Source: Phocaeicola salanitronis DSM 18170 (GTDB lineage: Bacteria > Bacteroidota > Bacteroidia > Bacteroidales > Bacteroidaceae). From it: a stretch of 64,000 bases of DNA. The stretch is taken from assembly GCF_000190575.1 (NCBI RefSeq), contig NC_015164.1:1922001-1986000 (forward strand), written 5' to 3'. The position numbers and the translations under genes are program-made. Positions 1 through 64,000 of this stretch are shown piece by piece. How positions within the stretch are numbered: position 1 is the stretch's first letter; each line of letters begins with the position of its first letter. The notes under the pieces are model-generated. The model was given only the letters and a program-made list of their open reading frames with translations, had not been told where the DNA came from and searched no databases.

Positions 1-498
1 CCTTACGGTTTCCAGATTGTGTGAAATGATATCGGGATACGCATGGATGACAAGCCGGATAAGTTCGGCACGCCCCTGAAAATCCGGAATAAGTGTTTCA
101 AGGGTGGTATCAGGGTTCATTTCCTTAATGCACCGGATGGTCTCTGCCCAATGCGCGGCTCCCAAGTCGGGCAAATCGTCTCTGTCTACCGAGGTTATGA
201 CTGCATGGTCCAGCTTCATCAGACGGATAGACTCCGCTACGTGCAGGGGTTCTTCCGGGTCGAGCGGAAGCGGCTTTCCGCTTTGGGTATTGCAGAACTT
301 GCACGAACGGGTACAGATGGCTCCGCCAATCATGAAGGTAGCAGTTCCTTTTCCCCAACATTCACCCAGATTCGGGCAGCGCCCGCTGGAGCAAATGGTG
401 TGCAGCTTGTGTGTATCTACGATGCGTTTGGTATCGGCATAACGGGCATTGGCACCGATTTGTATCTTGAGCCATTCAGGCTTTCTTACGTGTTCCAT
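1..498 (-). CDS. lipA: Lipoyl synthase, N-terminal part (runs off the window)
   Basis: Radical-SAM enzyme that inserts two sulfur atoms into protein-bound octanoyl groups to make lipoate, in the cytoplasm. The 166 visible residues start MEHVRKPEWLKIQIG. They show the auxiliary-cluster cysteines in CSSGRCPNLGEC and the radical-SAM CxxxCxxC motif as CTRSCKFC, followed by the family stretch with TSVDRDDLPD. The start codon at 496-498 gives the usual LipA N-terminus. The rest of the gene lies beyond the left edge. It is downstream of and co-directional with the dipeptidyl peptidase IV gene, the two being separated by a 114-nt gap holding a palindromic repeat; such DPP4-lipA pairs fit Bacteroidales gene order. 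Confidence 0.95.
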   Translation of the reverse strand, partial: MEHVRKPEWLKIQIGANARYADTKRIVDTHKLHTICSSGRCPNLGECWGKGTATFMIGGAICTRSCKFCNTQSGKPLPLDPEEPLHVAESIRLMKLDHAVITSVDRDDLPDLGAAHWAETIRCIKEMNPDTTLETLIPDFQGRAELIRLVIHAYPDIISHNLETVR

Positions 499-510
499 GG
501 TATATGTTAT

Positions 511-605
511 TTCACCACAGATTACACAGATTAAAAAATATTTTTCTCTGTATTCTCTCTGTGGCAAGTTCTTAATCCTTTTTTATCTGTGTAATCTGTG
601 GTGAA
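511..605. repeat. Long inverted repeat between dpp4 and lipA
   Basis: Two arms of about 23 nt (511-534 and 583-605) are reverse complements with one indel and are built on CACAGATTACACAGAT. Transcribed in either direction they would form a strong hairpin with a loop of roughly 50 nt. It belongs to the dispersed CACAGAG-type palindromes seen elsewhere in this window and could act as a terminator or mRNA stabiliser between the two minus-strand genes; that role is inference. Confidence 0.7.
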
Positions 606-612
606 AATCACA

Positions 613-2814
613 TTACAGGTTTTCAATAAAGAAATTCGCTACGCGGTTCATCAGGTGTGTCCGGGTGTTTCCTCCTGATATGCCGTGGTTGCGGTTGGTA
701 TAGATTTGCATATCAAACTGGATGCCCGCCTGTACCAGCGCCTCGCTGTATTCGGCACAATTCTGATAATGCACGTTATCGTCTGCCGTACCGTGTATCA
801 GAAGCAAGTTTCCGTGAAGCTTCGGTGCCCGGAGAATGGCAGAACCGGCACGGTATCCGTCGCCGTTCTCTTTCGGAGTGCGCATAAAGCGTTCGGTATA
901 TACCGTATCGTAAAAATGCCAGTCGCTGGGAGCGGCTATTGCCACACCAGCCTTGAAGACCTGCGTACCTTCGCTCATTGACATCAATGTCGTATATCCT
1001 CCGTAGCTCCAGCCCCAGATTCCGATACGGTTGGCGTCTACATAAGGCAAGGTGCCGAGATAGCGTGCCGTCTCTACTTGGTCGTGCGATTCCTTTACAC
1101 CGAGGAAAAGATACGTGCATTTCTCGAATGCAGCCCCTCGTCCGCCTGTACCGCGTCCGTCCACGCATACGCTGATGTAACCGTGGTCTGCCATGTAGGC
1201 TTCGAACATGCCTCCGTCGCTAAAGCTTCCGATGCCCCATTCGTCTAACACCTGTTGCGAGCCGGGACCGCTGTACTGGTGCATGATGACCGGATACTTC
1301 TTGTTCGGGTCGAAGCCGGCAGGTTTCATCATCCAGCCGTTCAGCTCTACGCCTTCCGTAGTGCGGAAGGTGAAGAATTCTTTCTGAGGCATATTCAGGG
1401 TGGCGAGCTGCCCCTTCAGCTTGCCATTATCAAGCAAGGTGGTCAGTTCCCGTCCCCGGTTGTCATTGATTGTGATGAGGGTCGGAGTGTCTTTGCTGGA
1501 GTATTTATTGATGTAATAAGTCAAGTTTGTATTGAAAATAGCGGTATTGGTCCCCGTCCGCGTGGAAAGCTTCGTTTTCTTTCCTTTGCGGTCTATTTTG
1601 TAAACGGCACTCCGGAGCGGGCTTTCCTCGTTGCTGGTGTAATAGAACACATCGTTCTTCTGATCCCAGCCCAAGAAATCTTTTACTTCAAACTCGCCTT
1701 TGGTCACCTGGCGCACCAGGTTTCCGCCGATTGTATATAAATAGAGGTGATTGTATCCGTCGCGCTCACTCATCAGCACGATGTTTTCGGGATAGAAACG
1801 GATGTTGCTGTATGCCTGTTCCTTAACGTACTGTTCCGATTCGTCGCGGATGATGCTCTTGCAGATGGCGCTCCGCGGGTTTGCCATGTACACGTTGAAC
1901 CGGTTCTGGTGGCGGTTCAAGGTCATAATGGCAAGTTTCTCAGGGTCTGACGTGAATTTGATGCGGGGAATATAACCGTCCGCATCAAGCGGAAGATCCA
2001 TTTTACGGGTCACATGGCTCTTGATATCAAAAGTATGTACGCTCACTTTCGAGTTCACTTCGCCGGCTTTGGGGTATTTATACGTATAAGCGCCGGGATA
2101 TGTGGCATACTCCGTGCGTTCGGGTGCCATGCCTTTGTACCACGGGAAGCTGAACATCGGCACTTGGCTTTCATCAAAGCGGATGTAAGCAATCATCTTG
2201 CTATCGGCACTGAAGTCGAAAGCACGGTTAAAGCCGAACTCTTCCTCGTATACCCAATCGGGAATACCGTTTAATACCTTATTATATTCTCCGTCCTTTG
2301 TCACTTGCGACTCGCTATTGCCGAAGAGCAATTTGACAAGGAAGATGTTATTGTCGCGTACAAAAGCGATTTGGAATCCGTCGGGCGAGAAGAGCGGCAC
2401 TTGTTGCGGCCCGTTCTTCGAAAGCGGTTCTATGGTATTGTTCCTTATATTATAAATGTAATATTCTGCCGTGAACGAACGGCGGTAGATAGGCTTTGTC
2501 TCGGTCTGGATGAGAATCAGCTTTTCATCGGGCGACATGATGTAATCATCAAACGACTTGATGGGGCAATCGCGCGCGGTTTCCACATCGAATATGCTTT
2601 CCACTTCTTTTCCGGTTTTAAACGAATACTTCACAATCCGTTTCCGGTCGGCACTGATTTGTGTGTAATGCTCACCGTCCAGCATCGGCTTGATGCCATA
2701 AATGTTTTGGGGGCGGTATGTTCCGTCAGCCACGTCTTGCAGCGTTACCTTCTGCTGTGCGAATGCACATACGAACGCCACGAGCAGGCAGCTTAAAGTG
2801 ATAAGTTTTTTCAT
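613..2814 (-). CDS. Dipeptidyl peptidase IV (S9B family)
   Basis: Exported serine exopeptidase that removes X-Pro or X-Ala dipeptides from peptide N-termini, probably in the periplasm. Counting from MKKLITLSCLLVAFVCAFAQ (a signal peptide ending AQ), the protein has 733 residues: a seven- to eight-bladed beta-propeller of about 480 residues, then an alpha/beta hydrolase domain. The catalytic triad is visible as Ser603 in GWSYGG, Asp678 in GTADDNVH and His710 in NRNHGISGG. Spacing from Asp to His matches human DPP4 exactly. The substrate-binding EE pair is seen in WVYEEEFG. A frame extension 24 codons upstream is possible, but the start at 2814 is preferred because it gives a clean signal peptide and lies 30 nt below a promoter box. 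Confidence 0.95.
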   Translation of the reverse strand: MKKLITLSCLLVAFVCAFAQQKVTLQDVADGTYRPQNIYGIKPMLDGEHYTQISADRKRIVKYSFKTGKEVESIFDVETARDCPIKSFDDYIMSPDEKLILIQTETKPIYRRSFTAEYYIYNIRNNTIEPLSKNGPQQVPLFSPDGFQIAFVRDNNIFLVKLLFGNSESQVTKDGEYNKVLNGIPDWVYEEEFGFNRAFDFSADSKMIAYIRFDESQVPMFSFPWYKGMAPERTEYATYPGAYTYKYPKAGEVNSKVSVHTFDIKSHVTRKMDLPLDADGYIPRIKFTSDPEKLAIMTLNRHQNRFNVYMANPRSAICKSIIRDESEQYVKEQAYSNIRFYPENIVLMSERDGYNHLYLYTIGGNLVRQVTKGEFEVKDFLGWDQKNDVFYYTSNEESPLRSAVYKIDRKGKKTKLSTRTGTNTAIFNTNLTYYINKYSSKDTPTLITINDNRGRELTTLLDNGKLKGQLATLNMPQKEFFTFRTTEGVELNGWMMKPAGFDPNKKYPVIMHQYSGPGSQQVLDEWGIGSFSDGGMFEAYMADHGYISVCVDGRGTGGRGAAFEKCTYLFLGVKESHDQVETARYLGTLPYVDANRIGIWGWSYGGYTTLMSMSEGTQVFKAGVAIAAPSDWHFYDTVYTERFMRTPKENGDGYRAGSAILRAPKLHGNLLLIHGTADDNVHYQNCAEYSEALVQAGIQFDMQIYTNRNHGISGGNTRTHLMNRVANFFIENL

Positions 2815-2843
2815 TTTCGTGACAATTAAAATTCTAATCGGGG

Positions 2844-2874
2844 CAAAGGTATAAAAAATGCGGGAATATTGAAA
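2844..2874 (-). promoter_or_regulatory. Bacteroidetes-type promoter for dpp4
   Basis: On the minus strand the -7 box TACCTTTG (2844-2851) matches TAnnTTTG, and TTTC (2871-2874) stands 19 nt upstream as a near-consensus -33 element. It lies 30 nt above the preferred dpp4 start. Confidence 0.65.
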
Positions 2875-2975
2875 TTCGCCCGACATTGATTTTATGCAGT
2901 CATTGCGGAAATGTCCTTTCCTAGTATTTGTTTTTCTACCGCAAAATAACTACTTTTGCAAAAGACCAATCTTAA

Positions 2976-3167
2976 AAAGCTGTTTTGAATTTCTCTAAAA
3001 AGTTTTTCTTGGCTTGATGTATCCGTTTTCGTGTGCGCTTTGGGCGATTTTTTGGTCCTTTTCGCTCCTGTTCTTCGTCAGATAGCCCGCTATCTTCCTC
3101 ATCACAGAAGCGGAAATGCCTCAAAAACTCATCCCAAATCATCGCACGATAAATTCAAAACAGCTTC
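2976..3167. mobile_element. MITE-like 192-bp element, copy 1
   Basis: One of five copies of exactly 192 bp, with 17-bp terminal inverted repeats GAAGCTGTTTTGAATTT (first base changed to A here), flanked on both sides by TAA. Read on the minus strand it carries the same short open frame as the other copies (MIWDEFLRHFR...), without a recognisable domain. No transposase is encoded, so mobilisation in trans is inferred. TNA target duplications are typical of some IS5-family (IS1031-like) elements, which is a possible parent group. Confidence 0.75.
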
Positions 3168-3191
3168 TAAGAGCCATGCCTGAATTTATAC

Positions 3192-3563
3192 CCTCCTTTA
3201 CCTGATTTTGAACGTTGGATTTATGTACTGAAGAATATGGAAACATTACAAAGATTACCTTTTAAAGCACGCAAGGCGGTATTTGAAAGGCTGGAACAAA
3301 TCGGAAACCTCGCCTCTCTGACATTGGAAGAACGGATGAAATATGATGCAAGCATAAACACCTACCGTACGCTACTTGCTGTGGAGGAATATGAGATAGA
3401 ACAAAGAAAAAAAGAAAGAGAAGAAGGCAGAGAAGAAGGCAGAGAAGAAGGCAGAAAGGAAGAAAAAGAAGAAATGGTCAGAAACCTTAAACAACTTGGA
3501 GTCTCAACAGACATCATCGCTAAAGCTACCGGACTTCCCCCTGAAGAAATAGAAAAGGCTTGA
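3192..3563 (+). pseudogene. C-terminal remnant of an Rpn/PD-(D/E)XK family nuclease
   Basis: The frame reads LPDFERWIYVLKNMETLQRL and continues to EEIEKA. It corresponds to the C-terminal third of the Rpn family (recombination-promoting nuclease, formerly called PD-(D/E)XK transposase), including the typical Lys/Glu/Gly-rich coiled segment with repeated REEGREEG before a short helical tail. The nuclease core is absent, since the sequence becomes unrelated just upstream of DFERW. An internal ATG at 3237 could still give a 108-residue peptide. A middle fragment of the same family lies at 10.6 kb and shares the DFERWIYVL junction. Confidence 0.7.
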
Positions 3564-3685
3564 AACATCAGGCAAAAGCATGAACGCATGACAACCAGTT
3601 TCAAAATTTTCATTATTTGAGGTCGATACTTCACTATTTAAGAAAAAATGAAAGTCCATTCCTTACGGCGTATCGTTTTATTGGC

Positions 3686-3693
3686 TAATTTTG
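3686..3693 (+). promoter_or_regulatory. Promoter -7 box for the PLD/cardiolipin synthase-like gene
   Basis: TAATTTTG fits TAnnTTTG and lies 19 nt before the start codon at 3713. A weak TTAC stands 19 nt upstream in the -33 position. The implied leader is very short. Confidence 0.5.
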
Positions 3694-3712
3694 TTGCCTA
3701 AACTAAATTAGC

Positions 3713-4981
3713 ATGAAGAAACGATATCATATCCCTTTTAGCTGTTTGCTTTTCGCTTTATTGTCCTTGTGCACGGGATATGCCCAAGAATCAAAATGGC
3801 TTCCTTCTGATTCCGTATTCGCGCGTTATCTGCAAAACGAAAACTACCGGATTATCAATAATAACGAACTGACGCTTTTACCCAGCGGACGGGAAAAGTT
3901 CAACCATCTTTTTGAGGAGGTCAGAAAAGCAAAACACCACATACACCTGGAATATTTCAATTTCCGGAATGATTCGATAGCGAATGCGTTATTCGACTTG
4001 CTTGCCGGGAAAGTAAACGAAGGCGTAGAAGTGCGCGCGATGTTCGACGCTTTTGGGAATATGTCAAACAACCGTCCTTTACGGAAAAGGCATGTACGCG
4101 ATTTGCGGAAAGAAGGAATCGAAATGGTCACGTTCGACCCTATCACCTTCCCTTACGTGAACCATGTAGCCAGCCGGGACCATCAGAAAATAGTGGTTAT
4201 CGACGGGAAAACAAGTTATACCGGAGGAATGAACATTGCCGATTATTATATCAACGGGCTTCCTAAAATCGGGCCTTGGCGCGACATGCACCTGTGCATT
4301 AAGGGGCCTGCTACCGAAGAACTACAAAATGCGTTCCTTACGATGTGGAAGAAGGAAACGGGAGAAGAACTCAAAGGAAAGACCTATTTCCCGTATGGAA
4401 AAGATTCGTTAGAAGCCCTTCCGGTTCATTCCGGAGGGCAGGTAGCGATTGTGCAACGTGTTCCTAAAACCCGTCCGGAAGCCGTACGCCATGCGTATAT
4501 CGCAGCCATTGATGCAGCCGAGCATAAAATACAGATTATCAACCCTTATTTTGTGCCTACGGTAAGCATACGCCGGGCTATTGAACGTGCATTAAAGAGA
4601 GGAGTGAAAGTGGAGATTATGATTCCGGGTAAGTCGGATATTTCGTTCACGCCCGATGCCGGTTTTTATTTCGCCAATAAATTACGCAAAAAGGGAGCGC
4701 GCATCTATATTTACAATGGAGGATTCCATCACTCGAAAGTGATGATGGTAGACGACCGGTTTTGTACGGTTGGAAGTACAAACCTGAATAGCCGGAGCCT
4801 TCGCTACGATTATGAAATCAATGCCTTTCTTTTCGACCTGCCGATTACCGACCAGTTGAGCCGCATCTTTGCTCAGGACAAACGGAACAGTACGGTAATG
4901 ACCCGTGACGTATACCGCGACCGTACGCCTTGGAAACGTTTCGTCGGCTGGTTTGCCCACCTCCTGACTCCGGTACTATAA
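3713..4981 (+). CDS. Exported phospholipase D/cardiolipin synthase-like protein
   Basis: PLD-superfamily protein of 422 residues with two HKD motifs: H157-K159-D164 (HQKIVVID, followed by GGMNI) and H340-K342-D347 (HSKVMMVD, followed by GSTNLNSRS). The paired motifs and spacing are those of bacterial ClsA/ClsB cardiolipin synthases, which join two phosphatidylglycerols into cardiolipin. Unlike ClsA, the N-terminus is not a pair of membrane helices but a cleavable-looking signal peptide (MKKRYHIPFSCLLFALLS...GYAQ), so the enzyme is predicted in the periplasm or on the outer face of the inner membrane. It stands alone between a decayed gene and the efflux operon. A secreted phospholipase D is the alternative. 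Confidence 0.85.
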   Translation: MKKRYHIPFSCLLFALLSLCTGYAQESKWLPSDSVFARYLQNENYRIINNNELTLLPSGREKFNHLFEEVRKAKHHIHLEYFNFRNDSIANALFDLLAGKVNEGVEVRAMFDAFGNMSNNRPLRKRHVRDLRKEGIEMVTFDPITFPYVNHVASRDHQKIVVIDGKTSYTGGMNIADYYINGLPKIGPWRDMHLCIKGPATEELQNAFLTMWKKETGEELKGKTYFPYGKDSLEALPVHSGGQVAIVQRVPKTRPEAVRHAYIAAIDAAEHKIQIINPYFVPTVSIRRAIERALKRGVKVEIMIPGKSDISFTPDAGFYFANKLRKKGARIYIYNGGFHHSKVMMVDDRFCTVGSTNLNSRSLRYDYEINAFLFDLPITDQLSRIFAQDKRNSTVMTRDVYRDRTPWKRFVGWFAHLLTPVL

Positions 4982-5057
4982 GAAGCCTACCCCCAGGAAA
5001 TGTATTTCTCATGTGTGAATATTCTCTAAAACGATAGGGAGTATTTAAACGTTTTCT

Positions 5058-5065
5058 TACTTTTG
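5058..5065 (+). promoter_or_regulatory. Promoter -7 box of the RND efflux operon
   Basis: TACTTTTG matches TAnnTTTG, 46 nt before the adaptor start at 5112. No clear -33 TTTG is seen 19-21 nt upstream. Confidence 0.5.
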
Positions 5066-5111
5066 TCATCACATAAGCATTAGTAGAAACCAAAATTAAC
5101 ATGAAAGGCAC

Positions 5112-6188
5112 ATGAACAAATGGATTAAATGGGGGATTATCGTGGCGATAATAGCCGGATTGACCGGATTGGGCATTTATTCGTTTACACCGCGAGAGAA
5201 TACCGAACTCAATGAGGCGGACAGGAAAATGCCTGCCGAGAAAAAGCAACTCTTGAACGTGAACGCACAAGTAGTACGCCCGCACGTCCTGACCGATAAA
5301 CTATTCGTAAGCGGCAAGCTTATACCCGATGAGGAAGTGGACCTCTCGTTCGAAACATCAGGAAAAATCGTTGACATCAATTTTCAGGAAGGGACAATGG
5401 TGAGCCAGGGGCAATTGCTTGCCAAGGTAAACGACAGCCAGCTTCAGGCACAGTTGCAAAGACTGGAAGCGCAGATGCCTCTTGCCGAAGACCGCGTGTT
5501 CCGCCAGAACGCCTTGCTCCAGCGTGATGCTGTAAGTAAGGAGGCTTACGAACAGGTGAAAACCGAGCTTGCCACCCTTCATGCCGATATTGAAAACGTA
5601 CGTGCCACGATTGACATGACCGAGCTTCGTGCTCCTTTTGATGGAGTGATAGGCTTGCGGCAGGTCAGTATGGGTGCCTACGCTTCGCCTACAACCGTCA
5701 TTGCCAAACTTACCAAGATAAAACCGATTAAGGTGGAATTTGCCGTCCCCGAACGTTATGCACGTAAGATACGGAAAGGTACGAAGCTATCATTTAAGGT
5801 AGAGGGGCATCTGGATGCGTTCGAAGCGGAAGTGTATGCCCTGGAGTCGAGCATTGACCCCGAGACGCATGCCCTGACCGTACGTGCGATTTACCCGAAT
5901 ACCCGTGCCGAACTGCTTCCCGGACGCTATGCCGATGTCGAATTGCGCCAAGGCGAGATACAGGATGCCATCGCCATCCCTTCCGAAGCCATCGTGCCCG
6001 AAATGGGGCAGAACAAGGTCTTCGTATACCGCTCAGGAATCGCCATGCCTGTCGATGTGGAGATAGGCATCCGAACCGAATCCGAAGTGCAGATACTCCG
6101 TGGGTTAGCGGCTGGAGATACCATCCTGACTTCCGGAACCTTGCAGCTCCGCACGGGAATGCCTGTAAAATTGGATAATATCAACTAA
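5112..6188 (+). CDS. RND efflux periplasmic adaptor (membrane fusion protein)
   Basis: AcrA/MexA-type adaptor of 358 residues that links the inner-membrane pump to the outer-membrane channel. An N-terminal membrane anchor (WGIIVAIIAGLTGLGIYSF, residues 5-23) is followed by a split lipoyl/barrel-sandwich domain (around GKIVDINFQEGTMVSQGQLL and LRAPFDGVIGLRQVSMG), a helical hairpin, a beta-barrel and a membrane-proximal domain ending LRTGMPVKL. No lipobox cysteine is present. It is first in a three-gene operon, 15 nt before the pump gene. Substrate cannot be read from the sequence. Confidence 0.93.
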   Translation: MNKWIKWGIIVAIIAGLTGLGIYSFTPRENTELNEADRKMPAEKKQLLNVNAQVVRPHVLTDKLFVSGKLIPDEEVDLSFETSGKIVDINFQEGTMVSQGQLLAKVNDSQLQAQLQRLEAQMPLAEDRVFRQNALLQRDAVSKEAYEQVKTELATLHADIENVRATIDMTELRAPFDGVIGLRQVSMGAYASPTTVIAKLTKIKPIKVEFAVPERYARKIRKGTKLSFKVEGHLDAFEAEVYALESSIDPETHALTVRAIYPNTRAELLPGRYADVELRQGEIQDAIAIPSEAIVPEMGQNKVFVYRSGIAMPVDVEIGIRTESEVQILRGLAAGDTILTSGTLQLRTGMPVKLDNIN

Positions 6189-6203
6189 AACCGTGCCTGC
6201 CTT

Positions 6204-9200
6204 ATGAATATTTCCGAACTCAGTATCCGCAGGCCGGTGCTTGCCACCGTGCTCACCATCATTATCTTGCTTTTCGGATTGATAGGCTATACGACCTTGG
6301 GTGTACGCGAATACCCCTCGGTGGACAATCCCATCATATCCGTAACGTGCAGTTATTCGGGAGCCAATGCCGATGTCATCGAGAACCAGATAACCGAGCC
6401 TTTGGAACAGAACATCAACGGTATCCCCGGCATCCGTTCGCTTTCCAGTGTGAGCCAGACGGGTCAGAGCCGCATCACCGTGGAATTTGAATTATCGGTC
6501 GATTTGGAAACGGCGGCAAACGATGTACGCGACAAGGTTTCGCGTGCCCAACGTTACTTGCCTCGCGATTGCGATCCGCCTACGGTATCGAAAGCCGATG
6601 CCGATGCCAGCCCCATTCTGATGGTGGCTATCCAGAGCAATAACCGTTCGCTTTTAGAATTGAGCGAGATAGCCGACCTGACCGTAAAAGAGCAGCTTCA
6701 GACCATATCCGATGTGAGCAGCGTGTCGATATGGGGTGAAAAACGCTATTCGATGCGCTTGTGGCTCGACCCCGTAAAGATGGCGGGCTATGGTGTGACT
6801 CCAGTTGACGTGAAGAATGCGATGGACAACGAGAACGTAGAACTTCCCTCGGGAAGCATCGAAGGAAATACCGTAGAACTGACCTTGCGCACCATGGGAC
6901 AAATGCATACCGCCGATGAGTTCAACAATGTCGTAATTAAGGAGGTAGGCGGACAAGTCATCCGACTGAGCGATATCGGGTATGCCGAACTGGGTGCTGC
7001 CGACATAAAGAGTTACATGAAGATGAACGGTGTGCCGATGGTGGGCGTGGTGGTCATCCCTCAACCCGGAGCCAACCATATCGAGATAGCCGATGCCGTG
7101 TACGAACGTATGAAGCAGATGGAAAAAGACCTTCCCGACGATGTGTCTTACACGTATGGATTCGACAATACCCGCTTTATCCGTGCCTCCATTGCCGAAG
7201 TGGAGAGTACCGTTTACGAGGCTTTCTTCTTGGTTATCGTCATCATCTTCCTGTTCTTGCGCGACTGGCGCGTCACGCTGATACCGATTATCGTGATTCC
7301 GGTCTCGCTCATCGGTGCCTTCTTTATCATGTACGTGGCGGGTTTCTCCATCAATGTATTGACCATGCTGGCAGTGGTGCTTTCGGTAGGACTGGTGGTA
7401 GACGATGCCATCGTAATGACCGAAAACATCTACATCCGTATCGAACGGGGTATGGAGCCTTTTGAGGCAGGCATCGAGGGGGCAAAAGAAATCTTCTTTG
7501 CCGTAGTGTCTACCACCATCACGCTGGTAGCGGTGTTCCTCCCCATTGTGTTCATGGAAGGTACCAGCGGCAGGCTGTTCCGCGAGTTCAGTTTTGTGGT
7601 GGCTGGTTCGGTGCTCATCTCTGCCTTTGCCGCCCTCACTTTTACGCCGATGCTTGCCACCAAACTCTTGAAGAAACGCAAAAGACAAAGCTGGTTCTAC
7701 CGCAAGACCGAACCATTCTTCGAAGGCATGAACTACTGGTATGCCCGTGGGTTGAGCGCATTCTTGAAGCGTAGGTATTGGGCTATTATTTTCACTGCAG
7801 TCACATTGGTGCTTATCGGTGTGCTTTGGACGCATATCCCGGCAGAAATGGCACCTCTGGAAGACCGTTCGAAAATCACCATCAACACCCGTGGCGCCGA
7901 GGGGGCGAGCTACGAATATATCCGAGACTATACTGAAGACATCAACCTGCTGGTGGATTCCCTCATACCCGATGCCGAGGCGGTCACAGCCCGGGTATCG
8001 AGCGGAAGCGGAAACATCCAGATTACGTTGAAGGATATCAACGAACGCGACTACAGCCAAATGGAGGTGGCGGAGCAGCTTTCGCAAGCCATCAAGACCA
8101 AGACCAAGGCACGCGCCTTTGTCCAGCAGCAGTCTTCTTTCGGCGGACGGCGGAGCAGCATGCCCGTGCAATACGTGCTTCAGGCGGTAAGCATCGACAA
8201 GCTGGAAAAAGTATTGCCCGCTTTCTTAAAAAAGGTGTATGATAACCCGACTTTCCAGATGGCGGATGTCGACCTGAAGTTCAGCAGCCCCGAAATGCAG
8301 GTCAACATCAACCGCGACAAGGCAGGAACGATGGGGGTAAGCGTGCGCGATATTGCCGAAACCCTCCAGTACGGATTGAGCGGCCAGCGCATGGGGTATT
8401 TCTACATGAACGGCAAGCAATACGAGATATTGGGGCAAATCAACCGCCAGCAGCGCAACCAGCCTGCCAATATCCGCTCCATCTATATCCGGAGCGATAA
8501 AGGCGAAATGATTCAGCTGGACAATCTCGTGGAATTTGTCGAGTCAATCACCCCGCCCAAACTTTATCACTACAACCGTTTTATCTCCGCTACGGTATCG
8601 GCGGGTCTTGCCGAAGGAAAGACCATCGGCCAGGGATTGGACGAGATGGATAAGATAGCCGCCGAAACCTTGGATGAAACCTTCCGTACGGCACTTTCGG
8701 GCGACTCAAAAGACTATCGGGAAAGCTCATCAAGCCTGATGTTTGCCTTTATCCTGGCGTTGGCGTTGATTTACCTCATCCTCGCGGCGCAGTTCGAAAG
8801 CTTTAAAGACCCGCTCATCATCATGCTCACCGTGCCCCTTGCCATTGCCGGCGCATTGATATTCATGTATTTCGGGGATATCACCATGAACATCTTCAGC
8901 CAGATTGGCATCATCATGCTCATCGGACTGGTGGCGAAGAACGGCATTCTGATTGTGGAGTTTGCCAACCAGAAGCAAGAAGCAGGCGAGGACAAGATGC
9001 AAGCCATCCGCGATGCTGCCCTCCAGCGCCTGCGCCCCATCCTGATGACCAGTGTGGCTACGGTATTGGGACTTATTCCTTTGGCGTTTGCCACGGGCGA
9101 AGGTGCCAACCAGCGCATTGCTATGGGAACGGCAGTAGTGGGGGGTATGCTGGTATCGACATTCCTCACCATGTTCATCGTGCCCGCCATTTATTCGTAC

Positions 9201-9236
9201 ATATCCACTAACCGAAACAAAACCAAGAACGTATGA
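6204..9236 (+). CDS. RND efflux pump, inner-membrane transporter (AcrB family)
   Basis: Proton-driven hydrophobe/amphiphile efflux pump of 1010 residues, near the usual family length. It has the duplicated layout: first membrane helix at the N-terminus (ATVLTIIILLFGLIGY), large periplasmic loop, six-helix bundle, second loop, second bundle. The proton-relay residues are conserved: the Asp pair D400-D401 in VGLVVDDAIV (helix 4) and Lys912 in GLVAKNGILIVEF (helix 10). The R-P-I-L-M-T loop near the C-terminus is also typical. Its last four bases (ATGA) overlap the start of the outer-membrane channel gene, so the two are translationally coupled. Confidence 0.95.
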   Translation: MNISELSIRRPVLATVLTIIILLFGLIGYTTLGVREYPSVDNPIISVTCSYSGANADVIENQITEPLEQNINGIPGIRSLSSVSQTGQSRITVEFELSVDLETAANDVRDKVSRAQRYLPRDCDPPTVSKADADASPILMVAIQSNNRSLLELSEIADLTVKEQLQTISDVSSVSIWGEKRYSMRLWLDPVKMAGYGVTPVDVKNAMDNENVELPSGSIEGNTVELTLRTMGQMHTADEFNNVVIKEVGGQVIRLSDIGYAELGAADIKSYMKMNGVPMVGVVVIPQPGANHIEIADAVYERMKQMEKDLPDDVSYTYGFDNTRFIRASIAEVESTVYEAFFLVIVIIFLFLRDWRVTLIPIIVIPVSLIGAFFIMYVAGFSINVLTMLAVVLSVGLVVDDAIVMTENIYIRIERGMEPFEAGIEGAKEIFFAVVSTTITLVAVFLPIVFMEGTSGRLFREFSFVVAGSVLISAFAALTFTPMLATKLLKKRKRQSWFYRKTEPFFEGMNYWYARGLSAFLKRRYWAIIFTAVTLVLIGVLWTHIPAEMAPLEDRSKITINTRGAEGASYEYIRDYTEDINLLVDSLIPDAEAVTARVSSGSGNIQITLKDINERDYSQMEVAEQLSQAIKTKTKARAFVQQQSSFGGRRSSMPVQYVLQAVSIDKLEKVLPAFLKKVYDNPTFQMADVDLKFSSPEMQVNINRDKAGTMGVSVRDIAETLQYGLSGQRMGYFYMNGKQYEILGQINRQQRNQPANIRSIYIRSDKGEMIQLDNLVEFVESITPPKLYHYNRFISATVSAGLAEGKTIGQGLDEMDKIAAETLDETFRTALSGDSKDYRESSSSLMFAFILALALIYLILAAQFESFKDPLIIMLTVPLAIAGALIFMYFGDITMNIFSQIGIIMLIGLVAKNGILIVEFANQKQEAGEDKMQAIRDAALQRLRPILMTSVATVLGLIPLAFATGEGANQRIAMGTAVVGGMLVSTFLTMFIVPAIYSYISTNRNKTKNV

Positions 9237-10549
9237 AGCAGATTCTTATCTTGATAATAGCTGTGTTTGCCGCACTTCCCCTTCAGGCACAATATGAATA
9301 TACCTTGAAGCAATGCCTGGAAGAAGGATTGCTGAACAACTATTCGCTCCGCATCTCGCGCAACGAAGAGCAAATCAGCAAGAACAACGCCACGTTGGGC
9401 AATGCGGGTTATCTGCCTACGGTAGATTTTACCGCAGGATATACCGGTGACTTGAACAGTTCCGATTCGAAATTGCGTGCCGACGGGAGTACGGTAGCCG
9501 AACGCAATGTGCTCGACCATACCCTCGATGCCGGCATCGATTTGAACTGGACTATCTTCGACGGCTTTAATATCTCTACCACTTACAAGCAATTGCAGGA
9601 ACTGGAACGTCAGGGAGCTACCAATACCCGGATTGCGATTGAGGATTTCATCGCCACGCTCACCGCCGAGTATTACAACTACATCCAGCAGGAAATCCGC
9701 CTGAAGAACTTCCGCTATGCCGTTTCGCTCTCGAAGGAACGTTTGCGCATTGTAGAAGAGCGGTACCACATCGGTAATTTCTCGCGCCTCGATTTCCAAC
9801 AGGCAACGGTAGACTTCAATGCCGACAGTGCCCAGTACATGAAACAGCAGGAACTGGTGCACACCTCGCGCATCAACCTGAACGAACTGATGGCGAATAA
9901 GGATGTAGACCGTCCCATCCGCGTGCGTGACTCGGTCATCGACCTGAACCGCATCCTTGATTTCGACGAGCTTTGGAATGCCACGCTCAGCGTCAATGCC
10001 AACCTCTTGCATGCCGACCAAAATACCGTCTTGGCCCAATTGGACTACAAGAAAGTCCTCTCGCGCAACTATCCTTACCTGCGCCTGAATGCGGGATATG
10101 GCTATACCTTTAATAAATATGATGTGAACGCCACGCGCCAGCGCAGCAATTGGGGATTCAGCGGAGGCATTACCATCGGTTTCAACATCTTCGACGGAAA
10201 CCGCCGGCGCGAGAAGCGCAACGCCAGCCTTGCCATCCGCAACGCCCAACTGGAACGCGAACAGGTAGAGCAGGCTCTTCGTGCCGACCTGAGCAACCTG
10301 TGGCAGGCATACCGCAACAACCTCCGCCTGCTGCACCTGGAACGCCAGAACCTGATAGCCGCCAAAGAGAACCACGAGATAGCCAAAGAGCGTTATCTCT
10401 TGGGAAATCTGTCCGGAATCGAAATGCGTGAGGCACAACAAAGCCTGCTCGATGCCGAAGAACGCATCCTCTCTGCCGAGTATGACACCAAAATGTGTGA
10501 AATCTCTCTCCTCCAGCTGAGCGGAAAAATCACGGTGTATCTGAAATGA
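9233..10549 (+). CDS. TolC-family outer-membrane efflux channel
   Basis: Outer-membrane exit duct of 438 residues for the RND pump encoded just upstream. It has a signal peptide (MKQILILIIAVFAALPLQAQ) and the two OEP repeats of long alpha-helical hairpins typical of TolC/OprM, e.g. ERYHIGNFSRLDFQQA and its counterpart ERYLLGNLSGIEMREA about 190 residues later. There is no lipobox, so it is closer to TolC than to lipidated OprM. It overlaps the pump gene by 4 nt and closes the operon. Confidence 0.93.
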   Translation: MKQILILIIAVFAALPLQAQYEYTLKQCLEEGLLNNYSLRISRNEEQISKNNATLGNAGYLPTVDFTAGYTGDLNSSDSKLRADGSTVAERNVLDHTLDAGIDLNWTIFDGFNISTTYKQLQELERQGATNTRIAIEDFIATLTAEYYNYIQQEIRLKNFRYAVSLSKERLRIVEERYHIGNFSRLDFQQATVDFNADSAQYMKQQELVHTSRINLNELMANKDVDRPIRVRDSVIDLNRILDFDELWNATLSVNANLLHADQNTVLAQLDYKKVLSRNYPYLRLNAGYGYTFNKYDVNATRQRSNWGFSGGITIGFNIFDGNRRREKRNASLAIRNAQLEREQVEQALRADLSNLWQAYRNNLRLLHLERQNLIAAKENHEIAKERYLLGNLSGIEMREAQQSLLDAEERILSAEYDTKMCEISLLQLSGKITVYLK

Positions 10550-10599
10550 CAATGTCATCACAGTAGAGACGATGCGCACATCGTCTCTACTACATGCGG

Positions 10600-10799
10600 T
10601 ATTTTTCCGGATGCCGGATATCATGGAACACAAGTTGCGCACAGACATCATACTGGCAGATCGCGACACACATGAGTTGTTCAGCGACAAGATGCGGTTC
10701 ATCTTTATAGAACTGCCTTCTTTCGACAAAGAAGAAGAGCAATGCGAGAATGATTTTGAACGTTGGATTTATGTACTTACCGGACTTTCCGCCGAATAG
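10600..10799 (+). pseudogene. Middle-region remnant of an Rpn family nuclease
   Basis: The frame from about MPDIMEHKLRTDIILAD through FIELPSFDKEEEQCENDFERWIYVL resembles the segment after the catalytic core of Rpn/PD-(D/E)XK nucleases, where FIELPKF..D and ...WIYFL blocks are characteristic. It lacks both the N-terminal nuclease motifs and the C-terminal coiled tail, ending in LTGLSAE and a stop. Its 3' edge coincides with the 5' edge of the fragment at 3.2 kb (shared sequence GATTTTGAACGTTGG), so the two pieces look like parts of related copies lost on opposite sides of the same point. Confidence 0.6.
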
Positions 10800-10908
10800 A
10801 TAGTACAATTATAAAAGAATATGAGCACCCGTAATCAGCCCTGTAGGGGCGGGATCTGCCCACACGTATGCGTCAACTTATCCACACGAATGCTTTATTC
10901 TTTTTATT

Positions 10909-11252
10909 GAACACAGAGACGCAGAGACACGGAGAATTAACAATTGGCTTCTTTCATCAAACGCAGAAACGCAGAGTTTTAGAAGCTGTTTTGAATTTAT
11001 CGTGCGATGATTTGGAATGAGTTTTTGAGGCATTTCCGCTTGTGTGATGAGGAAGATAGCGGGCTATCTGACGAAGAACAGGAGCGAAAAGGACCCAAAA
11101 ATCGCCCAAAGCACACACGAAAACGGATACATCAAGCCAAGAAAAACTTTTTGGAGAAATTCAAAACAGCTTCTTATTTAATTGACAATTATTTCCCTCT
11201 CGGCATCGCAATTATCCATTGTCAATTCTCTGTGCCTTTGCGCCTCTGTGTT
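10909..11252. repeat. CACAGAG-type inverted repeat split by a MITE copy
   Basis: Arm 10909-10934 (GAACACAGAGACGCAGAG...) and arm 11228-11252 (CTCTGTGCCTTTGCGCC...) are imperfect reverse complements, and the 192-bp element at 10982 sits between them. DNA just beyond the right arm (about 11250-11290) is repeated in inverse orientation near 52.74-52.78 kb. Confidence 0.65.
10982..11173. mobile_element. MITE-like 192-bp element, copy 2
   Basis: Both 17-bp terminal inverted repeats are perfect and the element is flanked by TTA on both sides (10979-10981 and 11174-11176), the clearest target duplication among the five copies. The internal frame starting at 11007 (MIWNEFLRHFRLCDEED...) is on the plus strand and reads through the right terminus into host DNA. 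Confidence 0.8.
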
Positions 11253-11373
11253 CCATTCCATTTTTTCGCAAACCAATTTTATTTTACGATATAATATCAT
11301 CACAAAACGCAGCCAGTTGCGGAAGCCTGCGGATATAGGTGCGGCGGCAAGCGCATATAGGTTCATCCGCTGT

Positions 11374-11434
11374 AAGATTATTAATCTTCAGGCTGCAAGA
11401 TTATTAATCTTACAAGCGGAAGATTATTAATCTT
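11374..11434. repeat. Three 23-nt tandem units with a palindromic core
   Basis: AAGATTATTAATCTT occurs at 11374, 11397 and 11420, exactly 23 nt apart, each a 7-bp inverted repeat around a single T. The 8-nt linkers differ more (CAGGCTGC, ACAAGCGG). The array lies in the 1.1-kb gene-poor gap between the efflux operon and the fimbrial tip gene; the rest of the gap (11440-11570) shows nothing recognisable. Confidence 0.85.
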
Positions 11435-11570
11435 ACAACAGGCGAAGCTATCTGCACTGAAACAAGAAGATAATCACATTGTCCGTTTAACATAAGTGGT
11501 CCGGGCACTTTACATAAGTGATGCGGCTATGCCACTTCCGTCCGTTTACGAAGCCTCTTCGGGAGATAGA

Positions 11571-11608
11571 AAACAACAAGTCCGGCACGCATCCCTGCGA
11601 ACCGGACT
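11571..11608 (-). terminator. Probable terminator of the fimbrial operon
   Basis: On the minus strand AGTCCGG (11602-11608) pairs perfectly with CCGGACT (11579-11585) around a 16-nt loop and is followed by TTGTTGTTTTCT. It lies about 75 nt past the DUF4906 stop codon. The U-tract is interrupted, so strength is uncertain. Confidence 0.5.
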
Positions 11609-11683
11609 CCCCTTAGATTACTAATTTAAATTTCGTGGGAACGCTTTCCCTCTGGTTTTGATAAAGATAGTTCATTTGTTCTT

Positions 11684-14575
11684 TTACTCTACTACGTCAC
11701 GTACACAACGGACGAACCCCTCTGTATCATCTGTTCCTGTCAATCCTCTAACATCAGGTATTTGCATAATTGCACCTTGATCTGTTATTTGCACCATATA
11801 AGCTTGTTTGGTTTGTCCATCCCGACGAGGATTCTCTTTTCCATAAAAATTAAAACTCGTCCTGCAATGAACATGAGCACCATCAGATAAGCTATCAAAC
11901 AACCCTGCCGTCAACATCAACATTAATTCCCGATGATTAGGCATACGCCACGTCCCTGCCGGATAACCATCCTCTGAATACCTTACACAAGGATCATTTC
12001 GGCGTACTGCTGCAGCTGTATAAGAAACATTTCGCCCCTCATCATCCTGGATATAGTTCTCTGCATACTGAAATTTACGGTAAAGCCGGTTTTGTTCTTC
12101 TGTTTGATTATGAGAAGATAAAACATCATTGATAACCTGCCCTCTATATGCCCGCTCCTTCATATGGGGAAATTCGATTATATTCCCATTATGAGAATAA
12201 TAAGGTTCACGAACTCCCTCGCCTAAATTACGCATACAACGATAGGTTCTTTTACGTTCTCCTAACAAAACATTTTGATCCGTTTCGTCTTCCACATCTG
12301 ATTCATATACAGCATCACCTCCTCTAAATATCTGTGTAGCAAAACCTTCCTCCGACCATATAATCCATGGCGCAACAATATTATATTGATTTTCTCCCCA
12401 CGTACTTGTAAAATAATGCTTGATTGTCCATACATCTTCTGTATAAAGTCGACTGCTAGTAGACAACGCGTCAGTACCTGCATAAATTGCAGAATATTGG
12501 TCAATAGCCGGAAGATACCATTTGATTTCGCTACCTTTAATTGTTCCATCCCCATTTTCATCCCGATTACGCAACAAGCAGGCATAAGCCGCATATTGAT
12601 AATCAACTGGAGCATAATAATTCTCAATTCCAGCGTCAAGGTATCCCCAAGCTGCAAAGTTTGTCTGAGTAAGACTTCCTAACATAGCAACTGTATTGTC
12701 CAATCCTTTTTCTTCATCAATAAACCTATTATTTGGATCAACATTCCCCATTGGCAAATCTCCGGTTTCATTTATTGTTTCAATGCCAAATCCTATACCA
12801 GCATAATATAAGTCCGGGGTCTGAATAGCCCGTTGGGATATAACATATTTAGTATGAATTGTAGAACTATTTCCATCTTCGCTGTCCAAAATTTCACCGA
12901 AGATATAAGCCTCCCGATTGGTTTGATTCGTATATTCTCCCCAATTATGCACATTTTCATCATAGACATATTCCTTCACGAAACAAGTCACCACCAAATC
13001 ACCGTTTGCATCTGCATATTCAGAGTCTTTCTTTTTGGTCCGAATGTCTTTTAAAGCATCCATAAGTGCATTTAAATTCATCAATTCAGCAGACGAATCT
13101 CCGGGGTAAGGCTGCAACCGATCAGTACAATAAATATTATTATTTTTTTCATTCAACCTAAACCGCAACCAATCAACATTCGCTTCACGCTCCTCAAACG
13201 GAGAATTAATACGCCAACGGAAAAAATCATCAAGAGTTCCCACCGCCGTTATTTCGTCCAACGTGAATTTCATCAACAACGCCTCGTTATGTGCATCTAC
13301 ATCATAAAATATACCATCCTGAAAGAATACGTCCCCTTCAGCACCTGGTTCTTTTTCAGTAACACCATCCTGATCATCATTAGACGTTTCAACTTCGACA
13401 ATAATATTATTTACCCCATTCACAGTTATAACATAGTTGTATTCTACATTCCGTACATTTGAAAATGTGCCAAAAGAATCATTTGTCCAATCCCCTAAAT
13501 GGATTATATAGTCCACAGAGGCACGTGCTTCTGTACCAGAAGAAACATGAGTTGATTCTGTAACCTTCCCCTCAAATAATCCATGCAAAATTACATAAGT
13601 TCCATTCTCAGGAGCGTTAGTAAATACACGTTCATTATTTACTCCTTTTTCCCAAGCTTCACGCTCTGCATAACGAGTACAACTTGAGTTTTTAGCCATT
13701 TTTATGTTTTCCGGTACATAAAAAGACAATGTATTCCCTTCTAACGGTTGCAATCCCGATTCTGTATCCCAATAATTATCAGGCGATTCAGTTCTATTAT
13801 CATAGTTTATCTGATTTCCATTAGCATCTGTTAAAGCAACGAGTGATGTTTTCGATGGAATTTTACATACTTGGTAAGACAAAAGTGTAAAATTGTCACA
13901 ATTTGCCCCCTCTCCTACCTGTATTGTAAAATTTATCCGAGAATCCGTACGATAAAGCTTTACTTTCGCATCTTCATTCTCTTCGACCGGTGTAATTGAT
14001 CCATCTGTTCCTATATTGCAATACAAACATCCGGACATTAAATAACGAGTTTCTCCGATGCGATTTAATGCCGTACTATTCCGACTACGTAATTCTACAC
14101 AAATTTGTTGCAAATCATCAATATCCTTCACAGACCGTATTGTATTCTCAAATGAAGCATCTCCACCAAGATTATATTCCGAAGGAGATTCTTGGGCATT
14201 CGCTATCGCATAAATCATGGATTCACCACTAAACGTAGAAATTTTATTTATAGTCCCTTGCAAAGTTGCGTCTGTCGGATAGTTCTGATTGTTTATAAAA
14301 TCTTCACCAGAAAAAAAGTGCACATTGCCTTTCAAAGCCCCAGTTCTTCGATTGAATATCAAAACATACAAGTCATTTACATTATTTTCCGGATTTCGTT
14401 CACCCGCCCGTGTCCCTACAGTTTCCTGCTTGGGTATAGCCGCAGAGAAAGTCAGGTCTATCGTGACGGGAATGCCTTCCTTTACGCCGCTTTGCTTTAT
14501 CATTTCTTCGTCTTGGCAACTGCTGCATAGCAAGGCAGCTGCACATAGTGTATATATAGTACGTAATATCTTCAT
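11684..14575 (-). CDS. DUF4906-type fimbrial tip protein (lipoprotein)
   Basis: 963-residue exported protein at the end of a fimbrial operon. It has a lipoprotein signal (MKILRTIYTLCAAALLCSSC) and an N-terminal fimbrillin-like beta-sandwich with a TRAGERN segment that could be a protease maturation site, as in other Bacteroidales pilins. It has a long middle region and a C-terminal domain with GTWRMPNHREL, HCRTSFNF and GFVRCVRDV, characteristic of DUF4906 proteins found beside fimbrillin genes. Size and last position suggest the tip adhesin, comparable in place to FimD/Mfa5, but this is inference. The gene is visibly more AT-rich than the anchor gene at 15.7-16.8 kb, hinting at exchange of the tip module. 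Confidence 0.75.
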   Translation of the reverse strand: MKILRTIYTLCAAALLCSSCQDEEMIKQSGVKEGIPVTIDLTFSAAIPKQETVGTRAGERNPENNVNDLYVLIFNRRTGALKGNVHFFSGEDFINNQNYPTDATLQGTINKISTFSGESMIYAIANAQESPSEYNLGGDASFENTIRSVKDIDDLQQICVELRSRNSTALNRIGETRYLMSGCLYCNIGTDGSITPVEENEDAKVKLYRTDSRINFTIQVGEGANCDNFTLLSYQVCKIPSKTSLVALTDANGNQINYDNRTESPDNYWDTESGLQPLEGNTLSFYVPENIKMAKNSSCTRYAEREAWEKGVNNERVFTNAPENGTYVILHGLFEGKVTESTHVSSGTEARASVDYIIHLGDWTNDSFGTFSNVRNVEYNYVITVNGVNNIIVEVETSNDDQDGVTEKEPGAEGDVFFQDGIFYDVDAHNEALLMKFTLDEITAVGTLDDFFRWRINSPFEEREANVDWLRFRLNEKNNNIYCTDRLQPYPGDSSAELMNLNALMDALKDIRTKKKDSEYADANGDLVVTCFVKEYVYDENVHNWGEYTNQTNREAYIFGEILDSEDGNSSTIHTKYVISQRAIQTPDLYYAGIGFGIETINETGDLPMGNVDPNNRFIDEEKGLDNTVAMLGSLTQTNFAAWGYLDAGIENYYAPVDYQYAAYACLLRNRDENGDGTIKGSEIKWYLPAIDQYSAIYAGTDALSTSSRLYTEDVWTIKHYFTSTWGENQYNIVAPWIIWSEEGFATQIFRGGDAVYESDVEDETDQNVLLGERKRTYRCMRNLGEGVREPYYSHNGNIIEFPHMKERAYRGQVINDVLSSHNQTEEQNRLYRKFQYAENYIQDDEGRNVSYTAAAVRRNDPCVRYSEDGYPAGTWRMPNHRELMLMLTAGLFDSLSDGAHVHCRTSFNFYGKENPRRDGQTKQAYMVQITDQGAIMQIPDVRGLTGTDDTEGFVRCVRDVVE

Positions 14576-14592
14576 AATTCTTTCCTCCGATA

Positions 14593-15672
14593 TTAGTTAA
14601 ATGTATGGTCTCCTCCGCCTGTTCCCCACGGCTGGACGGTATAAGTCAGGGTATTCAACGTAGCTGGCTGCGAGTATGTACAAATCGTAGTATAAGCGTA
14701 ATTTCTTTTTATATCATAATCAACAGTTGCTCCATCAGCAATAGAAGCTACATTATTATATGACTTACCACCAATGGTTATGCTATAATACAATGCATCA
14801 TCAGCATCCGTAGCCGAACGTTCCGGCAAATAAACCACTTCGCTTACATACCGATTATTCTCTGATTTAGCCTCATCATAAAAAGGAGCATCCTTAGTAG
14901 AGGACAATTCTATAATATCATCTCCCAATGTAGACAAACTGCTTCTAATCGTTCCCTGCTTTATCAAAGAATAGCTACCCGGTATTTCATTTTCAGATAA
15001 AGAAGCCGTTATCCCATCTGTAATCTCATCTGATGATTGTATCACCAACTGTGCTTTCGCTAAAGCACGATCGAGTACTATCGTAATAGAGTTTTCCTCA
15101 CCTGCACGAATCAAAAAGTCCTGTTTCGTGGACATCAACATATATTTATCTGTTCCCGTTGGTTTACGAATATCATTTTCGGTAAACTTCACTTGCATGC
15201 CATCTAAATCTTCCTCACTTATATCTTTATCCTCTCCTAATGCTACTGATAAAAGTTCATCCTCTGTATTTGAATAACCATCCTCATTGGCTATGCAATA
15301 AAATGTGTATGTACCACTGCTTATTTGCCCTATATTCTGTTCGTCTAAAACAACCGAAGAAGCATCCGTGCTGGCATCTCCTGTATGGTCAGGAATGTCA
15401 GGACTTCCACCATTTGTCAACGACAAATTCAAGATGTTTTTACCTTCACTATCAAATATCAGAAAGCGTAACTTCCCTACATAATCCTCATACTCCGTAG
15501 GCGTAGTCGTATTTATCCCCCGCGTCACAATCGTGAGGTAGGTGCCGCCGGTGGGCGAAGACGGGGCTTCTGCCTCTGTGGCATCTTGGCTGCAACCTGC
15601 CAGTGCCAGCACAAGGCAGGCAAGGACGGGGGCAAGCAGCCGGCGGTATATCTTGTTTTCAAATTCTTTCAT
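14593..15672 (-). CDS. FimA-like minor fimbrillin (lipoprotein)
   Basis: 359-residue fimbrillin-family protein. The start at 15672 gives MKEFENKIYRRLLAPVLACLVLALAGC, a lipoprotein signal; earlier in-frame codons overlap the upstream gene. The mature N-terminus has TYLTIVTRGINT and a KLRFLIFDSEGK strand typical of P_gingi_FimA N-terminal domains. TRG is a plausible arginine-specific cleavage site that would free the donor-strand groove. The C-terminus ends in a strand with TYTVQPWGTG. It lies 11 nt after the anchor gene and 17 nt before the tip gene, so it is probably a minor or adaptor subunit. Confidence 0.75.
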   Translation of the reverse strand: MKEFENKIYRRLLAPVLACLVLALAGCSQDATEAEAPSSPTGGTYLTIVTRGINTTTPTEYEDYVGKLRFLIFDSEGKNILNLSLTNGGSPDIPDHTGDASTDASSVVLDEQNIGQISSGTYTFYCIANEDGYSNTEDELLSVALGEDKDISEEDLDGMQVKFTENDIRKPTGTDKYMLMSTKQDFLIRAGEENSITIVLDRALAKAQLVIQSSDEITDGITASLSENEIPGSYSLIKQGTIRSSLSTLGDDIIELSSTKDAPFYDEAKSENNRYVSEVVYLPERSATDADDALYYSITIGGKSYNNVASIADGATVDYDIKRNYAYTTICTYSQPATLNTLTYTVQPWGTGGGDHTFN

Positions 15673-15683
15673 ACTTCTTGATT

Positions 15684-16853
15684 TTAAAGTTCTACGGGCC
15701 GGTCTACCAAGTTCCAGCCATTGATGATGATGGTTATCGCTGTCCACGGGTCGGGATCGGGTGTAGGATAATCTGGGTCAGGATCCGGGTCAGGGTCGGG
15801 ATCTGGGTCGGGATCCGGATCTGGATCGGGATCGGGGTCAGGATCTTCCGGCTCGTGCTTGCACGCAAACTCCAGTTCTATCAGGTAATGGTCTTCGCGG
15901 TCCAGCCCCTCTTGCGTCTGGTATTGCTCGATGCGGGTAATCAGGTCCATCAAGCCACGCTGATATACGATTTGGTCTCCCTGACGGATGACGAGCTGCG
16001 CATCGTCGTTGTCCAGCATCAGGCGCAGTTCGGAGAAGTCTGCCACGTAAACGTGTTCCTGCTCGGTCGGGTACGGGCGGTCGTCGCCATGGAACACCGG
16101 GTCGTACCACTCGGCAAAACGGCCGGGCAGGTAGATGATTTCTTTCTTATCGACTACGTTGTTCGCGAAGTCATACGAACCGTTGTTGTCTATGATTTCC
16201 GCGGTGATGCTCTGCGCGTGTTCGGTATGCGTGCAATATTCGGTATGCCCTTCCTCGCGCCAGCGCACCACGAGGCGCACATCGTTGCGGTTCTTCATCA
16301 GGTCGATGGGGACGGTCTGGTCTTCGCCGTTCACTACCGTGACAGGCTGTGCCGTCATGCCGTGGAAAAGCGAGTCGGTAAGCATCGCCACATCGGTCTC
16401 TCCGTTCAGTACGGAAAGCAGCGCCATGCGTCCGCCGTCCATCGAGGTGCCTTCCGCCTGGTTGTGCATGGTTTCGTCTTCGTAGTGGTTGCCCCACACT
16501 ACGAACTGGTAATTGCCCGCGGGCAATTCAATTTCCTTCGTATAGTTGTCCGGGAAGCTGCCCGTTGTTTCCTCGGTAATCTGCTGCAGGAAACGGCCTT
16601 CTTCGTCGAATACAAACACATCGACCTTGCGTACCTGCTGACTGAAGAGGTCAACGTACTCGCCGTTCTCTTGCGTGTTGTGCATAAAATAAGTCAGGGC
16701 AAGTTTCAATGTGCCCGTAGTCGGCTCAGGTTCCGGCTCGGGAGTAACAGGAGGCGGGCAATCGGACATGTCCTCCTTAATGCATCCGGAAAAGCATCCC
16801 ATTGCAAGCAGCAGTCCGAACAACGGGAGTAGCAGATGATGTGTCTTGTTCAT
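15684..16853 (-). CDS. Mfa2/FimB-like fimbrial anchor with Asp-Pro linker
   Basis: 389-residue lipoprotein (lipobox LLLAMGCFSGC) of the FimB/Mfa2 family, which anchors the fimbrial base in the outer membrane. Family features include KVDVFVFDEEGRFL, ELPAGNYQFVVWG and NDVRLVVRW. An unusual C-terminus follows the FimB-like domains: about a dozen Asp-Pro dipeptides (encoded at 15771-15846), then WTAITIIINGWNLVDR, which resembles the end of the major fimbrillin (W..VTLTIKPWNF). The run is coded by a mixture of GAT/GAC and four Pro codons, so it is not a recent pure hexanucleotide slip. It starts 393 nt after the major subunit gene. Confidence 0.8.
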   Translation of the reverse strand: MNKTHHLLLPLFGLLLAMGCFSGCIKEDMSDCPPPVTPEPEPEPTTGTLKLALTYFMHNTQENGEYVDLFSQQVRKVDVFVFDEEGRFLQQITEETTGSFPDNYTKEIELPAGNYQFVVWGNHYEDETMHNQAEGTSMDGGRMALLSVLNGETDVAMLTDSLFHGMTAQPVTVVNGEDQTVPIDLMKNRNDVRLVVRWREEGHTEYCTHTEHAQSITAEIIDNNGSYDFANNVVDKKEIIYLPGRFAEWYDPVFHGDDRPYPTEQEHVYVADFSELRLMLDNDDAQLVIRQGDQIVYQRGLMDLITRIEQYQTQEGLDREDHYLIELEFACKHEPEDPDPDPDPDPDPDPDPDPDPDPDPDYPTPDPDPWTAITIIINGWNLVDRPVEL

Positions 16854-16878
16854 TTGTTCTTGTTTTTAATGTTTGAAT

Positions 16879-16970
16879 GTAGGGGCGTATCGCATACGCC
16901 CGAATACGTTTTACCCCGTATGGGAAACGTGTCTCGTGTATGCTTTCGGGCGTATGCGATACGCCCCTAC
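16879..16970. repeat. Dispersed palindrome GGGCGTATCGCATACGCCC, copy 1
   Basis: Arms 16879-16901 and 16948-16970 are reverse complements of 23 nt, and each arm is itself nearly self-complementary around TATCGCATA. The same pair recurs at 21401-21478 and 22421-22499. It lies between the major fimbrillin and anchor genes. Confidence 0.85.
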
Positions 16971-17082
16971 AGGTTTGTTTTATCTCTATCAATGCGAGGG
17001 GACGGCATCCCCTTATCCGTTTGTTTCGTTTGTTTTTAGGCCTTCCGCCTTAGTCTTACGTCTTAGTCACGCTTCCGCACCC

Positions 17083-17234
17083 GTCACGCCGGATTTGTAA
17101 TCCGGCGTAATGGAAGTATCGGATTTGCAATCCGAAACATCAACTAACGATGCTGCGGAAAGCGACTTCACCTGCGGATGATGCGGATTGCAAATCCGCG
17201 CAAGCGGTACGGCGGATTACAAATCCGCCGTGAC
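17083..17234. repeat. Dispersed palindrome family CCGGATTTGCAATCCGG, copy 1
   Basis: Nested short palindromes (CGCCGGATTTGTAATCCGG, CGGATTTGCAATCCG, GCGGATTGCAAATCCGC) bounded by GTCACGCC and GGCGTGAC type ends. It lies just after the stop codon of the major fimbrillin. Related copies are at 21256, 22974 and 29675. Confidence 0.85.
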
Positions 17235-17245
17235 GGATGTGTGGG

Positions 17246-18760
17246 TTATTGCAGGTCTATATCAATATCCTTAAAGTTCCACGGTTTAATAGTAAGTGTA
17301 ACGCCTAACCAAGTATCCGGATGAATCGGTTGTTCAGGATCGTCAATACCACCTGAATTTCCCGGTAATTGAATACTATTAATTGTGTAAGCATACCAAT
17401 CGTTACGGAATACAGGAGCTAAATTATTATTTTTATCATCAGCATCTGTATTATAGTCATTTACCCACAATGTATAATTACCCTTACCACCGTCATACTT
17501 TTCAAAAGCATAACCTTCTGTTTCCAATGCAGCAATAACGTCAGCTAAATCATCCACTCCTAATGCAGTTGTATAACTAGACAATTCATCTTCAAAAATA
17601 TATGTATTGATAAAATTGTCACGATGTTCTTCAGGTGCTCCTACAATGCGATAGAAAGTCTTGGCATTATCAACACCAGACACGTCAGCCGGAGTCTGCG
17701 GAGTAATCGTCTTGTCAGCATCACCTGTAATAGAGAATGTCATGACTTGCTTCGGAATCATTGTAGCTTCTACTCTAATAAAAGTAGTGTTTCCTTGCCT
17801 GTAGCTACCTACAGCATGAGTATTCTCCAAGCAGTAGAATATTGCAGTAGAAGGTGTTGTTCCATTATATACTGTTTGTGCTTCAGACAACACGTATGTC
17901 TCATTCCAACTTTCGAAAGCACTTTCGAGTGTAGCAGGCCATGAATAATAAGGAGTAGTACGATAACCACCCGTTGCATCATTATTAGCCCAACGATATG
18001 TACCGGCTGAAGTATATGTAGACGGAGTTGTAAATTCATAGTTATCAGCATTACCTATCTTACAATCCAACGCTTTTAATGTAAAGGCATTATCTTGGTT
18101 AGTAAGCATATTCTCATCCAATGCAACAGAAACCTTAGCGACCATACGCTCTACTTCGAGCTTAACTTGGTTCACACTACTACTTGAAGTAGCTTCTTCC
18201 TGTGAAACATTATCTACAATCTCTTGCTCAACTACATCCGTGCTGGACATTGCAAAATCAGTCGCAGTAGCATTATTTGTTCCTCCAGAAGTATAGAAAC
18301 TTGATGCAGCCTTTGCCAAATCTTCATTGGATAAAGTTCCGCTAGTAGCAGTCAAATCTGAATTTCCATCTTCTTCATTCAAGAATGCATAGAAACGTTT
18401 TTCACCCGGAGTGATTGAAAAGACATACTTACCAAGCCCATCTTGACCTTGCAATGCTGAACTTCCATAAAACACATTCTTTTCAATTACATTACTTGTA
18501 TTGGTAATAATAATTCTTACAGAGTTAACATCTCTTTCACCATCTGTTCCTGCATCTGGTGTTCCGGTTTCGGGCTGAGAACCGTCATACTTTGCTCTTG
18601 AAGTTACGCTCTGTCCGAAGTCCAATGCAATGCCTACATACGTAGTCCCCTCATTCGGGTTAGTCCCATTCGCACTCTGACCGTTTTCGTCCAGGTTGTC
18701 GCTACATGCAACGAGGCTTAGCCCCATTGCACCCATCATGAAATACTTGTTCAGTTTCAT
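17246..18760 (-). CDS. Mfa1-like major fimbrillin (lipoprotein)
   Basis: 504-residue structural fimbrial subunit. The start at 18760 gives MKLNKYFMMGAMGLSLVACSDN with a clear lipobox; upstream in-frame codons would run into the preceding gene. The mature protein has GTTYVGIALDF, SVTSRAKYDG (possible Arg cleavage site), SVRIIITNT, a KLEVERMVAKVSV strand typical of Mfa1 domains, and a C-terminal strand TWLGVTLTIKPWNF, the type used for donor-strand exchange between subunits. It is third in the operon, 16 nt below DUF3868, and is followed by palindromic repeats that may raise its transcript over the downstream genes. Confidence 0.82.
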   Translation of the reverse strand: MKLNKYFMMGAMGLSLVACSDNLDENGQSANGTNPNEGTTYVGIALDFGQSVTSRAKYDGSQPETGTPDAGTDGERDVNSVRIIITNTSNVIEKNVFYGSSALQGQDGLGKYVFSITPGEKRFYAFLNEEDGNSDLTATSGTLSNEDLAKAASSFYTSGGTNNATATDFAMSSTDVVEQEIVDNVSQEEATSSSSVNQVKLEVERMVAKVSVALDENMLTNQDNAFTLKALDCKIGNADNYEFTTPSTYTSAGTYRWANNDATGGYRTTPYYSWPATLESAFESWNETYVLSEAQTVYNGTTPSTAIFYCLENTHAVGSYRQGNTTFIRVEATMIPKQVMTFSITGDADKTITPQTPADVSGVDNAKTFYRIVGAPEEHRDNFINTYIFEDELSSYTTALGVDDLADVIAALETEGYAFEKYDGGKGNYTLWVNDYNTDADDKNNNLAPVFRNDWYAYTINSIQLPGNSGGIDDPEQPIHPDTWLGVTLTIKPWNFKDIDIDLQ

Positions 18761-18776
18761 AACACACATTTTAAAA

Positions 18777-20249
18777 TTAGTAATTATTTTCATTAAACTC
18801 TTTGACGTATTTTTGCATCGCTTCGAGGTTTGCCTTTGCCTCGGCGCAGCCTTGGGCGGCTGCCTTGCCGAACAGTTCTTCGGCACGGGCGTAGTCTTTC
18901 TCACGGGCATAGACGATGCCGAGGGCGTTGCATACACCTACGGTCTGCTCTACCTGCTGCAGGGCTGCCTTGGCTTCGGCAGTCTTGCCTTGAGCGAGCC
19001 ATACGGCTGCGGCATTGGTGGCAGCGTCGGCGTCATTGGGGTAGAGGCGCTGGGCGGTGAGGAAGGCTTCGTTGTATTCGGGGCTTCCTTCGGGATAGCT
19101 CTTCGCCACGCCGTACATTTCTTTCAGGCTCAGCAGCTTCGGATTCTCGTTGATGATGCGTTTGGCTTCTTCGAGCGTATAAGGGCGCACGGTGAAGTCG
19201 ACCACGCAGAAGCTGCGGCGCAACGGGGGATAGAAGTCTTTCAGCAGGGTGCTGTAAGTCTTTCCGCCGTCGATGGCACGCAGTTTGGCATCGCGCGCAT
19301 CGGGATTGTCCTCTTCGCGGATAACGGCAAGCACTTGGTCTTTCGTGTCGAGCGCAGAAGCCTCTACGGCACGCTGCAAGCCTTCCCAGTCTTCGCCTTT
19401 CCAATCGGTAGAGAAGAGCTTGCGGTCCCAGTTGTTGGTGCGGCGGAAATAGTCTGCCAATGCTTTCGCACGGCGTTCCGAGAGGGTCATGTTGCTCTTA
19501 TACGAGCCTTCGGGCGACGCATAGCCTGTGATGCGGAAGCCGGTCAGGGTGAAATCGTTGTTTGCCTCTACGCGGTCTGCCATGTCTTGCAGGCGTTTCA
19601 GCTCTTCCTGGTTGTTGCCGAGATTGGGAAGCACTTCGCTCCGCCCTACCCGGTAGTTGAGGTGAAGCTCGCACTGCTCGTCACGGCGTTTCACTTCTTC
19701 GGCACGCGGCTCGACGTACACCGCCGCATAGGCAGGCTCGACGACCTGCACGACAGGCAGCACCGTGCACAGCGGGCGTTCGTATTCGCTCATCTGGCAG
19801 GACGCGCAGCCTTCCGCCTCCTCACGCAACACGAGGCTTGCGCCACGCATCCACCGCTCGTAGGGAACGGAAACCTCGTAGTCCAGCTGCTGGGAGGTAT
19901 CGTTCTTGCGGCGCACTACGGCGTATGGCCCTGCCTCGGCTTCGGCATAGCCCAAGGCTATCTCACGGTCGTACACTTTCTGACGGATGCGTCCGTTGAC
20001 GATGACCGGCGCCAGTTCCTTTTCCGTCTGTCCGTCTGCCGACTGCAACACCGGCGTGAGTACCAGCGCGTGTTGTGCCTTCAGGTCTACACTGTCTAAT
20101 GTCATATCGAGGCGCACCTTTACATCGGGACCGGCTTTCACCACCGAAGGCTCTACCTTCACGCGTCCCGTATAGTCGGACTGTGCCATCATGATGCCGT
20201 TGCAAGCCATCAGCGCCACGGCAAACCCGTATATTCTGGAATGTTTCAT
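18777..20249 (-). CDS. DUF3868 / OmpA-like / TPR fimbrial accessory protein
   Basis: 490-residue exported protein (signal MKHSRIYGFAVALMACNGIMMAQ). The N-terminal part matches DUF3868, common in Bacteroidales fimbrial loci. The middle carries an OmpA-like peptidoglycan-binding-type segment (FTLTGFRITGYASPEGSYKSNMTLSERRAKAL). The C-terminus has TPR-like helices (KTAEAKAALQQVEQTVGVCNALGIVYAREKDYARAEELF in part). Its place between DUF3575 and the major subunit suggests a periplasmic or outer-membrane assembly role. It ends 16 nt before the fimbrillin gene and starts 12 nt after DUF3575. Confidence 0.8.
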   Translation of the reverse strand: MKHSRIYGFAVALMACNGIMMAQSDYTGRVKVEPSVVKAGPDVKVRLDMTLDSVDLKAQHALVLTPVLQSADGQTEKELAPVIVNGRIRQKVYDREIALGYAEAEAGPYAVVRRKNDTSQQLDYEVSVPYERWMRGASLVLREEAEGCASCQMSEYERPLCTVLPVVQVVEPAYAAVYVEPRAEEVKRRDEQCELHLNYRVGRSEVLPNLGNNQEELKRLQDMADRVEANNDFTLTGFRITGYASPEGSYKSNMTLSERRAKALADYFRRTNNWDRKLFSTDWKGEDWEGLQRAVEASALDTKDQVLAVIREEDNPDARDAKLRAIDGGKTYSTLLKDFYPPLRRSFCVVDFTVRPYTLEEAKRIINENPKLLSLKEMYGVAKSYPEGSPEYNEAFLTAQRLYPNDADAATNAAAVWLAQGKTAEAKAALQQVEQTVGVCNALGIVYAREKDYARAEELFGKAAAQGCAEAKANLEAMQKYVKEFNENNY

Positions 20250-20261
20250 CGCTTTTCCTCC

Positions 20262-20897
20262 TTATTTAAGAATGTAGATAATGGACAAGGCTGCCTTGGT
20301 CACGCCGAAGAAGTCGTACGAATCCTTCCCCAGCCACTCTCCGCACTTGGGACATTCGTATTTGTCGTAATTGAGGCGTGTGTACCCGATGCCGATTTCC
20401 GCCTCCAGGTTCCACCGTTTTCCCAATACCCACTGGTATCCGTAGCTGATGCCACCCCCATAGAATTCCCCTTCGTAACGGTATTTCTCCAAGTCGGAGA
20501 ACAAGCCGAAAGGCACATTGACACCGCCCACATTGAACATGCCTCCATGCAGGTGTACGCCCACGAAATGCCCGTTGAAGCGCTCGCACAGCCAATAACG
20601 CAGTTCGGGCTGTACCAGCCAATGCTTCATCTTCTTGTTGTCTTTAAACGTAAAGGGATTGTAACCGCCCAAGACATCGAGCGTCAGCTTGGGCTTCAGA
20701 CCGAACTCGAACGCAAGGTTCGGCGTTGATGTCGCCCAATAGACAGCATTGGTCTTTACAGCTATCTTGGGCCCTTCATGAGGCGTCTGTGCCTGCATCC
20801 GGGCGGAAAACGCGACGGAAAGCATCAGCCCCACACATAAACAGAGTATGCCGGCTCCGACATGGCTCACACATTTTACTTTCGTAATCTTTCTCAT
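20262..20897 (-). CDS. DUF3575 outer-membrane protein, first gene of the fimbrial operon
   Basis: 211-residue predicted beta-barrel outer-membrane protein. The start at 20897 (MRKITKVKCVSHVGAG) gives a signal sequence ending in ARMQAQ. The barrel begins KTNAVYWATSTPNLAFEFGLKPKLTLDVLGG and has alternating aromatic strands to the C-terminus (AALSIIYILK). A CPKC motif near the C-terminus (YECPKCGEWLG) is unusual for a porin-like barrel. DUF3575 proteins usually precede DUF3868 in fimbrial clusters. Function in assembly is inferred from position only. Confidence 0.8.
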   Translation of the reverse strand: MRKITKVKCVSHVGAGILCLCVGLMLSVAFSARMQAQTPHEGPKIAVKTNAVYWATSTPNLAFEFGLKPKLTLDVLGGYNPFTFKDNKKMKHWLVQPELRYWLCERFNGHFVGVHLHGGMFNVGGVNVPFGLFSDLEKYRYEGEFYGGGISYGYQWVLGKRWNLEAEIGIGYTRLNYDKYECPKCGEWLGKDSYDFFGVTKAALSIIYILK

Positions 20898-21143
20898 ATT
20901 ATACCTTATTATATAATACAGCCTTCGCCTTTGCGCGAAACAGATTCCGCAAAGGACAATTCTTTTTTCTTGAATATCCAGCATTCTTTCTTATACCGGC
21001 ACGTTCTCCTTCTCTCTATCTCTATCCTACACTTACGGAGAACGGCGTCTGCCTGAAAAGAAGTGTCTTTCATATTGTCTTTCAGCCTAATTACATCCAG
21101 ACACTACTATCTTTAAGCTTCTTTATCATCTCTATCAACCCCG

Positions 21144-21174
21144 CAAATGTATGTAAATAATTTAATATAACAAA
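21144..21174 (-). promoter_or_regulatory. Promoter of the fimbrial operon
   Basis: Minus strand TTTG (21171-21174), 19 nt, TACATTTG (21144-21151): a full match to the Bacteroidetes consensus TTTG-N19-TAnnTTTG. The predicted transcript would have a leader of about 240 nt before the DUF3575 start at 20897. Confidence 0.75.
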
Positions 21175-21255
21175 AGATTTTAATAGAAAAAATTTATTTA
21201 ACACATTCTGTGAAAAAACTTCACCCTACAGTGCGTCACGCCACCCCACATGCGT

Positions 21256-21378
21256 GTCACGCCGGATTTGCAATCAGGCGTAATGAAAGAATCGGATTTG
21301 TAATCCGAAACCATTGGCGGATGATGCGGATTACAAATCAGCACGTAGAATTACGCCGGATTGCAAATCCGGCGTGAC
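21256..21378. repeat. CCGGATTTGCAATCCGG palindrome family, copy 2
   Basis: Begins GTCACGCCGGATTTGC and ends GGCGTGAC, with internal CGGATTTGTAATCCG. It fills the gap upstream of the fimbrial promoter. Confidence 0.85.
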
Positions 21379-21400
21379 AAAATATCCGCAAACTGCCAAT

Positions 21401-21478
21401 GTAGGGGCGTATCGCATACGCCCGGATGCGCCAACTTATCCACGAGAACGATTTCGGGCGTATGCGATACGCCCCTAC
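21401..21478. repeat. GGGCGTATCGCATACGCCC palindrome, copy 2
   Basis: 23-nt arms 21401-21423 and 21456-21478 are exact reverse complements. The loop contains ACTTATCCAC, also found in copy 3 (inverted) and near 10877. Confidence 0.85.
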
Positions 21479-21523
21479 AGGCAATTTGGCAAAATGAGGA
21501 CATTCATTTCATCATATAATGAA

Positions 21524-22276
21524 TCAATCTAAGGTGTACTGCCCCTTTTTCTTCGTGAGGTTGCCATAAGCGACGGCATGTTTGGGGCAATGATGATAAC
21601 AAGAAAGGCACATCGCACAATCTTTTCCCCACACCGGACGTCCTTTTTCTAACCGGACATTCTGCAACGGACAAGCCGTAACGCATTTCCCGCACGAGAT
21701 GCAGGCAGCGGTCACATGAAAACTTTCGGCTGAGGTCATAAAACGATTGAACAACGGACGGATAAGGTAAGACTTCACCCATGGGAAGCCGCCTTCGTTG
21801 CAATCTTCTTTTTCCGCACGCCCTGCCACGTAACGGGCTATCTCTTCGATTCTTCCTACGGCTTCGCGAAGCTTCTTCCGCTCCTTGTCCTTAGGGTCTA
21901 CATCAAATCCGGGCAGACACACATAGGTTTCGGGCATAATCACAGAGAAGCCTGCCCGGCACATCCAGCCTTTCTCCTGCACGGCACGCGAAAAAATAGC
22001 GGCAGTCTTTCCCGTATCATCGCCACAGGTACATACAAAATACACGTATGACGGAACTTGCTTGGCTTGCAGCTTGGCAAGAATATCCGTCACCAAAACA
22101 GGAGGTCCCCACGCATATACAGGAAAAACAAATCCCAAAGCCTCGCCTTCCTTCAAATCGAATAATGAGGGGCGAGCAGCCACATCCAATAAAGCACAGA
22201 CACGCTCATTCAACAACTTAGCCAAAGAATTTGCTACCCAACGGGAATTGCCTGTACCGGAAAAATAGAGCAACAT
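21524..22276 (-). CDS. EFR1-type flavodoxin/ferredoxin protein
   Basis: 250-residue cytoplasmic redox protein. An N-terminal flavodoxin-like fold with FMN phosphate loop YFSGTGNSRW and the VFPVYAWGPP strand is followed by two C-terminal 4Fe-4S clusters, CISCGKCVTACPLQNV and CAMCLSCYHHCPKHAV. This is the domain order of the EFR1 family, proposed to shuttle electrons; the partner is unknown. It is monocistronic and surrounded on both sides by dispersed palindromes. Confidence 0.9.
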   Translation of the reverse strand: MLLYFSGTGNSRWVANSLAKLLNERVCALLDVAARPSLFDLKEGEALGFVFPVYAWGPPVLVTDILAKLQAKQVPSYVYFVCTCGDDTGKTAAIFSRAVQEKGWMCRAGFSVIMPETYVCLPGFDVDPKDKERKKLREAVGRIEEIARYVAGRAEKEDCNEGGFPWVKSYLIRPLFNRFMTSAESFHVTAACISCGKCVTACPLQNVRLEKGRPVWGKDCAMCLSCYHHCPKHAVAYGNLTKKKGQYTLD

Positions 22277-22330
22277 AACAATTAATAATTAATAATTAAT
22301 AATTAACAATTAATAATTGACAATTGGCAA
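22277..22330. repeat. AT-rich AATTAATAATT tandem repeat
   Basis: Just upstream of the ferredoxin start, ATTAATA units are repeated several times, followed by the palindrome CAATTGACAATTGGCAATT. It may overlap the promoter of the ferredoxin gene; no TAnnTTTG box was found here. Confidence 0.6.
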
Positions 22331-22420
22331 TTATGCTTCTGCGGCATGGAAGGCCATTTCGCAGCATGATGTAAGAGCCTGTTTAAATTTTCCTAAAGTA
22401 AATGAAGTCTGCAAAGCTCC

Positions 22421-22499
22421 GTAGGGGCGTATCGCATACGCCCTGAAAACATCCACGTGGATAAGTTGACGCATCCGGGCGTATGCAATACGCCCCTAC
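22421..22499. repeat. GGGCGTATCGCATACGCCC palindrome, copy 3
   Basis: Arms 22421-22443 and 22477-22499 with one mismatch (GCAATACG against GCGATACG). It lies in a gap of about 1 kb (22277-23304) between the ferredoxin gene and rplT that holds repeats only; an 85-codon frame at 22570-22827 has no recognisable feature. Confidence 0.8.
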
Positions 22500-22973
22500 A
22501 TGGGATGTCTGCGGACATTCATATAAAGTAATATCTGTCAGGTTCTAAACAAAAAAACGAAGAACCTTGTCATGGATACAGCACAAGATTCTTCGCTTTC
22601 AACAAAAAGAAGAGCCGCACTCGAGGCGTGACGAAACTCCGATAGACAGGATTTGAGTGCCCACCTCCTTTGTAATCCACCGGCATAAATGCTACCCGAA
22701 GGCGTGGCCCGCCATTGGAGGATGAAGCGTAGTCTCGGTATTTCATATAATTTGATGAGTTTCCCGATTCTGCAAGTACGGCTCCATTTTTGTATGACAA
22801 ATATAATGCTTTTATCTGAGTCTGCAAAATAAATCCGCTATTTATTTACTATTATTCGATTTGCGGGGTACGATTTAATAGCAGAAAATGAAATAGAACA
22901 CAGAGACACAAAGGCACAGAGTTTTTTTAATTGATAATTGCGATGCTGATGAGGGAAATAATTGTCAATTTTT

Positions 22974-23129
22974 GTCACGCCGTATTTGTAATCCGGCGTA
23001 ATCCCACGTGAGAACCGCAGGTCGACGAAATCAATTGTAATCCGCATCAGTAATGGTTTCGGATTGCAAATCCGATTCTTTCATTACGCCGGATTGCAAA
23101 TCCGGCGTGACAAGTATCCGGCGTGACAA
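22974..23129. repeat. CCGGATTTGCAATCCGG palindrome family, copy 3
   Basis: Begins GTCACGCCGTATTTG, contains GGATTGCAAATCCG palindromes, and ends in two successive GGCGTGACAAG units (to 23111 and 23129), suggesting a small terminal duplication. CACAGAG-type sequences flank it at 22898-22921 and 23216-23236. Confidence 0.8.
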
Positions 23130-23243
23130 GTGACAAGGTTTTATTTACGATTTTACAATTTACGAAGTACAATTAAATCCTTGAAATAGCAAATCGTACA
23201 TTGAAAAATAAATTATGTCTCTGTGCCTCTGTGTTCAATTAAC

Positions 23244-23280
23244 TAAAAAAGGCAACCCTTTTGCAAGAGCTGCCCTTTTA
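23244..23280 (-). terminator. Terminator of the thrS-infC-rpmI-rplT operon
   Basis: Minus strand AAAAGGGCAGC pairs with GGTTGCCTTTT (one bulge, one GU) and runs into TTTTTT, 25-60 nt past the rplT stop. This is a standard intrinsic terminator shape. Confidence 0.65.
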
Positions 23281-23304
23281 AATAATCACTAAACTTTTAT
23301 TGCA

Positions 23305-23655
23305 TTAAGCGACTTTCACTTTCTCAACCACCGCCTTGAAAGCTTCGGGATGATTCATAGCTAAGTCTGCCAATACCTTACGGTTGATTTCGATACCCGC
23401 TTTGTGCAATGCACCCATCAACTGAGAGTAAGACATGCCTTCCAGACGTGCAGCCGCATTGATACGCTGAATCCACAATGCACGGAAGTTACGTTTTTTG
23501 TTCTTACGGTCACGGTATGCATACGTCAAACCTTTTTCCCATGTATTCTTGGCAACGGTCCAAACATTTTTTCTTGCACCAAAGTAACCTCTGGTTAACT
23601 TTAAAATTTTCTTTCTTCTTGCTCTTGAAGCAACGTGATTTACTGATCTTGGCAT
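23305..23655 (-). CDS. rplT: 50S ribosomal protein L20
   Basis: 116 residues, one short of the usual length. Starts [19 protein letters not shown] and contains the conserved [20 protein letters not shown] and NRKVLADLA blocks. L20 is needed early in 50S assembly and in some bacteria represses its own operon. It is last in thrS-infC-rpmI-rplT, the classical order. Confidence 0.97.
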
Positions 23656-23760
23656 AGTTTTTAATTCTTTTTTGAATGTTAGCGCCGATATTTTTCACCC
23701 GGACTTAAAGCTAATGCACTCGGTTAATAATTTAAATGATACGTTTACGCTTTGTTAAGA

Positions 23761-23958
23761 TTAACGCAGGCAAAGAAGTTCCTTAACTGCAGCCAAGTTT
23801 GCTTTATCTACCAAACCAGCATGGCAAAGGTTTCTTTTTTGCTTCTTCGTTTTCTTAGTCAGAATGTGACTGTGATAAGCGTGCTTTCTCTTAATTTTAC
23901 CCGTTCCGGTAAGAGCGAATCTTTTTTTGGCACCGGAGTTAGTCTTTACTTTTGGCAT
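23761..23958 (-). CDS. rpmI: 50S ribosomal protein L35
   Basis: 65 residues, highly basic: [31 protein letters not shown]... is the standard L35 sequence, with the KTK.KRNL segment near the C-terminus. It lies between infC and rplT, about 100 nt from rplT and 70 nt from infC. Confidence 0.97.
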
Positions 23959-24028
23959 CTTGTTTAATTTTTAATTTATTATTATTAACTGTGGCAACGT
24001 ACTATACCGGCACGTTACGCACTCTTTT

Positions 24029-24616
24029 TCATTCGTTTTCAGAAGCCTCTTCTTTCGGCGCTTCAGGCTTCGGAGCAGCTTTCTTCGTGCTGCCCGGTTT
24101 CTTGGGAGCCAGCGCTATCGTCATACGCTTGCCTTCCAGCAAGGGCATCTGTTCTACTTTCGCATAGTCTTCCAAATCGTTTGCGAAACGGAGCAAAAGC
24201 ACTTCACCCTGTTCCTTAAACAGAATGGAACGTCCTTTAAAGAACACGTAAGCTTTTACTTTATCACCTCCCTGCAAAAAGCCAATGGCATGTTTCAACT
24301 TGAAATTATAATCGTGGTCGTCGGTCTGAGGTCCGAACCGGATTTCTTTCACATTGACTTTCACTTGTTTTGCCTTCTGTTCCTTGGCACGTTTCTTCAG
24401 CTGGTAAAGAAACTTAGAATAATCAATAATTCTACAAACGGGAGGAACAGCATTGGGTGATATTTCTACCAAATCAGCATCATGTTCTTCAGCCATCCGC
24501 AGCGCCTGCGCTATCGGATAAACAGCCGATTCAATATCATCGCCTACAATACGGACTTCTTTGGCACGAATCTGTTCGTTGATTCGATGTTGCCCTTTCA
24601 AATTGTCATTCTTCAT
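24029..24616 (-). CDS. infC: Translation initiation factor IF-3
   Basis: 195 residues. The N-terminal domain has [17 protein letters not shown]; the C-terminal domain has [17 protein letters not shown] and [19 protein letters not shown]-3 binds the 30S subunit, prevents premature 50S joining and checks the start codon. The start codon is ATG rather than the rare AUU known from enterobacterial infC. The C-terminus carries a Lys/Ala/Pro/Glu-rich tail ([20 protein letters not shown]) beyond the usual domain end, common in Bacteroidetes. Confidence 0.97.
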
Positions 24617-24720
24617 TCAAATACTTTATTCCTTTGTTTGCTTTTAGTTTGTTATTTTATAATTATTGTTATTCTATATGCATGCAAGCCAAGGGCTGCT
24701 TTTGCAAAACGGTGGCAAAG

Positions 24721-26664
24721 TTACCACTTATTTATCATATTATGAACTTCTTCCGCAATATTTTTTGCAAATTCTTCGATTTTTACCGTTCCTTTATCGC
24801 CTTCACCTTGCTTGCGGACAGAAACTTCACCGTTTGCGGCTTCTTTTTCACCCACAATCAGCATGTATGGGATGTGCTTCATTTCGTTATCACGAATCTT
24901 GCGGCCGATTTTCTCGTTACGGTCATCCACCAACGCGCGGATGTCGTATTTCTTCAGTTCCAGACGAACCTGGTCGGCATACTCGTTGAACTTCTCCGAA
25001 ATCGGCAGGACAGCTACCTGGTCGGGAGTCAGCCACAACGGGAACTTACCGGCTGTATGTTCAATCAATACGGCAACAAAACGCTCCATCGAACCGAACG
25101 GCGCACGGTGAATCATTACCGGACGGTGTTTCTGGTTATCGGCACCCATGTATTCCAACTGGAAGCGTTCGGGCAAGTTATAGTCTACCTGAATGGTACC
25201 CAACTGCCAACGGCGGCCGATAGCGTCTTTCACCATAAAGTCGAGCTTCGGACCGTAGAACGCAGCTTCGCCATATTCCACTTTCGCCTTCAGTCCTTTT
25301 TCCTGACAAGCCTCAACGATAGCCTGCTCTGCCTTTTCCCAGTTCTCATCGCTTCCGATGTATTTCTCGCGGTTCACCTTGTCGCGCAAGGAAATCTGCG
25401 CTTCGAAGTTCTCGAAGTTCATCGACTTGAACACGATAGAGATAATGTCCATTACACGGAGGAACTCGTCTTTCACCTGGTCGGGACGGCAGAAGATGTG
25501 CGCGTCGTCCTGTGTAAAGCTGCGCACACGGGTCAATCCGTGCAGCTCACCGCTCTGCTCGTAACGGCATACCGTACCGAATTCGGCGATACGCAAAGGC
25601 AGGTCGCGGTACGAACGCGGACTGTTGCGGTAAATCATACAGTGATGCGGGCAGTTCATCGGCTTCAGGAAATATTCTTCGCCTTCTTCCGGCGTATGAA
25701 TCGGCTGGAACGAGTCCTTACCGTATTTCGCATAGTGTCCCGAAGTGACATACAACAGCTTGTTGCCGATAGGCGGACACATGACTTCCTGATAATCGTA
25801 ACGTGCCTGAATGCGGCGCAGGAAATCCTGCAGGCGGATACGCAATGCCGTACCCTTCGGCAACCACATCGGCAATCCCTTGCCTACCATGTCCGAGAAC
25901 ATGAACAAGTCCATTTCCTTGCCAATCTTGCGGTGGTCGCGTTTCTTGGCTTCTTCCAGCATCACCAGATATTCGTCCAGCATCTTCTTCTTCGGGAAGG
26001 TAATGCCGTAGATACGGGTCATCTGCTTGCGGTCTTCCTGACCTCTCCAGTAAGCGCCGGCAACCGACAACAGCTTGATAGCCTTGATAGGAGCGGTAGA
26101 AGGCAAGTGCGGGCCGCGGCACAAGTCGGTGAACGCGCCTTGTGTATAAGTCGTGATATGCCCGTCTTCCAATTCGGAAATCAGCTCGCACTTATATGTC
26201 TCGCCTCTTTCGCCGAACATCTTCAGCGCATCGTCCTTCGCAATGTTCGCGCGTACCAGCGGCTCCTTGCGCGCAGCCAGTTCTATCATTTTCTGTTCGA
26301 TGGCGGGCAGGTCGCTTTCCTTTATCACCACTCCGTCTCCCGGATCTACATCGTAATAGAAACCGTTCTCGATAGCGGGACCGATACCGAACTGGATTCC
26401 CGGATAAAGTTCCTGCAATGCCTCTGCCAACAAATGGGCACTGGTATGCCAGAAGGCATGCTTGCCTTGTTCATCATCCCATTTATAGAGAACCACACTC
26501 GCGTCTTCGTTAATGGGTCTCGTCAAATCAATCGTTTCGCCATTCACGCCACAAGCCAATACGTCTTGCGCCAGACGAGAACTGATACTTTCTGCTATCT
26601 GCAGACCAGTAACTCCTTCGTTATACTCGCGAACAGAGCCATCAGGAAAAGTTATCTTAATCAT
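24721..26664 (-). CDS. thrS: Threonyl-tRNA synthetase
   Basis: Class II synthetase of 647 residues, typical length. Domains in order: TGS ([20 protein letters not shown]), editing domain with [11 protein letters not shown], catalytic core with [12 protein letters not shown] (zinc ligand Cys) and motif 2 [20 protein letters not shown], motif 3 region [11 protein letters not shown], and an anticodon-binding domain ([18 protein letters not shown]). First gene of the operon, 104 nt before infC. No T-box or leader-encoded mimic was recognised upstream. Confidence 0.98.
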
Positions 26665-26693
26665 AGTCTTTTATGTTAGTCTTTTATGAGCCG

Positions 26694-26701
26694 CAAAAAT
26701 A
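26694..26701 (-). promoter_or_regulatory. Promoter -7 box of thrS
   Basis: Minus strand TATTTTTG matches TAnnTTTG, 30 nt above the thrS start. No clear -33 TTTG at the expected distance. Confidence 0.45.
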
Positions 26702-26748
26702 AACAAAACTTTTTAATTATCCGTATCTGTGCCTGATTAATTTATCAA

Positions 26749-26828
26749 ACACAGAGACACAGAGGCACAGAGCTTTTCATTTTTGTAACACAGGACGACT
26801 TTTCTCTGTGCCTCCGTGCCTCTGTGTT
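26749..26828. repeat. CACAGAG-type inverted repeat
   Basis: Arms 26749-26772 (ACACAGAGACACAGAGG...) and 26804-26828 are near-perfect reverse complements with a loop of about 30 nt. A MITE copy begins 14 nt beyond the right arm. Confidence 0.8.
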
Positions 26829-26841
26829 CAATAAAAAATTA

Positions 26842-27033
26842 GAAGCTGTTTTGAATTTCTCCAAAAAGTTTTTCTTGGCTTGATGTGTTCGTTTTCGTGT
26901 GTGCTTTGGGCGATTTTTTGGTCCTTTTCGCTCCTGTTCTTCGTCAGATAGCCCGCTATCTTCCTCATCACAGAAGCGAAAATGCCTCAAAAACTCATCC
27001 CAAATCAGCGCACGATAAATTCAAAACAGCTTC
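26842..27033. mobile_element. MITE-like 192-bp element, copy 3
   Basis: Perfect 17-bp terminal repeats; flanks TTA (left) and TAA (right), one base short of an exact duplication. The right terminal C (27033) is the G of the TAG stop codon of the TPR gene read on the minus strand. The internal frame is on the minus strand. Confidence 0.8.
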
Positions 27034-29039
27034 TAATCTTCCTTTACCGAAGTGAAACGCTTCAGCACGCTGTATGCCGAGAAGATGCCCAGCTCGCCCG
27101 CCTTGCTCAGGTCTTGCACGCCTTCATTGTTATTGCCCAAGAACACATTGGTAAGTCCCCGGTTGTAATACGCATCCGAGAAACGCGGGTCAAGCTCGAT
27201 GGCTTTGTTATAATCTACCAGAGCCGCCCGGTAATCTTTCATCACGGCATAGATATTGCCCCGGTTATAATACGCATACACGAAATCGGGAGCCAGCTGG
27301 ATTACCTTGTCCAAGTCGTCCCGGACCATGGCGTAATCCAACGCGCGCACCTGCAACTTCTTGTCGTCGGGCTGTTCTATCTCATACTGAGTATCGCGTT
27401 TGCGGTATTCTATTTGCTTGTAATGGATTGCCGCACGCATGAAATAAGCCGGGAAAAAGACAGAATCCCTTTCGATTGTCCGGTTCAAATCCGCCAGCGC
27501 ATTATCGAAGTCCTGCACCAAGTAGAAATCAAGGGCACGGGCAAAATAATGCAGGGCATTTTCCGGCTCGGCTACAATCTTCTCGGTTTCGGCGTCAATC
27601 GACGCAAAGTGCTGCTTGACCTGTTCTTCCGTAAGCGACGCCTCATTGTTGGTAATCAGCAACTGGCGGGGCAGGACATGCCGGTTATTCAACGCATCCA
27701 CATACTTGGAATAATTGATTTGGCGCTTCACCTCTTCCGGACGCTCGTAATAGCTCAGCACAAACATCGGCTGGGGAAGGATGGTGATATTGCGGTCCTG
27801 CACACGTCCGCGATAATCGGTCTTGTATTTCGAACGTTCTTCCTCATTGTCGGCGACTACGATTTTCCGATAATTGTTCATGTTCTTATCCGACTTCTTG
27901 CGGGTCTTGTCTGCCGAAGCGGTCTGACGCGAAGTTTTCCCGTTCTGCATGTCCAACTGCGCCTGCAACACCACCATCTCGTCCTGGCTTGCCCCTTTCA
28001 GGTCGCCTGTCTTCTTGCGTGCCTCCGCCCGGTACTGATAGCCTGCCAGGAAATTGGGATATTCTTCCAGCACCGAAGTGTAATCGCTGATGGCTCCTGC
28101 ATAATCGCCGGTCCGGTCGCGCAACAATCCCCGGTTGAAGACCGCCATCATATTGTCCGGCTCTATCTGGAGCACAAAGTCGAAATCCTCTATCGCCCGG
28201 TTATCGTCTCCTACCTGGGCACGGAGCAAGCCCCGGTTGTAATGCCCGATAAAGTTATTCTTGTCGATATCGAGCGCAAGGTCGTAATCGCTCATCGCCC
28301 CCCGCAGGTTGTTCTGGTAATAACGCGCCAAGGCACGGTTGATATACAAGCCCGCATTGCGCACCGAAAGGCGTATGGCTTCGGTCAGGTCGCTCTCGGC
28401 ATCGGCATACTTGCTCCGCTGGAGGAAAAGCATGCCCCGCGAAGCCCACGTGTCGGCATTATAGCGGTCCATTTCGATGGCTCTGTCGGCATCCGACATG
28501 GCTTGGAGCGTATCTTTCTGCTTTAGGGAGACCTCCGTACGCATCAGGTAAGCGTCGATATAGCGGGGAGCAATCCGAATCAGCGTATCCAAGTCGGCTT
28601 TCGCTTCCTTATAGTCTTCGTCCCGCATCCGCGACAACGCCAAGTTATGCCACAGGCTGGTATTCTCAGGGTCGAACGTCAACGCCTTCTCGTAATCCTG
28701 TATGGCACCCTTGTAGTCCTCTTGCTGGATACGCGCGATGCCTCTTACCTGATACGTGTTGGGCACATACGGATTGCGCTCAATCGATTCCGTACAGTCG
28801 GCTTCGGCACCCTGGAAGTCGTCGAGATTAAGCTTTGCCAATCCCCGGTAGAAATAAGGCTCGGCAAGATAGGGCTTGGCGTTGATTACCTGATTGAAAT
28901 ATTGAATGGAAAGGACATAGTCCTCAAAATAAAGCGCGTTTTTCCCGATGGTCATCACCCGGTCCGTATTGATTTGGGCACCGGCTATCATCGGGAAAAG
29001 CACACCTATATATAATATGTATAGAAACTTCCGGATCAT
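27033..29039 (-). CDS. Exported tetratricopeptide-repeat protein
   Basis: 668 residues from the start at 29039 (signal [22 protein letters not shown]). Almost the whole length is TPR repeats of the A..DY..A...P....AYYNRG type (e.g. [23 protein letters not shown], then [21 protein letters not shown]), interrupted near the middle by a low-similarity segment with [23 protein letters not shown] arrays mediate protein-protein contacts; no enzyme domain is present. The start overlaps the def stop by 4 nt (ATGA), and the order ruvX-def-TPR is common in Bacteroides. The stop codon is completed by the end of a MITE, so the original 3' end may have been altered. Confidence 0.88.
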
Positions 29040-29590
29040 TTGACTGTTTTCACCTTGTAAGAGCACCGGGCCTTGCCTTTCAGCATGGCATTGAGCTTGC
29101 CTTTAATCATCTGCTTGCGAAGGGCAGACAGATGGTCGATAAACATCGTCCCTTCCAAATGGTCGAACTCGTGCTGCATGACACGCGCCAAGTAACCTTC
29201 TACCCACTCGTCGTGCGGATTCATGTCCTCGTCAAGATAGGTCACGTGAATCTTGTCGGGACGTTTCACGCTTTCATGAATGCCGGGCAGGCTCAGGCAG
29301 CCTTCGTCCATCGAAACCAGTTCGCCACCCGTTTCAAGGATATGCGGATTGATATAGGCACGGCGGAAATCCTTGTATTCGGGGAAATCCTCCGCCAATA
29401 CGTCCAGGTTAACCACCACCACCCGGATAGGCAGCCCCACCTGAGGAGCGGCAAGCCCTACCCCATCGGCACGGTCCATGGTTTCAAACATGTTCTGAAT
29501 CAATTCTTTCAAGTTCGGATAATCCGGCGTAATGTCTTCCGCTTCCTGACGGAGCACCGGTTGTCCATATACATAGATAGGTAAAATCAT
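29036..29590 (-). CDS. def: Peptide deformylase
   Basis: 184-residue metalloenzyme that removes the formyl group from nascent chains in the cytoplasm. All three motifs are intact: [18 protein letters not shown] (metal-binding Cys) and QHEFDHLEG (HExxH). Length is normal. It is translationally coupled to the downstream TPR gene by a 4-nt overlap. Confidence 0.97.
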
Positions 29591-29592
29591 AT

Positions 29593-29663
29593 TATTTAGT
29601 TCTTAAGTTTTTAAGTTGTTGAGTTATTTAGTTCTTAAGTTATCGAGTTTTTAAGTTATTGAG
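29593..29663. repeat. Degenerate tandem repeat TTAGTTCTTAAGTT
   Basis: Units like GTTTTTAAGTTGTTGAG and AGTTATTTAGTTCTTAAG are repeated with variation directly upstream of def. Short inverted elements (CTTAAG) occur within. Function unknown. Confidence 0.6.
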
Positions 29664-29674
29664 TCCGTTACATT

Positions 29675-29766
29675 GTCACGCCGGATTTGCAATCCGGCGT
29701 AATGAAAGATTCGGATTTGCAATCCGAAACCATGGCTGATGATACGGATTACAAATCCAGCGTGAC
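29675..29766. repeat. CCGGATTTGCAATCCGG palindrome family, copy 4
   Basis: The most compact copy: starts GTCACGCCGGATTTGC and ends CCAGCGTGAC, with CGGATTTGCAATCCG in the middle. It lies between ruvX and def, both read on the minus strand. Confidence 0.85.
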
Positions 29767-29849
29767 AAATTTGTCAGTTCCCTTGTCCTTTAGTCCTTCA
29801 TTATCGGGTTATTTAACTCAAAAACTTACAAACCAAAGGACTTAAAGAC

Positions 29850-30269
29850 TTACAATCCTCTCTTCGCCTCCAAATAAGACTGCAAAATAATCGTGGCACT
29901 GATTTCATCCACCAAAGCCTTGTTTTGCCTGTCTTTTTTCTTCAGCCCTCCGGCAAGCATTGCCTGATGCGCCAAGACGGAAGTAAAACGCTCGTCGTAT
30001 AGTTCTACCGGCATGTCGGGAAGCTTTTTCTTCAACTGGTTCATAAACGGCACGATACGTTTCATGTTTTCCGAATCCTCGTTGTTCATCTGCTTGGGAT
30101 GTCCGATAATGATACGTTCCACCGCTTCTTGCCGCACATAGCCCAACAAGAAGTCCATCAACTGGTGCGTAGGGACGGTGGTAAGCCCGCTTGCGATGAC
30201 CTGCATCGGGTCGGTCACCGCAATGCCCGTACGCTTCTTTCCGTAATCAATAGCCAATATTCTACTCAT
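29850..30269 (-). CDS. ruvX: Holliday junction resolvase-like protein RuvX/YqgF
   Basis: 139 residues, RNase H fold. ILAIDYGKKRTGIAVTD carries the first catalytic Asp; IIGHPKQMNNEDS and ELYDERFTSVLA provide the other family motifs, and VDEISATIILQSYLE contains the last acidic position. YqgF proteins act on 16S rRNA 5' maturation and have been proposed as junction resolvases. It is upstream of def in the usual Bacteroides order, with a repeat-filled gap between. Confidence 0.93.
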   Translation of the reverse strand: MSRILAIDYGKKRTGIAVTDPMQVIASGLTTVPTHQLMDFLLGYVRQEAVERIIIGHPKQMNNEDSENMKRIVPFMNQLKKKLPDMPVELYDERFTSVLAHQAMLAGGLKKKDRQNKALVDEISATIILQSYLEAKRGL

Positions 30270-30388
30270 AACCGGCGCAAAAATACGAATTTATTCTGTA
30301 TTGTTCTCTATATAAAACTTAAAAAGATACCGGACGCACGGATTTATTTAGCGAACGCAGAGACGCAAAGACACGGAGAAATAATTTA

Positions 30389-30580
30389 GAAGCTGTTTTG
30401 AATTTCTCCAAAAAGTTTTTCTTGGCTTGATGTATCCGTTTTCGTGTGTGCTTTGGGCGATTTTTTGGTCCTTTCCGCTCCTGTTCTTCGTCAGATAGCC
30501 CGCTATCTTCCTCATCACACAAGCGAAAATGCCTCAAAAACTCATCCCAAATCATCGCACGATAAATTCAAAACAGCTTC
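30389..30580. mobile_element. MITE-like 192-bp element, copy 4
   Basis: Perfect 17-bp terminal repeats, flanked by TTA on both sides (30386-30388 and 30581-30583). The left flank is a CACAGAG-type half repeat (about 30355-30381), and related sequence (AGCACGGAGACAAACGG) resumes after the right end, so the insertion probably split such a repeat. The internal frame is on the minus strand. Confidence 0.8.
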
Positions 30581-30644
30581 TTAGAGAAAGCAAAAAGCAC
30601 GGAGACAAACGGCGTTTCTGTGTTTGATTCCTCCAGATACTTGA

Positions 30645-30676
30645 ATGGCCCGATGCACCTGTCTGCATCGAGCCAT
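30645..30676 (-). terminator. Hairpin after the PCMD gene
   Basis: A 13-bp stem (30645-30657 with 30664-30676, one GU/mismatch) around a 6-nt loop lies about 20 nt beyond the PCMD stop codon. There is no run of U on the minus strand, so it may be a processing or stability hairpin rather than an intrinsic terminator. Confidence 0.45.
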
Positions 30677-30697
30677 CCACCTATATGTTATACCTTA

Positions 30698-31654
30698 TTA
30701 ATATACGAGGCATACATTGTCCACCCAAATCGTATTGCCCGGCGAGCCGACATACGCCCCTCCCAGGCTGGAAGTGAACTGGATAATCAGATGTGTAGGC
30801 TTTTCGCCGGGAGCCGCCCATCCGTTCTCCTGAATCAATTGGCTTTCCCCCTTGCTGTTGCGCGCATGATAATTCCCGACACCCAGCTTCATCAATTCGG
30901 CATCATAATAAGCGGTATGCGAAATATCTCCGTACTTGATTTCATAAGTCGCCCCGTTGTGCCAGTCTTCGTTCTTATCGTAACGCACGACCGCCGTACC
31001 GACACGCTTGGCGATAATATTTCCATCCTTGTCTTCGGTCCGTTTCTGAAGCAGGCAGGTCATGATGGCGCAGTCCTGTCCCTCTACGGTGCTCTTCCGG
31101 CTGAATCCTGTCTGGCGGATACGGTGAGGCTCGCCCGACATCTTCACCTTATAATCATAGCGCACGGCCTTGGGACGAGAAGTGAAAGGCACTCCGATGT
31201 TCAGGTTTTTCTCTCCTTCTTTGGTTCCGGTAATCGGTTCCTTCATGTCTCCCAGAAACATGGAGCCCGAAGCGAGCACGGTGATATTGACAATCCCCAA
31301 TACCTTCACGCTCTCGATATGCGTTTCCAGCTTGGCACAATACCCGTCTCCACGGCGTTCGGGATAGACGCTGGTATTGGTCTTGACGATTCCCATCACC
31401 TTTGCCATCACATTCGAAGTTCCCCAGGGCGAGCCTCCCTGATTGACGTAAGGCTCATTCCCGTCCATTTCTTTCGTAGGGCCTACTTCGTAAAGCAATT
31501 TGGTCTCTCCCCCGATAATGCCCGATTCATGGATTTTCCGTGTAATCCATTGGTCCATATCTCCATATTTGATAGGGACGGTTTTCTCTTGCGCAAAAGC
31601 CCAAAGCGGAAACGCCAGCGCAAGCATCCCCAGTATTCCTTTCATCTTCATCAT
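30698..31654 (-). CDS. PCMD domain protein (putative carbohydrate metabolism domain)
   Basis: 318-residue exported protein (signal MKGILGMLALAFPLWAFAQ; three close in-frame ATGs at the start). The body begins with PIKYGDMDQWITRKIHESGIIGG, and contains TSNVMAKVMGIVKT and a C-terminal jelly-roll-like part ending GSPGNTIWVDNVCLVY, the pattern of PCMD proteins found on Bacteroidetes cell surfaces. No catalytic residues can be named. It is alone in its transcription unit, bounded upstream by a terminator. Confidence 0.8.
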   Translation of the reverse strand: MMKMKGILGMLALAFPLWAFAQEKTVPIKYGDMDQWITRKIHESGIIGGETKLLYEVGPTKEMDGNEPYVNQGGSPWGTSNVMAKVMGIVKTNTSVYPERRGDGYCAKLETHIESVKVLGIVNITVLASGSMFLGDMKEPITGTKEGEKNLNIGVPFTSRPKAVRYDYKVKMSGEPHRIRQTGFSRKSTVEGQDCAIMTCLLQKRTEDKDGNIIAKRVGTAVVRYDKNEDWHNGATYEIKYGDISHTAYYDAELMKLGVGNYHARNSKGESQLIQENGWAAPGEKPTHLIIQFTSSLGGAYVGSPGNTIWVDNVCLVY

Positions 31655-31686
31655 GTTTTGTCTGCTTTATTTCGCGTGCAAAATTA

Positions 31687-31718
31687 CAAAAAAAAGCGAT
31701 AACCCGCAGGATACCGCT
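31687..31718 (-). terminator. Intrinsic terminator of the SPOR gene
   Basis: Minus strand AGCGGTATCC-TGCG-GGTTATCGCT (stem 31709-31718 with 31695-31704, one mismatch, one GU), followed by a run of T. It separates the SPOR gene from the PCMD gene. Confidence 0.75.
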
Positions 31719-31766
31719 CTAATTCTGTGATATTGAATACTCTTTCTTACCTATTTACTATTGGAA

Positions 31767-32273
31767 TTATTTCGCATAAAGCAGCCATGCGCCCTGAAAA
31801 TCTTTCCGGTCGGGATATTTTGCCTTGAACGCATCGCGTGCGGCAGAAGCCTCTTCGTGCGTGTCATACGATTCTACAATGACGCGGTACATGTTCTTCT
31901 CGGCATTGTAAACCACCTTTGCATTGTAGCCTTCGTTGTCCATATCGCTCTTCAAGCCGTCGGCATTTGCCTTGATGCCAAAGCTTCCGCATACCACGCT
32001 GTATGCTTTCAGCCCGTCGCCCGATACCAGTTCCACCTTTTCCTCGCGTACCGGAGCCGTGGGAGCTACAGGTTCGGAAGTAACGGGAGCAGTCGTAACC
32101 GGAGCTACAGGAGCGACCGTTTCTACCGGAGTCTCATTGGCAGTAGCGGCTTCTGCCAACTCTTGTTGTTTCGCTTTTTCGTATGCCTTTTTATAAGCGC
32201 TTTCGCTCGACTTACAGGAAGAGAATGCCAACGCTACGCACAATCCCATTCCTAATACAACGATTTTCTTCAT
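31767..32273 (-). CDS. SPOR-domain lipoprotein
   Basis: 168 residues with a lipobox (LCVALAFSSC), an Ala/Pro/Val/Thr-rich linker (residues 45-75) and a C-terminal SPOR domain (KAYSVVCGSFGIKANADGL ... YRVIVESYDTHEEASAARDAF). SPOR domains bind denuded peptidoglycan glycan strands at division septa, so the protein is probably an envelope or division lipoprotein. A -7 box TACTTTTG lies 54 nt upstream on the same strand. Confidence 0.9.
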   Translation of the reverse strand: MKKIVVLGMGLCVALAFSSCKSSESAYKKAYEKAKQQELAEAATANETPVETVAPVAPVTTAPVTSEPVAPTAPVREEKVELVSGDGLKAYSVVCGSFGIKANADGLKSDMDNEGYNAKVVYNAEKNMYRVIVESYDTHEEASAARDAFKAKYPDRKDFQGAWLLYAK

Positions 32274-32326
32274 TTTCTTTGAATTTATAAATTTAACTTC
32301 TTAGATATATCGTTTCTATTTGCTTG

Positions 32327-32334
32327 CAAAAGTA
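32327..32334 (-). promoter_or_regulatory. Promoter -7 box of the SPOR gene
   Basis: Minus strand TACTTTTG matches TAnnTTTG. No good -33 element seen. Confidence 0.45.
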
Positions 32335-32439
32335 GCAATATCTCCCTACTCTTGCTATTAAAAACTGTTAATATTCAGAGTTTCCCGCTTTTTCTCGAAG
32401 ATTCTTTTGAAAAAACGAGCATTATTATCAAAAAATTCA

Positions 32440-32447
32440 TAGATTTG
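32440..32447 (+). promoter_or_regulatory. Promoter -7 box of the YtxH gene
   Basis: TAGATTTG matches TAnnTTTG and lies 31 nt before the YtxH start. Confidence 0.45.
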
Positions 32448-32477
32448 TGGTTGTGTAACTTTAAAACATAGTTTAAT

Positions 32478-32681
32478 ATGAAAGCATTAAATGTTGTAGC
32501 TGCATTCTTGGGCGGAATCGCGCTGGGAGCAGTAGCCGGAATCCTGTTCGCACCGGAAAAAGGTACGGATACACGTAGCAAAATCGCAGAAGTATTGCGC
32601 AAGAAAGGCATCCGCCTGACCCGTGAAGAAATGGATGATTTGGCAGACCAAATCGCATCGGAAGTAAAAGATGCAGACTGA
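32478..32681 (+). CDS. YtxH domain protein
   Basis: 67 residues. An N-terminal glycine-rich hydrophobic helix (VVAAFLGGIALGAVAGILFAP) is followed by EKGTDTRSKIAEVLRKKGI, the YtxH signature. YtxH proteins are small membrane proteins linked to general stress in other phyla; here it precedes a holin-like membrane protein, a common pairing in Bacteroides. An intrinsic terminator lies between the two. Confidence 0.88.
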   Translation: MKALNVVAAFLGGIALGAVAGILFAPEKGTDTRSKIAEVLRKKGIRLTREEMDDLADQIASEVKDAD

Positions 32682-32698
32682 TTGCACAAAAACCGTAG

Positions 32699-32739
32699 GA
32701 GGGTGTGTCAGACAAAATCCGAACACACCCTCTTTTTTT
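32699..32739 (+). terminator. Strong intrinsic terminator after YtxH
   Basis: GAGGGTGTGT (32699-32708) pairs perfectly with ACACACCCTC (32723-32732) and is followed by seven T. It ends only 13 nt before the next start codon. Confidence 0.85.
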
Positions 32740-32752
32740 AAACCGAAAAACT

Positions 32753-33121
32753 ATGTTCGCTAACGATAAAAGCATTGATAACCTGCAAGACCTGTTCAAG
32801 GAATTCAGGAAATACATTGAATTGCAAGGGGAATACCTCAAGCTGGAAACCATTGAGAAACTAACCGTCCTGCTCTCTACGCTTACCTTGATATTCATCT
32901 TGGTAGCATTGGGAGTCATGGCTCTGTTCTATTTCTCTTTCATGCTGGTTTATGTCCTTGCCACAGAAGTAGGAATGGTAGCAGGATTTGCCATTGTGGG
33001 TGCTATCCTGATTCTTATTGCATGGCTGGTTTACCATTTCCGCGTCTCTTTGATATTCCAGCCAATGGTCAATTTCCTTGCACGTTTATTCCTTGACGAC
33101 TCTAACAAACCTCAACAATGA
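32753..33121 (+). CDS. Holin-like (phage holin superfamily III type) membrane protein
   Basis: 122 residues from the start at 32753 (MFANDKSIDNLQDLFKEF). An amphipathic N-terminal helix is followed by two long membrane helices (LTVLLSTLTLIFILVALGVM... and MVAGFAIVGAILILIAWLVYHF). This is the architecture of the Actinobacterial Holin-X / phage_holin_3_6 families, which in Bacteroides are chromosomal envelope proteins rather than phage genes. It overlaps the next gene by 4 nt. Confidence 0.8.
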   Translation: MFANDKSIDNLQDLFKEFRKYIELQGEYLKLETIEKLTVLLSTLTLIFILVALGVMALFYFSFMLVYVLATEVGMVAGFAIVGAILILIAWLVYHFRVSLIFQPMVNFLARLFLDDSNKPQQ

Positions 33122-33375
33122 ATACACAACAACCTTATTATACATTAGATACAATCAGGCAACAACGCCTGAATAAAAAGCAAGAAGTCTTGCAATCCAA
33201 GGAGCGTATGCAACACTTGGCGCACCAGCTTTTTGCACCACAAGAAAGCAAAAACAAATTCGAAGGGATGATGCAACATATCAATATGGGCATCGCCGCA
33301 TACGACGGAGTAATGACCGGAGTGAAAATCCTGAGAAGAGTCAGGTATTTCTTCGGAGGTAAGAAGCGAAGATAA
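33118..33375 (+). CDS. Small basic hypothetical protein of the YtxH-holin cluster
   Basis: 85 residues, ATGA overlap with the holin-like gene. The N-terminal half is a Gln/Lys-rich helix (IRQQRLNKKQEVLQSKERM), then a Gly/Met-containing hydrophobic stretch (HINMGIAAYDGVMTGVKIL) and a basic tail RRVRYFFGGKKRR. No family recognised. The coupling suggests it works with the holin-like protein. Confidence 0.8.
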   Translation: MNTQQPYYTLDTIRQQRLNKKQEVLQSKERMQHLAHQLFAPQESKNKFEGMMQHINMGIAAYDGVMTGVKILRRVRYFFGGKKRR

Positions 33376-33392
33376 CTATATAATACATATAT

Positions 33393-34226
33393 ATGAAAAA
33401 ACAAATAAAACTTTTTAGTGTGATAGCCCTCCTTTTTTGCGCTATCAGCGCAAAGGCACAGACCGATTCTACATTCTACATCAAAGGGGCAATGGGACGC
33501 CTTGCCGCACATCTGCAATTGCCTGATTTGAAAAAGGGAGAAAAATGCCCCGTTGTAATCATCTGCCATGGTTTCACCGGAAACCAAAACGAACCGTTAT
33601 TGCGCGCCATAGCCGATAACCTGGTAAATGCAGGCATAGGCGCATTACGTTTCGACTTTAACGCCCACGGACAAAGCGAAGGCGATTTTGTCAATATGAC
33701 CGTCCCTAACGAAATAGAAGATGCCTTGTCAATAATCGCTTTTGCACATAGCTTGCCGCAAACATCCAGCATATCCCTATTAGGGCATTCACAAGGTGGC
33801 GTCGTATCAGCAATGACCGCCGGACAATTGGGCAATGAAATCCAAAGTGTCGTGCTTATGGCACCTGCAGCTGTATTACGTGATGATGCCTTACGAGGAA
33901 ATACAATGGGAGCGATGTATGACCCGTGGCATGCACCTGAATATGTCACAATGCCATCAGGACATAAATTGGGCAGGAATTTTATTCAAACCGCCATTAC
34001 ACTTCCCATATACGAAACAGCACAAAAATACAAAGGTCCTGCACTTATCATACATGGCATGGATGACCGTGTAGTGCCTTACACATACGGAGAAAGGTTC
34101 CATCAAGTAATGAAAAATAGCGAAATCATTCTGATACCGGGAGAAAACCACGGTTTTGGCACTAACCTTCCGTACGCTGCATCCATGGCATCAGAGTGGC
34201 TGGTAAAGAATTTGAAAGCCCAATAA
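33393..34226 (+). CDS. Exported alpha/beta hydrolase
   Basis: 277 residues with a signal peptide (MKKQIKLFSVIALLFCAISAKAQ). Serine hydrolase fold: oxyanion region CHGFTGNQNEP, nucleophile Ser in GHSQGG, Asp in GMDDRVVP and His in GENHGFG. It resembles dienelactone-hydrolase-like and cinnamoyl/feruloyl esterases of gut Bacteroidetes, but the substrate cannot be assigned. It starts 17 nt after the preceding small gene and is followed by an AraC regulator on the same strand. Confidence 0.85.
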   Translation: MKKQIKLFSVIALLFCAISAKAQTDSTFYIKGAMGRLAAHLQLPDLKKGEKCPVVIICHGFTGNQNEPLLRAIADNLVNAGIGALRFDFNAHGQSEGDFVNMTVPNEIEDALSIIAFAHSLPQTSSISLLGHSQGGVVSAMTAGQLGNEIQSVVLMAPAAVLRDDALRGNTMGAMYDPWHAPEYVTMPSGHKLGRNFIQTAITLPIYETAQKYKGPALIIHGMDDRVVPYTYGERFHQVMKNSEIILIPGENHGFGTNLPYAASMASEWLVKNLKAQ

Positions 34227-34270
34227 ATATCTGATTTTGCCAAGTTCCCTTAAAGTTGAAAAGAGCAACA

Positions 34271-35128
34271 ATGAAACAAATATACTCATTAACTTCTATT
34301 CCTTCTGATACGAATTTCATTGCAGGGATTGACGTAATAGGCAACATTAAAAAGCTTTTTGCCATCCCTGCCCAAATACCCGGATGCTTGTTCCTGCTTT
34401 GCATCAGAGGGCAATGCGACATCACAATACATATAAATAAATACAAGCTGAAGAAAAATTCCATAGCTCTCATCTATCCCGACCAGTTCGTGCAAATAGC
34501 AGAGAACACTCCCGATTGCCGGTTCGCTTTTGTCGGATTTTCTTCTACGCTTATCCAACATCCGTTCCTGTTTTCGAATACTATCCAGTATGCTCCTTCT
34601 ATCTTGGAAGAACCGGTTATAGAACTCGAACCGAAAACAGCTGAAGTATTCCGCGACTATTTCAAAATGCTGATAAAGGCAAAACACCAAAACAATACAT
34701 TGGTAAGAGAAGAACAACTCCCACTTATCCTGACTGGGTTGATTATTGAATTGGGAAATATTAATAAGCAAGAACCGGTAAAGAAAGAAGGACAACAACC
34801 CTATACCCGAAGCCAGGAAATCGTAAAAGAACTGATACGTATCGTGGTAGAAAACTACAAGACCGAGCGGAACATCTCTTTTTATGCCGATAAAATGCAC
34901 CTCTCTCCCCAACACTTGAGCACTACCGTCAAGAAAACTACAGGAAGAACCCTGACCGACATCATATCGGCATTCGTCATCAAAGATGCGCAAGCCAAGC
35001 TGAAGTCCACCGAACTAACTATCCAAGAGATAGCCTACTCGCTGAACTTCGCCGACATCTCGTTCTTCGGGAAATACTTCAAGCGCTATACCGGCATGTC
35101 GCCCAAGCAATACCGGAATCTGGAGTAA
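34271..35128 (+). CDS. AraC-family transcriptional regulator
   Basis: 285 residues from the ATG at 34271. The N-terminal part is a degenerate cupin-like sensor (LLCIRGQCDITIHINKYKLKKNSIALIYPDQ). The C-terminal two-HTH domain runs from about residue 185 (NISFYADKMHLSPQHLSTTVKKTTGRT) to AYSLNFADISFFGKYFKRYTGMSPKQYR. It lies 44 nt after the hydrolase gene, which it may regulate. It is the last typical gene before the AT-rich island. Confidence 0.92.
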   Translation: MKQIYSLTSIPSDTNFIAGIDVIGNIKKLFAIPAQIPGCLFLLCIRGQCDITIHINKYKLKKNSIALIYPDQFVQIAENTPDCRFAFVGFSSTLIQHPFLFSNTIQYAPSILEEPVIELEPKTAEVFRDYFKMLIKAKHQNNTLVREEQLPLILTGLIIELGNINKQEPVKKEGQQPYTRSQEIVKELIRIVVENYKTERNISFYADKMHLSPQHLSTTVKKTTGRTLTDIISAFVIKDAQAKLKSTELTIQEIAYSLNFADISFFGKYFKRYTGMSPKQYRNLE

Positions 35129-35220
35129 AGAGCTTCACCACAGACTACACGGATTTTTTATCATTAGCGGAGGTACAGGAGGAAACTTGTCCTATCCTGC
35201 ACCTCTGTTAGATTTATACC

Positions 35221-35580
35221 TTATGCCTGCGTTTTAGAAGAAACCGATACGTATTGTCGGTAAAGCCACTCTTCATTGCTTGCGGAGGGTTCTAAATCAA
35301 TAACCTGAAGCGGAGATAGAGCGATCAGATTGTTCGAATACCGAGACAAATAATTGATATTCTCCGAAGTTATGCGCCCATTTTGCGACAAAGAATGAAG
35401 CACCTTACTCATAAATTCATATTCAGCCGAAGACAATAACAGCTTAAACGCTTCTAGTTTCTTTCTTGAATAGCGCACCTTCACTTTATCACCATTCACA
35501 ATGACAAGCCCCACACTCAAACGCTCCGAGATTTCAGGGCGAATCACTCCATAGATAATACTATATTCAAGTTTCTTCAT
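35221..35580 (-). CDS. DUF3037 protein paired with a HipA-like kinase
   Basis: 119 residues. YSIIYGVIRPEISERLSVGLVIVNGDKVKVRYSRKKL is the DUF3037 pattern. These proteins are commonly encoded next to HipA_2-type kinases, and here the start overlaps the kinase stop by 4 nt (ATGA). By analogy with hipBA the pair could be a toxin-antitoxin or kinase-regulator module, but DUF3037 has no HTH and no tested role known to me. It is the last gene of the island, 92 nt from the convergent AraC gene. Confidence 0.78.
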   Translation of the reverse strand: MKKLEYSIIYGVIRPEISERLSVGLVIVNGDKVKVRYSRKKLEAFKLLLSSAEYEFMSKVLHSLSQNGRITSENINYLSRYSNNLIALSPLQVIDLEPSASNEEWLYRQYVSVSSKTQA

Positions 35581-36380
35581 CTTTCCAAATTTTCAGTTAA
35601 ACAATCCAGAAAATTTTCCCAAACACCTTCCAACCATTTAAGCTCAAAAAGTTGCTTCATTTTTGCTTCTATAATAGATTCACAAACATTCCATTCTTTC
35701 GGCAACTGCCTCAATATTGCCTCCATACTGTTTCTACTTTGCTCAATGCTTACATCATAATACACCTTCAACTTTTCTGCTTCTTCCTTTATTGATTCTA
35801 TTCTCATACATTTTTTTAAATGCATAAAAATATCAGCATAAAGAATCGTATCGGTCGAAGTCAATTGAGACAAAGAATAATCATACGTAGATGTATTTAA
35901 TATGCCACCATAATCAATAGACACCAACCTTTGATTTATCATATCATATAACATATTGGCATTATTATATGTACGATCCTCATTAGCTATCCAAAAATCA
36001 AATAATGCTATTTTCATTAACTGTTTCAATAGTGAACTCGTTGGATTTATCTCAAAACAAGTCGTTGATGTCACATCCACAGTCCCTACAAGCTCCATGT
36101 ATCCCCAACATGGCGCAGATACACTATGAGAAGTATTTATCCCACTCCAATGCTCTTGTTTTATCCACACAAAAGCATAAGGAGGAGAATCAATTCCCCA
36201 AACATTAGCCAATTGAGAACCAATAAATTCACTCACCAGTTTAAACGACCCTACAGAAGAGCGCATATACTTACATATATACATATTCTTATCCGAACAA
36301 GCAACTAAAACAGGAAGATCTCCCGTCATATATTGCTTTTCAATTATCTTTATGCTCTGTAATATCGGAATAATAGACAT
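35577..36380 (-). CDS. HipA-like (HipA_2 type) Ser/Thr kinase
   Basis: 267 residues with a kinase-like core: GDLPVLVACSDKNMYICKYM gives a strand pair with Lys37, FDFWIANEDRTYNNANMLYD gives the catalytic Asn-x-Asp-Arg...Asn set (Asp135, Asn142), and SIDYGG gives the metal-binding Asp156. This matches the HipA fold rather than a eukaryote-like kinase; the N-terminal HipA subdomain is shortened. HipA kinases phosphorylate tRNA synthetases or translation proteins in known cases; the target here is unknown. The 5' part is duplicated as a decayed fragment at 37471-37538. Confidence 0.75.
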   Translation of the reverse strand: MSIIPILQSIKIIEKQYMTGDLPVLVACSDKNMYICKYMRSSVGSFKLVSEFIGSQLANVWGIDSPPYAFVWIKQEHWSGINTSHSVSAPCWGYMELVGTVDVTSTTCFEINPTSSLLKQLMKIALFDFWIANEDRTYNNANMLYDMINQRLVSIDYGGILNTSTYDYSLSQLTSTDTILYADIFMHLKKCMRIESIKEEAEKLKVYYDVSIEQSRNSMEAILRQLPKEWNVCESIIEAKMKQLFELKWLEGVWENFLDCLTENLER

Positions 36381-36617
36381 ATATCATACGATTTCCAACA
36401 AAAATAATTCTTTTTCTCCTAACTTCCGCAAAACGAGCTATTTTGTAGAAAGATTTAACATCGGGGATTAAGAAACTCTACCCAGCCGTACTCTGCTAAC
36501 AAAAAAATGAACAAACTGAAACGCGACAAGACATCAACGATGTTCTTTCTTATCCACCCAATCAAACTATCACTATCATCCGAATGACATGTCCCATTCC
36601 GCAAGACATTAGAAATG

Positions 36618-37418
36618 TCATTTCGAACGAATTTCCGCAAATATATTCTTAATCACTTCAATCATTTCCGCCTGTCCGGAAATTTCAGCTATCCTCATAC
36701 ATTTACGTTGAAGGTCAGTAATGCTATCAGGATTTTGCATCTCTTTTAAAGCATGCATGATTTTATCTATCTCTTGATCCGGATTACGATTCATAGAGGC
36801 TTTAATATGTTTTTCAGCCTCTTCCTTAGTCAGTCCTAAAGATGAAATGGTTGATTGAACTATCTTGTTAGCCTCATCATTAAATGCACTTTGTGGCGAA
36901 GCACCTTGAAGAAATGCTAACAAACTGATAATGGCGTATTTCTGATCGGTTGAGACATCACCTGATTTTCCAAATCGCTTATTCAACTCATCAAAACCTC
37001 TTGTCTGTAACACTTTGTTTTCTTCATTTTTCATCATCTTTTGTGTGGGTTCTAACATATACATAATTATAACCCAAGCTATTTCCATACACAGCCATAA
37101 AAGAGGAAGTCTTGCATATTCTATATTATCATGTCTGCCACTTATAGCATATAAAATAAATGTTACAATAGAAGCATAAATCAGACCAACAATAACCTGA
37201 TATGTAGCTTTTCCTAATTCATACCTTATTCTGATTACAATAAAAGAAATTAAGGTTTGATAAGCTATTACTCCAAATAACATATCTTCAATATGCCTAT
37301 AACTAAGTTCATCAGAATATTTATCACCAGTAATAAACAAGAGAACTATTATTAAGAAGAACATTATCAGCCCTTCAACTAGATAGTTTATAACTTTTGT
37401 TAATGTAGAATTATTCAT
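36618..37418 (-). CDS. Four-helix membrane protein with TerB-like C-terminal domain
   Basis: 266 residues. Four predicted membrane helices fill residues 12-122 (LIMFFLIIVLLFITG, DMLFGVIAYQTLISFIVIRI, VIVGLIYASIVTFILYAIS, LLWLCMEIAWVIIMYML). The cytoplasmic rest is all-helical: KYAIISLLAFLQGASP...DEANKIVQSTISSLGLTKEEAEKHI has the spacing of TerB-type domains, which occur in tellurite-resistance and conflict systems; this assignment is tentative. It follows the Hsp70 gene after 142 nt and is on the same strand, so it may belong to the same unit. An overlapping 61-codon frame past its 3' end is not considered a gene. Confidence 0.65.
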   Translation of the reverse strand: MNNSTLTKVINYLVEGLIMFFLIIVLLFITGDKYSDELSYRHIEDMLFGVIAYQTLISFIVIRIRYELGKATYQVIVGLIYASIVTFILYAISGRHDNIEYARLPLLWLCMEIAWVIIMYMLEPTQKMMKNEENKVLQTRGFDELNKRFGKSGDVSTDQKYAIISLLAFLQGASPQSAFNDEANKIVQSTISSLGLTKEEAEKHIKASMNRNPDQEIDKIMHALKEMQNPDSITDLQRKCMRIAEISGQAEMIEVIKNIFAEIRSK

Positions 37419-37470
37419 ATCTTTAATTCAAGTTTCTTTATTTTTAAGTCCATCTAAACTTACTCTTCCA

Positions 37471-37538
37471 CAGAAGAGCGCATATACTATTATATACATA
37501 TTCTTAATCCGAACAAGGCAACTAAAACAGAAAAATCT
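37471..37538 (-). pseudogene. Decayed copy of the HipA-like gene's 5' region
   Basis: 37471-37538 matches 36254-36321 (CAGAAGAGCGCATATAC...TATACATATTCTT...AACTAAAACAG) with a few indels and substitutions that destroy the frame. The matching segment encodes roughly VLVACSDKNMYICKYMRSS in the intact gene. It lies in the gap between the Hsp70 and membrane-protein genes, so a second kinase gene, or a rearranged copy, once stood there. Confidence 0.8.
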
Positions 37539-37560
37539 AATCCTTATCTGATTTCAAAGC

Positions 37561-40053
37561 TTATCTTAATAATCCCTCCGTATTTATAGCTTCATTTTCT
37601 GGCATAAGCTCTATCAAACTACAAGCTATAGGATGTAGATTGTCAACAGTAGGTTGAGTATTAATTTTTTCCATGCCCCAGTTTATAAGTTGAAGTGCCC
37701 GTGCAGCGTCACTCCAACGAATACTTCCAAATCGTTCATGACATTCTCTAATTAATCCTATACATTGATAAATCATAGTTAAGTGTACGAATAAGGAATT
37801 TATCTCTTCAAGTGTATCACGTCCCAACTTTATATTCTTTTCACGGATAACTTTATCCGTTTGAACACTCAGTTGTTCTACTAATTGCATTGTATTATTA
37901 TTGCCCAAATTTTGCTGCGCCTTTTCTAATCTATCAAATTCTTCTCTTAATTCTTTTTCCAAGCGTTGCCATTCGGTATCGCTATCAAGGTTTTCAATCT
38001 TTCGCAAAACTTCTTTCAGATGTTGTAATACCATTTTCTTTTCGGAACTATTGGCATATTCCTCTTTGACTTTTTCTATTTCTGTTCGCAAATCAGTAGT
38101 TGGAAGATCGGCTTCTTCTAAACGAGAGATACTTGTTTGAGCATCCAAGAGTCTTTTACTTATTTCTTTATCAGCATCTTCGATAGACTGTTTCTTAGTT
38201 GTATCGAGTGCCTTTTCTACAGAAATATCAGTAGCAAGAAAATGCACTTCAACTTTCATCTGTTCGGAAGAGTCCACTTTAAGCGTAACATCCACTGGGC
38301 TATCAGTGGGTATCAAACTATCCACATCATCGCCCGTGATTGTAACATCTGCCACATACTCATAAAGAGCAGCCGTTTTCCCTTCAGCTTCGGCAAAGTC
38401 GTCTGTTTGATAAATAGGAATAGTAAGTATATCTGCATCTATGCCGGGGCGAAGTTGTTTTGAGGTTTTTAAGTCATTGATTACACCCACAGCAGGTAGA
38501 GGCTTATTCTTTTCCAATCCTTTGGCCATTTTAAATACTCCTCGCTTCTTGTTCTCGTCCCAAATGGCGATACCAATATTATAAGGCAAAGGCGCAGATC
38601 CGACTTTAGAGCCTTGTATAATAGTTATTTCCGAAGGGAAACAAGGAACAGCATTGCCTTTGTCATCATACGCTACGATACTAAATGAGTTCGGTTTACC
38701 TTCTAATAAATTTGCTTCTATCACATTGCCCGTAGAATCTACTTCTGTTTTCCCACTTGACCACGCTTTATCAGCACGGATAAATTCAACCCAAACTTTA
38801 GATAAAGACGTTCCGTCTGATAGTTTTACACTTACCCATTCTGATGTCTCGACAGAGGTTGATTCATATCCCAACTCCAATTTTACGGTTCCTATCTGTA
38901 TCTCATCGTCATTAATTTCTGCATCCAGTGTTGAGGCATAAAGTGCTGCCCCGGTAGCTACGGCAGTCATTGGGTCAATACTTGTATCCACATTCGGAGT
39001 AATCTGTTCTTTTAGCATTTGTCGGATTAGTGGACTATGGGTAGGCCCACCCACCAATATCAGTTTATTTATTTGTGAACCGGAAAGATGATTACGTTGC
39101 AACAGATTCTTGCAGATATCTACTGCTTTTTGGAAATAAGGACGCATTACGTCAAAAGCTTCTGCCTGCGTAATGGTGAGGTCCAATTCTATTTCTTCCC
39201 CATCTTCATCTTCGCCTAAATCACCAAGATTTGAGATGATGTCTTCATGGTCTTTGAATGATAATTGATTTTTTGCTTCCTCTGCATAGGTTTTCATGGC
39301 ATCACGTAAAACCTCTTTCTTGTCAGCATCTGTAATAGTAGAACTTATATTATAGTTTTCCATAAGGTAAGGAATAATGATGCTATCCACAATTGCGTAA
39401 TCAAGATTCTTTCCGCCTAAATAATTATCACCTTCCGTATCAAACACCTGCATAATACCGTCTTCCACTTTGAGTAAGGCTGCATCAAATGTACCTCCAC
39501 CGAAATCGAATACCATCCATAGTCCGTCTTTCTCGTCAGCATTCAAGCCATAAGCCATAGATGCGGCTATCGGCTCTTGCAGTAATTCACATCGCTTGAA
39601 ACCTGCCATTTTCGCCGCCTCCATAGTTGCAGTCTTTTGGTTTACCGTGAATTTTGCAGGAACGGTGATAACAACAGAAGTTATAGTTTCATCAGTAACA
39701 AATGATTTTAAAGATTTCAAGACTTCTGATGATAATTCTTCTGAGGTAAAATCTTTATTAAGATTAGAACAATGATATCTTGTATTTGTTCCCATTGTTC
39801 TTTTAAATTCAATATAAGTATTAGAAGTTTCCGTATGCCAAGTTTTTGTGGCACGACGTTTGTCCAGCTTCATCGTATTGTAAGCACTATCGCCAGCCTT
39901 GATAGAACCTTTTTTATTAATAGAGATACATGAAGGCATAGTGTCTTTTAATACATCAGTCTTTATAATAACCGGTTCACCTTTTTCCATTCTACAAATC
40001 GCAGAATTGGTTGTACCAAGGTCTATTCCATAATCAATTTTTACTCTTGCCAT
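37561..40053 (-). CDS. Divergent Hsp70/DnaK-family chaperone
   Basis: 830 residues. The ATPase domain is intact: phosphate loop 1 GIDLGTTNS (9-17), Lys84 in FKRTMG, connect 1 VVITVPAKF and LLQEPIAASMAYG, phosphate loop 2 DFGGGTFD (183-190, Thr188) and the adenosine motif LILVGGPTHSPLIRQML (331-347). Beyond residue 385 it departs from DnaK: no DVTPLSLG linker, an extra beta-rich segment of about 100 residues (385-485), a substrate-domain-like part (485-605, with ADILTIPIYQ), then a long charged helical region (610-830) and no disordered tail. It starts 11 nt after the GrpE-like gene. Not the housekeeping dnaK; most likely dedicated to the partners encoded upstream. Confidence 0.92.
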   Translation of the reverse strand: MARVKIDYGIDLGTTNSAICRMEKGEPVIIKTDVLKDTMPSCISINKKGSIKAGDSAYNTMKLDKRRATKTWHTETSNTYIEFKRTMGTNTRYHCSNLNKDFTSEELSSEVLKSLKSFVTDETITSVVITVPAKFTVNQKTATMEAAKMAGFKRCELLQEPIAASMAYGLNADEKDGLWMVFDFGGGTFDAALLKVEDGIMQVFDTEGDNYLGGKNLDYAIVDSIIIPYLMENYNISSTITDADKKEVLRDAMKTYAEEAKNQLSFKDHEDIISNLGDLGEDEDGEEIELDLTITQAEAFDVMRPYFQKAVDICKNLLQRNHLSGSQINKLILVGGPTHSPLIRQMLKEQITPNVDTSIDPMTAVATGAALYASTLDAEINDDEIQIGTVKLELGYESTSVETSEWVSVKLSDGTSLSKVWVEFIRADKAWSSGKTEVDSTGNVIEANLLEGKPNSFSIVAYDDKGNAVPCFPSEITIIQGSKVGSAPLPYNIGIAIWDENKKRGVFKMAKGLEKNKPLPAVGVINDLKTSKQLRPGIDADILTIPIYQTDDFAEAEGKTAALYEYVADVTITGDDVDSLIPTDSPVDVTLKVDSSEQMKVEVHFLATDISVEKALDTTKKQSIEDADKEISKRLLDAQTSISRLEEADLPTTDLRTEIEKVKEEYANSSEKKMVLQHLKEVLRKIENLDSDTEWQRLEKELREEFDRLEKAQQNLGNNNTMQLVEQLSVQTDKVIREKNIKLGRDTLEEINSLFVHLTMIYQCIGLIRECHERFGSIRWSDAARALQLINWGMEKINTQPTVDNLHPIACSLIELMPENEAINTEGLLR

Positions 40054-40064
40054 ATTTCTTAATC

Positions 40065-40985
40065 TTAAATGTTTTGACTAACTGTAATTTGCGCAGATTG
40101 AATCATTTTGCCATTATAATTGATTTGTGGTTTGACGATTCCTGTAATTATTTGCTTACCTCGTTCCAAAGTTTCATCAGAAACAAAGTTTGCAATCACT
40201 TTCATACCTTCATTGTATGGTTTACCAAGCATATCAATAATTTCATAGCCATTGGCTTGAAAATTATCTTTGATACGTTGAACAGCTTTTGCCAACTGTT
40301 TATAACCTTTGATAGAAGAATCCATCCGGGAAAGATTCAATTCAATACGTACTATTTCGTCTGCCACTTTCAATGCAAGCGAATGATCAACAGCCGTAGT
40401 TCCTTGGTTATTTATTGCCGTAGGTATTTTTATCTGTTGCTCAGCCATTTCAAGCAATTTATTATCTAATTTAATAGATTCTTCCTGCATTTTTGTTTGA
40501 GTAATTTGCAAAGTTTCTTGCATTTTTTGAAGTTCATCAATAGATGCATCCCCATTCTTTATTCTATTGAATAACCAATAAATTACAGTAATTAAAATTG
40601 CAACAAGAAAAGATACAATTAAAATACCATATAGTGTATAACTTTTTAGAAGCACTTGATTTGCTATCACTGAATTATTAGTCTCATCAACCCTTTGATT
40701 CATTATTGCTTTGTCTACTTCATGTCTCTCATTCATTTTTAAATAATCTGAGCATAAACTATCAAGCAAAAAATATAATTCATCATTTTCCAAAGACAAA
40801 GAGTTTAGTTGAAAAGATATTCTTTTCATATCTTTACTCAAACGACTTACATCTCTACCTATTGCAGAGCACTCTTCTTCCAAGACTTCATATCGTTTTT
40901 CCTTTTCTATTCTTTTTGATGCTTCTTGAGAAATAGAAATTTGAATATTTAACATTGCTATTATTACTATAATTAACTTTTTCAT
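40065..40985 (-). CDS. Membrane-anchored GrpE-like nucleotide exchange protein
   Basis: 306 residues from the start at 40985; an alternative upstream start would overlap the DUF6602 stop. Order: signal-like N-terminus (MKKLIIVIIAMLNIQISIS), periplasmic coiled coil (about 25-115), one membrane helix (118-139, YGILIVSFLVAILITVIYWLF), coiled coil (145-185), then a C-terminal domain (205-303) that aligns by eye with GrpE: NGYEIIDMLGKPYNEG against GVEVI...P.DP, and INYNGKMIQSAQITVSQ against LNGRTIRAAMVTVAK in E. coli GrpE. It stands between DUF6602 (10 nt) and Hsp70 (11 nt). The coiled coil before the head also matches GrpE architecture. Confidence 0.8.
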   Translation of the reverse strand: MKKLIIVIIAMLNIQISISQEASKRIEKEKRYEVLEEECSAIGRDVSRLSKDMKRISFQLNSLSLENDELYFLLDSLCSDYLKMNERHEVDKAIMNQRVDETNNSVIANQVLLKSYTLYGILIVSFLVAILITVIYWLFNRIKNGDASIDELQKMQETLQITQTKMQEESIKLDNKLLEMAEQQIKIPTAINNQGTTAVDHSLALKVADEIVRIELNLSRMDSSIKGYKQLAKAVQRIKDNFQANGYEIIDMLGKPYNEGMKVIANFVSDETLERGKQIITGIVKPQINYNGKMIQSAQITVSQNI

Positions 40986-40995
40986 ATTATTGTTG

Positions 40996-41772
40996 CTACA
41001 TGTCAAACAAAGGAATCGCGTCATAACGATTAAAAGATTCTCCTATTTCATCTACATTCATACTAGCATCGCCTAATTTAGACAAAATTATTTCCACAAA
41101 TTCCTGCAAGCAGGAAATAGGTCTATTCTTTTTATCATTAAAAATTAAAGATTCATATCCCATCATATCTCGACTACCAGTTATTATATAATTCTTTCTT
41201 AGTATAAATTCCTTTTGGGGTTTCAAACCTATAATTACATCAGGTAATTCTTCAAAATCATCTTGATCAAACCCAACTCCAAAACATACTCCATTCTGCT
41301 CCACTTCATTACTTTTATTACTATTCTCATTCAAAAAAAAGTATGTTTTTAAAGTTCTAACAGAACAGGCATTATATATAAATAAATATTTATTCGAGAT
41401 ACCAAGCTTATGAAGTAAAGAAAAATCTTCTAACGTTTTAAGAAACTGACGTTTACCTATACTTGTTTTTACTTCTATAACAGCAAGTACAGATTTTGCC
41501 GGTAAAACGACTAAAGAATTAGTTTTAAATAATGGAGCGAAATTATAACTATCATATATCAACACATCACATTGATGAGAACATAATTGCCTATCCACAA
41601 TAAAGCCCTGAGAAATACTAACTTTTTTGGGTAACAGTTTTTCTAATGAATCGCGTAATAAATCTTCTGCAAATTGACCAATCGTTAAATTATGCGCACG
41701 AACAAATTGTTTGATTTGCAGCAACTTATTATGCAATTCTTCCACATACAATCTATAATATTCTGTTTGCAT
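40996..41772 (-). CDS. DUF6602 protein with PD-(D/E)XK-like signature
   Basis: 258 residues. The N-terminal helices are followed by VSISQGFIVDRQLCSHQCDVLIYD (Asp69, Asp74) and VLAVIEVKTSIGKRQF (Glu100, Lys102), the acidic-x-acidic-x-Lys arrangement of restriction-endonuclease-like folds, as in DUF6602 proteins. This suggests nucleic-acid cleavage or binding, but many such proteins are inactive and no substrate is known. It is the second gene of the Hsp70 operon, 51 nt after the large repeat protein and 10 nt before the GrpE-like gene. Confidence 0.75.
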   Translation of the reverse strand: MQTEYYRLYVEELHNKLLQIKQFVRAHNLTIGQFAEDLLRDSLEKLLPKKVSISQGFIVDRQLCSHQCDVLIYDSYNFAPLFKTNSLVVLPAKSVLAVIEVKTSIGKRQFLKTLEDFSLLHKLGISNKYLFIYNACSVRTLKTYFFLNENSNKSNEVEQNGVCFGVGFDQDDFEELPDVIIGLKPQKEFILRKNYIITGSRDMMGYESLIFNDKKNRPISCLQEFVEIILSKLGDASMNVDEIGESFNRYDAIPLFDM

Positions 41773-41823
41773 ACCTCTATGTTAAGAATTATTCCTACGA
41801 CCATTAAAGCCATGTAATATGTA

Positions 41824-43998
41824 CTACATCAACAACACTGTTTTATAAAGAGAGTATAATACCAAGAAAAACAAAATAGCAATAAATATTAATACAATCC
41901 ACATTACACTATCATTTTTCTTTTTAAGAAGGTTTTCAGCTTCATGCGCATTTCTTCCTTTAGGAAAGTGTGCTAAATAATCTTTTAGTCTATTTGTCAA
42001 TTTATATTGTTCAAACAACAAATCATCCGCTTTTGATACATTTCTTCCATTTGGATATTGTACAATATATTCTTCTAAATTATGAGCAGATTTATATTGT
42101 TTAAAAATAAGGTCATCAAGTCGATTTTTAATAGAAGATAAATACCAACCATTAGGATATCGTTTTATATAGTCTTTACAACTAGAAATAGTTTCTTTGT
42201 ATTTCTCATATAAATAAGATTCATACTTTAAAGTATCTTTAAAGGACTGAACCTCTTTCAAATATTTCCCTTCAGGATATTTTTCTATATAATTATTATA
42301 TGCATGATTTGAAAGTTCTTTTTTAGCATAAATTTCTTTGCACTCATTATAATAATCTTCCTCTGTACGTAAATCTATAAAATCTTCATGCTCCCATTCT
42401 GACATAAAGCCTTGAGTTGGAGGAATACGAACCCCCATTTCAGCATAAATATCTCTTGATGTTGAATAATTCTGAAATGGATTGACAGAGAATCCTGAAA
42501 TCACTGTCATTAGAATTGCTCTTTGTTGAGAATACCATGTATTTACGTATTGTTGTAAAAAAGGTTCTACTAAATATCCTTTAATACTTCTAATGGCTAT
42601 ATTTCTTATATCTTTTATATCAAATTGAGGATCTAATTGTGCAATAAACTTCCTAATTGCATTTTCATTAGGACTCAATCTATTTGTTTGAAATTCTTTT
42701 GAAGTATCTAAACGCTCTATATTTACTATAATATTCCAACAAAAACGTAACATCCACATCAAACTAACTAATGTTTCTTTTTCGTTTTTTTGTAACATAT
42801 TTTTTAATTCATCATTTACATGGCTGTTAAAAGTTTCTATAACAAATCCGAGCAATATATTTGCTATTAATGTTGAAATCTCAATGTAATATTTATTTTG
42901 TATACCTAATTTACTCTTAATAGAAACTATAAATGGAACGCAATTAAACAAAGCGTCTTTACATCCTTTAAAAGAATAAAATTCATCATGAAACTTTCGC
43001 AATTCTTCTTTAATAGCTTTATCCTCAGCAAAAATTTCCAATGGAGGCAGATTTTTAATAACTTGTTTCAGTATATCCACATTTTCTTTACAACGATCCT
43101 TAACCGTCTTACTTACAACTACCGTCATTGCGTAAGATTGAAGTTGCATCGCTTTATAAGCCGCATCCGGTTCGTCAGCTTCATTAAAATAGTCTATGCC
43201 ACATTGTAAAATCTCAAGACCTAACTTATCTGCAATCATTTGATACTGCAAATCCGTTTCAGATGAGAAAACCTTAAGCTGTTGTAAAAGCCCTGCTGTA
43301 TCTTTCATCAATTTCACACCAGCATTATATCGTGCTGTAGCACCTTTGCCACGCGACGACTTGGCTATTTCTATAACCGACTGAATTTGCTCTATAAGCG
43401 GTTTAACAGATTTTTCTACAACATGACTTTTCCAAGTATCATTCGTAATCAAAGGCAAGATTACATCAGAAGCTATCTCTTCACAAAGTACATCTATAAA
43501 ACTTAAAGCTATGGATTCAGACAAAGTGTTATCTTCCTTCCCAACAATAGCCAATACAAATTGAACTGCATATTGGGTATAAAGTAGTTCAGCACAAGCA
43601 ATAGCATTTGAATAGTCTTCTTGAATCAATGCACAAACAATTCTGTTCTGCAAAGAAGAAGCACTATCTTTTTTCATCCAAATATTAATCGCTTCACCCA
43701 TATTCCCTGCAAATAGATGATTGAAAGCAATATCATCCAAAGGAGTAGCTTTCATAAACCAGAATTGAGCATATTTAATTTGCTCATTAGACAAAGCAAG
43801 ACTCGCTTCCGCTTGTGCTACCGATTCCGATGTCCTGTCAATAGGAGTCAAATATTGCGACAAATCCAAAGGAAAATCCACGTGTTTTCCTACTTTCAGA
43901 AAAGCTTTGAGTCGATTATGATTGGCTACACGTTCTTTTATGGGCGAATTAGAATAAACACCTAATTGCCTATATGGATTATTTATAATAATGTTCAT
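41824..43998 (-). CDS. J-domain-like, repeat-containing tail-anchored protein
   Basis: 724 residues. The N-terminus NPYRQLGVYSNSPIKERVAN recalls J-domain helices I and II, and AEASLALSNEQIKYAQFWF recalls helix III-IV sequence; the HPD tripeptide is missing (the loop reads KHVDFPLD). A long helical middle follows. At about 575-690 there are four repeats of the form Y..Y....YPNG..L.. (IEKYPEGKYL, IKRYPNGWYL, IVQYPNGRNV, LAHFPKGRNA). A single membrane helix closes the protein (VMWIVLIFIAILFFLVLYSLY), so nearly all of it should face the cytoplasm. First gene of the tight Hsp70 operon. J-like assignment is by eye only. Confidence 0.65.
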   Translation of the reverse strand: MNIIINNPYRQLGVYSNSPIKERVANHNRLKAFLKVGKHVDFPLDLSQYLTPIDRTSESVAQAEASLALSNEQIKYAQFWFMKATPLDDIAFNHLFAGNMGEAINIWMKKDSASSLQNRIVCALIQEDYSNAIACAELLYTQYAVQFVLAIVGKEDNTLSESIALSFIDVLCEEIASDVILPLITNDTWKSHVVEKSVKPLIEQIQSVIEIAKSSRGKGATARYNAGVKLMKDTAGLLQQLKVFSSETDLQYQMIADKLGLEILQCGIDYFNEADEPDAAYKAMQLQSYAMTVVVSKTVKDRCKENVDILKQVIKNLPPLEIFAEDKAIKEELRKFHDEFYSFKGCKDALFNCVPFIVSIKSKLGIQNKYYIEISTLIANILLGFVIETFNSHVNDELKNMLQKNEKETLVSLMWMLRFCWNIIVNIERLDTSKEFQTNRLSPNENAIRKFIAQLDPQFDIKDIRNIAIRSIKGYLVEPFLQQYVNTWYSQQRAILMTVISGFSVNPFQNYSTSRDIYAEMGVRIPPTQGFMSEWEHEDFIDLRTEEDYYNECKEIYAKKELSNHAYNNYIEKYPEGKYLKEVQSFKDTLKYESYLYEKYKETISSCKDYIKRYPNGWYLSSIKNRLDDLIFKQYKSAHNLEEYIVQYPNGRNVSKADDLLFEQYKLTNRLKDYLAHFPKGRNAHEAENLLKKKNDSVMWIVLIFIAILFFLVLYSLYKTVLLM

Positions 43999-44073
43999 GC
44001 CAACTTAATAAACCAGTTAGCCGACTCCTTACTAACTCCCTAAAATATTAATACTTAACTACACACAAAAAAC

Positions 44074-44320
44074 GTGGAGCCAGTCTGTCACTCGTTCCAC
44101 GCTATAAAGGCCTTCGCATTGCCCGGATTGTCGAAACGAGCAACGCCGAAAGCCCCACGCCGATGTCTGTATATAGTCCACCCTTTCCCTTACGATATAA
44201 TAAGGTACACTACGGGCTGTACATATAAAACACCCTTGGGGCGTTCCCGTTGCTTTGTTTTTGACAATCCGTAGAAGTTGCGAAGTTCTTATAGCGTCAA
44301 AACCAAAGCGTCCAGTAACG
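44074..44320. other. GC-richer non-coding block beside the island
   Basis: Between the island and a small gene lies about 250 nt of GC-richer sequence than the island (e.g. CGAAACGAGCAACGCCGAAAG, CACCCTTGGGGCGTTCCCG), with no convincing frame on either strand and no tRNA- or tmRNA-like fold recognised. It could be a structured RNA, an att-like junction or a decayed element. A 77-codon frame at 44289-44522 shows no family. Confidence 0.3.
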
Positions 44321-44529
44321 CCTTTTTATGTATATGTATCCCACCCGACCCTTCCACATAAGGAATTATCGGCATGGGATTGCTACAAATGTAAACAATA
44401 GTTACGAATAAATCAAACGATATTGCCTTTTTATTTGAAAATTCTATCGAACCAAGAAAGAGGCATATACAAAGCCATAAAAAAACTTCGTGTATGCCTC
44501 TTCCTTGTTCTTCCACCTGCAATCAGAAT

Positions 44530-44625
44530 CTATTTCGCTTTTTGCGCTTCCTTTTTATCTTGGTAATGAAAATATACCAAACTGGCAATAGCTATCACCA
44601 TCACAGACACAATAACGGCTCCCAT
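44530..44625 (-). CDS. 31-residue single-pass membrane protein
   Basis: Encodes MGAVIVSVMVIAIASLVYFHY followed by a charged tail QDKKEAQKAK. A full Shine-Dalgarno AGGAGG stands 7 nt before the ATG (44633-44638 on the minus strand), which is rare in Bacteroidetes and supports translation. One membrane helix with a short basic tail is the layout of small regulatory subunits of membrane complexes. Partner and function unknown. Confidence 0.65.
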   Translation of the reverse strand: MGAVIVSVMVIAIASLVYFHYQDKKEAQKAK

Positions 44626-44741
44626 TATTTTTCCTCCTTTTCATAAGGCAAAAAATAATCTTTTCTTTCTGATACACAAAATCTTTTTCTTCAGAATCAT
44701 ATCATAAACATACGATTTATGGGAAAACAATAATCTATTTA

Positions 44742-44933
44742 GAAGCTGTTTTGAATTTATCGTGCGATGATTTGGGATGAGTTTTTGAGGCATTTCCGCT
44801 TGTGTGATGAGGAAGATAGCGGGCTATCTGACGAAGAACAGAAGCGGAAAGGACCAAAAAATCGCCCAAAGCACACACGAAAACGGATACATCAAGACGA
44901 GAAAAACTTTTTGGAGAAATTCAAAACAGTTTC
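44742..44933. mobile_element. MITE-like 192-bp element, copy 5
   Basis: The left 17-bp end is perfect and preceded by TTA; the right end has one change (CAGTTTC) and is followed by TCAAAACAGCTTCTAA, a partial duplication of the terminus. The internal frame (44767, plus strand) is intact through the element. Orientation as copy 2. Confidence 0.8.
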
Positions 44934-45042
44934 TCAAAACAGCTTCTAAAAGTAGTCACGTGTTTAAATAGGTGATGGATGCCTTGCACACTTTCATCCG
45001 TAAACAGGCAGGAGGGCAGGAAAGCGCGACAAGTTTCATACC

Positions 45043-45130
45043 CGGTTTAGATATACTGAAACTTTAGTTTCAGTGCATTTAAACAAAAGTTTCAGCAGGA
45101 TAAAACTAAAGTTTCAGCATATCTAAACTG
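45043..45130. repeat. 28-bp inverted repeat with TGAAACTTTAGTTT units
   Basis: Arms 45043-45070 and 45103-45130 are near-perfect reverse complements (one clear mismatch) around a 32-nt loop that holds a further AAAGTTTCAGC unit. It ends 58 nt beyond the alpha-galactosidase stop and could terminate that gene, though there is no U-run. Confidence 0.75.
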
Positions 45131-45187
45131 GCATGAAACTACCTTAAGCAGGTTAAAGCATCCATTCTCAACGGATTATGCGCCCGT

Positions 45188-47401
45188 TTATTCCGCTTCG
45201 AGATACAGCACCCGGCTGGCATAATCATTCAGCTTGTGATAGTCCACCTTATGCGTGTAAGGGATTTCCAAGCCGTTTTCCATCAAGAACTTGCCCGAAT
45301 ACGCTTTCCCCTCGAACGGGAGAGGCTCGTTATCGATGCGGTTCAACTCTTTGACCCGATACATCTTCGCCGGGTCGAGCCCTGCCATGCGCACACGTGG
45401 CAAATGCTGGTTATAAAACGTTTCCATTTTCCACCAATAGAATACCGCCTTGTCTTTCTCGGGCGAAGTATACATCAGAGACGCCACCCCCAAGCGGTCG
45501 TAGGGAGAAACCAGACGGTAGATGTCCCCGAACTGCACTACGGGACGAATCATCTTGTAATCGGCTATTGCCTTCCGGCAAATCTCCTTCTCCTCCTCGG
45601 TCATGTTCTTTGGCTGGATTTCCATGCCCAGACGCCCGCTCATCGCCACATCGATACGGTATTTGATAGGAACGGTACGGAAGACCTGATGATTGGGAGC
45701 CGAACTGATGTGGGACGCCATGGCTATCGCCGGGAAGAAATACGAGGTGCCCCATTGCATGTAAATGCGCTGGAGGGCATCAGTATTGTCGCTCACCCAG
45801 AACTCGTCGAACCAAGGCAGGTAACCCCAGTTGGCACGTCCTCCGCCGCTGGCACAAGCCTGGATAGTAAGGTCAGGGTATTTGGCACGGATACGGTTGC
45901 ATACACTCTCGAAGCCACGATGATACTCGATGTACATGTGGCTTTGGTTGTCAGCGGTCAGGTAATTCGAACCGTGGTTCATAATCGCCATATTGGCGTC
46001 CCACTTGATATACTCGATTTCGGGATACTTGCTCATCAGGTCATCCACCACGCCGAACACGAAGTCCTGCACTTCGGGATTGCCGAGGTCAAGTACAACC
46101 TGCGTTCCGCCACGTCCCAATACTGGGTCGCGCTGGGGAGCTTTCACAATCCATTCGGGATGCTTCTCGTAGAGTTCGCTCGTAGTATTCGACATTTCCG
46201 GCTCTATCCAGATACCGAATCCCACATGATGTTTCTTCGCGTCACGGAGCAATCCCTCAATGCCTTCGGGAAGCTTACGGGTATCTACCACCCAGTCGCC
46301 CAACGAAGAATTATCGGTATTGCGCTGGTACTTGCCTCCGAACCATCCGTCATCCATCACAAACAATTCTCCGCCCATTGATTCGATGTCCGCCATCATC
46401 TGTTCCATGCCTTGCTGGTTGATGTCGAAGTAAACGCCTTCCCAGCTATTGAGCAGGATTTTGCGAGGCTTGTCTCCATGCGCCAGCTTATAAGTGCGTC
46501 CCCAGCGGTGAAAGTTCCGGCTGGCTCCGCTCAACCCTTCGTCCGAATAAGTAAGGGCAAGCACCGGAGTCTTGAACGTTTCGCCTTTCTGCAAATGATA
46601 CATGGAATTATCTTCATTGATACCGGCAAAGAACTGGTGGTATTCGCTATCATCGGTGTCAATACGGAGCTTATAATTTCCTGTATAGCAAAGTGCCGCA
46701 CCAATGGTCCGCCCTACGTTTTCCTGTGGACGGCCGTCGAGCGAAAACATCACTTCGGCATGTGCCGTATGCGAATTGCGCACCCCGTCCTTGTTCTTTA
46801 TCACTTTCATGCCCGGCTCCAACGGTTCCTGAGCCAAACGCCCTTCGTTCGCCCACGAACCATACAGGCTGGAGAGCCATACATTTCCCCTGCGGATGGG
46901 CAGGTAAGCCGAAGCGAACTGGTTGAGCACTACAGGTTTCTTTTCTTCGTTCGTTATTTCGGTCCAGGTCTCAATGATGTCCACATCCTGATAAGCCCGG
47001 TAACATACGTTGACATAAAATGGATACACCTTATCTTTCAAGCGGACAGAAACTTCCGTTGTCTTATCCCCATCGGTCGTAGCCACGCTTTCCACCACCA
47101 GCTGGGTTGACATGTTCCCGTCGGCATGGCATACCGAGAGCGCCGTTTCTGCCGGAGTATTCATTCCATACACCGGATAAGCGGCATGATTGCACGTACG
47201 CACCGCATCAATCTGTTTCAGATCCGCATCGCCCAGCTTCGTACCATAATATACATATTTCAATTCTCCCCCTTGCGGTGCGTCAATCACCAGCGAGGTT
47301 TCGGGAGTAGAGAGGCGCACAAGTTGCTCTTGCGCCCATACACCGGAAGCGAAAAGCGAAGCTCCGGCAACTAATAAGACTTTAGCTTTCATGTTTTTCA
47401 T
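45188..47401 (-). CDS. GH36 alpha-galactosidase
   Basis: Exported glycosidase of 737 residues (start 47401, MKNMKAKVLLVAGASLFASGVWAQ; a start three codons later is equally possible). N-terminal beta-supersandwich, then a TIM barrel with LNSWEGVYFD, FVMDDGWFG, the nucleophile Asp in YIKWDANMAI, CASGGGRANWG, and the acid/base Asp in VSDNTDALQR, all GH36 hallmarks. It would remove alpha-1,6-galactosyl side chains from galactomannan or raffinose-type sugars. It is divergent from the mannan cluster to its right, separated by three unrelated genes, so membership in the same regulon is inference. Confidence 0.93.
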   Translation of the reverse strand: MKNMKAKVLLVAGASLFASGVWAQEQLVRLSTPETSLVIDAPQGGELKYVYYGTKLGDADLKQIDAVRTCNHAAYPVYGMNTPAETALSVCHADGNMSTQLVVESVATTDGDKTTEVSVRLKDKVYPFYVNVCYRAYQDVDIIETWTEITNEEKKPVVLNQFASAYLPIRRGNVWLSSLYGSWANEGRLAQEPLEPGMKVIKNKDGVRNSHTAHAEVMFSLDGRPQENVGRTIGAALCYTGNYKLRIDTDDSEYHQFFAGINEDNSMYHLQKGETFKTPVLALTYSDEGLSGASRNFHRWGRTYKLAHGDKPRKILLNSWEGVYFDINQQGMEQMMADIESMGGELFVMDDGWFGGKYQRNTDNSSLGDWVVDTRKLPEGIEGLLRDAKKHHVGFGIWIEPEMSNTTSELYEKHPEWIVKAPQRDPVLGRGGTQVVLDLGNPEVQDFVFGVVDDLMSKYPEIEYIKWDANMAIMNHGSNYLTADNQSHMYIEYHRGFESVCNRIRAKYPDLTIQACASGGGRANWGYLPWFDEFWVSDNTDALQRIYMQWGTSYFFPAIAMASHISSAPNHQVFRTVPIKYRIDVAMSGRLGMEIQPKNMTEEEKEICRKAIADYKMIRPVVQFGDIYRLVSPYDRLGVASLMYTSPEKDKAVFYWWKMETFYNQHLPRVRMAGLDPAKMYRVKELNRIDNEPLPFEGKAYSGKFLMENGLEIPYTHKVDYHKLNDYASRVLYLEAE

Positions 47402-47428
47402 GATGAGTTGTTTTAAATGATATCGATG

Positions 47429-47436
47429 CAAAAATA
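47429..47436 (-). promoter_or_regulatory. Promoter -7 box of the alpha-galactosidase gene
   Basis: Minus strand TATTTTTG fits TAnnTTTG, 28 nt above the start codon. Confidence 0.45.
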
Positions 47437-47529
47437 GGCATATTCCACCAATGCGAATGATACTGTATTATCTTTTTCATTACAGATAGCGTGGGTTGCT
47501 CCATTAAATATAGAAATATCTTCTCCTAT

Positions 47530-47562
47530 TTTGTGAAGAGTCAAAATAATTAATTACCTTTG
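47530..47562 (+). promoter_or_regulatory. Promoter of the HigA-like gene
   Basis: TTTG (47530-47533), 21 nt, TACCTTTG (47555-47562): close to the full Bacteroidetes consensus, 48 nt before the start at 47610. Confidence 0.6.
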
Positions 47563-47609
47563 CTCTTATTAGTTTGCTTATCTATCAAACCACTATAAAT
47601 AAACGCATT

Positions 47610-47954
47610 ATGATAACAATAGAAGGAATTGACCCTAATATGATTGCCAATAACATCGAATCGGCATATCCGACACATCCAGGTTCGATTCTGAAAGATG
47701 AAATCGAATACCGGGGTATCACCCAGCATAAGCTGGCACAACAAATGGGAGTGCCTTATTCGGCTTTAAACGAGATACTGAACGGCAAACGGCCTTTGAC
47801 CGAAAAAATGGCTTTATTATTCGAAGCAATCTTAGGTATTGATGCGGAACCATTGCTTGCTTTGCAGACCGACTATAATTTGCGGAAAATGCGCAAAGAC
47901 AGCTCCTTCATGGAAAGGCTAACGGAATTACGTAAAATAGCATCTCTTCTCTAA
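47610..47954 (+). CDS. HigA-type HTH antitoxin-like regulator (orphan)
   Basis: 114 residues from the ATG at 47610 (MITIEGIDPNMIANNIESAYPTHPGSILKDEIEYRGIT). The XRE helix-turn-helix ITQHKLAQQMGVPYSALNEILNGKRPLTEKMALLF is that of HigA/VapI-family antidotes, which repress their operon and bind HigB. A HigB toxin normally lies directly upstream, but the 208 nt before this gene hold no such frame, and the next gene is a peptidase. So it is an orphan antitoxin or a repurposed regulator. Confidence 0.88.
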   Translation: MITIEGIDPNMIANNIESAYPTHPGSILKDEIEYRGITQHKLAQQMGVPYSALNEILNGKRPLTEKMALLFEAILGIDAEPLLALQTDYNLRKMRKDSSFMERLTELRKIASLL

Positions 47955-47970
47955 AAATCTTATACAAATA

Positions 47971-48768
47971 ATGAAACACCTGCATTTCACCCTGCTCTTG
48001 CTTGCCGCCCTCCTGCTGGCAGGCTGCTCTACCGTCCCCCTGACCGGACGGAAGCAAATGCTTTTGGTATCGGATAGCGAAGTGCTGTCCTCCAGTCTTA
48101 CCCAATACAACGACTATATCAAGTCGGCTAAGAAATCGGCCAATGCCGCACAAACCGCCATGGTGGTACGGGTAGGGAAAAAGATAGCCTCCGCCACCGA
48201 ATCCTACCTGCGCGCGAACGGCATGGCATCGGAAATCCAGAACTTCGCCTGGGAATTCAATCTCATACAAGACCCGCAAGTGAACGCCTTCTGCATGCCG
48301 GGCGGAAAGATTGTAGTTTATGAAGGACTGATGAAGCTGGTCTCGTCCGATGACGAACTGGCGGTAGTGGTGGGGCACGAAGTGGCTCATGCCGTAGCAA
48401 AGCATAGCAATGAACGCCTGAGCCAACAAGTAATGGCGCAATATGGCGCGAATATCCTCAATTCGCTGGTAAGCGACAAGAGTTCTGCGGTGCAAAAGGT
48501 TGCAGGCACGGTTTACGGCATCGGCGCACAATACGGCATGATGCTTCCCTTCTCGCGCAAACACGAATCGGAAGCAGACTATATGGGGCTGGTATTCATG
48601 ACCATGGCTGGGTACAATCCCGATGTAGCCGTCGGATTCTGGCAAAAGATGTCGGCAGGAAGCGGAGGGTCTGTACCCGAGTTTATGAGCACACACCCCA
48701 GCGACGCCACGCGTATCGCCGATATCCGGAAGGAATTGCCGGGCATCAAGGCGAAGTACCGCAAATGA
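47971..48768 (+). CDS. M48 family metallopeptidase lipoprotein
   Basis: 265 residues with lipobox LLLAGCSTVPLTGRKQ. Zinc-site HExxH is seen in VVVGHEVAHAVAKHSNE, with the third ligand Glu in KHESEADYMGL, and FMSTHPSDATRIADIRK near the end. This is the Oma1/LoiP/BepA-like group that acts on misassembled envelope proteins. It lies 16 nt after the HigA-like gene, so the two may be co-transcribed. Confidence 0.93.
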   Translation: MKHLHFTLLLLAALLLAGCSTVPLTGRKQMLLVSDSEVLSSSLTQYNDYIKSAKKSANAAQTAMVVRVGKKIASATESYLRANGMASEIQNFAWEFNLIQDPQVNAFCMPGGKIVVYEGLMKLVSSDDELAVVVGHEVAHAVAKHSNERLSQQVMAQYGANILNSLVSDKSSAVQKVAGTVYGIGAQYGMMLPFSRKHESEADYMGLVFMTMAGYNPDVAVGFWQKMSAGSGGSVPEFMSTHPSDATRIADIRKELPGIKAKYRK

Positions 48769-48797
48769 ATGAATAAACATAACTGATTAATTTGATA

Positions 48798-48883
48798 AGA
48801 ACACAGAGACACAAAGACACAGAGAAAAAATTTTTATCTTTCATTCCCAATAAAAACTCTGCGCCTTTGTGTCTCTGTGTTCT
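48798..48883. repeat. CACAGAG-type inverted repeat
   Basis: Arms 48798-48824 (GAACACAGAGACACAAAGAC...) and 48857-48883 are near-perfect reverse complements. It fills the gap between the M48 gene and the GH2 gene. Confidence 0.8.
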
Positions 48884-48902
48884 ATTAATAAAAAAGAATC
48901 CA

Positions 48903-51704
48903 ATGAAACAACTCTTTCTTGCACTCGCAACCCTATTATGTGCCGTGAGCATACATGCGCAAGAACGTCCCTTCCTTCCCCTGTCGGGCACCTGGGAAAG
49001 CTCGTTAGGCACTTGCCGGCTTCCGGGCAGTACCGATGAAAACAAATTGGGCAAGCCGGCACAGGCTCCCTATGCTACGGCTCAGTTGACAAGGCTCTAT
49101 TCGTATAGCGGACAAGTCACCTACGAACGCGACTTCACCTTGCCCGAAAGCTTTGCCGGAAAGAAGCTCCGCCTGATTATGGAACGCACCAAGCCCAGCA
49201 CGCTTTGGATAGACGGAGACAGCATCGGGAGCCTGACCCATCTGTATGCTCCGCACGAGTATGAGCTTCCTCCCCTCGCATCGGGAAATCACCACATCGC
49301 CATCCGGATAGATAATTCCGAGACCTCTGTGCCCAAAGAAATACAAGGCTCGCACGCCTGGAGCGATGCCACCCAAACCAATTGGAACGGCATCTTGGGA
49401 CGGTTCGGCATCGAAGCCCGTGATGAAGCCTATATAAATAAGGTGGAAGTGTATCCCTCGTTCATCCGGAAACGTGCCCTCGTGAAACTGACCGTCAATA
49501 CCGAACGGTATGAAGACGCTACCATACGCATTGAAGGCAACGCATGGAATACCCCCGAAAACCATGTCCTCCCCACTTTGGAACAGAAGATTCCGCTCCA
49601 GCCCGGACCTACCTCGTTTACCCTTACCCTCGACATGGGAGACTCACCCCTGCTTTGGAGCGAATTCCATCCTGCCCTTTACCGGCTTCGCGTCAGCCTC
49701 GATACAGACCATACGCACGATGAACAGAGCGTGGATTTCGGCATGCGCAATTTCCGCACCGAGGGCACCCAATTCGTATTAAATGACAAGAAAATATTCC
49801 TCCGGGGCAAGCATGACGGATGCGTATTCCCCCTTACCGGTTATGCCCCGATGGACGTGGACGCATGGCGCAAGGTGTTCCAAACCGCCAAGCGGTACGG
49901 CATCAACCATTACCGGTGCCACTCGTACACACCTCCCGAAGCAGCCTTGAAAGCCGCCGACATCGAAGGCATCTATTTCCAGATTGAATTACCCCTATGG
50001 GGAAAAATCGAACGGAAGAACACAAGCCTCAACTCTTTCTTGAAGCGGGAAGGCGACATGCTGCTCGACTGGTTGGGCAATCATCCTTCGTTCATGATGT
50101 TAGGCTTGGGGAATGAACTGAACGGCGAAGTGGAAGTCATGCGCGAATGGCTTTCCGATTTCCGCCGGAAAGACCCTCGGCATCTGTATTGCTTTGGCTC
50201 AAACAACTACTTAGGCTGGATGGGACCACAAGAGGGAGAAGATTTTTTCGTAACGTGCCGGGTAGGCGGAGGCGAAGGATATTCGACTCATGTACGTTCT
50301 TCCTTCGCATACGTGGATGCAGAAAAGGGAGGCATCCTGAACAACACCCGTCCCAATACAACCGCCAATTATGCACAAGCCATCGCCCGGTGTCCCCGTC
50401 CCGTAGTGGGACACGAGACCTGCCAGTTCCAGATATACCCGGACTACCAGCAAATTGCGAAATACAGAGGCGTGCTGTATCCATATAATCTGGAAATATT
50501 CCGTAACCGGCTAAAAGAAAATCACCTATACGACCAAGCCGAAGCTTTCCATCGTGCTACGGGACATTTCTCTGTGGCATGTTACAAAGCCGATATCGAA
50601 TATGCCCTGCGCACACCCGGCTTCGGAGGTTTCCAAATGCTCGACCTGCAGGACTATCCCGGCCAAGGCTCGGCACTGGTAGGCATATTAGACGCTTTCA
50701 TGGAAACCAAAGGCATCACAGACCCCGAAACCTTCTACGGCTTCTGTGCCCCGGTAGTCCCTCTGGCAGAGATGAAAGACTTCTGCTGGCAGAACACCCA
50801 AACCCTTCAGGTACGTGTAGCCCTTTCGAATTACGAAGAAAACGACTGGAACACCCCTATCCGCTGGCAATTGATATCGGATGACGGGACGTGGGAAAAG
50901 AAAGGCACACTCTCCTGCTCCGCACCGCAAGGAAATGTCACTCCCATAGGAAACATCGAGCTTCCCCTCAACGAACTGAAGACCGCGCAACGCCTGACCC
51001 TGAACTTACAGACAGGAACATACCACAATTATTACCACCTGTGGGTGTACCCCGAAGAGCAGGAAAACACGGAGGGAGTTTACGTCGACTCCCTACTTAA
51101 CAAGCAGGTGAAAGCCAAGCTGGCAAAGGGAGAAACCGTACTCTTGCTTCCCCGCCACAAGGACATCGGGAAACAAAGCGTAGGAGGCATGTTCACACCC
51201 GATTATTGGAACTATGCCATGTTCAAGACCATATCGGAAAATGCAGGCAAAGAGGTTTCTCCGGGTACGATGTCGATATTGGCAGATCCCGCACACCCCT
51301 TATTCCGCCACTTCCCTACCGAAGAGCATAGTGACTGGCAATGGTGGAGCATCACCCGGAATTCGCGTCCAATGATACTGAACCACACAAACAAGGCATA
51401 CCGTCCCGTAGTGCAAGTCATTGATAATATCGAACGGAACCACAAACTGGGTATCGTCTTCGAGTTCCGCATCGGAAAAGGAAAGCTTCTGGTCTGCACC
51501 ACCGACCTCAATGCCATTAAAGGCACACCCGAAGGAAACCAGTTCCGCACCGCCCTGCTCCGCTATGCAAAGTCGGCACAATTCCAGCCCGACACCGTAT
51601 TGACATGGGAAGAACTGACCCGGCTTTTCACCGAGGACATCATCCAACGAGATATACAAGGAGTAAAGAATCAATCGGACTATAGTTCGAATGTGCCAAT
51701 GTGA
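48903..51704 (+). CDS. GH2-type glycoside hydrolase
   Basis: 933 residues from the ATG at 48903 (signal MKQLFLALATLLCAVSIHAQ); an upstream TTG frame runs through a repeat and is unlikely. N-terminal jelly-roll sugar-binding domain (YERDFTLPESFAGKKLRLIMERTKPSTLWIDG in part), immunoglobulin-like domain, then a TIM barrel with the acid/base Glu in LGLGNELNGE and the likely nucleophile Glu in VVGHETCQF. GH2 includes beta-galactosidase, beta-mannosidase and beta-glucuronidase; near two mannanases a beta-mannosidase is attractive but not provable here. The last codons (NVPM) and the stop lie in a 16-nt tandem repeat. Confidence 0.85.
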   Translation: MKQLFLALATLLCAVSIHAQERPFLPLSGTWESSLGTCRLPGSTDENKLGKPAQAPYATAQLTRLYSYSGQVTYERDFTLPESFAGKKLRLIMERTKPSTLWIDGDSIGSLTHLYAPHEYELPPLASGNHHIAIRIDNSETSVPKEIQGSHAWSDATQTNWNGILGRFGIEARDEAYINKVEVYPSFIRKRALVKLTVNTERYEDATIRIEGNAWNTPENHVLPTLEQKIPLQPGPTSFTLTLDMGDSPLLWSEFHPALYRLRVSLDTDHTHDEQSVDFGMRNFRTEGTQFVLNDKKIFLRGKHDGCVFPLTGYAPMDVDAWRKVFQTAKRYGINHYRCHSYTPPEAALKAADIEGIYFQIELPLWGKIERKNTSLNSFLKREGDMLLDWLGNHPSFMMLGLGNELNGEVEVMREWLSDFRRKDPRHLYCFGSNNYLGWMGPQEGEDFFVTCRVGGGEGYSTHVRSSFAYVDAEKGGILNNTRPNTTANYAQAIARCPRPVVGHETCQFQIYPDYQQIAKYRGVLYPYNLEIFRNRLKENHLYDQAEAFHRATGHFSVACYKADIEYALRTPGFGGFQMLDLQDYPGQGSALVGILDAFMETKGITDPETFYGFCAPVVPLAEMKDFCWQNTQTLQVRVALSNYEENDWNTPIRWQLISDDGTWEKKGTLSCSAPQGNVTPIGNIELPLNELKTAQRLTLNLQTGTYHNYYHLWVYPEEQENTEGVYVDSLLNKQVKAKLAKGETVLLLPRHKDIGKQSVGGMFTPDYWNYAMFKTISENAGKEVSPGTMSILADPAHPLFRHFPTEEHSDWQWWSITRNSRPMILNHTNKAYRPVVQVIDNIERNHKLGIVFEFRIGKGKLLVCTTDLNAIKGTPEGNQFRTALLRYAKSAQFQPDTVLTWEELTRLFTEDIIQRDIQGVKNQSDYSSNVPM

Positions 51705-51754
51705 AAATGTGCCAATGTGAGAATGTGCCAATGTGAGAATGTGCTAATGTGAGA
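51691..51754. repeat. Four 16-nt tandem units ATGTGCCAATGTGAGA
   Basis: Units start at 51691, 51707, 51723 and 51739, the last with one change. The following AT-rich stretch (to about 51815) contains CACATTGTCACATT-type inverse units that could fold back on the array. The array begins inside the GH2 gene. Confidence 0.88.
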
Positions 51755-51832
51755 ATGCATTAGCTCATTAGCAAATTAACACATTGTCACATTAACGAAT
51801 TAACACATTAACAAATTAATAAATTTAAGACC

Positions 51833-52720
51833 ATGATAGTACAAGACAAAAACGTCATCCGCGAAATTACCCCTCTTTCGGAAAAAGACTGCTTCTACAT
51901 TGCAGACCGAAGGAAAAGCGAGTTCACTTATCCGATGCATTGTCACAAGGAGTTCGAATTGAACTTCGTAATCAATGCATCCGGCGTATTGCGTATCGTG
52001 GGAGACTCGGCAGAAGTTATCGGCGATTACGACCTGGTGTTAATCACCAGCCCCGACTTGGAGCATGTATGGGAACAACATGAGTGCAAGAGCACGGATG
52101 TACGCGAAATCACCATCCAGTTCTCGCCCCAATTCATGAAGACCTTGCTTGCCACAAATCAGTTCGACCGCATTTCCAAGATGTTTGACAAAGCACAAAA
52201 CGGCATCTGTTTCCCAACTACCGCCATCATGAAAGTCTATTCCATACTCGACAAATTGCCTGATACAAAGGGATTCTACGCCGTAACCAGCTTTCTTACC
52301 TTATTGTATGAACTGTCCATGTTCACCGATGAAGCCCGCGTACTGTCCAGTTCATCTTTTGCCAAAATCAAGCAACACTCAGATAGCCGACGGGTACAAA
52401 AGGTACAAGATTACATCAACCAGCATTACAAAGAAGAAATCCGATTGGGGCAACTGGCGGATATGGTGGGCATGACCGAAGTATCATTCAGCCGTTTCTT
52501 CAAGCTCCGCACAGGCAAAACCCTCCAAGACTACATCACCGACATCCGGTTGGGATATGCCCTGCGCATGTTGGTAGACACCACCATGAGCATCGCCGAA
52601 ATCTGTTACGAATCCGGCTTCAATAACCTTTCGAACTTCAACCGCATCTTCAAAAAGAAGAAAATGGTATCGCCGAAAGACTTCCGCTCCAACTACAAGA
52701 AAAAACGCATCTTAATTTAG
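51833..52720 (+). CDS. AraC-family regulator with cupin sensor
   Basis: 295 residues. Cupin-like N-terminal domain (YPMHCHKEFELNFVINASGVLRIVGD...LVLITSPDLEHVW) with the HxHxE-like metal/sugar pocket, and a C-terminal AraC domain (IRLGQLADMVGMTEVSFSRFFKLRTGKTLQDYITDIRL...CYESGFNNLSNFNRIFKKK). Such regulators sense sugars and activate glycan genes. It stands between the GH2 gene and the GH5 mannanase gene, on the same strand, and is a candidate regulator of the mannan cluster. Confidence 0.93.
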   Translation: MIVQDKNVIREITPLSEKDCFYIADRRKSEFTYPMHCHKEFELNFVINASGVLRIVGDSAEVIGDYDLVLITSPDLEHVWEQHECKSTDVREITIQFSPQFMKTLLATNQFDRISKMFDKAQNGICFPTTAIMKVYSILDKLPDTKGFYAVTSFLTLLYELSMFTDEARVLSSSSFAKIKQHSDSRRVQKVQDYINQHYKEEIRLGQLADMVGMTEVSFSRFFKLRTGKTLQDYITDIRLGYALRMLVDTTMSIAEICYESGFNNLSNFNRIFKKKKMVSPKDFRSNYKKKRILI

Positions 52721-52741
52721 TCCTTATATTTGCGCATATTA

Positions 52742-52905
52742 TAGTAAAACAAAATTGGTTTGCGAAAAAATGGAATGGAACACAGAGACACAAAGACACA
52801 GAGCTTTATTTTTGAGAGAACAGAGTTCACAGAGTAAAAGTCTGGCTCTATGGTCTTTACCTTCTCTATATATTTATTTCTCCGTGCCTCTGTGCCTCTG
52901 TGTTC
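52742..52905. repeat. CACAGAG-type inverted repeat with shared flank
   Basis: Arms 52778-52804 and 52880-52905 are imperfect reverse complements. The left flank (TTGGTTTGCGAAAAAATGG) is the inverse of the DNA at about 11250-11280. The stretch 52721-53033 otherwise shows no gene. Confidence 0.75.
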
Positions 52906-53033
52906 AATATAAAGGATTAACGGATTTTTCGCAATCCATTTCTGATTGACTATAATAACACAAAACATCAATAGAAAATCAATAGAAAATAAAATCAGAT
53001 AAAATAGTATCAATTTCGTATTTTCATTTAGAC

Positions 53034-53041
53034 TACATTTG
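53034..53041 (+). promoter_or_regulatory. Promoter -7 box of the GH5 mannanase gene
   Basis: TACATTTG matches TAnnTTTG, 23 nt before the start codon at 53064; a TTTC lies 16 nt upstream, closer than usual. Confidence 0.5.
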
Positions 53042-53063
53042 CAAAAAATAAATCTAATTGCTT

Positions 53064-54371
53064 ATGTGGAAACAAATGATTCTATCTCTTCTGCTTTTGC
53101 CAGCAATTCTTACCGGCTGCACATCAACCCCTAAGGAAAGCCCCTCTCCATTCATCCAAGTGAAGAACGGACAGTTCATCCGTAACGGACAACCTTATTA
53201 TTATATAGGAGCCAACTTCTGGTACGGTGCCATCCTCGCCTCGGAAGGAACGGGAGGCAACCGCGAACGCCTGCACCGGGAACTCGACTCCCTGAAAGCC
53301 ATCGGCGTGGACAACCTGCGCATCTTAGTCGGCTCGGACGGAAAGCGAGGCGTCCCCACCAAAGTGGAACCGACCCTGCAAGAAGCTCCGGGCATCTATA
53401 ATGATACTATTTTGGCAGGATTAGACTACTTATTGGCAGAAATGGAAAAGCGTGACATGCTGGCGGTGCTCTATCTGAACAATTCGTGGGAATGGAGCGG
53501 AGGATACAGCCAGTACCTCGCTTGGGCAAGAGGAGACAAGGCTCCCGTGCCTGCCGTAGACGGATGGCCCGCCTTCATGAACTATGTAAAAGAGTTCGTG
53601 GTATCAGACAGCGCACAAGCACTGTTTGCCAATCACGTGAAATACATCCTCACCCGCACCAACCGGTACACCCACCGGAAATATACAGACGACCCGACCA
53701 TCATGTCGTGGCAAATCGGGAACGAACCCCGTGCTTTCGCTTCCGACTCTATCCATAAAGCAGCCTTCGCCGAGTGGATGAGCAAGACTTCTTCCCTTAT
53801 CCGCTCGCTTGACCCGAACCATCTTATTTCTACAGGAAGCGAAGGCAAACACGGATGTGAAGAAGACATTGCCCTCTTCGAAAAAGTCCATGCCGATACA
53901 AACATCGACTACATGAACATCCACATCTGGCCCTACAATTGGGGCTGGGCACCGAAGGACAGCCTTCAAGAGAATCTAGAAAAAGCCTGCACGAACACGC
54001 AAGCCTATATTGACGAACATCTGAATATAGCAAAAAAGTATCAGAAGCCGCTTGTACTGGAAGAGTTCGGCTATCCGCGTGACAGTTTTCAATTTGGTAA
54101 AAACATATCAACTCATGCCCGTGACGGGTATTACAAGTGTATCTTTGATTTAATAGTTAAACACGCAACCCATCAAAGCCTGTTGGCTGGTTGCAACTTC
54201 TGGGGCTGGGGCGGCTTAGCCGTTCCCTCCTCGGAACATGTTTTCTGGCAGCCAGGAGACGATTATACAGGTGATCCCGCCCAAGAAGAACAAGGGTTGA
54301 ACTCGGTATTCGCATCCGACTCCAGCACGATAAGCCTTATCCGTATGGCTAATGGCAAATTGCCTCATTAA
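53064..54371 (+). CDS. GH5_7 endo-beta-1,4-mannanase (lipoprotein)
   Basis: 435 residues from ATG 53064, with lipobox AILTGC, so probably anchored in the outer membrane. The family 5 barrel shows FIRNGQPYYYIGANFWYG, VDNLRILVG, acid/base Glu in MSWQIGNEPRAF, LNIAKKYQKPLVLEEFGYPRD with the nucleophile Glu, and CNFWGWGG. These are the GH5 subfamily 7 mannanase motifs. It would cut the beta-1,4-mannan backbone. It precedes the SusC gene by 181 nt on the same strand. Confidence 0.9.
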   Translation: MWKQMILSLLLLPAILTGCTSTPKESPSPFIQVKNGQFIRNGQPYYYIGANFWYGAILASEGTGGNRERLHRELDSLKAIGVDNLRILVGSDGKRGVPTKVEPTLQEAPGIYNDTILAGLDYLLAEMEKRDMLAVLYLNNSWEWSGGYSQYLAWARGDKAPVPAVDGWPAFMNYVKEFVVSDSAQALFANHVKYILTRTNRYTHRKYTDDPTIMSWQIGNEPRAFASDSIHKAAFAEWMSKTSSLIRSLDPNHLISTGSEGKHGCEEDIALFEKVHADTNIDYMNIHIWPYNWGWAPKDSLQENLEKACTNTQAYIDEHLNIAKKYQKPLVLEEFGYPRDSFQFGKNISTHARDGYYKCIFDLIVKHATHQSLLAGCNFWGWGGLAVPSSEHVFWQPGDDYTGDPAQEEQGLNSVFASDSSTISLIRMANGKLPH

Positions 54372-54454
54372 ACTTGATCACAGCAACGCAACAACTATTA
54401 CAAAGGTGTATCAGGTTTGATAAAAAAGTATTAGCTTATCCTACTAACATGCCG

Positions 54455-54462
54455 TAATTTTG
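54455..54462 (+). promoter_or_regulatory. Promoter -7 box of the susC-led operon
   Basis: TAATTTTG matches TAnnTTTG, 90 nt before the SusC start. The -33 position has TTAG 20 nt upstream. Confidence 0.5.
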
Positions 54463-54552
54463 CAATGTGAGAAAGAAATGGTGCGATGTAGTTACCGAAT
54501 AAAACGGCTATTATACGAACCTTAAATTATTAACAAAATCATTCTATTTATC

Positions 54553-57500
54553 ATGAACAAGCATGCAAGAAAAGCCGCACTCGCGGCAGGGATGTGCTTA
54601 TCCTTGATAGGCATAAGCACTTCGCAAGCATTGGCAGCTCCGGCAGAATTCTACGCCTCGCAACAGGTTAAGAAAGTGTCGGGTGTCATCATTGATGCAA
54701 GCGGGATTCCCGTCATTGGCGCGAACGTACTTGAAAAAGGCACCACAAATGGTGTCATCACTGACTTGGACGGCAACTTCACCCTCAACGTGAAGCCGGG
54801 AGCTACACTGGTTATTACCTATATCGGATATGTATCCCAAGAAATCGAAATAGGAAACCAGACAACCTTTAAGATAACCTTGAAAGAAGATTCCGAGATG
54901 TTGGATGAAGTAGTAGTCGTAGGTTACGGTACGATGAAGAAGAGCGACCTTTCGGGAGCTTCCGTATCGATGGATGAAGACGCCATCAAAGGCTCTGTCA
55001 TCACCAACCTCGACCAGTCGCTCCAAGGACGTGCGGCAGGTGTGGCTGCGGTCAGCACTTCTGGTGCGCCGGGATCGGCTTCTTCTATCCGTGTGCGTGG
55101 TCAAGCTACCATCAACTCAAACGCTGAACCATTGTATGTAATCGATGGTGTCATTGTACAAGGTGGCGGACAAAGCGGTTCCGACTTCGGACTGGGAGAC
55201 GCACTGGGCAACGGTTCCGTATCAACCATCTCCCCACTTTCTACCATCAACCCGCAAGATATCGTATCGATGGAAATCTTGAAAGACGCTTCCGCTACCG
55301 CCATCTATGGTGCGCAAGGCGCGAACGGCGTTATCTTGATTACCACCAAACGTGGTAAAACAGGCGAGGCGAAATTTACGTATGACGGCATGGTAGCCGT
55401 ACAACGCCAGACCAAACGTCTTGATATCATGAACCTACGTGAATTTGCCGACTTCTACAACGATTTCGTAGACGTAGGCGAACTGGACTTCAGCAACATT
55501 TATGGTGACCCGTCACTCTTAGGCGTAGGAACAAACTGGCAAGACGCCATCTTCCGCACAGCTTTGCAACACCAACACCAAGTATCAGCACAAGGAGGTA
55601 GTGAAAAAGTGAAATACTACGTTTCAGGGTCGTATATGGATCAAGACGGTACGTTGATAGGCTCCAGCTTCAACCGTTATTCGTTCCGTACCAACTTGGA
55701 TGCCGAACTGAAACCGTGGTTGAAAATCGGCTTGAACGCCACGTATTCATCGACCAAAGACGACTTGAAGTTGGCAGACAGCGAGCAAGGTATCATCAAC
55801 TACTCACTGACCACCCCGCCCGATATCCCTATTTATGATATCGACGGCAATTACTCATCGGTCATCCGGGAAGGTTATACAAGTCCTAACCCTATCGCCT
55901 TGGCATTAATGGATCAAATCTTACTCTACCGTCAGAAACTGACAGGAAGTATCTTCGCAGATGTGACGCTGATGAAAAACCTGACTTGGCATGCCGAATT
56001 CGGTTATGATATCAGTTACAGTAAAGGTGAACGCTACGAACCGCGAGTAGACTTAGGCAACTGGAAACGAGATAGTAACATGAGTTCCATTCAAAAGAAT
56101 AACAGTACCTTCTGGCAACTGAAAAACTACGTGACTTACACAGGACAGATAGACAAGCACGGATTTACGGCAATGGTGGGACAAGAAATGTGGGCTTCGA
56201 ACTACGACAACACATCGATACAGAATACCAACTTGGCGTCGGACGCTGTACATAATCCGGCTTTAGGTGCAGGTACTCCCTCTATCAACTCCGGATTTGG
56301 AAGCTCTTCGATGGCTTCATTCTTTACCCGTCTGACCTATAATTACGATGACCGCTACTTGGGAACTTATACTTACCGTTACGATGGTTCATCTAACTTC
56401 GGACCGGAAAACCGTTGGGCAGGATTCCATGCTGTAGCTGCTTCTTGGCGTTTCTCTAACGAAAATTTCTTCGAACCTATCCGCAACGTCATCAACAACG
56501 GTAAGCTGCGCCTCGGCTGGGGACAAACCGGTAATTCAAATATCGGCGGATACCGTTGGGGAGCATCCATCTCGCGTATGCCGACCGGACTGGGATTGGG
56601 ATACCGTCAGTCGAACATCGCCAATCCAGGCGTGAAATGGGAAACACAGGAACAAGTGAACGTGGGACTTGACTTAGGGTTCTTCAACGACCGTATCGGA
56701 CTGACCGTAGACTGGTATAAGAAAGTATCAAAAGATATGTTGATGTCACTTCAATTGCCCTCCTACATGGGAACATCGGGGAACGCTTCATCTGTGCTTG
56801 CAGCTCCTATGGGTAATTACGGCGATATTGAGAATAGCGGTTGGGAAATCACCCTGAACACACACCCGCTCATCGGCGAATTCCAATGGGATTCCGATTT
56901 CCAGATTTCGTTCAACAAGAACAAACTCCGCGCCTTGGACGGCACCGCCAACGCTCAAATCGTAGGTTACGGACAATGGAGTGACGTAGTAAGTGTATCC
57001 GAAGTAGGCGAATCACTCTATAACTTCTACGGCTATGTATGCGACGGCGTGTACGAAGACTTGCGCGACCTGCAGACCTCGCCAAAGCCTGCACACTATC
57101 CTGCCAATGGCGTGTTCAACCGCACCAATACCGTATGGGTAGGCGATATTAAGTATAAGGATTTGAACGGCGATGGAATCATTGACGAAAACGACCGCAC
57201 CAACATCGGTTCTCCACTGCCCAAGTTTACATTTGGTTGGAACAACACGTTCCGTTACAAGAACTTCGACCTGACTATCTTCTTGAATGGTTCGTATGGC
57301 AACAAAGTATATAATTACATGGCCATGAAACTGACCCACATGAACTCACCGTGGCAAAATCAGTTGAACGCCGTAAACGATCGTGCCCAAATTGTTCCGA
57401 TTGACCCGAACAAAGACTATTCGCAAGGAGTGAACGTAAACGGTGTAACCGTATGGAACTGGTACGATGATGTAACAAACGTGAAAGTGGCAAACACAGG

Positions 57501-57819
57501 CACAAAAACGCCGCGTGCCTCTATCCAAGACCCGAACGACAACGACCGTATCAGCGACCGTTACATTGAAGACGGCTCATACATCCGTCTGAAGAACATC
57601 ACATTGGGATATACTTTCCCCAGCAAACTCATTAACAAATGGGGATTGGATAACTTGCGTATCTACGCCAACATCCAAAACTTGCTGACCATTACCGGCT
57701 ACGATGGTTACGACCCTGAAATCGGTGCCAGCACAGCCAGTCCGAATGTATATGGTCTGGATAACGGACGTTACCCATCACCAACGGTTTACTCATTTGG
57801 ATTGAACATTTCTTTCTAA
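54553..57819 (+). CDS. SusC-like TonB-dependent outer-membrane transporter
   Basis: 1088 residues. Signal peptide, then a CarboxypepD_reg-like domain (VSGVIIDASGIPVIGANVLEKGTTNGVITDLDGNF in part), TonB box region DEVVVVGYGTMKKSDLSGA, plug domain (AVSTSGAPGSASSIRVRGQ, SATAIYGAQGANGVILITTKRG) and a 22-strand barrel ending in PSPTVYSFGLNISF. It imports oligosaccharides with SusD as a lid, energised by TonB. No anti-sigma interaction (STN) domain is apparent. It starts the operon SusC-SusD-SGBP-SGBP-GH26. Confidence 0.95.
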   Translation: MNKHARKAALAAGMCLSLIGISTSQALAAPAEFYASQQVKKVSGVIIDASGIPVIGANVLEKGTTNGVITDLDGNFTLNVKPGATLVITYIGYVSQEIEIGNQTTFKITLKEDSEMLDEVVVVGYGTMKKSDLSGASVSMDEDAIKGSVITNLDQSLQGRAAGVAAVSTSGAPGSASSIRVRGQATINSNAEPLYVIDGVIVQGGGQSGSDFGLGDALGNGSVSTISPLSTINPQDIVSMEILKDASATAIYGAQGANGVILITTKRGKTGEAKFTYDGMVAVQRQTKRLDIMNLREFADFYNDFVDVGELDFSNIYGDPSLLGVGTNWQDAIFRTALQHQHQVSAQGGSEKVKYYVSGSYMDQDGTLIGSSFNRYSFRTNLDAELKPWLKIGLNATYSSTKDDLKLADSEQGIINYSLTTPPDIPIYDIDGNYSSVIREGYTSPNPIALALMDQILLYRQKLTGSIFADVTLMKNLTWHAEFGYDISYSKGERYEPRVDLGNWKRDSNMSSIQKNNSTFWQLKNYVTYTGQIDKHGFTAMVGQEMWASNYDNTSIQNTNLASDAVHNPALGAGTPSINSGFGSSSMASFFTRLTYNYDDRYLGTYTYRYDGSSNFGPENRWAGFHAVAASWRFSNENFFEPIRNVINNGKLRLGWGQTGNSNIGGYRWGASISRMPTGLGLGYRQSNIANPGVKWETQEQVNVGLDLGFFNDRIGLTVDWYKKVSKDMLMSLQLPSYMGTSGNASSVLAAPMGNYGDIENSGWEITLNTHPLIGEFQWDSDFQISFNKNKLRALDGTANAQIVGYGQWSDVVSVSEVGESLYNFYGYVCDGVYEDLRDLQTSPKPAHYPANGVFNRTNTVWVGDIKYKDLNGDGIIDENDRTNIGSPLPKFTFGWNNTFRYKNFDLTIFLNGSYGNKVYNYMAMKLTHMNSPWQNQLNAVNDRAQIVPIDPNKDYSQGVNVNGVTVWNWYDDVTNVKVANTGTKTPRASIQDPNDNDRISDRYIEDGSYIRLKNITLGYTFPSKLINKWGLDNLRIYANIQNLLTITGYDGYDPEIGASTASPNVYGLDNGRYPSPTVYSFGLNISF

Positions 57820-57842
57820 CCTTAATTAATATAACAAGAATT

Positions 57843-59552
57843 ATGAAACTGAATACTTTCAAACATATAGCATTGGCAACTCTTTTCGGACTGGGATTGT
57901 CTTCCTGCGAAGATTTTCTGGATCGCCCGGCTGAAGATACCTATAACGTAGACAACTTCTACGCCAACGACGACCAGTGCATTCAGGGCGTAAATCCGCT
58001 CTACAATTCACCGTGGTTCGATTTCTCCCGCGGTTTCTTCAAAGTAGCCGAAGTGCTTTCGGGCAACTACTACTGGGGTTCATCACCCTACCTTACTTTT
58101 ACAGTAAACGGTACGGATGAAGACCTAATCAATATGTCATACTCGTTGTGGTCGGTTAATGCGTATGCCAACACCATCCGCGAACGGCTCGCTACAGCCA
58201 ACGCTTCGCCCGAAACTATTAACACTTGTATCGGCGAATGCTTAACATGGAAAGCAATGGCATACTTCTATCTGGTACGCATCTTCGGTGCCGTGCCTAT
58301 CGTACACAGCAACTCTGCCGACATTGCCGCCGGAAATTACAACGAGAAATACAAAGTCCAGATTCCGGATGTGTACGAATACATCATTATGACATTGGAA
58401 AAAGCCATCGAATTGCTTCCGGCTACCAATTCAGAAGGACGTATTGACCAATACACCGCAAAAGGATTATTGGCAAAAGTATACCTTACAAAATCAGGGT
58501 ACGGTATGAGCGGTTCACGCAACGAAGACGACTTGCGCCAAGCAGCAGCTTACGCTAAAGACGTCATCGACAACTCAGGAAGACATTTGCTAAGTAATTA
58601 CTCTGACATCTTCCGTTTGGCAAACAACACCAACGAAGAATGTCTGTTATCTTGGCACTGGTCTCCTTCTACAGAAGTCTGGACCTGCCAAAACCAAATG
58701 CAGTCCGACCTTGCCATCGTTGGATTCGATGAATTCGGTGACTGCTGGGGAGGTTATAATGGACCGTCGGTAGACCTGCAAGACGCTTTCGGAGAAAATG
58801 CCCTCAGCCCAACCCGGTACAACGGAGACGCACGCCGTAAAGCTACCATGATGATGTGTGGGGACGTATATGAATACTTTTGGCAAGACAAAGGCGGATT
58901 CAACTACATCGACTTCTGCTTCGGTTATGACGGAGGTCCGAAACAATACCAAAGCGCAACAGGAGCCAACGAAGTGAAACATCTGTATGGAAACGCTAAC
59001 GACCATCTATCAGCCCTTGGCGTATCGGCATCTTCACAACACAGCGGATTGAGCACTCACCTGCTCCGCTTGGCTGACATTTACCTGATTTATGCCGAAG
59101 CCATGATAGGCAATGCAGGTTCTACAACTGATGCTTCTGCCATTGATGCTTTCTATCAAGTACGCCACCGCTCGGTAAACACGTATGAACGTCCGTCATC
59201 CATCACATGGGAAGATGTATGGAAAGAACGCCGCTTGGAACTGGCTTGCGAAGGAGACCGTTGGTATGACTTTGTACGTCTCTCGTATTACGACACACAA
59301 CGTGCCATCAACGAACTGACTAACCAACGCCGTGACGTGTATTACGGATTGGATGATTTGTACGAAGAGTATTACAATACAGGCTCGTTCACCGTCAATC
59401 CGGATGAACACCGCTATAATCCGGACGCAGTAAAACCGAATGTTACCGCATCGACCTTCACACTGCCGTTCCCGACCGAAGACGTGGTATTCAACCCTCA
59501 TTTGATGGAAGATCCTATTCATATAGACGTTCGTAGCGAATTCAGTTATTAA
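57843..59552 (+). CDS. SusD-like glycan-binding lipoprotein
   Basis: 569 residues, lipobox LGLSSCEDFL. SusD/RagB features: FLDRPAEDTYNVDNFYANDDQC, the TPR-like helices, AYFYLVRIFGAVPIV, GLLAKVYLTKSG, and the C-terminal LRLADIYLIYAEAM and WKERRLELACEGDRWYDFVR. It binds glycan at the cell surface and caps the SusC pore. 23 nt after SusC. Confidence 0.95.
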   Translation: MKLNTFKHIALATLFGLGLSSCEDFLDRPAEDTYNVDNFYANDDQCIQGVNPLYNSPWFDFSRGFFKVAEVLSGNYYWGSSPYLTFTVNGTDEDLINMSYSLWSVNAYANTIRERLATANASPETINTCIGECLTWKAMAYFYLVRIFGAVPIVHSNSADIAAGNYNEKYKVQIPDVYEYIIMTLEKAIELLPATNSEGRIDQYTAKGLLAKVYLTKSGYGMSGSRNEDDLRQAAAYAKDVIDNSGRHLLSNYSDIFRLANNTNEECLLSWHWSPSTEVWTCQNQMQSDLAIVGFDEFGDCWGGYNGPSVDLQDAFGENALSPTRYNGDARRKATMMMCGDVYEYFWQDKGGFNYIDFCFGYDGGPKQYQSATGANEVKHLYGNANDHLSALGVSASSQHSGLSTHLLRLADIYLIYAEAMIGNAGSTTDASAIDAFYQVRHRSVNTYERPSSITWEDVWKERRLELACEGDRWYDFVRLSYYDTQRAINELTNQRRDVYYGLDDLYEEYYNTGSFTVNPDEHRYNPDAVKPNVTASTFTLPFPTEDVVFNPHLMEDPIHIDVRSEFSY

Positions 59553-59572
59553 TCCTCTAAAACAATTGAACA

Positions 59573-60829
59573 ATGAAAACAACGAAATATATCAAAGGTC
59601 TGGCTCTATTGGCAATTTTCTTCACAGGAATAGCTATCACTTCCTGTGAAGACGAGCCGGACAAATACGAAATAGCCGAAGGGTTGCCTACGGTACATTA
59701 CGTACGTCTGCCCGACCCTGCTGTAGCTGACTCTCTGATTACCGGATCTTATTTGTCGAATACGATCTGCATTGTTGGAGATAACCTGCGCAGCGTGTAT
59801 GAATTATATTTCAATGACCAAAAGGCCATCCTGAACACCAGTCTGATGACCGACCACACGATCATTGTAGACGTACCGTCAGCCATCCCTTCCGTAGTGA
59901 CCAATAAAATGTATTTGGTCAACATCAATAAGGATACGGTAGCATACGACTTCAACATCCAAGTGCCCGAACCGGAAATCACTTCGATGACAAACGAATA
60001 TGCCACACCGGGTACCGAAGTGACTATCAACGGAAACTATTTTATTGACGACCCGAATGTGCCGCTCAGCATCACGATGGGCAATGTACCTGTAACCGAA
60101 ATCACCAGCATCAGCCAAAACGCTGTAAGCTTCGTAATTCCGCAAGGCGTTTCAACCAGCTACATCAACGCTACCTCCATCTACGGAACCGGAAAATCTA
60201 CCTTCCGCTATATGGAAAGCAATGTATTATTCGACTTCGACAACGACGGAGACGATGCCTTATACAATTACAATGGATGGCATGCACCCACCATCGGCAC
60301 ACTGACAGAAATTGCCCCGATAGACAACAACTACCTGATATTCCAAGGCAACCTGGACAATGGCACTTGGGACGACAGCCATTTCGCTTTCGAATACTGG
60401 CCGAACGGAGACGATGCCACTCCTTATCTGAACACATTGACCGACTTTGAAGATTTAAGCAACCTGCAGTTCAAATTTGAAGTTAATGTACCCGATGCGT
60501 GGAGTGCCTGCGCGATGCAAATCATGCTGACTACCAACAACGAAGTAAGCGGTTCGAACCAAAACAACAGCTTCTTCCAGAACGAAACTTTCCCACGCGC
60601 CCTTTGGATTCCGTGGCAATCATCCGGAAGCTACACCACCGATGGCTGGACCACAGTCACCATTCCGTTGTCTGAATTCCGTTTTGGTTCATCGGGAACA
60701 GCTATTAACGCACTTTCCGCTACAGATATCACCGGATTGACTATCTTTGTATATGGCGGAGGAGCAACCGGTACGGCATGTACACCGACTATTTGCATTG
60801 ACAACATCCGCGTTGTGCCCATTTATTAA
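59573..60829 (+). CDS. Surface glycan-binding lipoprotein with IPT/TIG domains
   Basis: 418 residues, lipobox AITSCEDEPDKY. Two IPT/TIG immunoglobulin-like domains (about 30-120 and 120-205, with PEITSMTNEYATPGTEVTINGNYF in part) and a C-terminal beta-sandwich rich in aromatic residues (LWIPWQSSGSY, GWTTVTIPLSEFRFG, ICIDNIRVVPIY) that looks carbohydrate-binding. Typical SGBP position after SusD; binding to mannan is inferred from the neighbours. Confidence 0.85.
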   Translation: MKTTKYIKGLALLAIFFTGIAITSCEDEPDKYEIAEGLPTVHYVRLPDPAVADSLITGSYLSNTICIVGDNLRSVYELYFNDQKAILNTSLMTDHTIIVDVPSAIPSVVTNKMYLVNINKDTVAYDFNIQVPEPEITSMTNEYATPGTEVTINGNYFIDDPNVPLSITMGNVPVTEITSISQNAVSFVIPQGVSTSYINATSIYGTGKSTFRYMESNVLFDFDNDGDDALYNYNGWHAPTIGTLTEIAPIDNNYLIFQGNLDNGTWDDSHFAFEYWPNGDDATPYLNTLTDFEDLSNLQFKFEVNVPDAWSACAMQIMLTTNNEVSGSNQNNSFFQNETFPRALWIPWQSSGSYTTDGWTTVTIPLSEFRFGSSGTAINALSATDITGLTIFVYGGGATGTACTPTICIDNIRVVPIY

Positions 60830-60849
60830 CCTTTTAAATGCAATTATCA

Positions 60850-62760
60850 ATGAAAACAAATAGAATATTAACCCTTTGCCTGGCAGGGTTGCTTCTTACG
60901 GGAAGCGGTATATCCTTCACATCCTGCCAAGGTGACGATGTGGATACCAACCAATTCACAGGAGGTATCAGCCTGAATGTATTCGGTCCGTGCCCGGTAG
61001 CACGTGGAGGAGAACTACGCTTCATCGGTAGCGGCATGGATCAAGTGACCGCCGTATTCATACCCGGATGCGCAGACATCACTGACATACAGGTCATCAG
61101 TGACCGTGAAATCCGTGTCACCGTACCTCAAGAAGCCGAAGAAGGATACGTCATTCTTAGAACACCGAGTGCAGACATACAGACCCAAACAAAAATAACT
61201 TATACAGAACCTATTTCGTTAGAGAACTTCAGCCCTACCGCTGTACTTCCGGGAGAGACCATCACCCTTACAGGCGACTACCTGAACCTGATGCAGAAAG
61301 TGATTTTCGCCGAGGAAGTGGAAGTAAACTGTGCCGACTTCATCGAACATACCCGCCAACGCATCACACTGACCGTACCCGAAGAAGCCCAAAGCGGACT
61401 CATCATCCTTTCGGACACGGCAGAGATTCCGAACCAAATTTATTCGGAAGAAGAACTGACCGTGGTGCTGCCTTCGGTTAACAATGTCAGCCAACTGAAC
61501 AATGCCAAACCGGGAAATACGGTAGAGATACAAGGACAACACTTGAATCTGGTAAAACAAGTACGGACCAGCAATGGAAGTGAAGCAGAATTTGTAGTAA
61601 CAAACGATGAAATACTCCGCTTCGACATCCCTGCCGATGCAGCCGATGGCGATGTTGTCATGATTCCGGCATCGGGCGTGGAAGTAACAATCGCTCATTT
61701 AGCTATGGCTGTACCAACCGAAGTACAGGCTACTCCTGCTACCGGACTTCGCGCAGGAAACACAATTACATTGACCGGAAAAGACATGGGACTGATTACC
61801 CATGTTACTTTCCCCAATGTATCCGAACCCGTAGCTTTGGCTTCGCAAACCGAAGAACAAGCAACCGTCGTTATGCCCGAAATGGCACAAAGCGGCAACT
61901 TGATGCTGAACACCGGAAGCGGGAAACAAGTAGCCGTAGCCATCGAAACATTGAAACCTACAGTCAACGGATATACTCCAACAACCGTTTCGGCAGGTGA
62001 AAGCGTAACGCTGAGCGGGAACAACCTTGACCTAATCGCCTCTATTACATTTGGCGACGGAGAAGCAGTTGCGGTTACACCCAGCGCGGCACCGGATATA
62101 GAAGTGCCTATCACCACTGCGGAAGGCGAAGTAACCGTTACCGTCACCATGGCAAACGGCGAAACCGTCACTTGCCCTGCATTGAACGTAACCAAACCGC
62201 AATGCTGCTACATCACTTCATGGCCTGAAGAAGACATCAAGTCGGGCGCACTGCTTGAAGTAAGCATCGAAAACAGTGACAAGCTAACCTCTGTACAACT
62301 GAACGGAAACACCGTACAGTACATTGTACGAGACGGAAGCCTTCTGATTTCACTGCCTGCCGACGTATCTGGCGAGGCCACACTGACCCTCGTATCTTCG
62401 AATGGAGAAATGCCTTACACCATCAGCATCGCCGACGGAGCAGCCGTAGTCATCTATGCCGGACCTGCCGTGAATGCAGGCAATTGGGAAGGTTATGTAC
62501 AATTAGGCAGTGAACTCTTCGCTGACGCACATGTCGGCTCTATCATCACCGTCTACATTTCCAACATCGGAGCAGACGCACAAGGAGCTTTCCAGAACAG
62601 CAGTTGGAGTTCCATTGACCCCGCATACGATGGATTCGCACTCTCGGGCGATTCGTTTACAATGGTTGTCAACGAAAACATCCTAAGCCAGATCCAGTCG
62701 GGCGGACTGATTGTAAAAGGAAAGAACTATACCATCGAATCAGTTACCATACTTAACTAA
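60850..62760 (+). CDS. Multi-IPT/TIG surface glycan-binding protein
   Basis: 636 residues if started at 60850 (MKTNRILTLCLAGLLLTGSGISFTSC); an ATG four codons earlier (60838) is possible. About five IPT/TIG domains follow each other (e.g. FSPTAVLPGETITLTGDYL, VNNVSQLNNAKPGNTVEIQG, GYTPTTVSAGESVTLSGNNL), forming an extended rod, and a C-terminal domain (YAGPAVNAGNWEGYVQLGS) probably contacts glycan. It ends TAATG, overlapping an alternative start of the GH26 gene. Confidence 0.85.
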   Translation: MKTNRILTLCLAGLLLTGSGISFTSCQGDDVDTNQFTGGISLNVFGPCPVARGGELRFIGSGMDQVTAVFIPGCADITDIQVISDREIRVTVPQEAEEGYVILRTPSADIQTQTKITYTEPISLENFSPTAVLPGETITLTGDYLNLMQKVIFAEEVEVNCADFIEHTRQRITLTVPEEAQSGLIILSDTAEIPNQIYSEEELTVVLPSVNNVSQLNNAKPGNTVEIQGQHLNLVKQVRTSNGSEAEFVVTNDEILRFDIPADAADGDVVMIPASGVEVTIAHLAMAVPTEVQATPATGLRAGNTITLTGKDMGLITHVTFPNVSEPVALASQTEEQATVVMPEMAQSGNLMLNTGSGKQVAVAIETLKPTVNGYTPTTVSAGESVTLSGNNLDLIASITFGDGEAVAVTPSAAPDIEVPITTAEGEVTVTVTMANGETVTCPALNVTKPQCCYITSWPEEDIKSGALLEVSIENSDKLTSVQLNGNTVQYIVRDGSLLISLPADVSGEATLTLVSSNGEMPYTISIADGAAVVIYAGPAVNAGNWEGYVQLGSELFADAHVGSIITVYISNIGADAQGAFQNSSWSSIDPAYDGFALSGDSFTMVVNENILSQIQSGGLIVKGKNYTIESVTILN

Positions 62761-62768
62761 TGACGATT

Positions 62769-64000
62769 ATGAAAAAACTACATATATTATATACTTTCGC
62801 TGCGGCTGTCTTTTTATTAGCCGCTTGCGACACCGACGTAGAACACGACATCGCCCAAGTAGATGCTCCTATATTCGTTTCGGCAACCCCCGAAACAGGA
62901 AGCACCGTAAAAACAGGCAATGTCACCGTCACCCTGCAATACGACAAGAACATCTATTTCGCTTCTGAAGATGCCAGCCAAATCAGCATATCTGATAATG
63001 GAACGGTAGTAAGTGCCGATGTCATCGGAGTAAGCAATACACTGACCATCGTGGCAAACTGCCCCAACCGTGGAGCTACTTACACGCTTACCATTCCTGC
63101 AGGACTGGTAACAGGTCCCAACCAAATGCCAGCACCCGAAGTAAGCTTGACGTTCAGTACAACCGGACTCAATACCACACCGGTAAATTCGCTGACTGCC
63201 GAAGCACAACAGGTGTACGACTTCTTGGTAGAAAACTTTGAGACACGTACCCTTTCTGCCACAATGGCTGTAGACGGTGTATCGGGACAGACCGGAAGTT
63301 GGAACACCGCCGATGCCGAACAAGTATACCAATGGACCGGACAATATCCGGCTATGAACTGCTTCGACTACCTGCACTTGGCTTCTTCACCTTCCAGCTG
63401 GATTGATTACTCGGACATCACACCGGTGAAAGAATGGTGGGACAACGGAGGCATCGTACTCGCCATGTGGCACTGGAACGTTCCAAAGACAGAAGGTGAT
63501 ACTGATACAAACAACTACACCTCAACCCTAAGCGAAACGGCATTCAACATTGACAATGCCTTTACCGAAGGAACGTGGGAATACCGTACCGTACAAGCTG
63601 ACCTTGAAAAGATGGCAGGTTACCTCAAACTGTTACACGACGCAAACATTCCGGTCATCTGGCGTCCGCTGCACGAAGCTGCAGGAGGATGGTTCTGGTG
63701 GGGTAAGAACGCCGACAGTTTCAAGAAGCTCTGGATTCAGATGTTTGATTACTTCAAAGCGCAAGGCTTGAATAACCTGATTTGGGTATGGACCAGCGAA
63801 ACAGGCGATGCCGACTGGTATCCGGGTGATGCGTATGTAGATATTATCGGGCGCGACCTGTACGGCAACGATGCTGCCGACTGCGCTTCGCAATACCAAA
63901 CCCTCATCAACGACTTCGGCAACAAGATGATTACGCTGAGCGAATGCGGTTATTCGGAATATACCGACTCTACGGTCGGACTGCTTTCCGAACAATGGAA
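62769..64000 (+). CDS. GH26 endo-beta-mannanase (partial, runs off the window)
   Basis: Lipoprotein (AAVFLLAACDTDVE). An N-terminal Big_5/SbsA-like Ig domain (about 30-135, ending VSLTFSTTGL) precedes a GH26 barrel: FDYLHLASSPSSWIDYSD, VLAMWHWNVP, acid/base Glu in WRPLHEAAGGWFWWG, IWVWTSE, and nucleophile Glu in MITLSECGYSEY. GH26 enzymes of this layout hydrolyse beta-mannans or galactomannan. ATG at 62760 (MTIMKKL) is an alternative start overlapping the previous stop. The C-terminal end is missing. Confidence 0.92.
   Translation, partial: MKKLHILYTFAAAVFLLAACDTDVEHDIAQVDAPIFVSATPETGSTVKTGNVTVTLQYDKNIYFASEDASQISISDNGTVVSADVIGVSNTLTIVANCPNRGATYTLTIPAGLVTGPNQMPAPEVSLTFSTTGLNTTPVNSLTAEAQQVYDFLVENFETRTLSATMAVDGVSGQTGSWNTADAEQVYQWTGQYPAMNCFDYLHLASSPSSWIDYSDITPVKEWWDNGGIVLAMWHWNVPKTEGDTDTNNYTSTLSETAFNIDNAFTEGTWEYRTVQADLEKMAGYLKLLHDANIPVIWRPLHEAAGGWFWWGKNADSFKKLWIQMFDYFKAQGLNNLIWVWTSETGDADWYPGDAYVDIIGRDLYGNDAADCASQYQTLINDFGNKMITLSECGYSEYTDSTVGLLSEQW

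Follow-up and report, generated by a model that had tools for sequence, protein, structure and literature searches.

We identify, in a 64,000-nucleotide stretch of the Phocaeicola salanitronis DSM 18170 genome (hereafter the window), an acquired-looking operon that is a variant of a wider Hsp70-based operon of Bacteroidota. On balance, the sequence comparisons lead us to favour the reading that this variant, probably a conflict or anti-phage system, is expressed through a transcription-attenuator RNA. The features concerned are as follows.

35221..35580, minus strand: 119-aa ORF overlapping the end of the HipA-like gene (ORF list)
35577..36380, minus strand: HipA-like kinase (PF20613, PADLOC)
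36618..37418, minus strand: 266-aa protein with N-terminal hydrophobic segments (by eye)
37561..40053, minus strand: divergent Hsp70, 830 aa (PF00012)
40065..41024, minus strand: GrpE-like protein (hhalign profile comparison)
40996..41772, minus strand: DUF6602 PD-(D/E)XK-like nuclease (PF20247, PADLOC models)
41824..43998, minus strand: 724-aa protein with J-like N-terminus, helical repeats and C-terminal hydrophobic segment (by eye)
44057..44352, minus strand: structured leader RNA of about 300 nt with 5′ hairpin, long rod and terminator (model match coordinates)
44067..44100, minus strand: intrinsic-terminator-like hairpin with T run (T run, stem pairing)
44087..44098, minus strand: proposed 3′ half of an antiterminator helix, GGAACGAGUGAC, also in the terminator's 5′ arm
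44133..44144, minus strand: proposed 5′ half of the antiterminator helix, GUUGCUCGUUUC, also in the rod's 3′ strand
44386..44393, minus strand: promoter motif TACATTTG of the -7 type, TAnnTTTG (read from sequence)

Seven minus-strand ORFs are found at 35221-43998 in the ORF list of the window, in a block that is AT-rich (33.6% GC versus 47.5% outside 35221-45186), as an earlier sequence-only reading had described it; the GC profile proposed there displays the same low-GC block. That reading placed four genes in a tight operon with gaps of 51, 10 and 11 nt, which holds when the GrpE-like gene starts at an inner ATG but not for its longest ORF, which runs 29 nt into the DUF6602 gene. A comparison of strains had also been suggested. 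In the sister genome G296 the two flanks are on one contig but about 104 kb apart, which precludes the definition of a clean insertion site.

The divergent Hsp70 is borne out by a PF00012 match (7.8e-69) that covers residues 9-391 only. In its own genome this protein reaches 233 bits and the housekeeping DnaK 863 bits, and its 245.5 bits are far below the DnaK equivalog cut-off of 822.55 bits. An actin-like nucleotide-binding domain is present with all five searched motifs, of which DLGTTNS, GGGTFD-type and L[VI]GG are kept in 29, 27 and 28 of 32 homologues, and EP[IT]AA and PA[KN]FT more weakly (11 and 5). Past about residue 417, searches of Pfam, NCBIfam and PDB sequences yielded nothing that matches Hsp70, and the canonical linker motif was not seen in the examined stretch; by these searches neither that linker nor a substrate-binding domain is recognizable.

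The GrpE-like protein has a signal-like N-terminus, a coiled coil, one transmembrane segment and a C-terminal GrpE-like domain (residues 210-319); this membrane anchor, like those of the other island proteins, was judged by eye. The Pfam GrpE model gave no match to it, yet profile-profile comparison upholds the GrpE-like head proposed earlier: hhalign against 26 GrpE proteins returned 81% probability over 100 columns, with reversed and unrelated controls at 0.2% or less. The value varies with the setting, from 81-83% by default to 93-94% with -sc 0 and 28-33% with -corr 0. This similarity to the GrpE helix bundle and beta-wing argues for a GrpE-type partner.

For the J-like partner, the linked repeat gene stands but the J domain is weak. 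An N-terminal slice of the repeat protein aligned to the J domain at 29% over 22 columns (controls at most 0.9%), the full repeat-protein profile reached 5.6%, and the HPD motif occurs in 0 of 31 homologues. The AlphaFold2 model is all-helical (mean pLDDT 85.4), with N-terminal helices at 8-11, 20-35, 57-66 and 70-77, and a whole-chain fold search returned generic helical proteins, with no J protein among the 50 of 641 matches listed. The J-domain identity of this protein is not proven.

Among the remaining genes, the DUF6602 assignment is confirmed by Pfam (PF20247, 1.4e-21), and the PADLOC matches (PD_DExK 1.3e-27, NucC 4e-16) together with a D...EVK visible in the examined stretch, of the D...ExK type, point to a PD-(D/E)XK-like nuclease. 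This gene is an optional extra, found in 1 of 34 relatives (L018). The HipA-like kinase agrees with HipA_2 (PF20613, 4.6e-20) and PADLOC PDC-M66A (9.7e-8). Two other names gained no support: the 266-aa protein, called a four-helix TerB-like membrane protein, has no Pfam match above cut-off and scored 0.2% against TerB-like proteins of relatives, a weak test since the query was a single sequence, and the 119-aa ORF, called DUF3037, has no Pfam match above threshold.

Next, we surveyed the operon across Bacteroidota (loci L017-L050). The J-like, GrpE-like and Hsp70 genes adjoin, and in most cases genes for a Ser/Thr-kinase–AAA fusion and a TerB protein come next. The repeat protein lies beside the GrpE-like gene in 30 of the 31 loci counted (29 of 30 without L042, which was included despite its short upstream sequence since it was positive), and Hsp70 is there in 30 of 30. 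This neighbourhood check, which had been proposed with the triad, supports at the level of gene order a linked set of Hsp70, membrane-anchored GrpE-like protein and J-like protein. The synteny is conserved, but the triad is not self-contained: of 26 testable loci, 24 have a kinase-AAA gene, the exceptions being L036, where it is missing, and L040, where the match is through AAA only. TerB is a separate gene in 16 of 22 loci, and another 2 have it as a fusion with the kinase. Both kinase-AAA domains match in L044 (Pkinase 2.7e-38, AAA 5.1e-38) and likewise in L017, the other loci being assigned by full-length similarity. The small TerB genes of L044 and L017 have Pfam TerB E values of 0.0021 and 0.01, under the curated cut-off; the gene at this position on plasmid pHALHY02 is annotated as TerB family. 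In the window operon the kinase-AAA gene is absent, no TerB gene stands at that place and the DUF6602 gene is present; elsewhere in the same genome a kinase-AAA search gave one AAA-only match (677-aa frame) and two separate kinase-type matches. The window thus holds a version of a conserved operon, with predicted GrpE-like, Hsp70 and nuclease-like parts.

The role in phage defence guessed earlier fits some neighbourhoods, most clearly pHALHY02, where a SIR2-family gene stands on one side of the operon and brxL/pglZ on the other, and the operons of some relatives adjoin restriction or BREX genes. Among 84 operon-neighbour proteins (from 122, shorter and doubtful ORFs having been removed by hand), type I methyltransferase models match 2, and PADLOC returned 220 families, a tally of families, many of them redundant, and not of proteins or loci. 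The operon could instead be an envelope-stress or protein-quality device with no part in phage defence, as the membrane anchoring, the chaperone parts and the many leader copies before operons without obvious defence genes would suggest. We consider this somewhat unlikely, given that the operon is flanked by BREX and SIR2 genes on pHALHY02, that restriction genes adjoin some other loci, that the window operon includes a nuclease-like gene and that the distribution is patchy. The repeat protein is matched, in some cases over its repeats only, in 10 of 296 genomes of the phylum; within the genus, a full-length GrpE-like match occurs in 1 of 36 genomes, with partial or coiled-coil-range matches in 12 more. 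No viral contig with the GrpE-like protein was confirmed.

Between the island genes and the flank, outside the segment that the sequence-only reading had covered, lies an RNA of about 300 nt at 44057-44352. This window copy has no overlapping Rfam match at E up to 5, 6S included, the best Rfam match in the stretch being MIR862 (34.4 of 100 bits, 45032-45140). Upstream of it stands TAnnTTTG, which we take to be the Bacteroides-type -7 promoter consensus, with a TTTG -33 box 20 nt further upstream (44414-44417). We analysed 50 copies, 10 from loci already in the set and 40 regions picked from a longer list in which fragments are numerous. The sampling was not random, and the effective number of copies is 38. 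TAnnTTTG occurs at the equivalent place in 43 of the 50 (3.7 expected from shuffles); only 18 have a TTG at the spacing of a -33-type box.

The fold is strongly predicted for 44061-44345 (z -6.85), and the covariation score over the 50 copies is 0.320, compared with 0.167 when shuffled and at most 0.098 when slid. The ten best covarying pairs are rod pairs; from the eleventh on, some non-structural pairs also score high (48-275, z 13), as expected from the relatedness among copies. The structure counted is the window's centroid fold with the outer AT-rich helix omitted, so that the fraction of cells paired favours it. Even so counted, rod helices 10 and 11 are poorly supported (70% and 55% of cells paired), and in the poorly supported parts the number of pair types is no higher than in shuffles. 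At the RNA's end, a T run of at least 4 is present in 47 of 50 copies, preceded by a stem paired in 96.8% (outer) and 71.2% (inner) of cells. A generic terminator scan did not list the hairpin at 44067-44100, and RNAalifold on the 50 sequences did not display the terminator.

A second helix, between GUUGCUCGUUUC and GGAACGAGUGAC, would exclude both the folded rod and the terminator, and its strands are complementary in nearly all 50 copies: 98.2% of 598 cells are paired versus 38-57% when slid, and for the core 7 bp 350 of 350 cells are paired, the next best of 245 positions reaching 0.74. Double-sided covariation is almost nil (2 cells). With one strand nearly invariant, 97.4% remain paired even after the 3′ letters are shuffled, and some other constraint could therefore account for the complementarity. 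A putative terminator with a mutually exclusive antiterminator in a promoter-proximal leader is the anatomy of an attenuator.

This RNA is reused. It lies upstream of the Hsp70 operon in L017, L018, L019, L020 and L023 (74.5-79.8% identical to the window copy) and is present at only 6 of 29 Hsp70-operon loci having upstream sequence, which makes it no fixed part of the chaperone system. In other species of the genus it precedes varied genes, among them genes of the Ssp, restriction, tubulin-like, kinase and NusG-type (UpxY-like) kinds. The first ORF of at least 90 aa, called mechanically, is co-directional in 47 of 50 copies (not in L183, L194 and L216) at a median distance of 62 nt, some distances of 1-3 nt being artefacts of such calling with ORFs open at cut edges; a second TAnnTTTG intervenes in 2 of 46. 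Phage and plasmid records gave no copy by blastn, and a pattern scan of viral contigs found 8, with the RNA in 2 (L178, L183). Among 73 proteins downstream of RNA copies (from 81 listed; near-duplicates dropped, Hsp70 operons, L151 and L183 left out) PADLOC returned 110 families, versus 7 among 73 control proteins (from 80). When nine of the downstream proteins were scanned one by one, 8 of them, at 5 loci, accounted for 86 matches, and at most 7 control proteins have a match; since a few proteins make most of the 110 families, enrichment by protein is not shown. The gene-by-gene reading of loci excluded L109, L110 and L111. Taken together, the RNA looks, by its sequence, like a transcription attenuator common to many accessory operons. 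No description of the leader RNA or the five-gene operon was found among the literature matches listed, subscription papers and preprints being largely outside their scope, and the leader is apparently undescribed.

Read-through might instead be set by proteins, namely NusG-type (UpxY-like) antiterminators that load onto or target the leader, rather than by an intrinsic switch. Three copies precede UpxY-looking genes (L210 with a NusG match of 2.1e-8, L211 and L213 by eye), UpxY is described as regulating antitermination of capsule loci (PMC12632263), and the recruitment modes of NusG paralogues encoded within their operons were called unknown in 2020 (PMC7593976). With no NusG-like gene noticed beside the other copies (by eye, L210 alone having been tested) and a conserved alternative helix suggestive of an RNA-level switch, we find this account unlikely; NusG-type control and an RNA switch are nonetheless compatible. 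A further possibility, an independent small RNA gene, trans-acting or RNA polymerase-binding, that happens to move with self-promoted accessory operons, is quite improbable: promoter motif, RNA and terminator do form a complete unit in most copies and the rod is 6S-like in shape, but the co-directional genes close behind, the near absence of a second promoter motif and the lack of an Rfam match for the window copy, 6S included, speak against it.

Under the attenuator reading that we favour, transcription would start upstream of the RNA, the rod would fold first and the terminator after it, and the operon would be off. A signal that opens the rod would free GUUGCUCGUUUC to pair with the terminator's 5′ arm, and the polymerase would read into the operon. 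With its GrpE-like and repeat-protein partners tethering it to the inner membrane, the Hsp70 may keep an effector inactive or detect a change in a client, and release would activate the effector, here the DUF6602 nuclease and elsewhere the kinase-AAA protein.

Accessory and defence systems are costly, and the means by which Bacteroidales silence many of them are, to our knowledge, largely an open question. We can imagine, as a rather unlikely extension, that this one attenuator RNA is the shared switch of an immune-type regulon in Bacteroidales, in which scattered operons for defence, chaperones, tubulin-like proteins and capsules bear copies of the leader and respond jointly to a single intracellular cue of infection or envelope damage. 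A common switch-bearing leader before unrelated operons would be a concrete and testable answer to the silencing question, and the RNA would serve as a sequence handle for new accessory loci. A second theme comes from the chaperone operon, in which an Hsp70 and a GrpE-type partner tethered to the membrane are encoded alongside a kinase-AAA or nuclease-like protein.

The island shares a nucleotide-binding domain and a GrpE-type partner with the housekeeping DnaK-DnaJ-GrpE system, but its Hsp70 has no Hsp70 match past about residue 417, its partners are membrane-anchored (by eye) and its J-like partner is without HPD. Riboswitch or T-box-type attenuators work by mutually exclusive terminator and antiterminator helices, as proposed here; the leader differs from them in having no known ligand, a long rod, varied accessory operons and a window copy outside Rfam. 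The GAP1-N2 systems (Kaur et al. 2020, PMC7159879) have conflict-type operons in which HSP70 is likewise accompanied by GrpE and a protein bearing DnaJ, with a second HSP70 gene in a subset, as in L031, L034, L036, L038 and L040. They are GTPase-centred, include FNIII proteins and, as described there, come mainly from actinobacteria and firmicutes, whereas in the Bacteroidota operon kinase-AAA and TerB go with a GrpE-like protein anchored by a TM segment and a J-like repeat protein that lacks HPD; 'TerB' has 0 occurrences in the main text of that paper. With the UpxY/UpxZ-controlled capsule loci of Bacteroides (PMC12632263), the leader has in common a putative antitermination control upstream of Bacteroidales accessory operons and, for some copies, a NusG-type gene downstream. 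It differs from them in that one conserved RNA, with an alternative antiterminator-like helix, stands before functionally unrelated operons.

The seven open reading frames described by the sequence-only reading as an accessory island were recovered in place, in a block that is AT-rich, as claimed (33.6% GC versus 47.5% in the rest of the window), and a structured RNA lies ahead of the Hsp70 operon.

35221-43998, minus strand: seven-gene island, including the operon for the J-like repeat protein, DUF6602 protein, GrpE-like protein and Hsp70
44057-44352, minus strand: leader RNA of about 300 nt (5' hairpin, long rod, terminator)
45032-45140: hairpin-like repeat of the CTGAAACTAAAGTTTCAG type, possibly a terminator, lying between the island and an alpha-galactosidase-like gene

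Pfam backs the Hsp70 (match confined to residues 9-391), the DUF6602 protein and the HipA-like kinase as previously named, and gives no match above cut-off for the repeat, GrpE-like and membrane proteins; transmembrane and signal segments were assigned by eye. Among PADLOC models, those for NucC and for a CRISPR-associated PD-(D/E)XK protein match the DUF6602 protein. The island Hsp70 differs from the genome's housekeeping DnaK (233 versus 863 bits). A sister species (G296:C45) has both island flanks on a single contig, some 104 kb from each other, so that the two genomes differ by a rearrangement at this place.

The proposed GrpE-like head is supported by profile comparison: a profile of 30 GrpE-like C-terminal domains matched 26 GrpE proteins drawn from genomes in the window's phylum across 100 collinear columns, with a probability of 81% (93-94% under -sc 0, 28-33% under -corr 0), against 0.2% or less for reversed profiles and unrelated families. 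The structure of the proposed J-type partner, predicted with high confidence, has J-like helix spacing, but the HPD motif is absent from all 31 repeat proteins, and the N-terminus matches 30 J domains at 29% over 22 columns (controls 0.9% or less; full-length profile 5.6%). A whole-chain fold search returned other helical proteins alone among the best 50 of 641 matches. We consider this protein best named J-like, an unproven assignment.

The GrpE-like protein was sought with a three-sequence alignment (two peptide patterns) in one genome per species, across 84,980 species. This yielded 34 loci, 30 of them titled Bacteroidota taxa and the other four Hydrogenedentota, Succinivibrio, 'Candidatus Ectomicrobium' and a Clostridia MAG that may have been mis-binned. 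Among loci of testable length, the partners do co-occur: the repeat protein is present at 30 of 31 (29 of 30 if L042 is left out) and Hsp70 at 30 of 30. A kinase-AAA protein follows at 24 of 26 (L036 has none, L040 an AAA-M41 protein instead), with Pkinase and AAA domains confirmed by Pfam in both proteins examined, and a TerB-like gene at 16 of 22, plus two more as a fusion to the kinase. The DUF6602 gene was found at one of the 34 loci (L018). Because the kinase-AAA and small TerB genes are absent at this place in the window, and a search of its own genome found no kinase-AAA match elsewhere, the window operon looks like a derived variant.

Several loci vary this arrangement. At L031, L034, L036, L038 and L040 the Hsp70 gene is immediately followed by another, either complete or truncated; at L040 the gene after the pair has AAA and M41 peptidase domains in place of a kinase. 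A protein resembling the exported SH3-domain protein of L044 (SH3_3, 8.3e-8) precedes the operon at L027, L028, L029, L030, L035, L043, L044 and L046, several of which also have a membrane-type protein of about 100 aa after TerB. Another species of the genus has a 174-aa open frame (L133, G313:C20:2543-2821) in which the C-terminal GrpE-like domain alone matched. L009 (G215:C7), from a distant member of the phylum, encodes a related J-like repeat protein next to a TerB-like-looking and an AAA-like gene, with neither Hsp70 nor GrpE-like gene seen within the 3.3 kb read.

On the Haliscomenobacter plasmid pHALHY02, the operon (annotated as CFI-box-CTERM protein, 'septum formation initiator', Hsp70 family, AAA family ATPase and TerB family) is flanked by SIR2/WD40 genes and brxL/pglZ. 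At the 34 loci, 84 neighbour proteins matched 220 PADLOC families versus 7 among 73 control proteins, tallies of redundant families rather than proteins, with a control from another genus, that are no measure of enrichment; the leading matches were mad2 (3 proteins) and type I methyltransferases (2 proteins).

The leader is a conserved non-coding stretch ahead of the operon in the window and six relatives (L017, L018, L019, L020, L021 and L023), with 74.5-79.8% identity in five and a diverged copy in L021, and occurs at 6 of 29 Hsp70-operon loci having more than 500 nt of upstream sequence. By blastn, matches occur in 37 of 61 genomes of the genus (many partial, often several per genome), in 18 of 295 genomes and 14 of 183 genera of the order, and in 2 of 296 genomes of the phylum, namely the window's own and one 30-nt match. 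The own genome holds one further full copy (G000:C1:963785-964065, L150/L151; 91% identical), followed, by eye, by genes for a lipoprotein-like protein, a small membrane protein, a tubulin-like protein and a 1158-aa protein. Two IMG/VR contigs classed viral also bear the leader (L183, L178), the next ORFs of L183 being on the opposite strand.

We placed 50 copies in context, 40 chosen from the genus matches and 10 from loci already found. The first downstream mechanical ORF (90 aa or more) is co-directional in 47 of them, at a median distance of 62 nt. The Bacteroides-type promoter motif TAnnTTTG lies at -80 to -30 in 43 of 50 (3.7 expected), accompanied by a -33-type TTG in 18, and recurs between RNA and gene in 2 of 46. 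In 47 of 50 copies the RNA closes with a T run.

The window copy folds with z = -6.85. Of 3791 cells in the alignment of the 50 copies, 85.7% are paired, and the covariation score is 0.320, versus 0.167 in shuffled and at most 0.098 in slid alignments. Double-sided changes occur in 6/8, 7/7 and 8/9 pairs of three main rod helices and in 3/5 of the terminator stem; helices 10 and 11, at the distal part of the rod, are weakly supported (70% and 55% paired), and pair types show no excess over shuffles (137 versus 136.4). The ten best places of an independent covariation scan are all rod pairs (z up to 26). Furthermore, the rod 3' strand (GUUGCUCGUUUC) can form a 12-bp alternative helix with the terminator 5' arm, which cannot coexist with either rod or terminator. 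This helix rests on complementarity and not on covariation: 98.2% of its 598 cells are paired, versus 38-57% when slid and 97.4% when shuffled, the latter because one strand is nearly invariant. In the 7-bp core all 350 cells are paired, the next of 245 positions reaching 0.74 at most.

Behind other copies in the genus we found an SspC/SspD pair at L197 (E = 0 and 9.4e-85), methyltransferase and type IIG-like enzymes at L198, a type IIG-like enzyme together with a PLD-type helicase at L206, an FHA protein kinase at L202 and a tubulin-like operon (L185; Tubulin_2 match weak, 0.00082, below Pfam's cut-off) that the operon at L151 resembles by eye. NusG-type genes, identified by domain match at L210 and by eye at L211 and L213, head putative surface-polysaccharide genes, and many copies in the genus precede uncharacterised operons of secreted-looking proteins. 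Strong PADLOC matches lie behind the leader at at least 5 of 33 loci scanned; since up to 7 of 73 control proteins from the same contigs also match, the suggested general tie to defence draws on examples and not on counts.

Transcription attenuators are a known kind of regulator. The most economical reading of these sequences is that the leader would end transcription by default, and that opening of the rod would let transcription pass into the operon. The Hsp70 operon would then be a silent system expressed upon a signal, for which NusG-type proteins, RNA polymerase state, a metabolite or temperature may be candidates. From its parts and neighbourhood, we infer that a membrane-held Hsp70 could gate a nuclease or kinase. 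On a bolder reading, which the evidence permits without establishing it, the leader might be a shared switch of immune type. Among the papers listed by our literature search, none described the leader RNA or the operon. Chaperone-based conflict systems have already been proposed. The closest published relatives found are conflict systems centred on a GTPase, with HSP70, GrpE and DnaJ (PMC7159879), and the UpxY-controlled capsule loci (PMC12632263).
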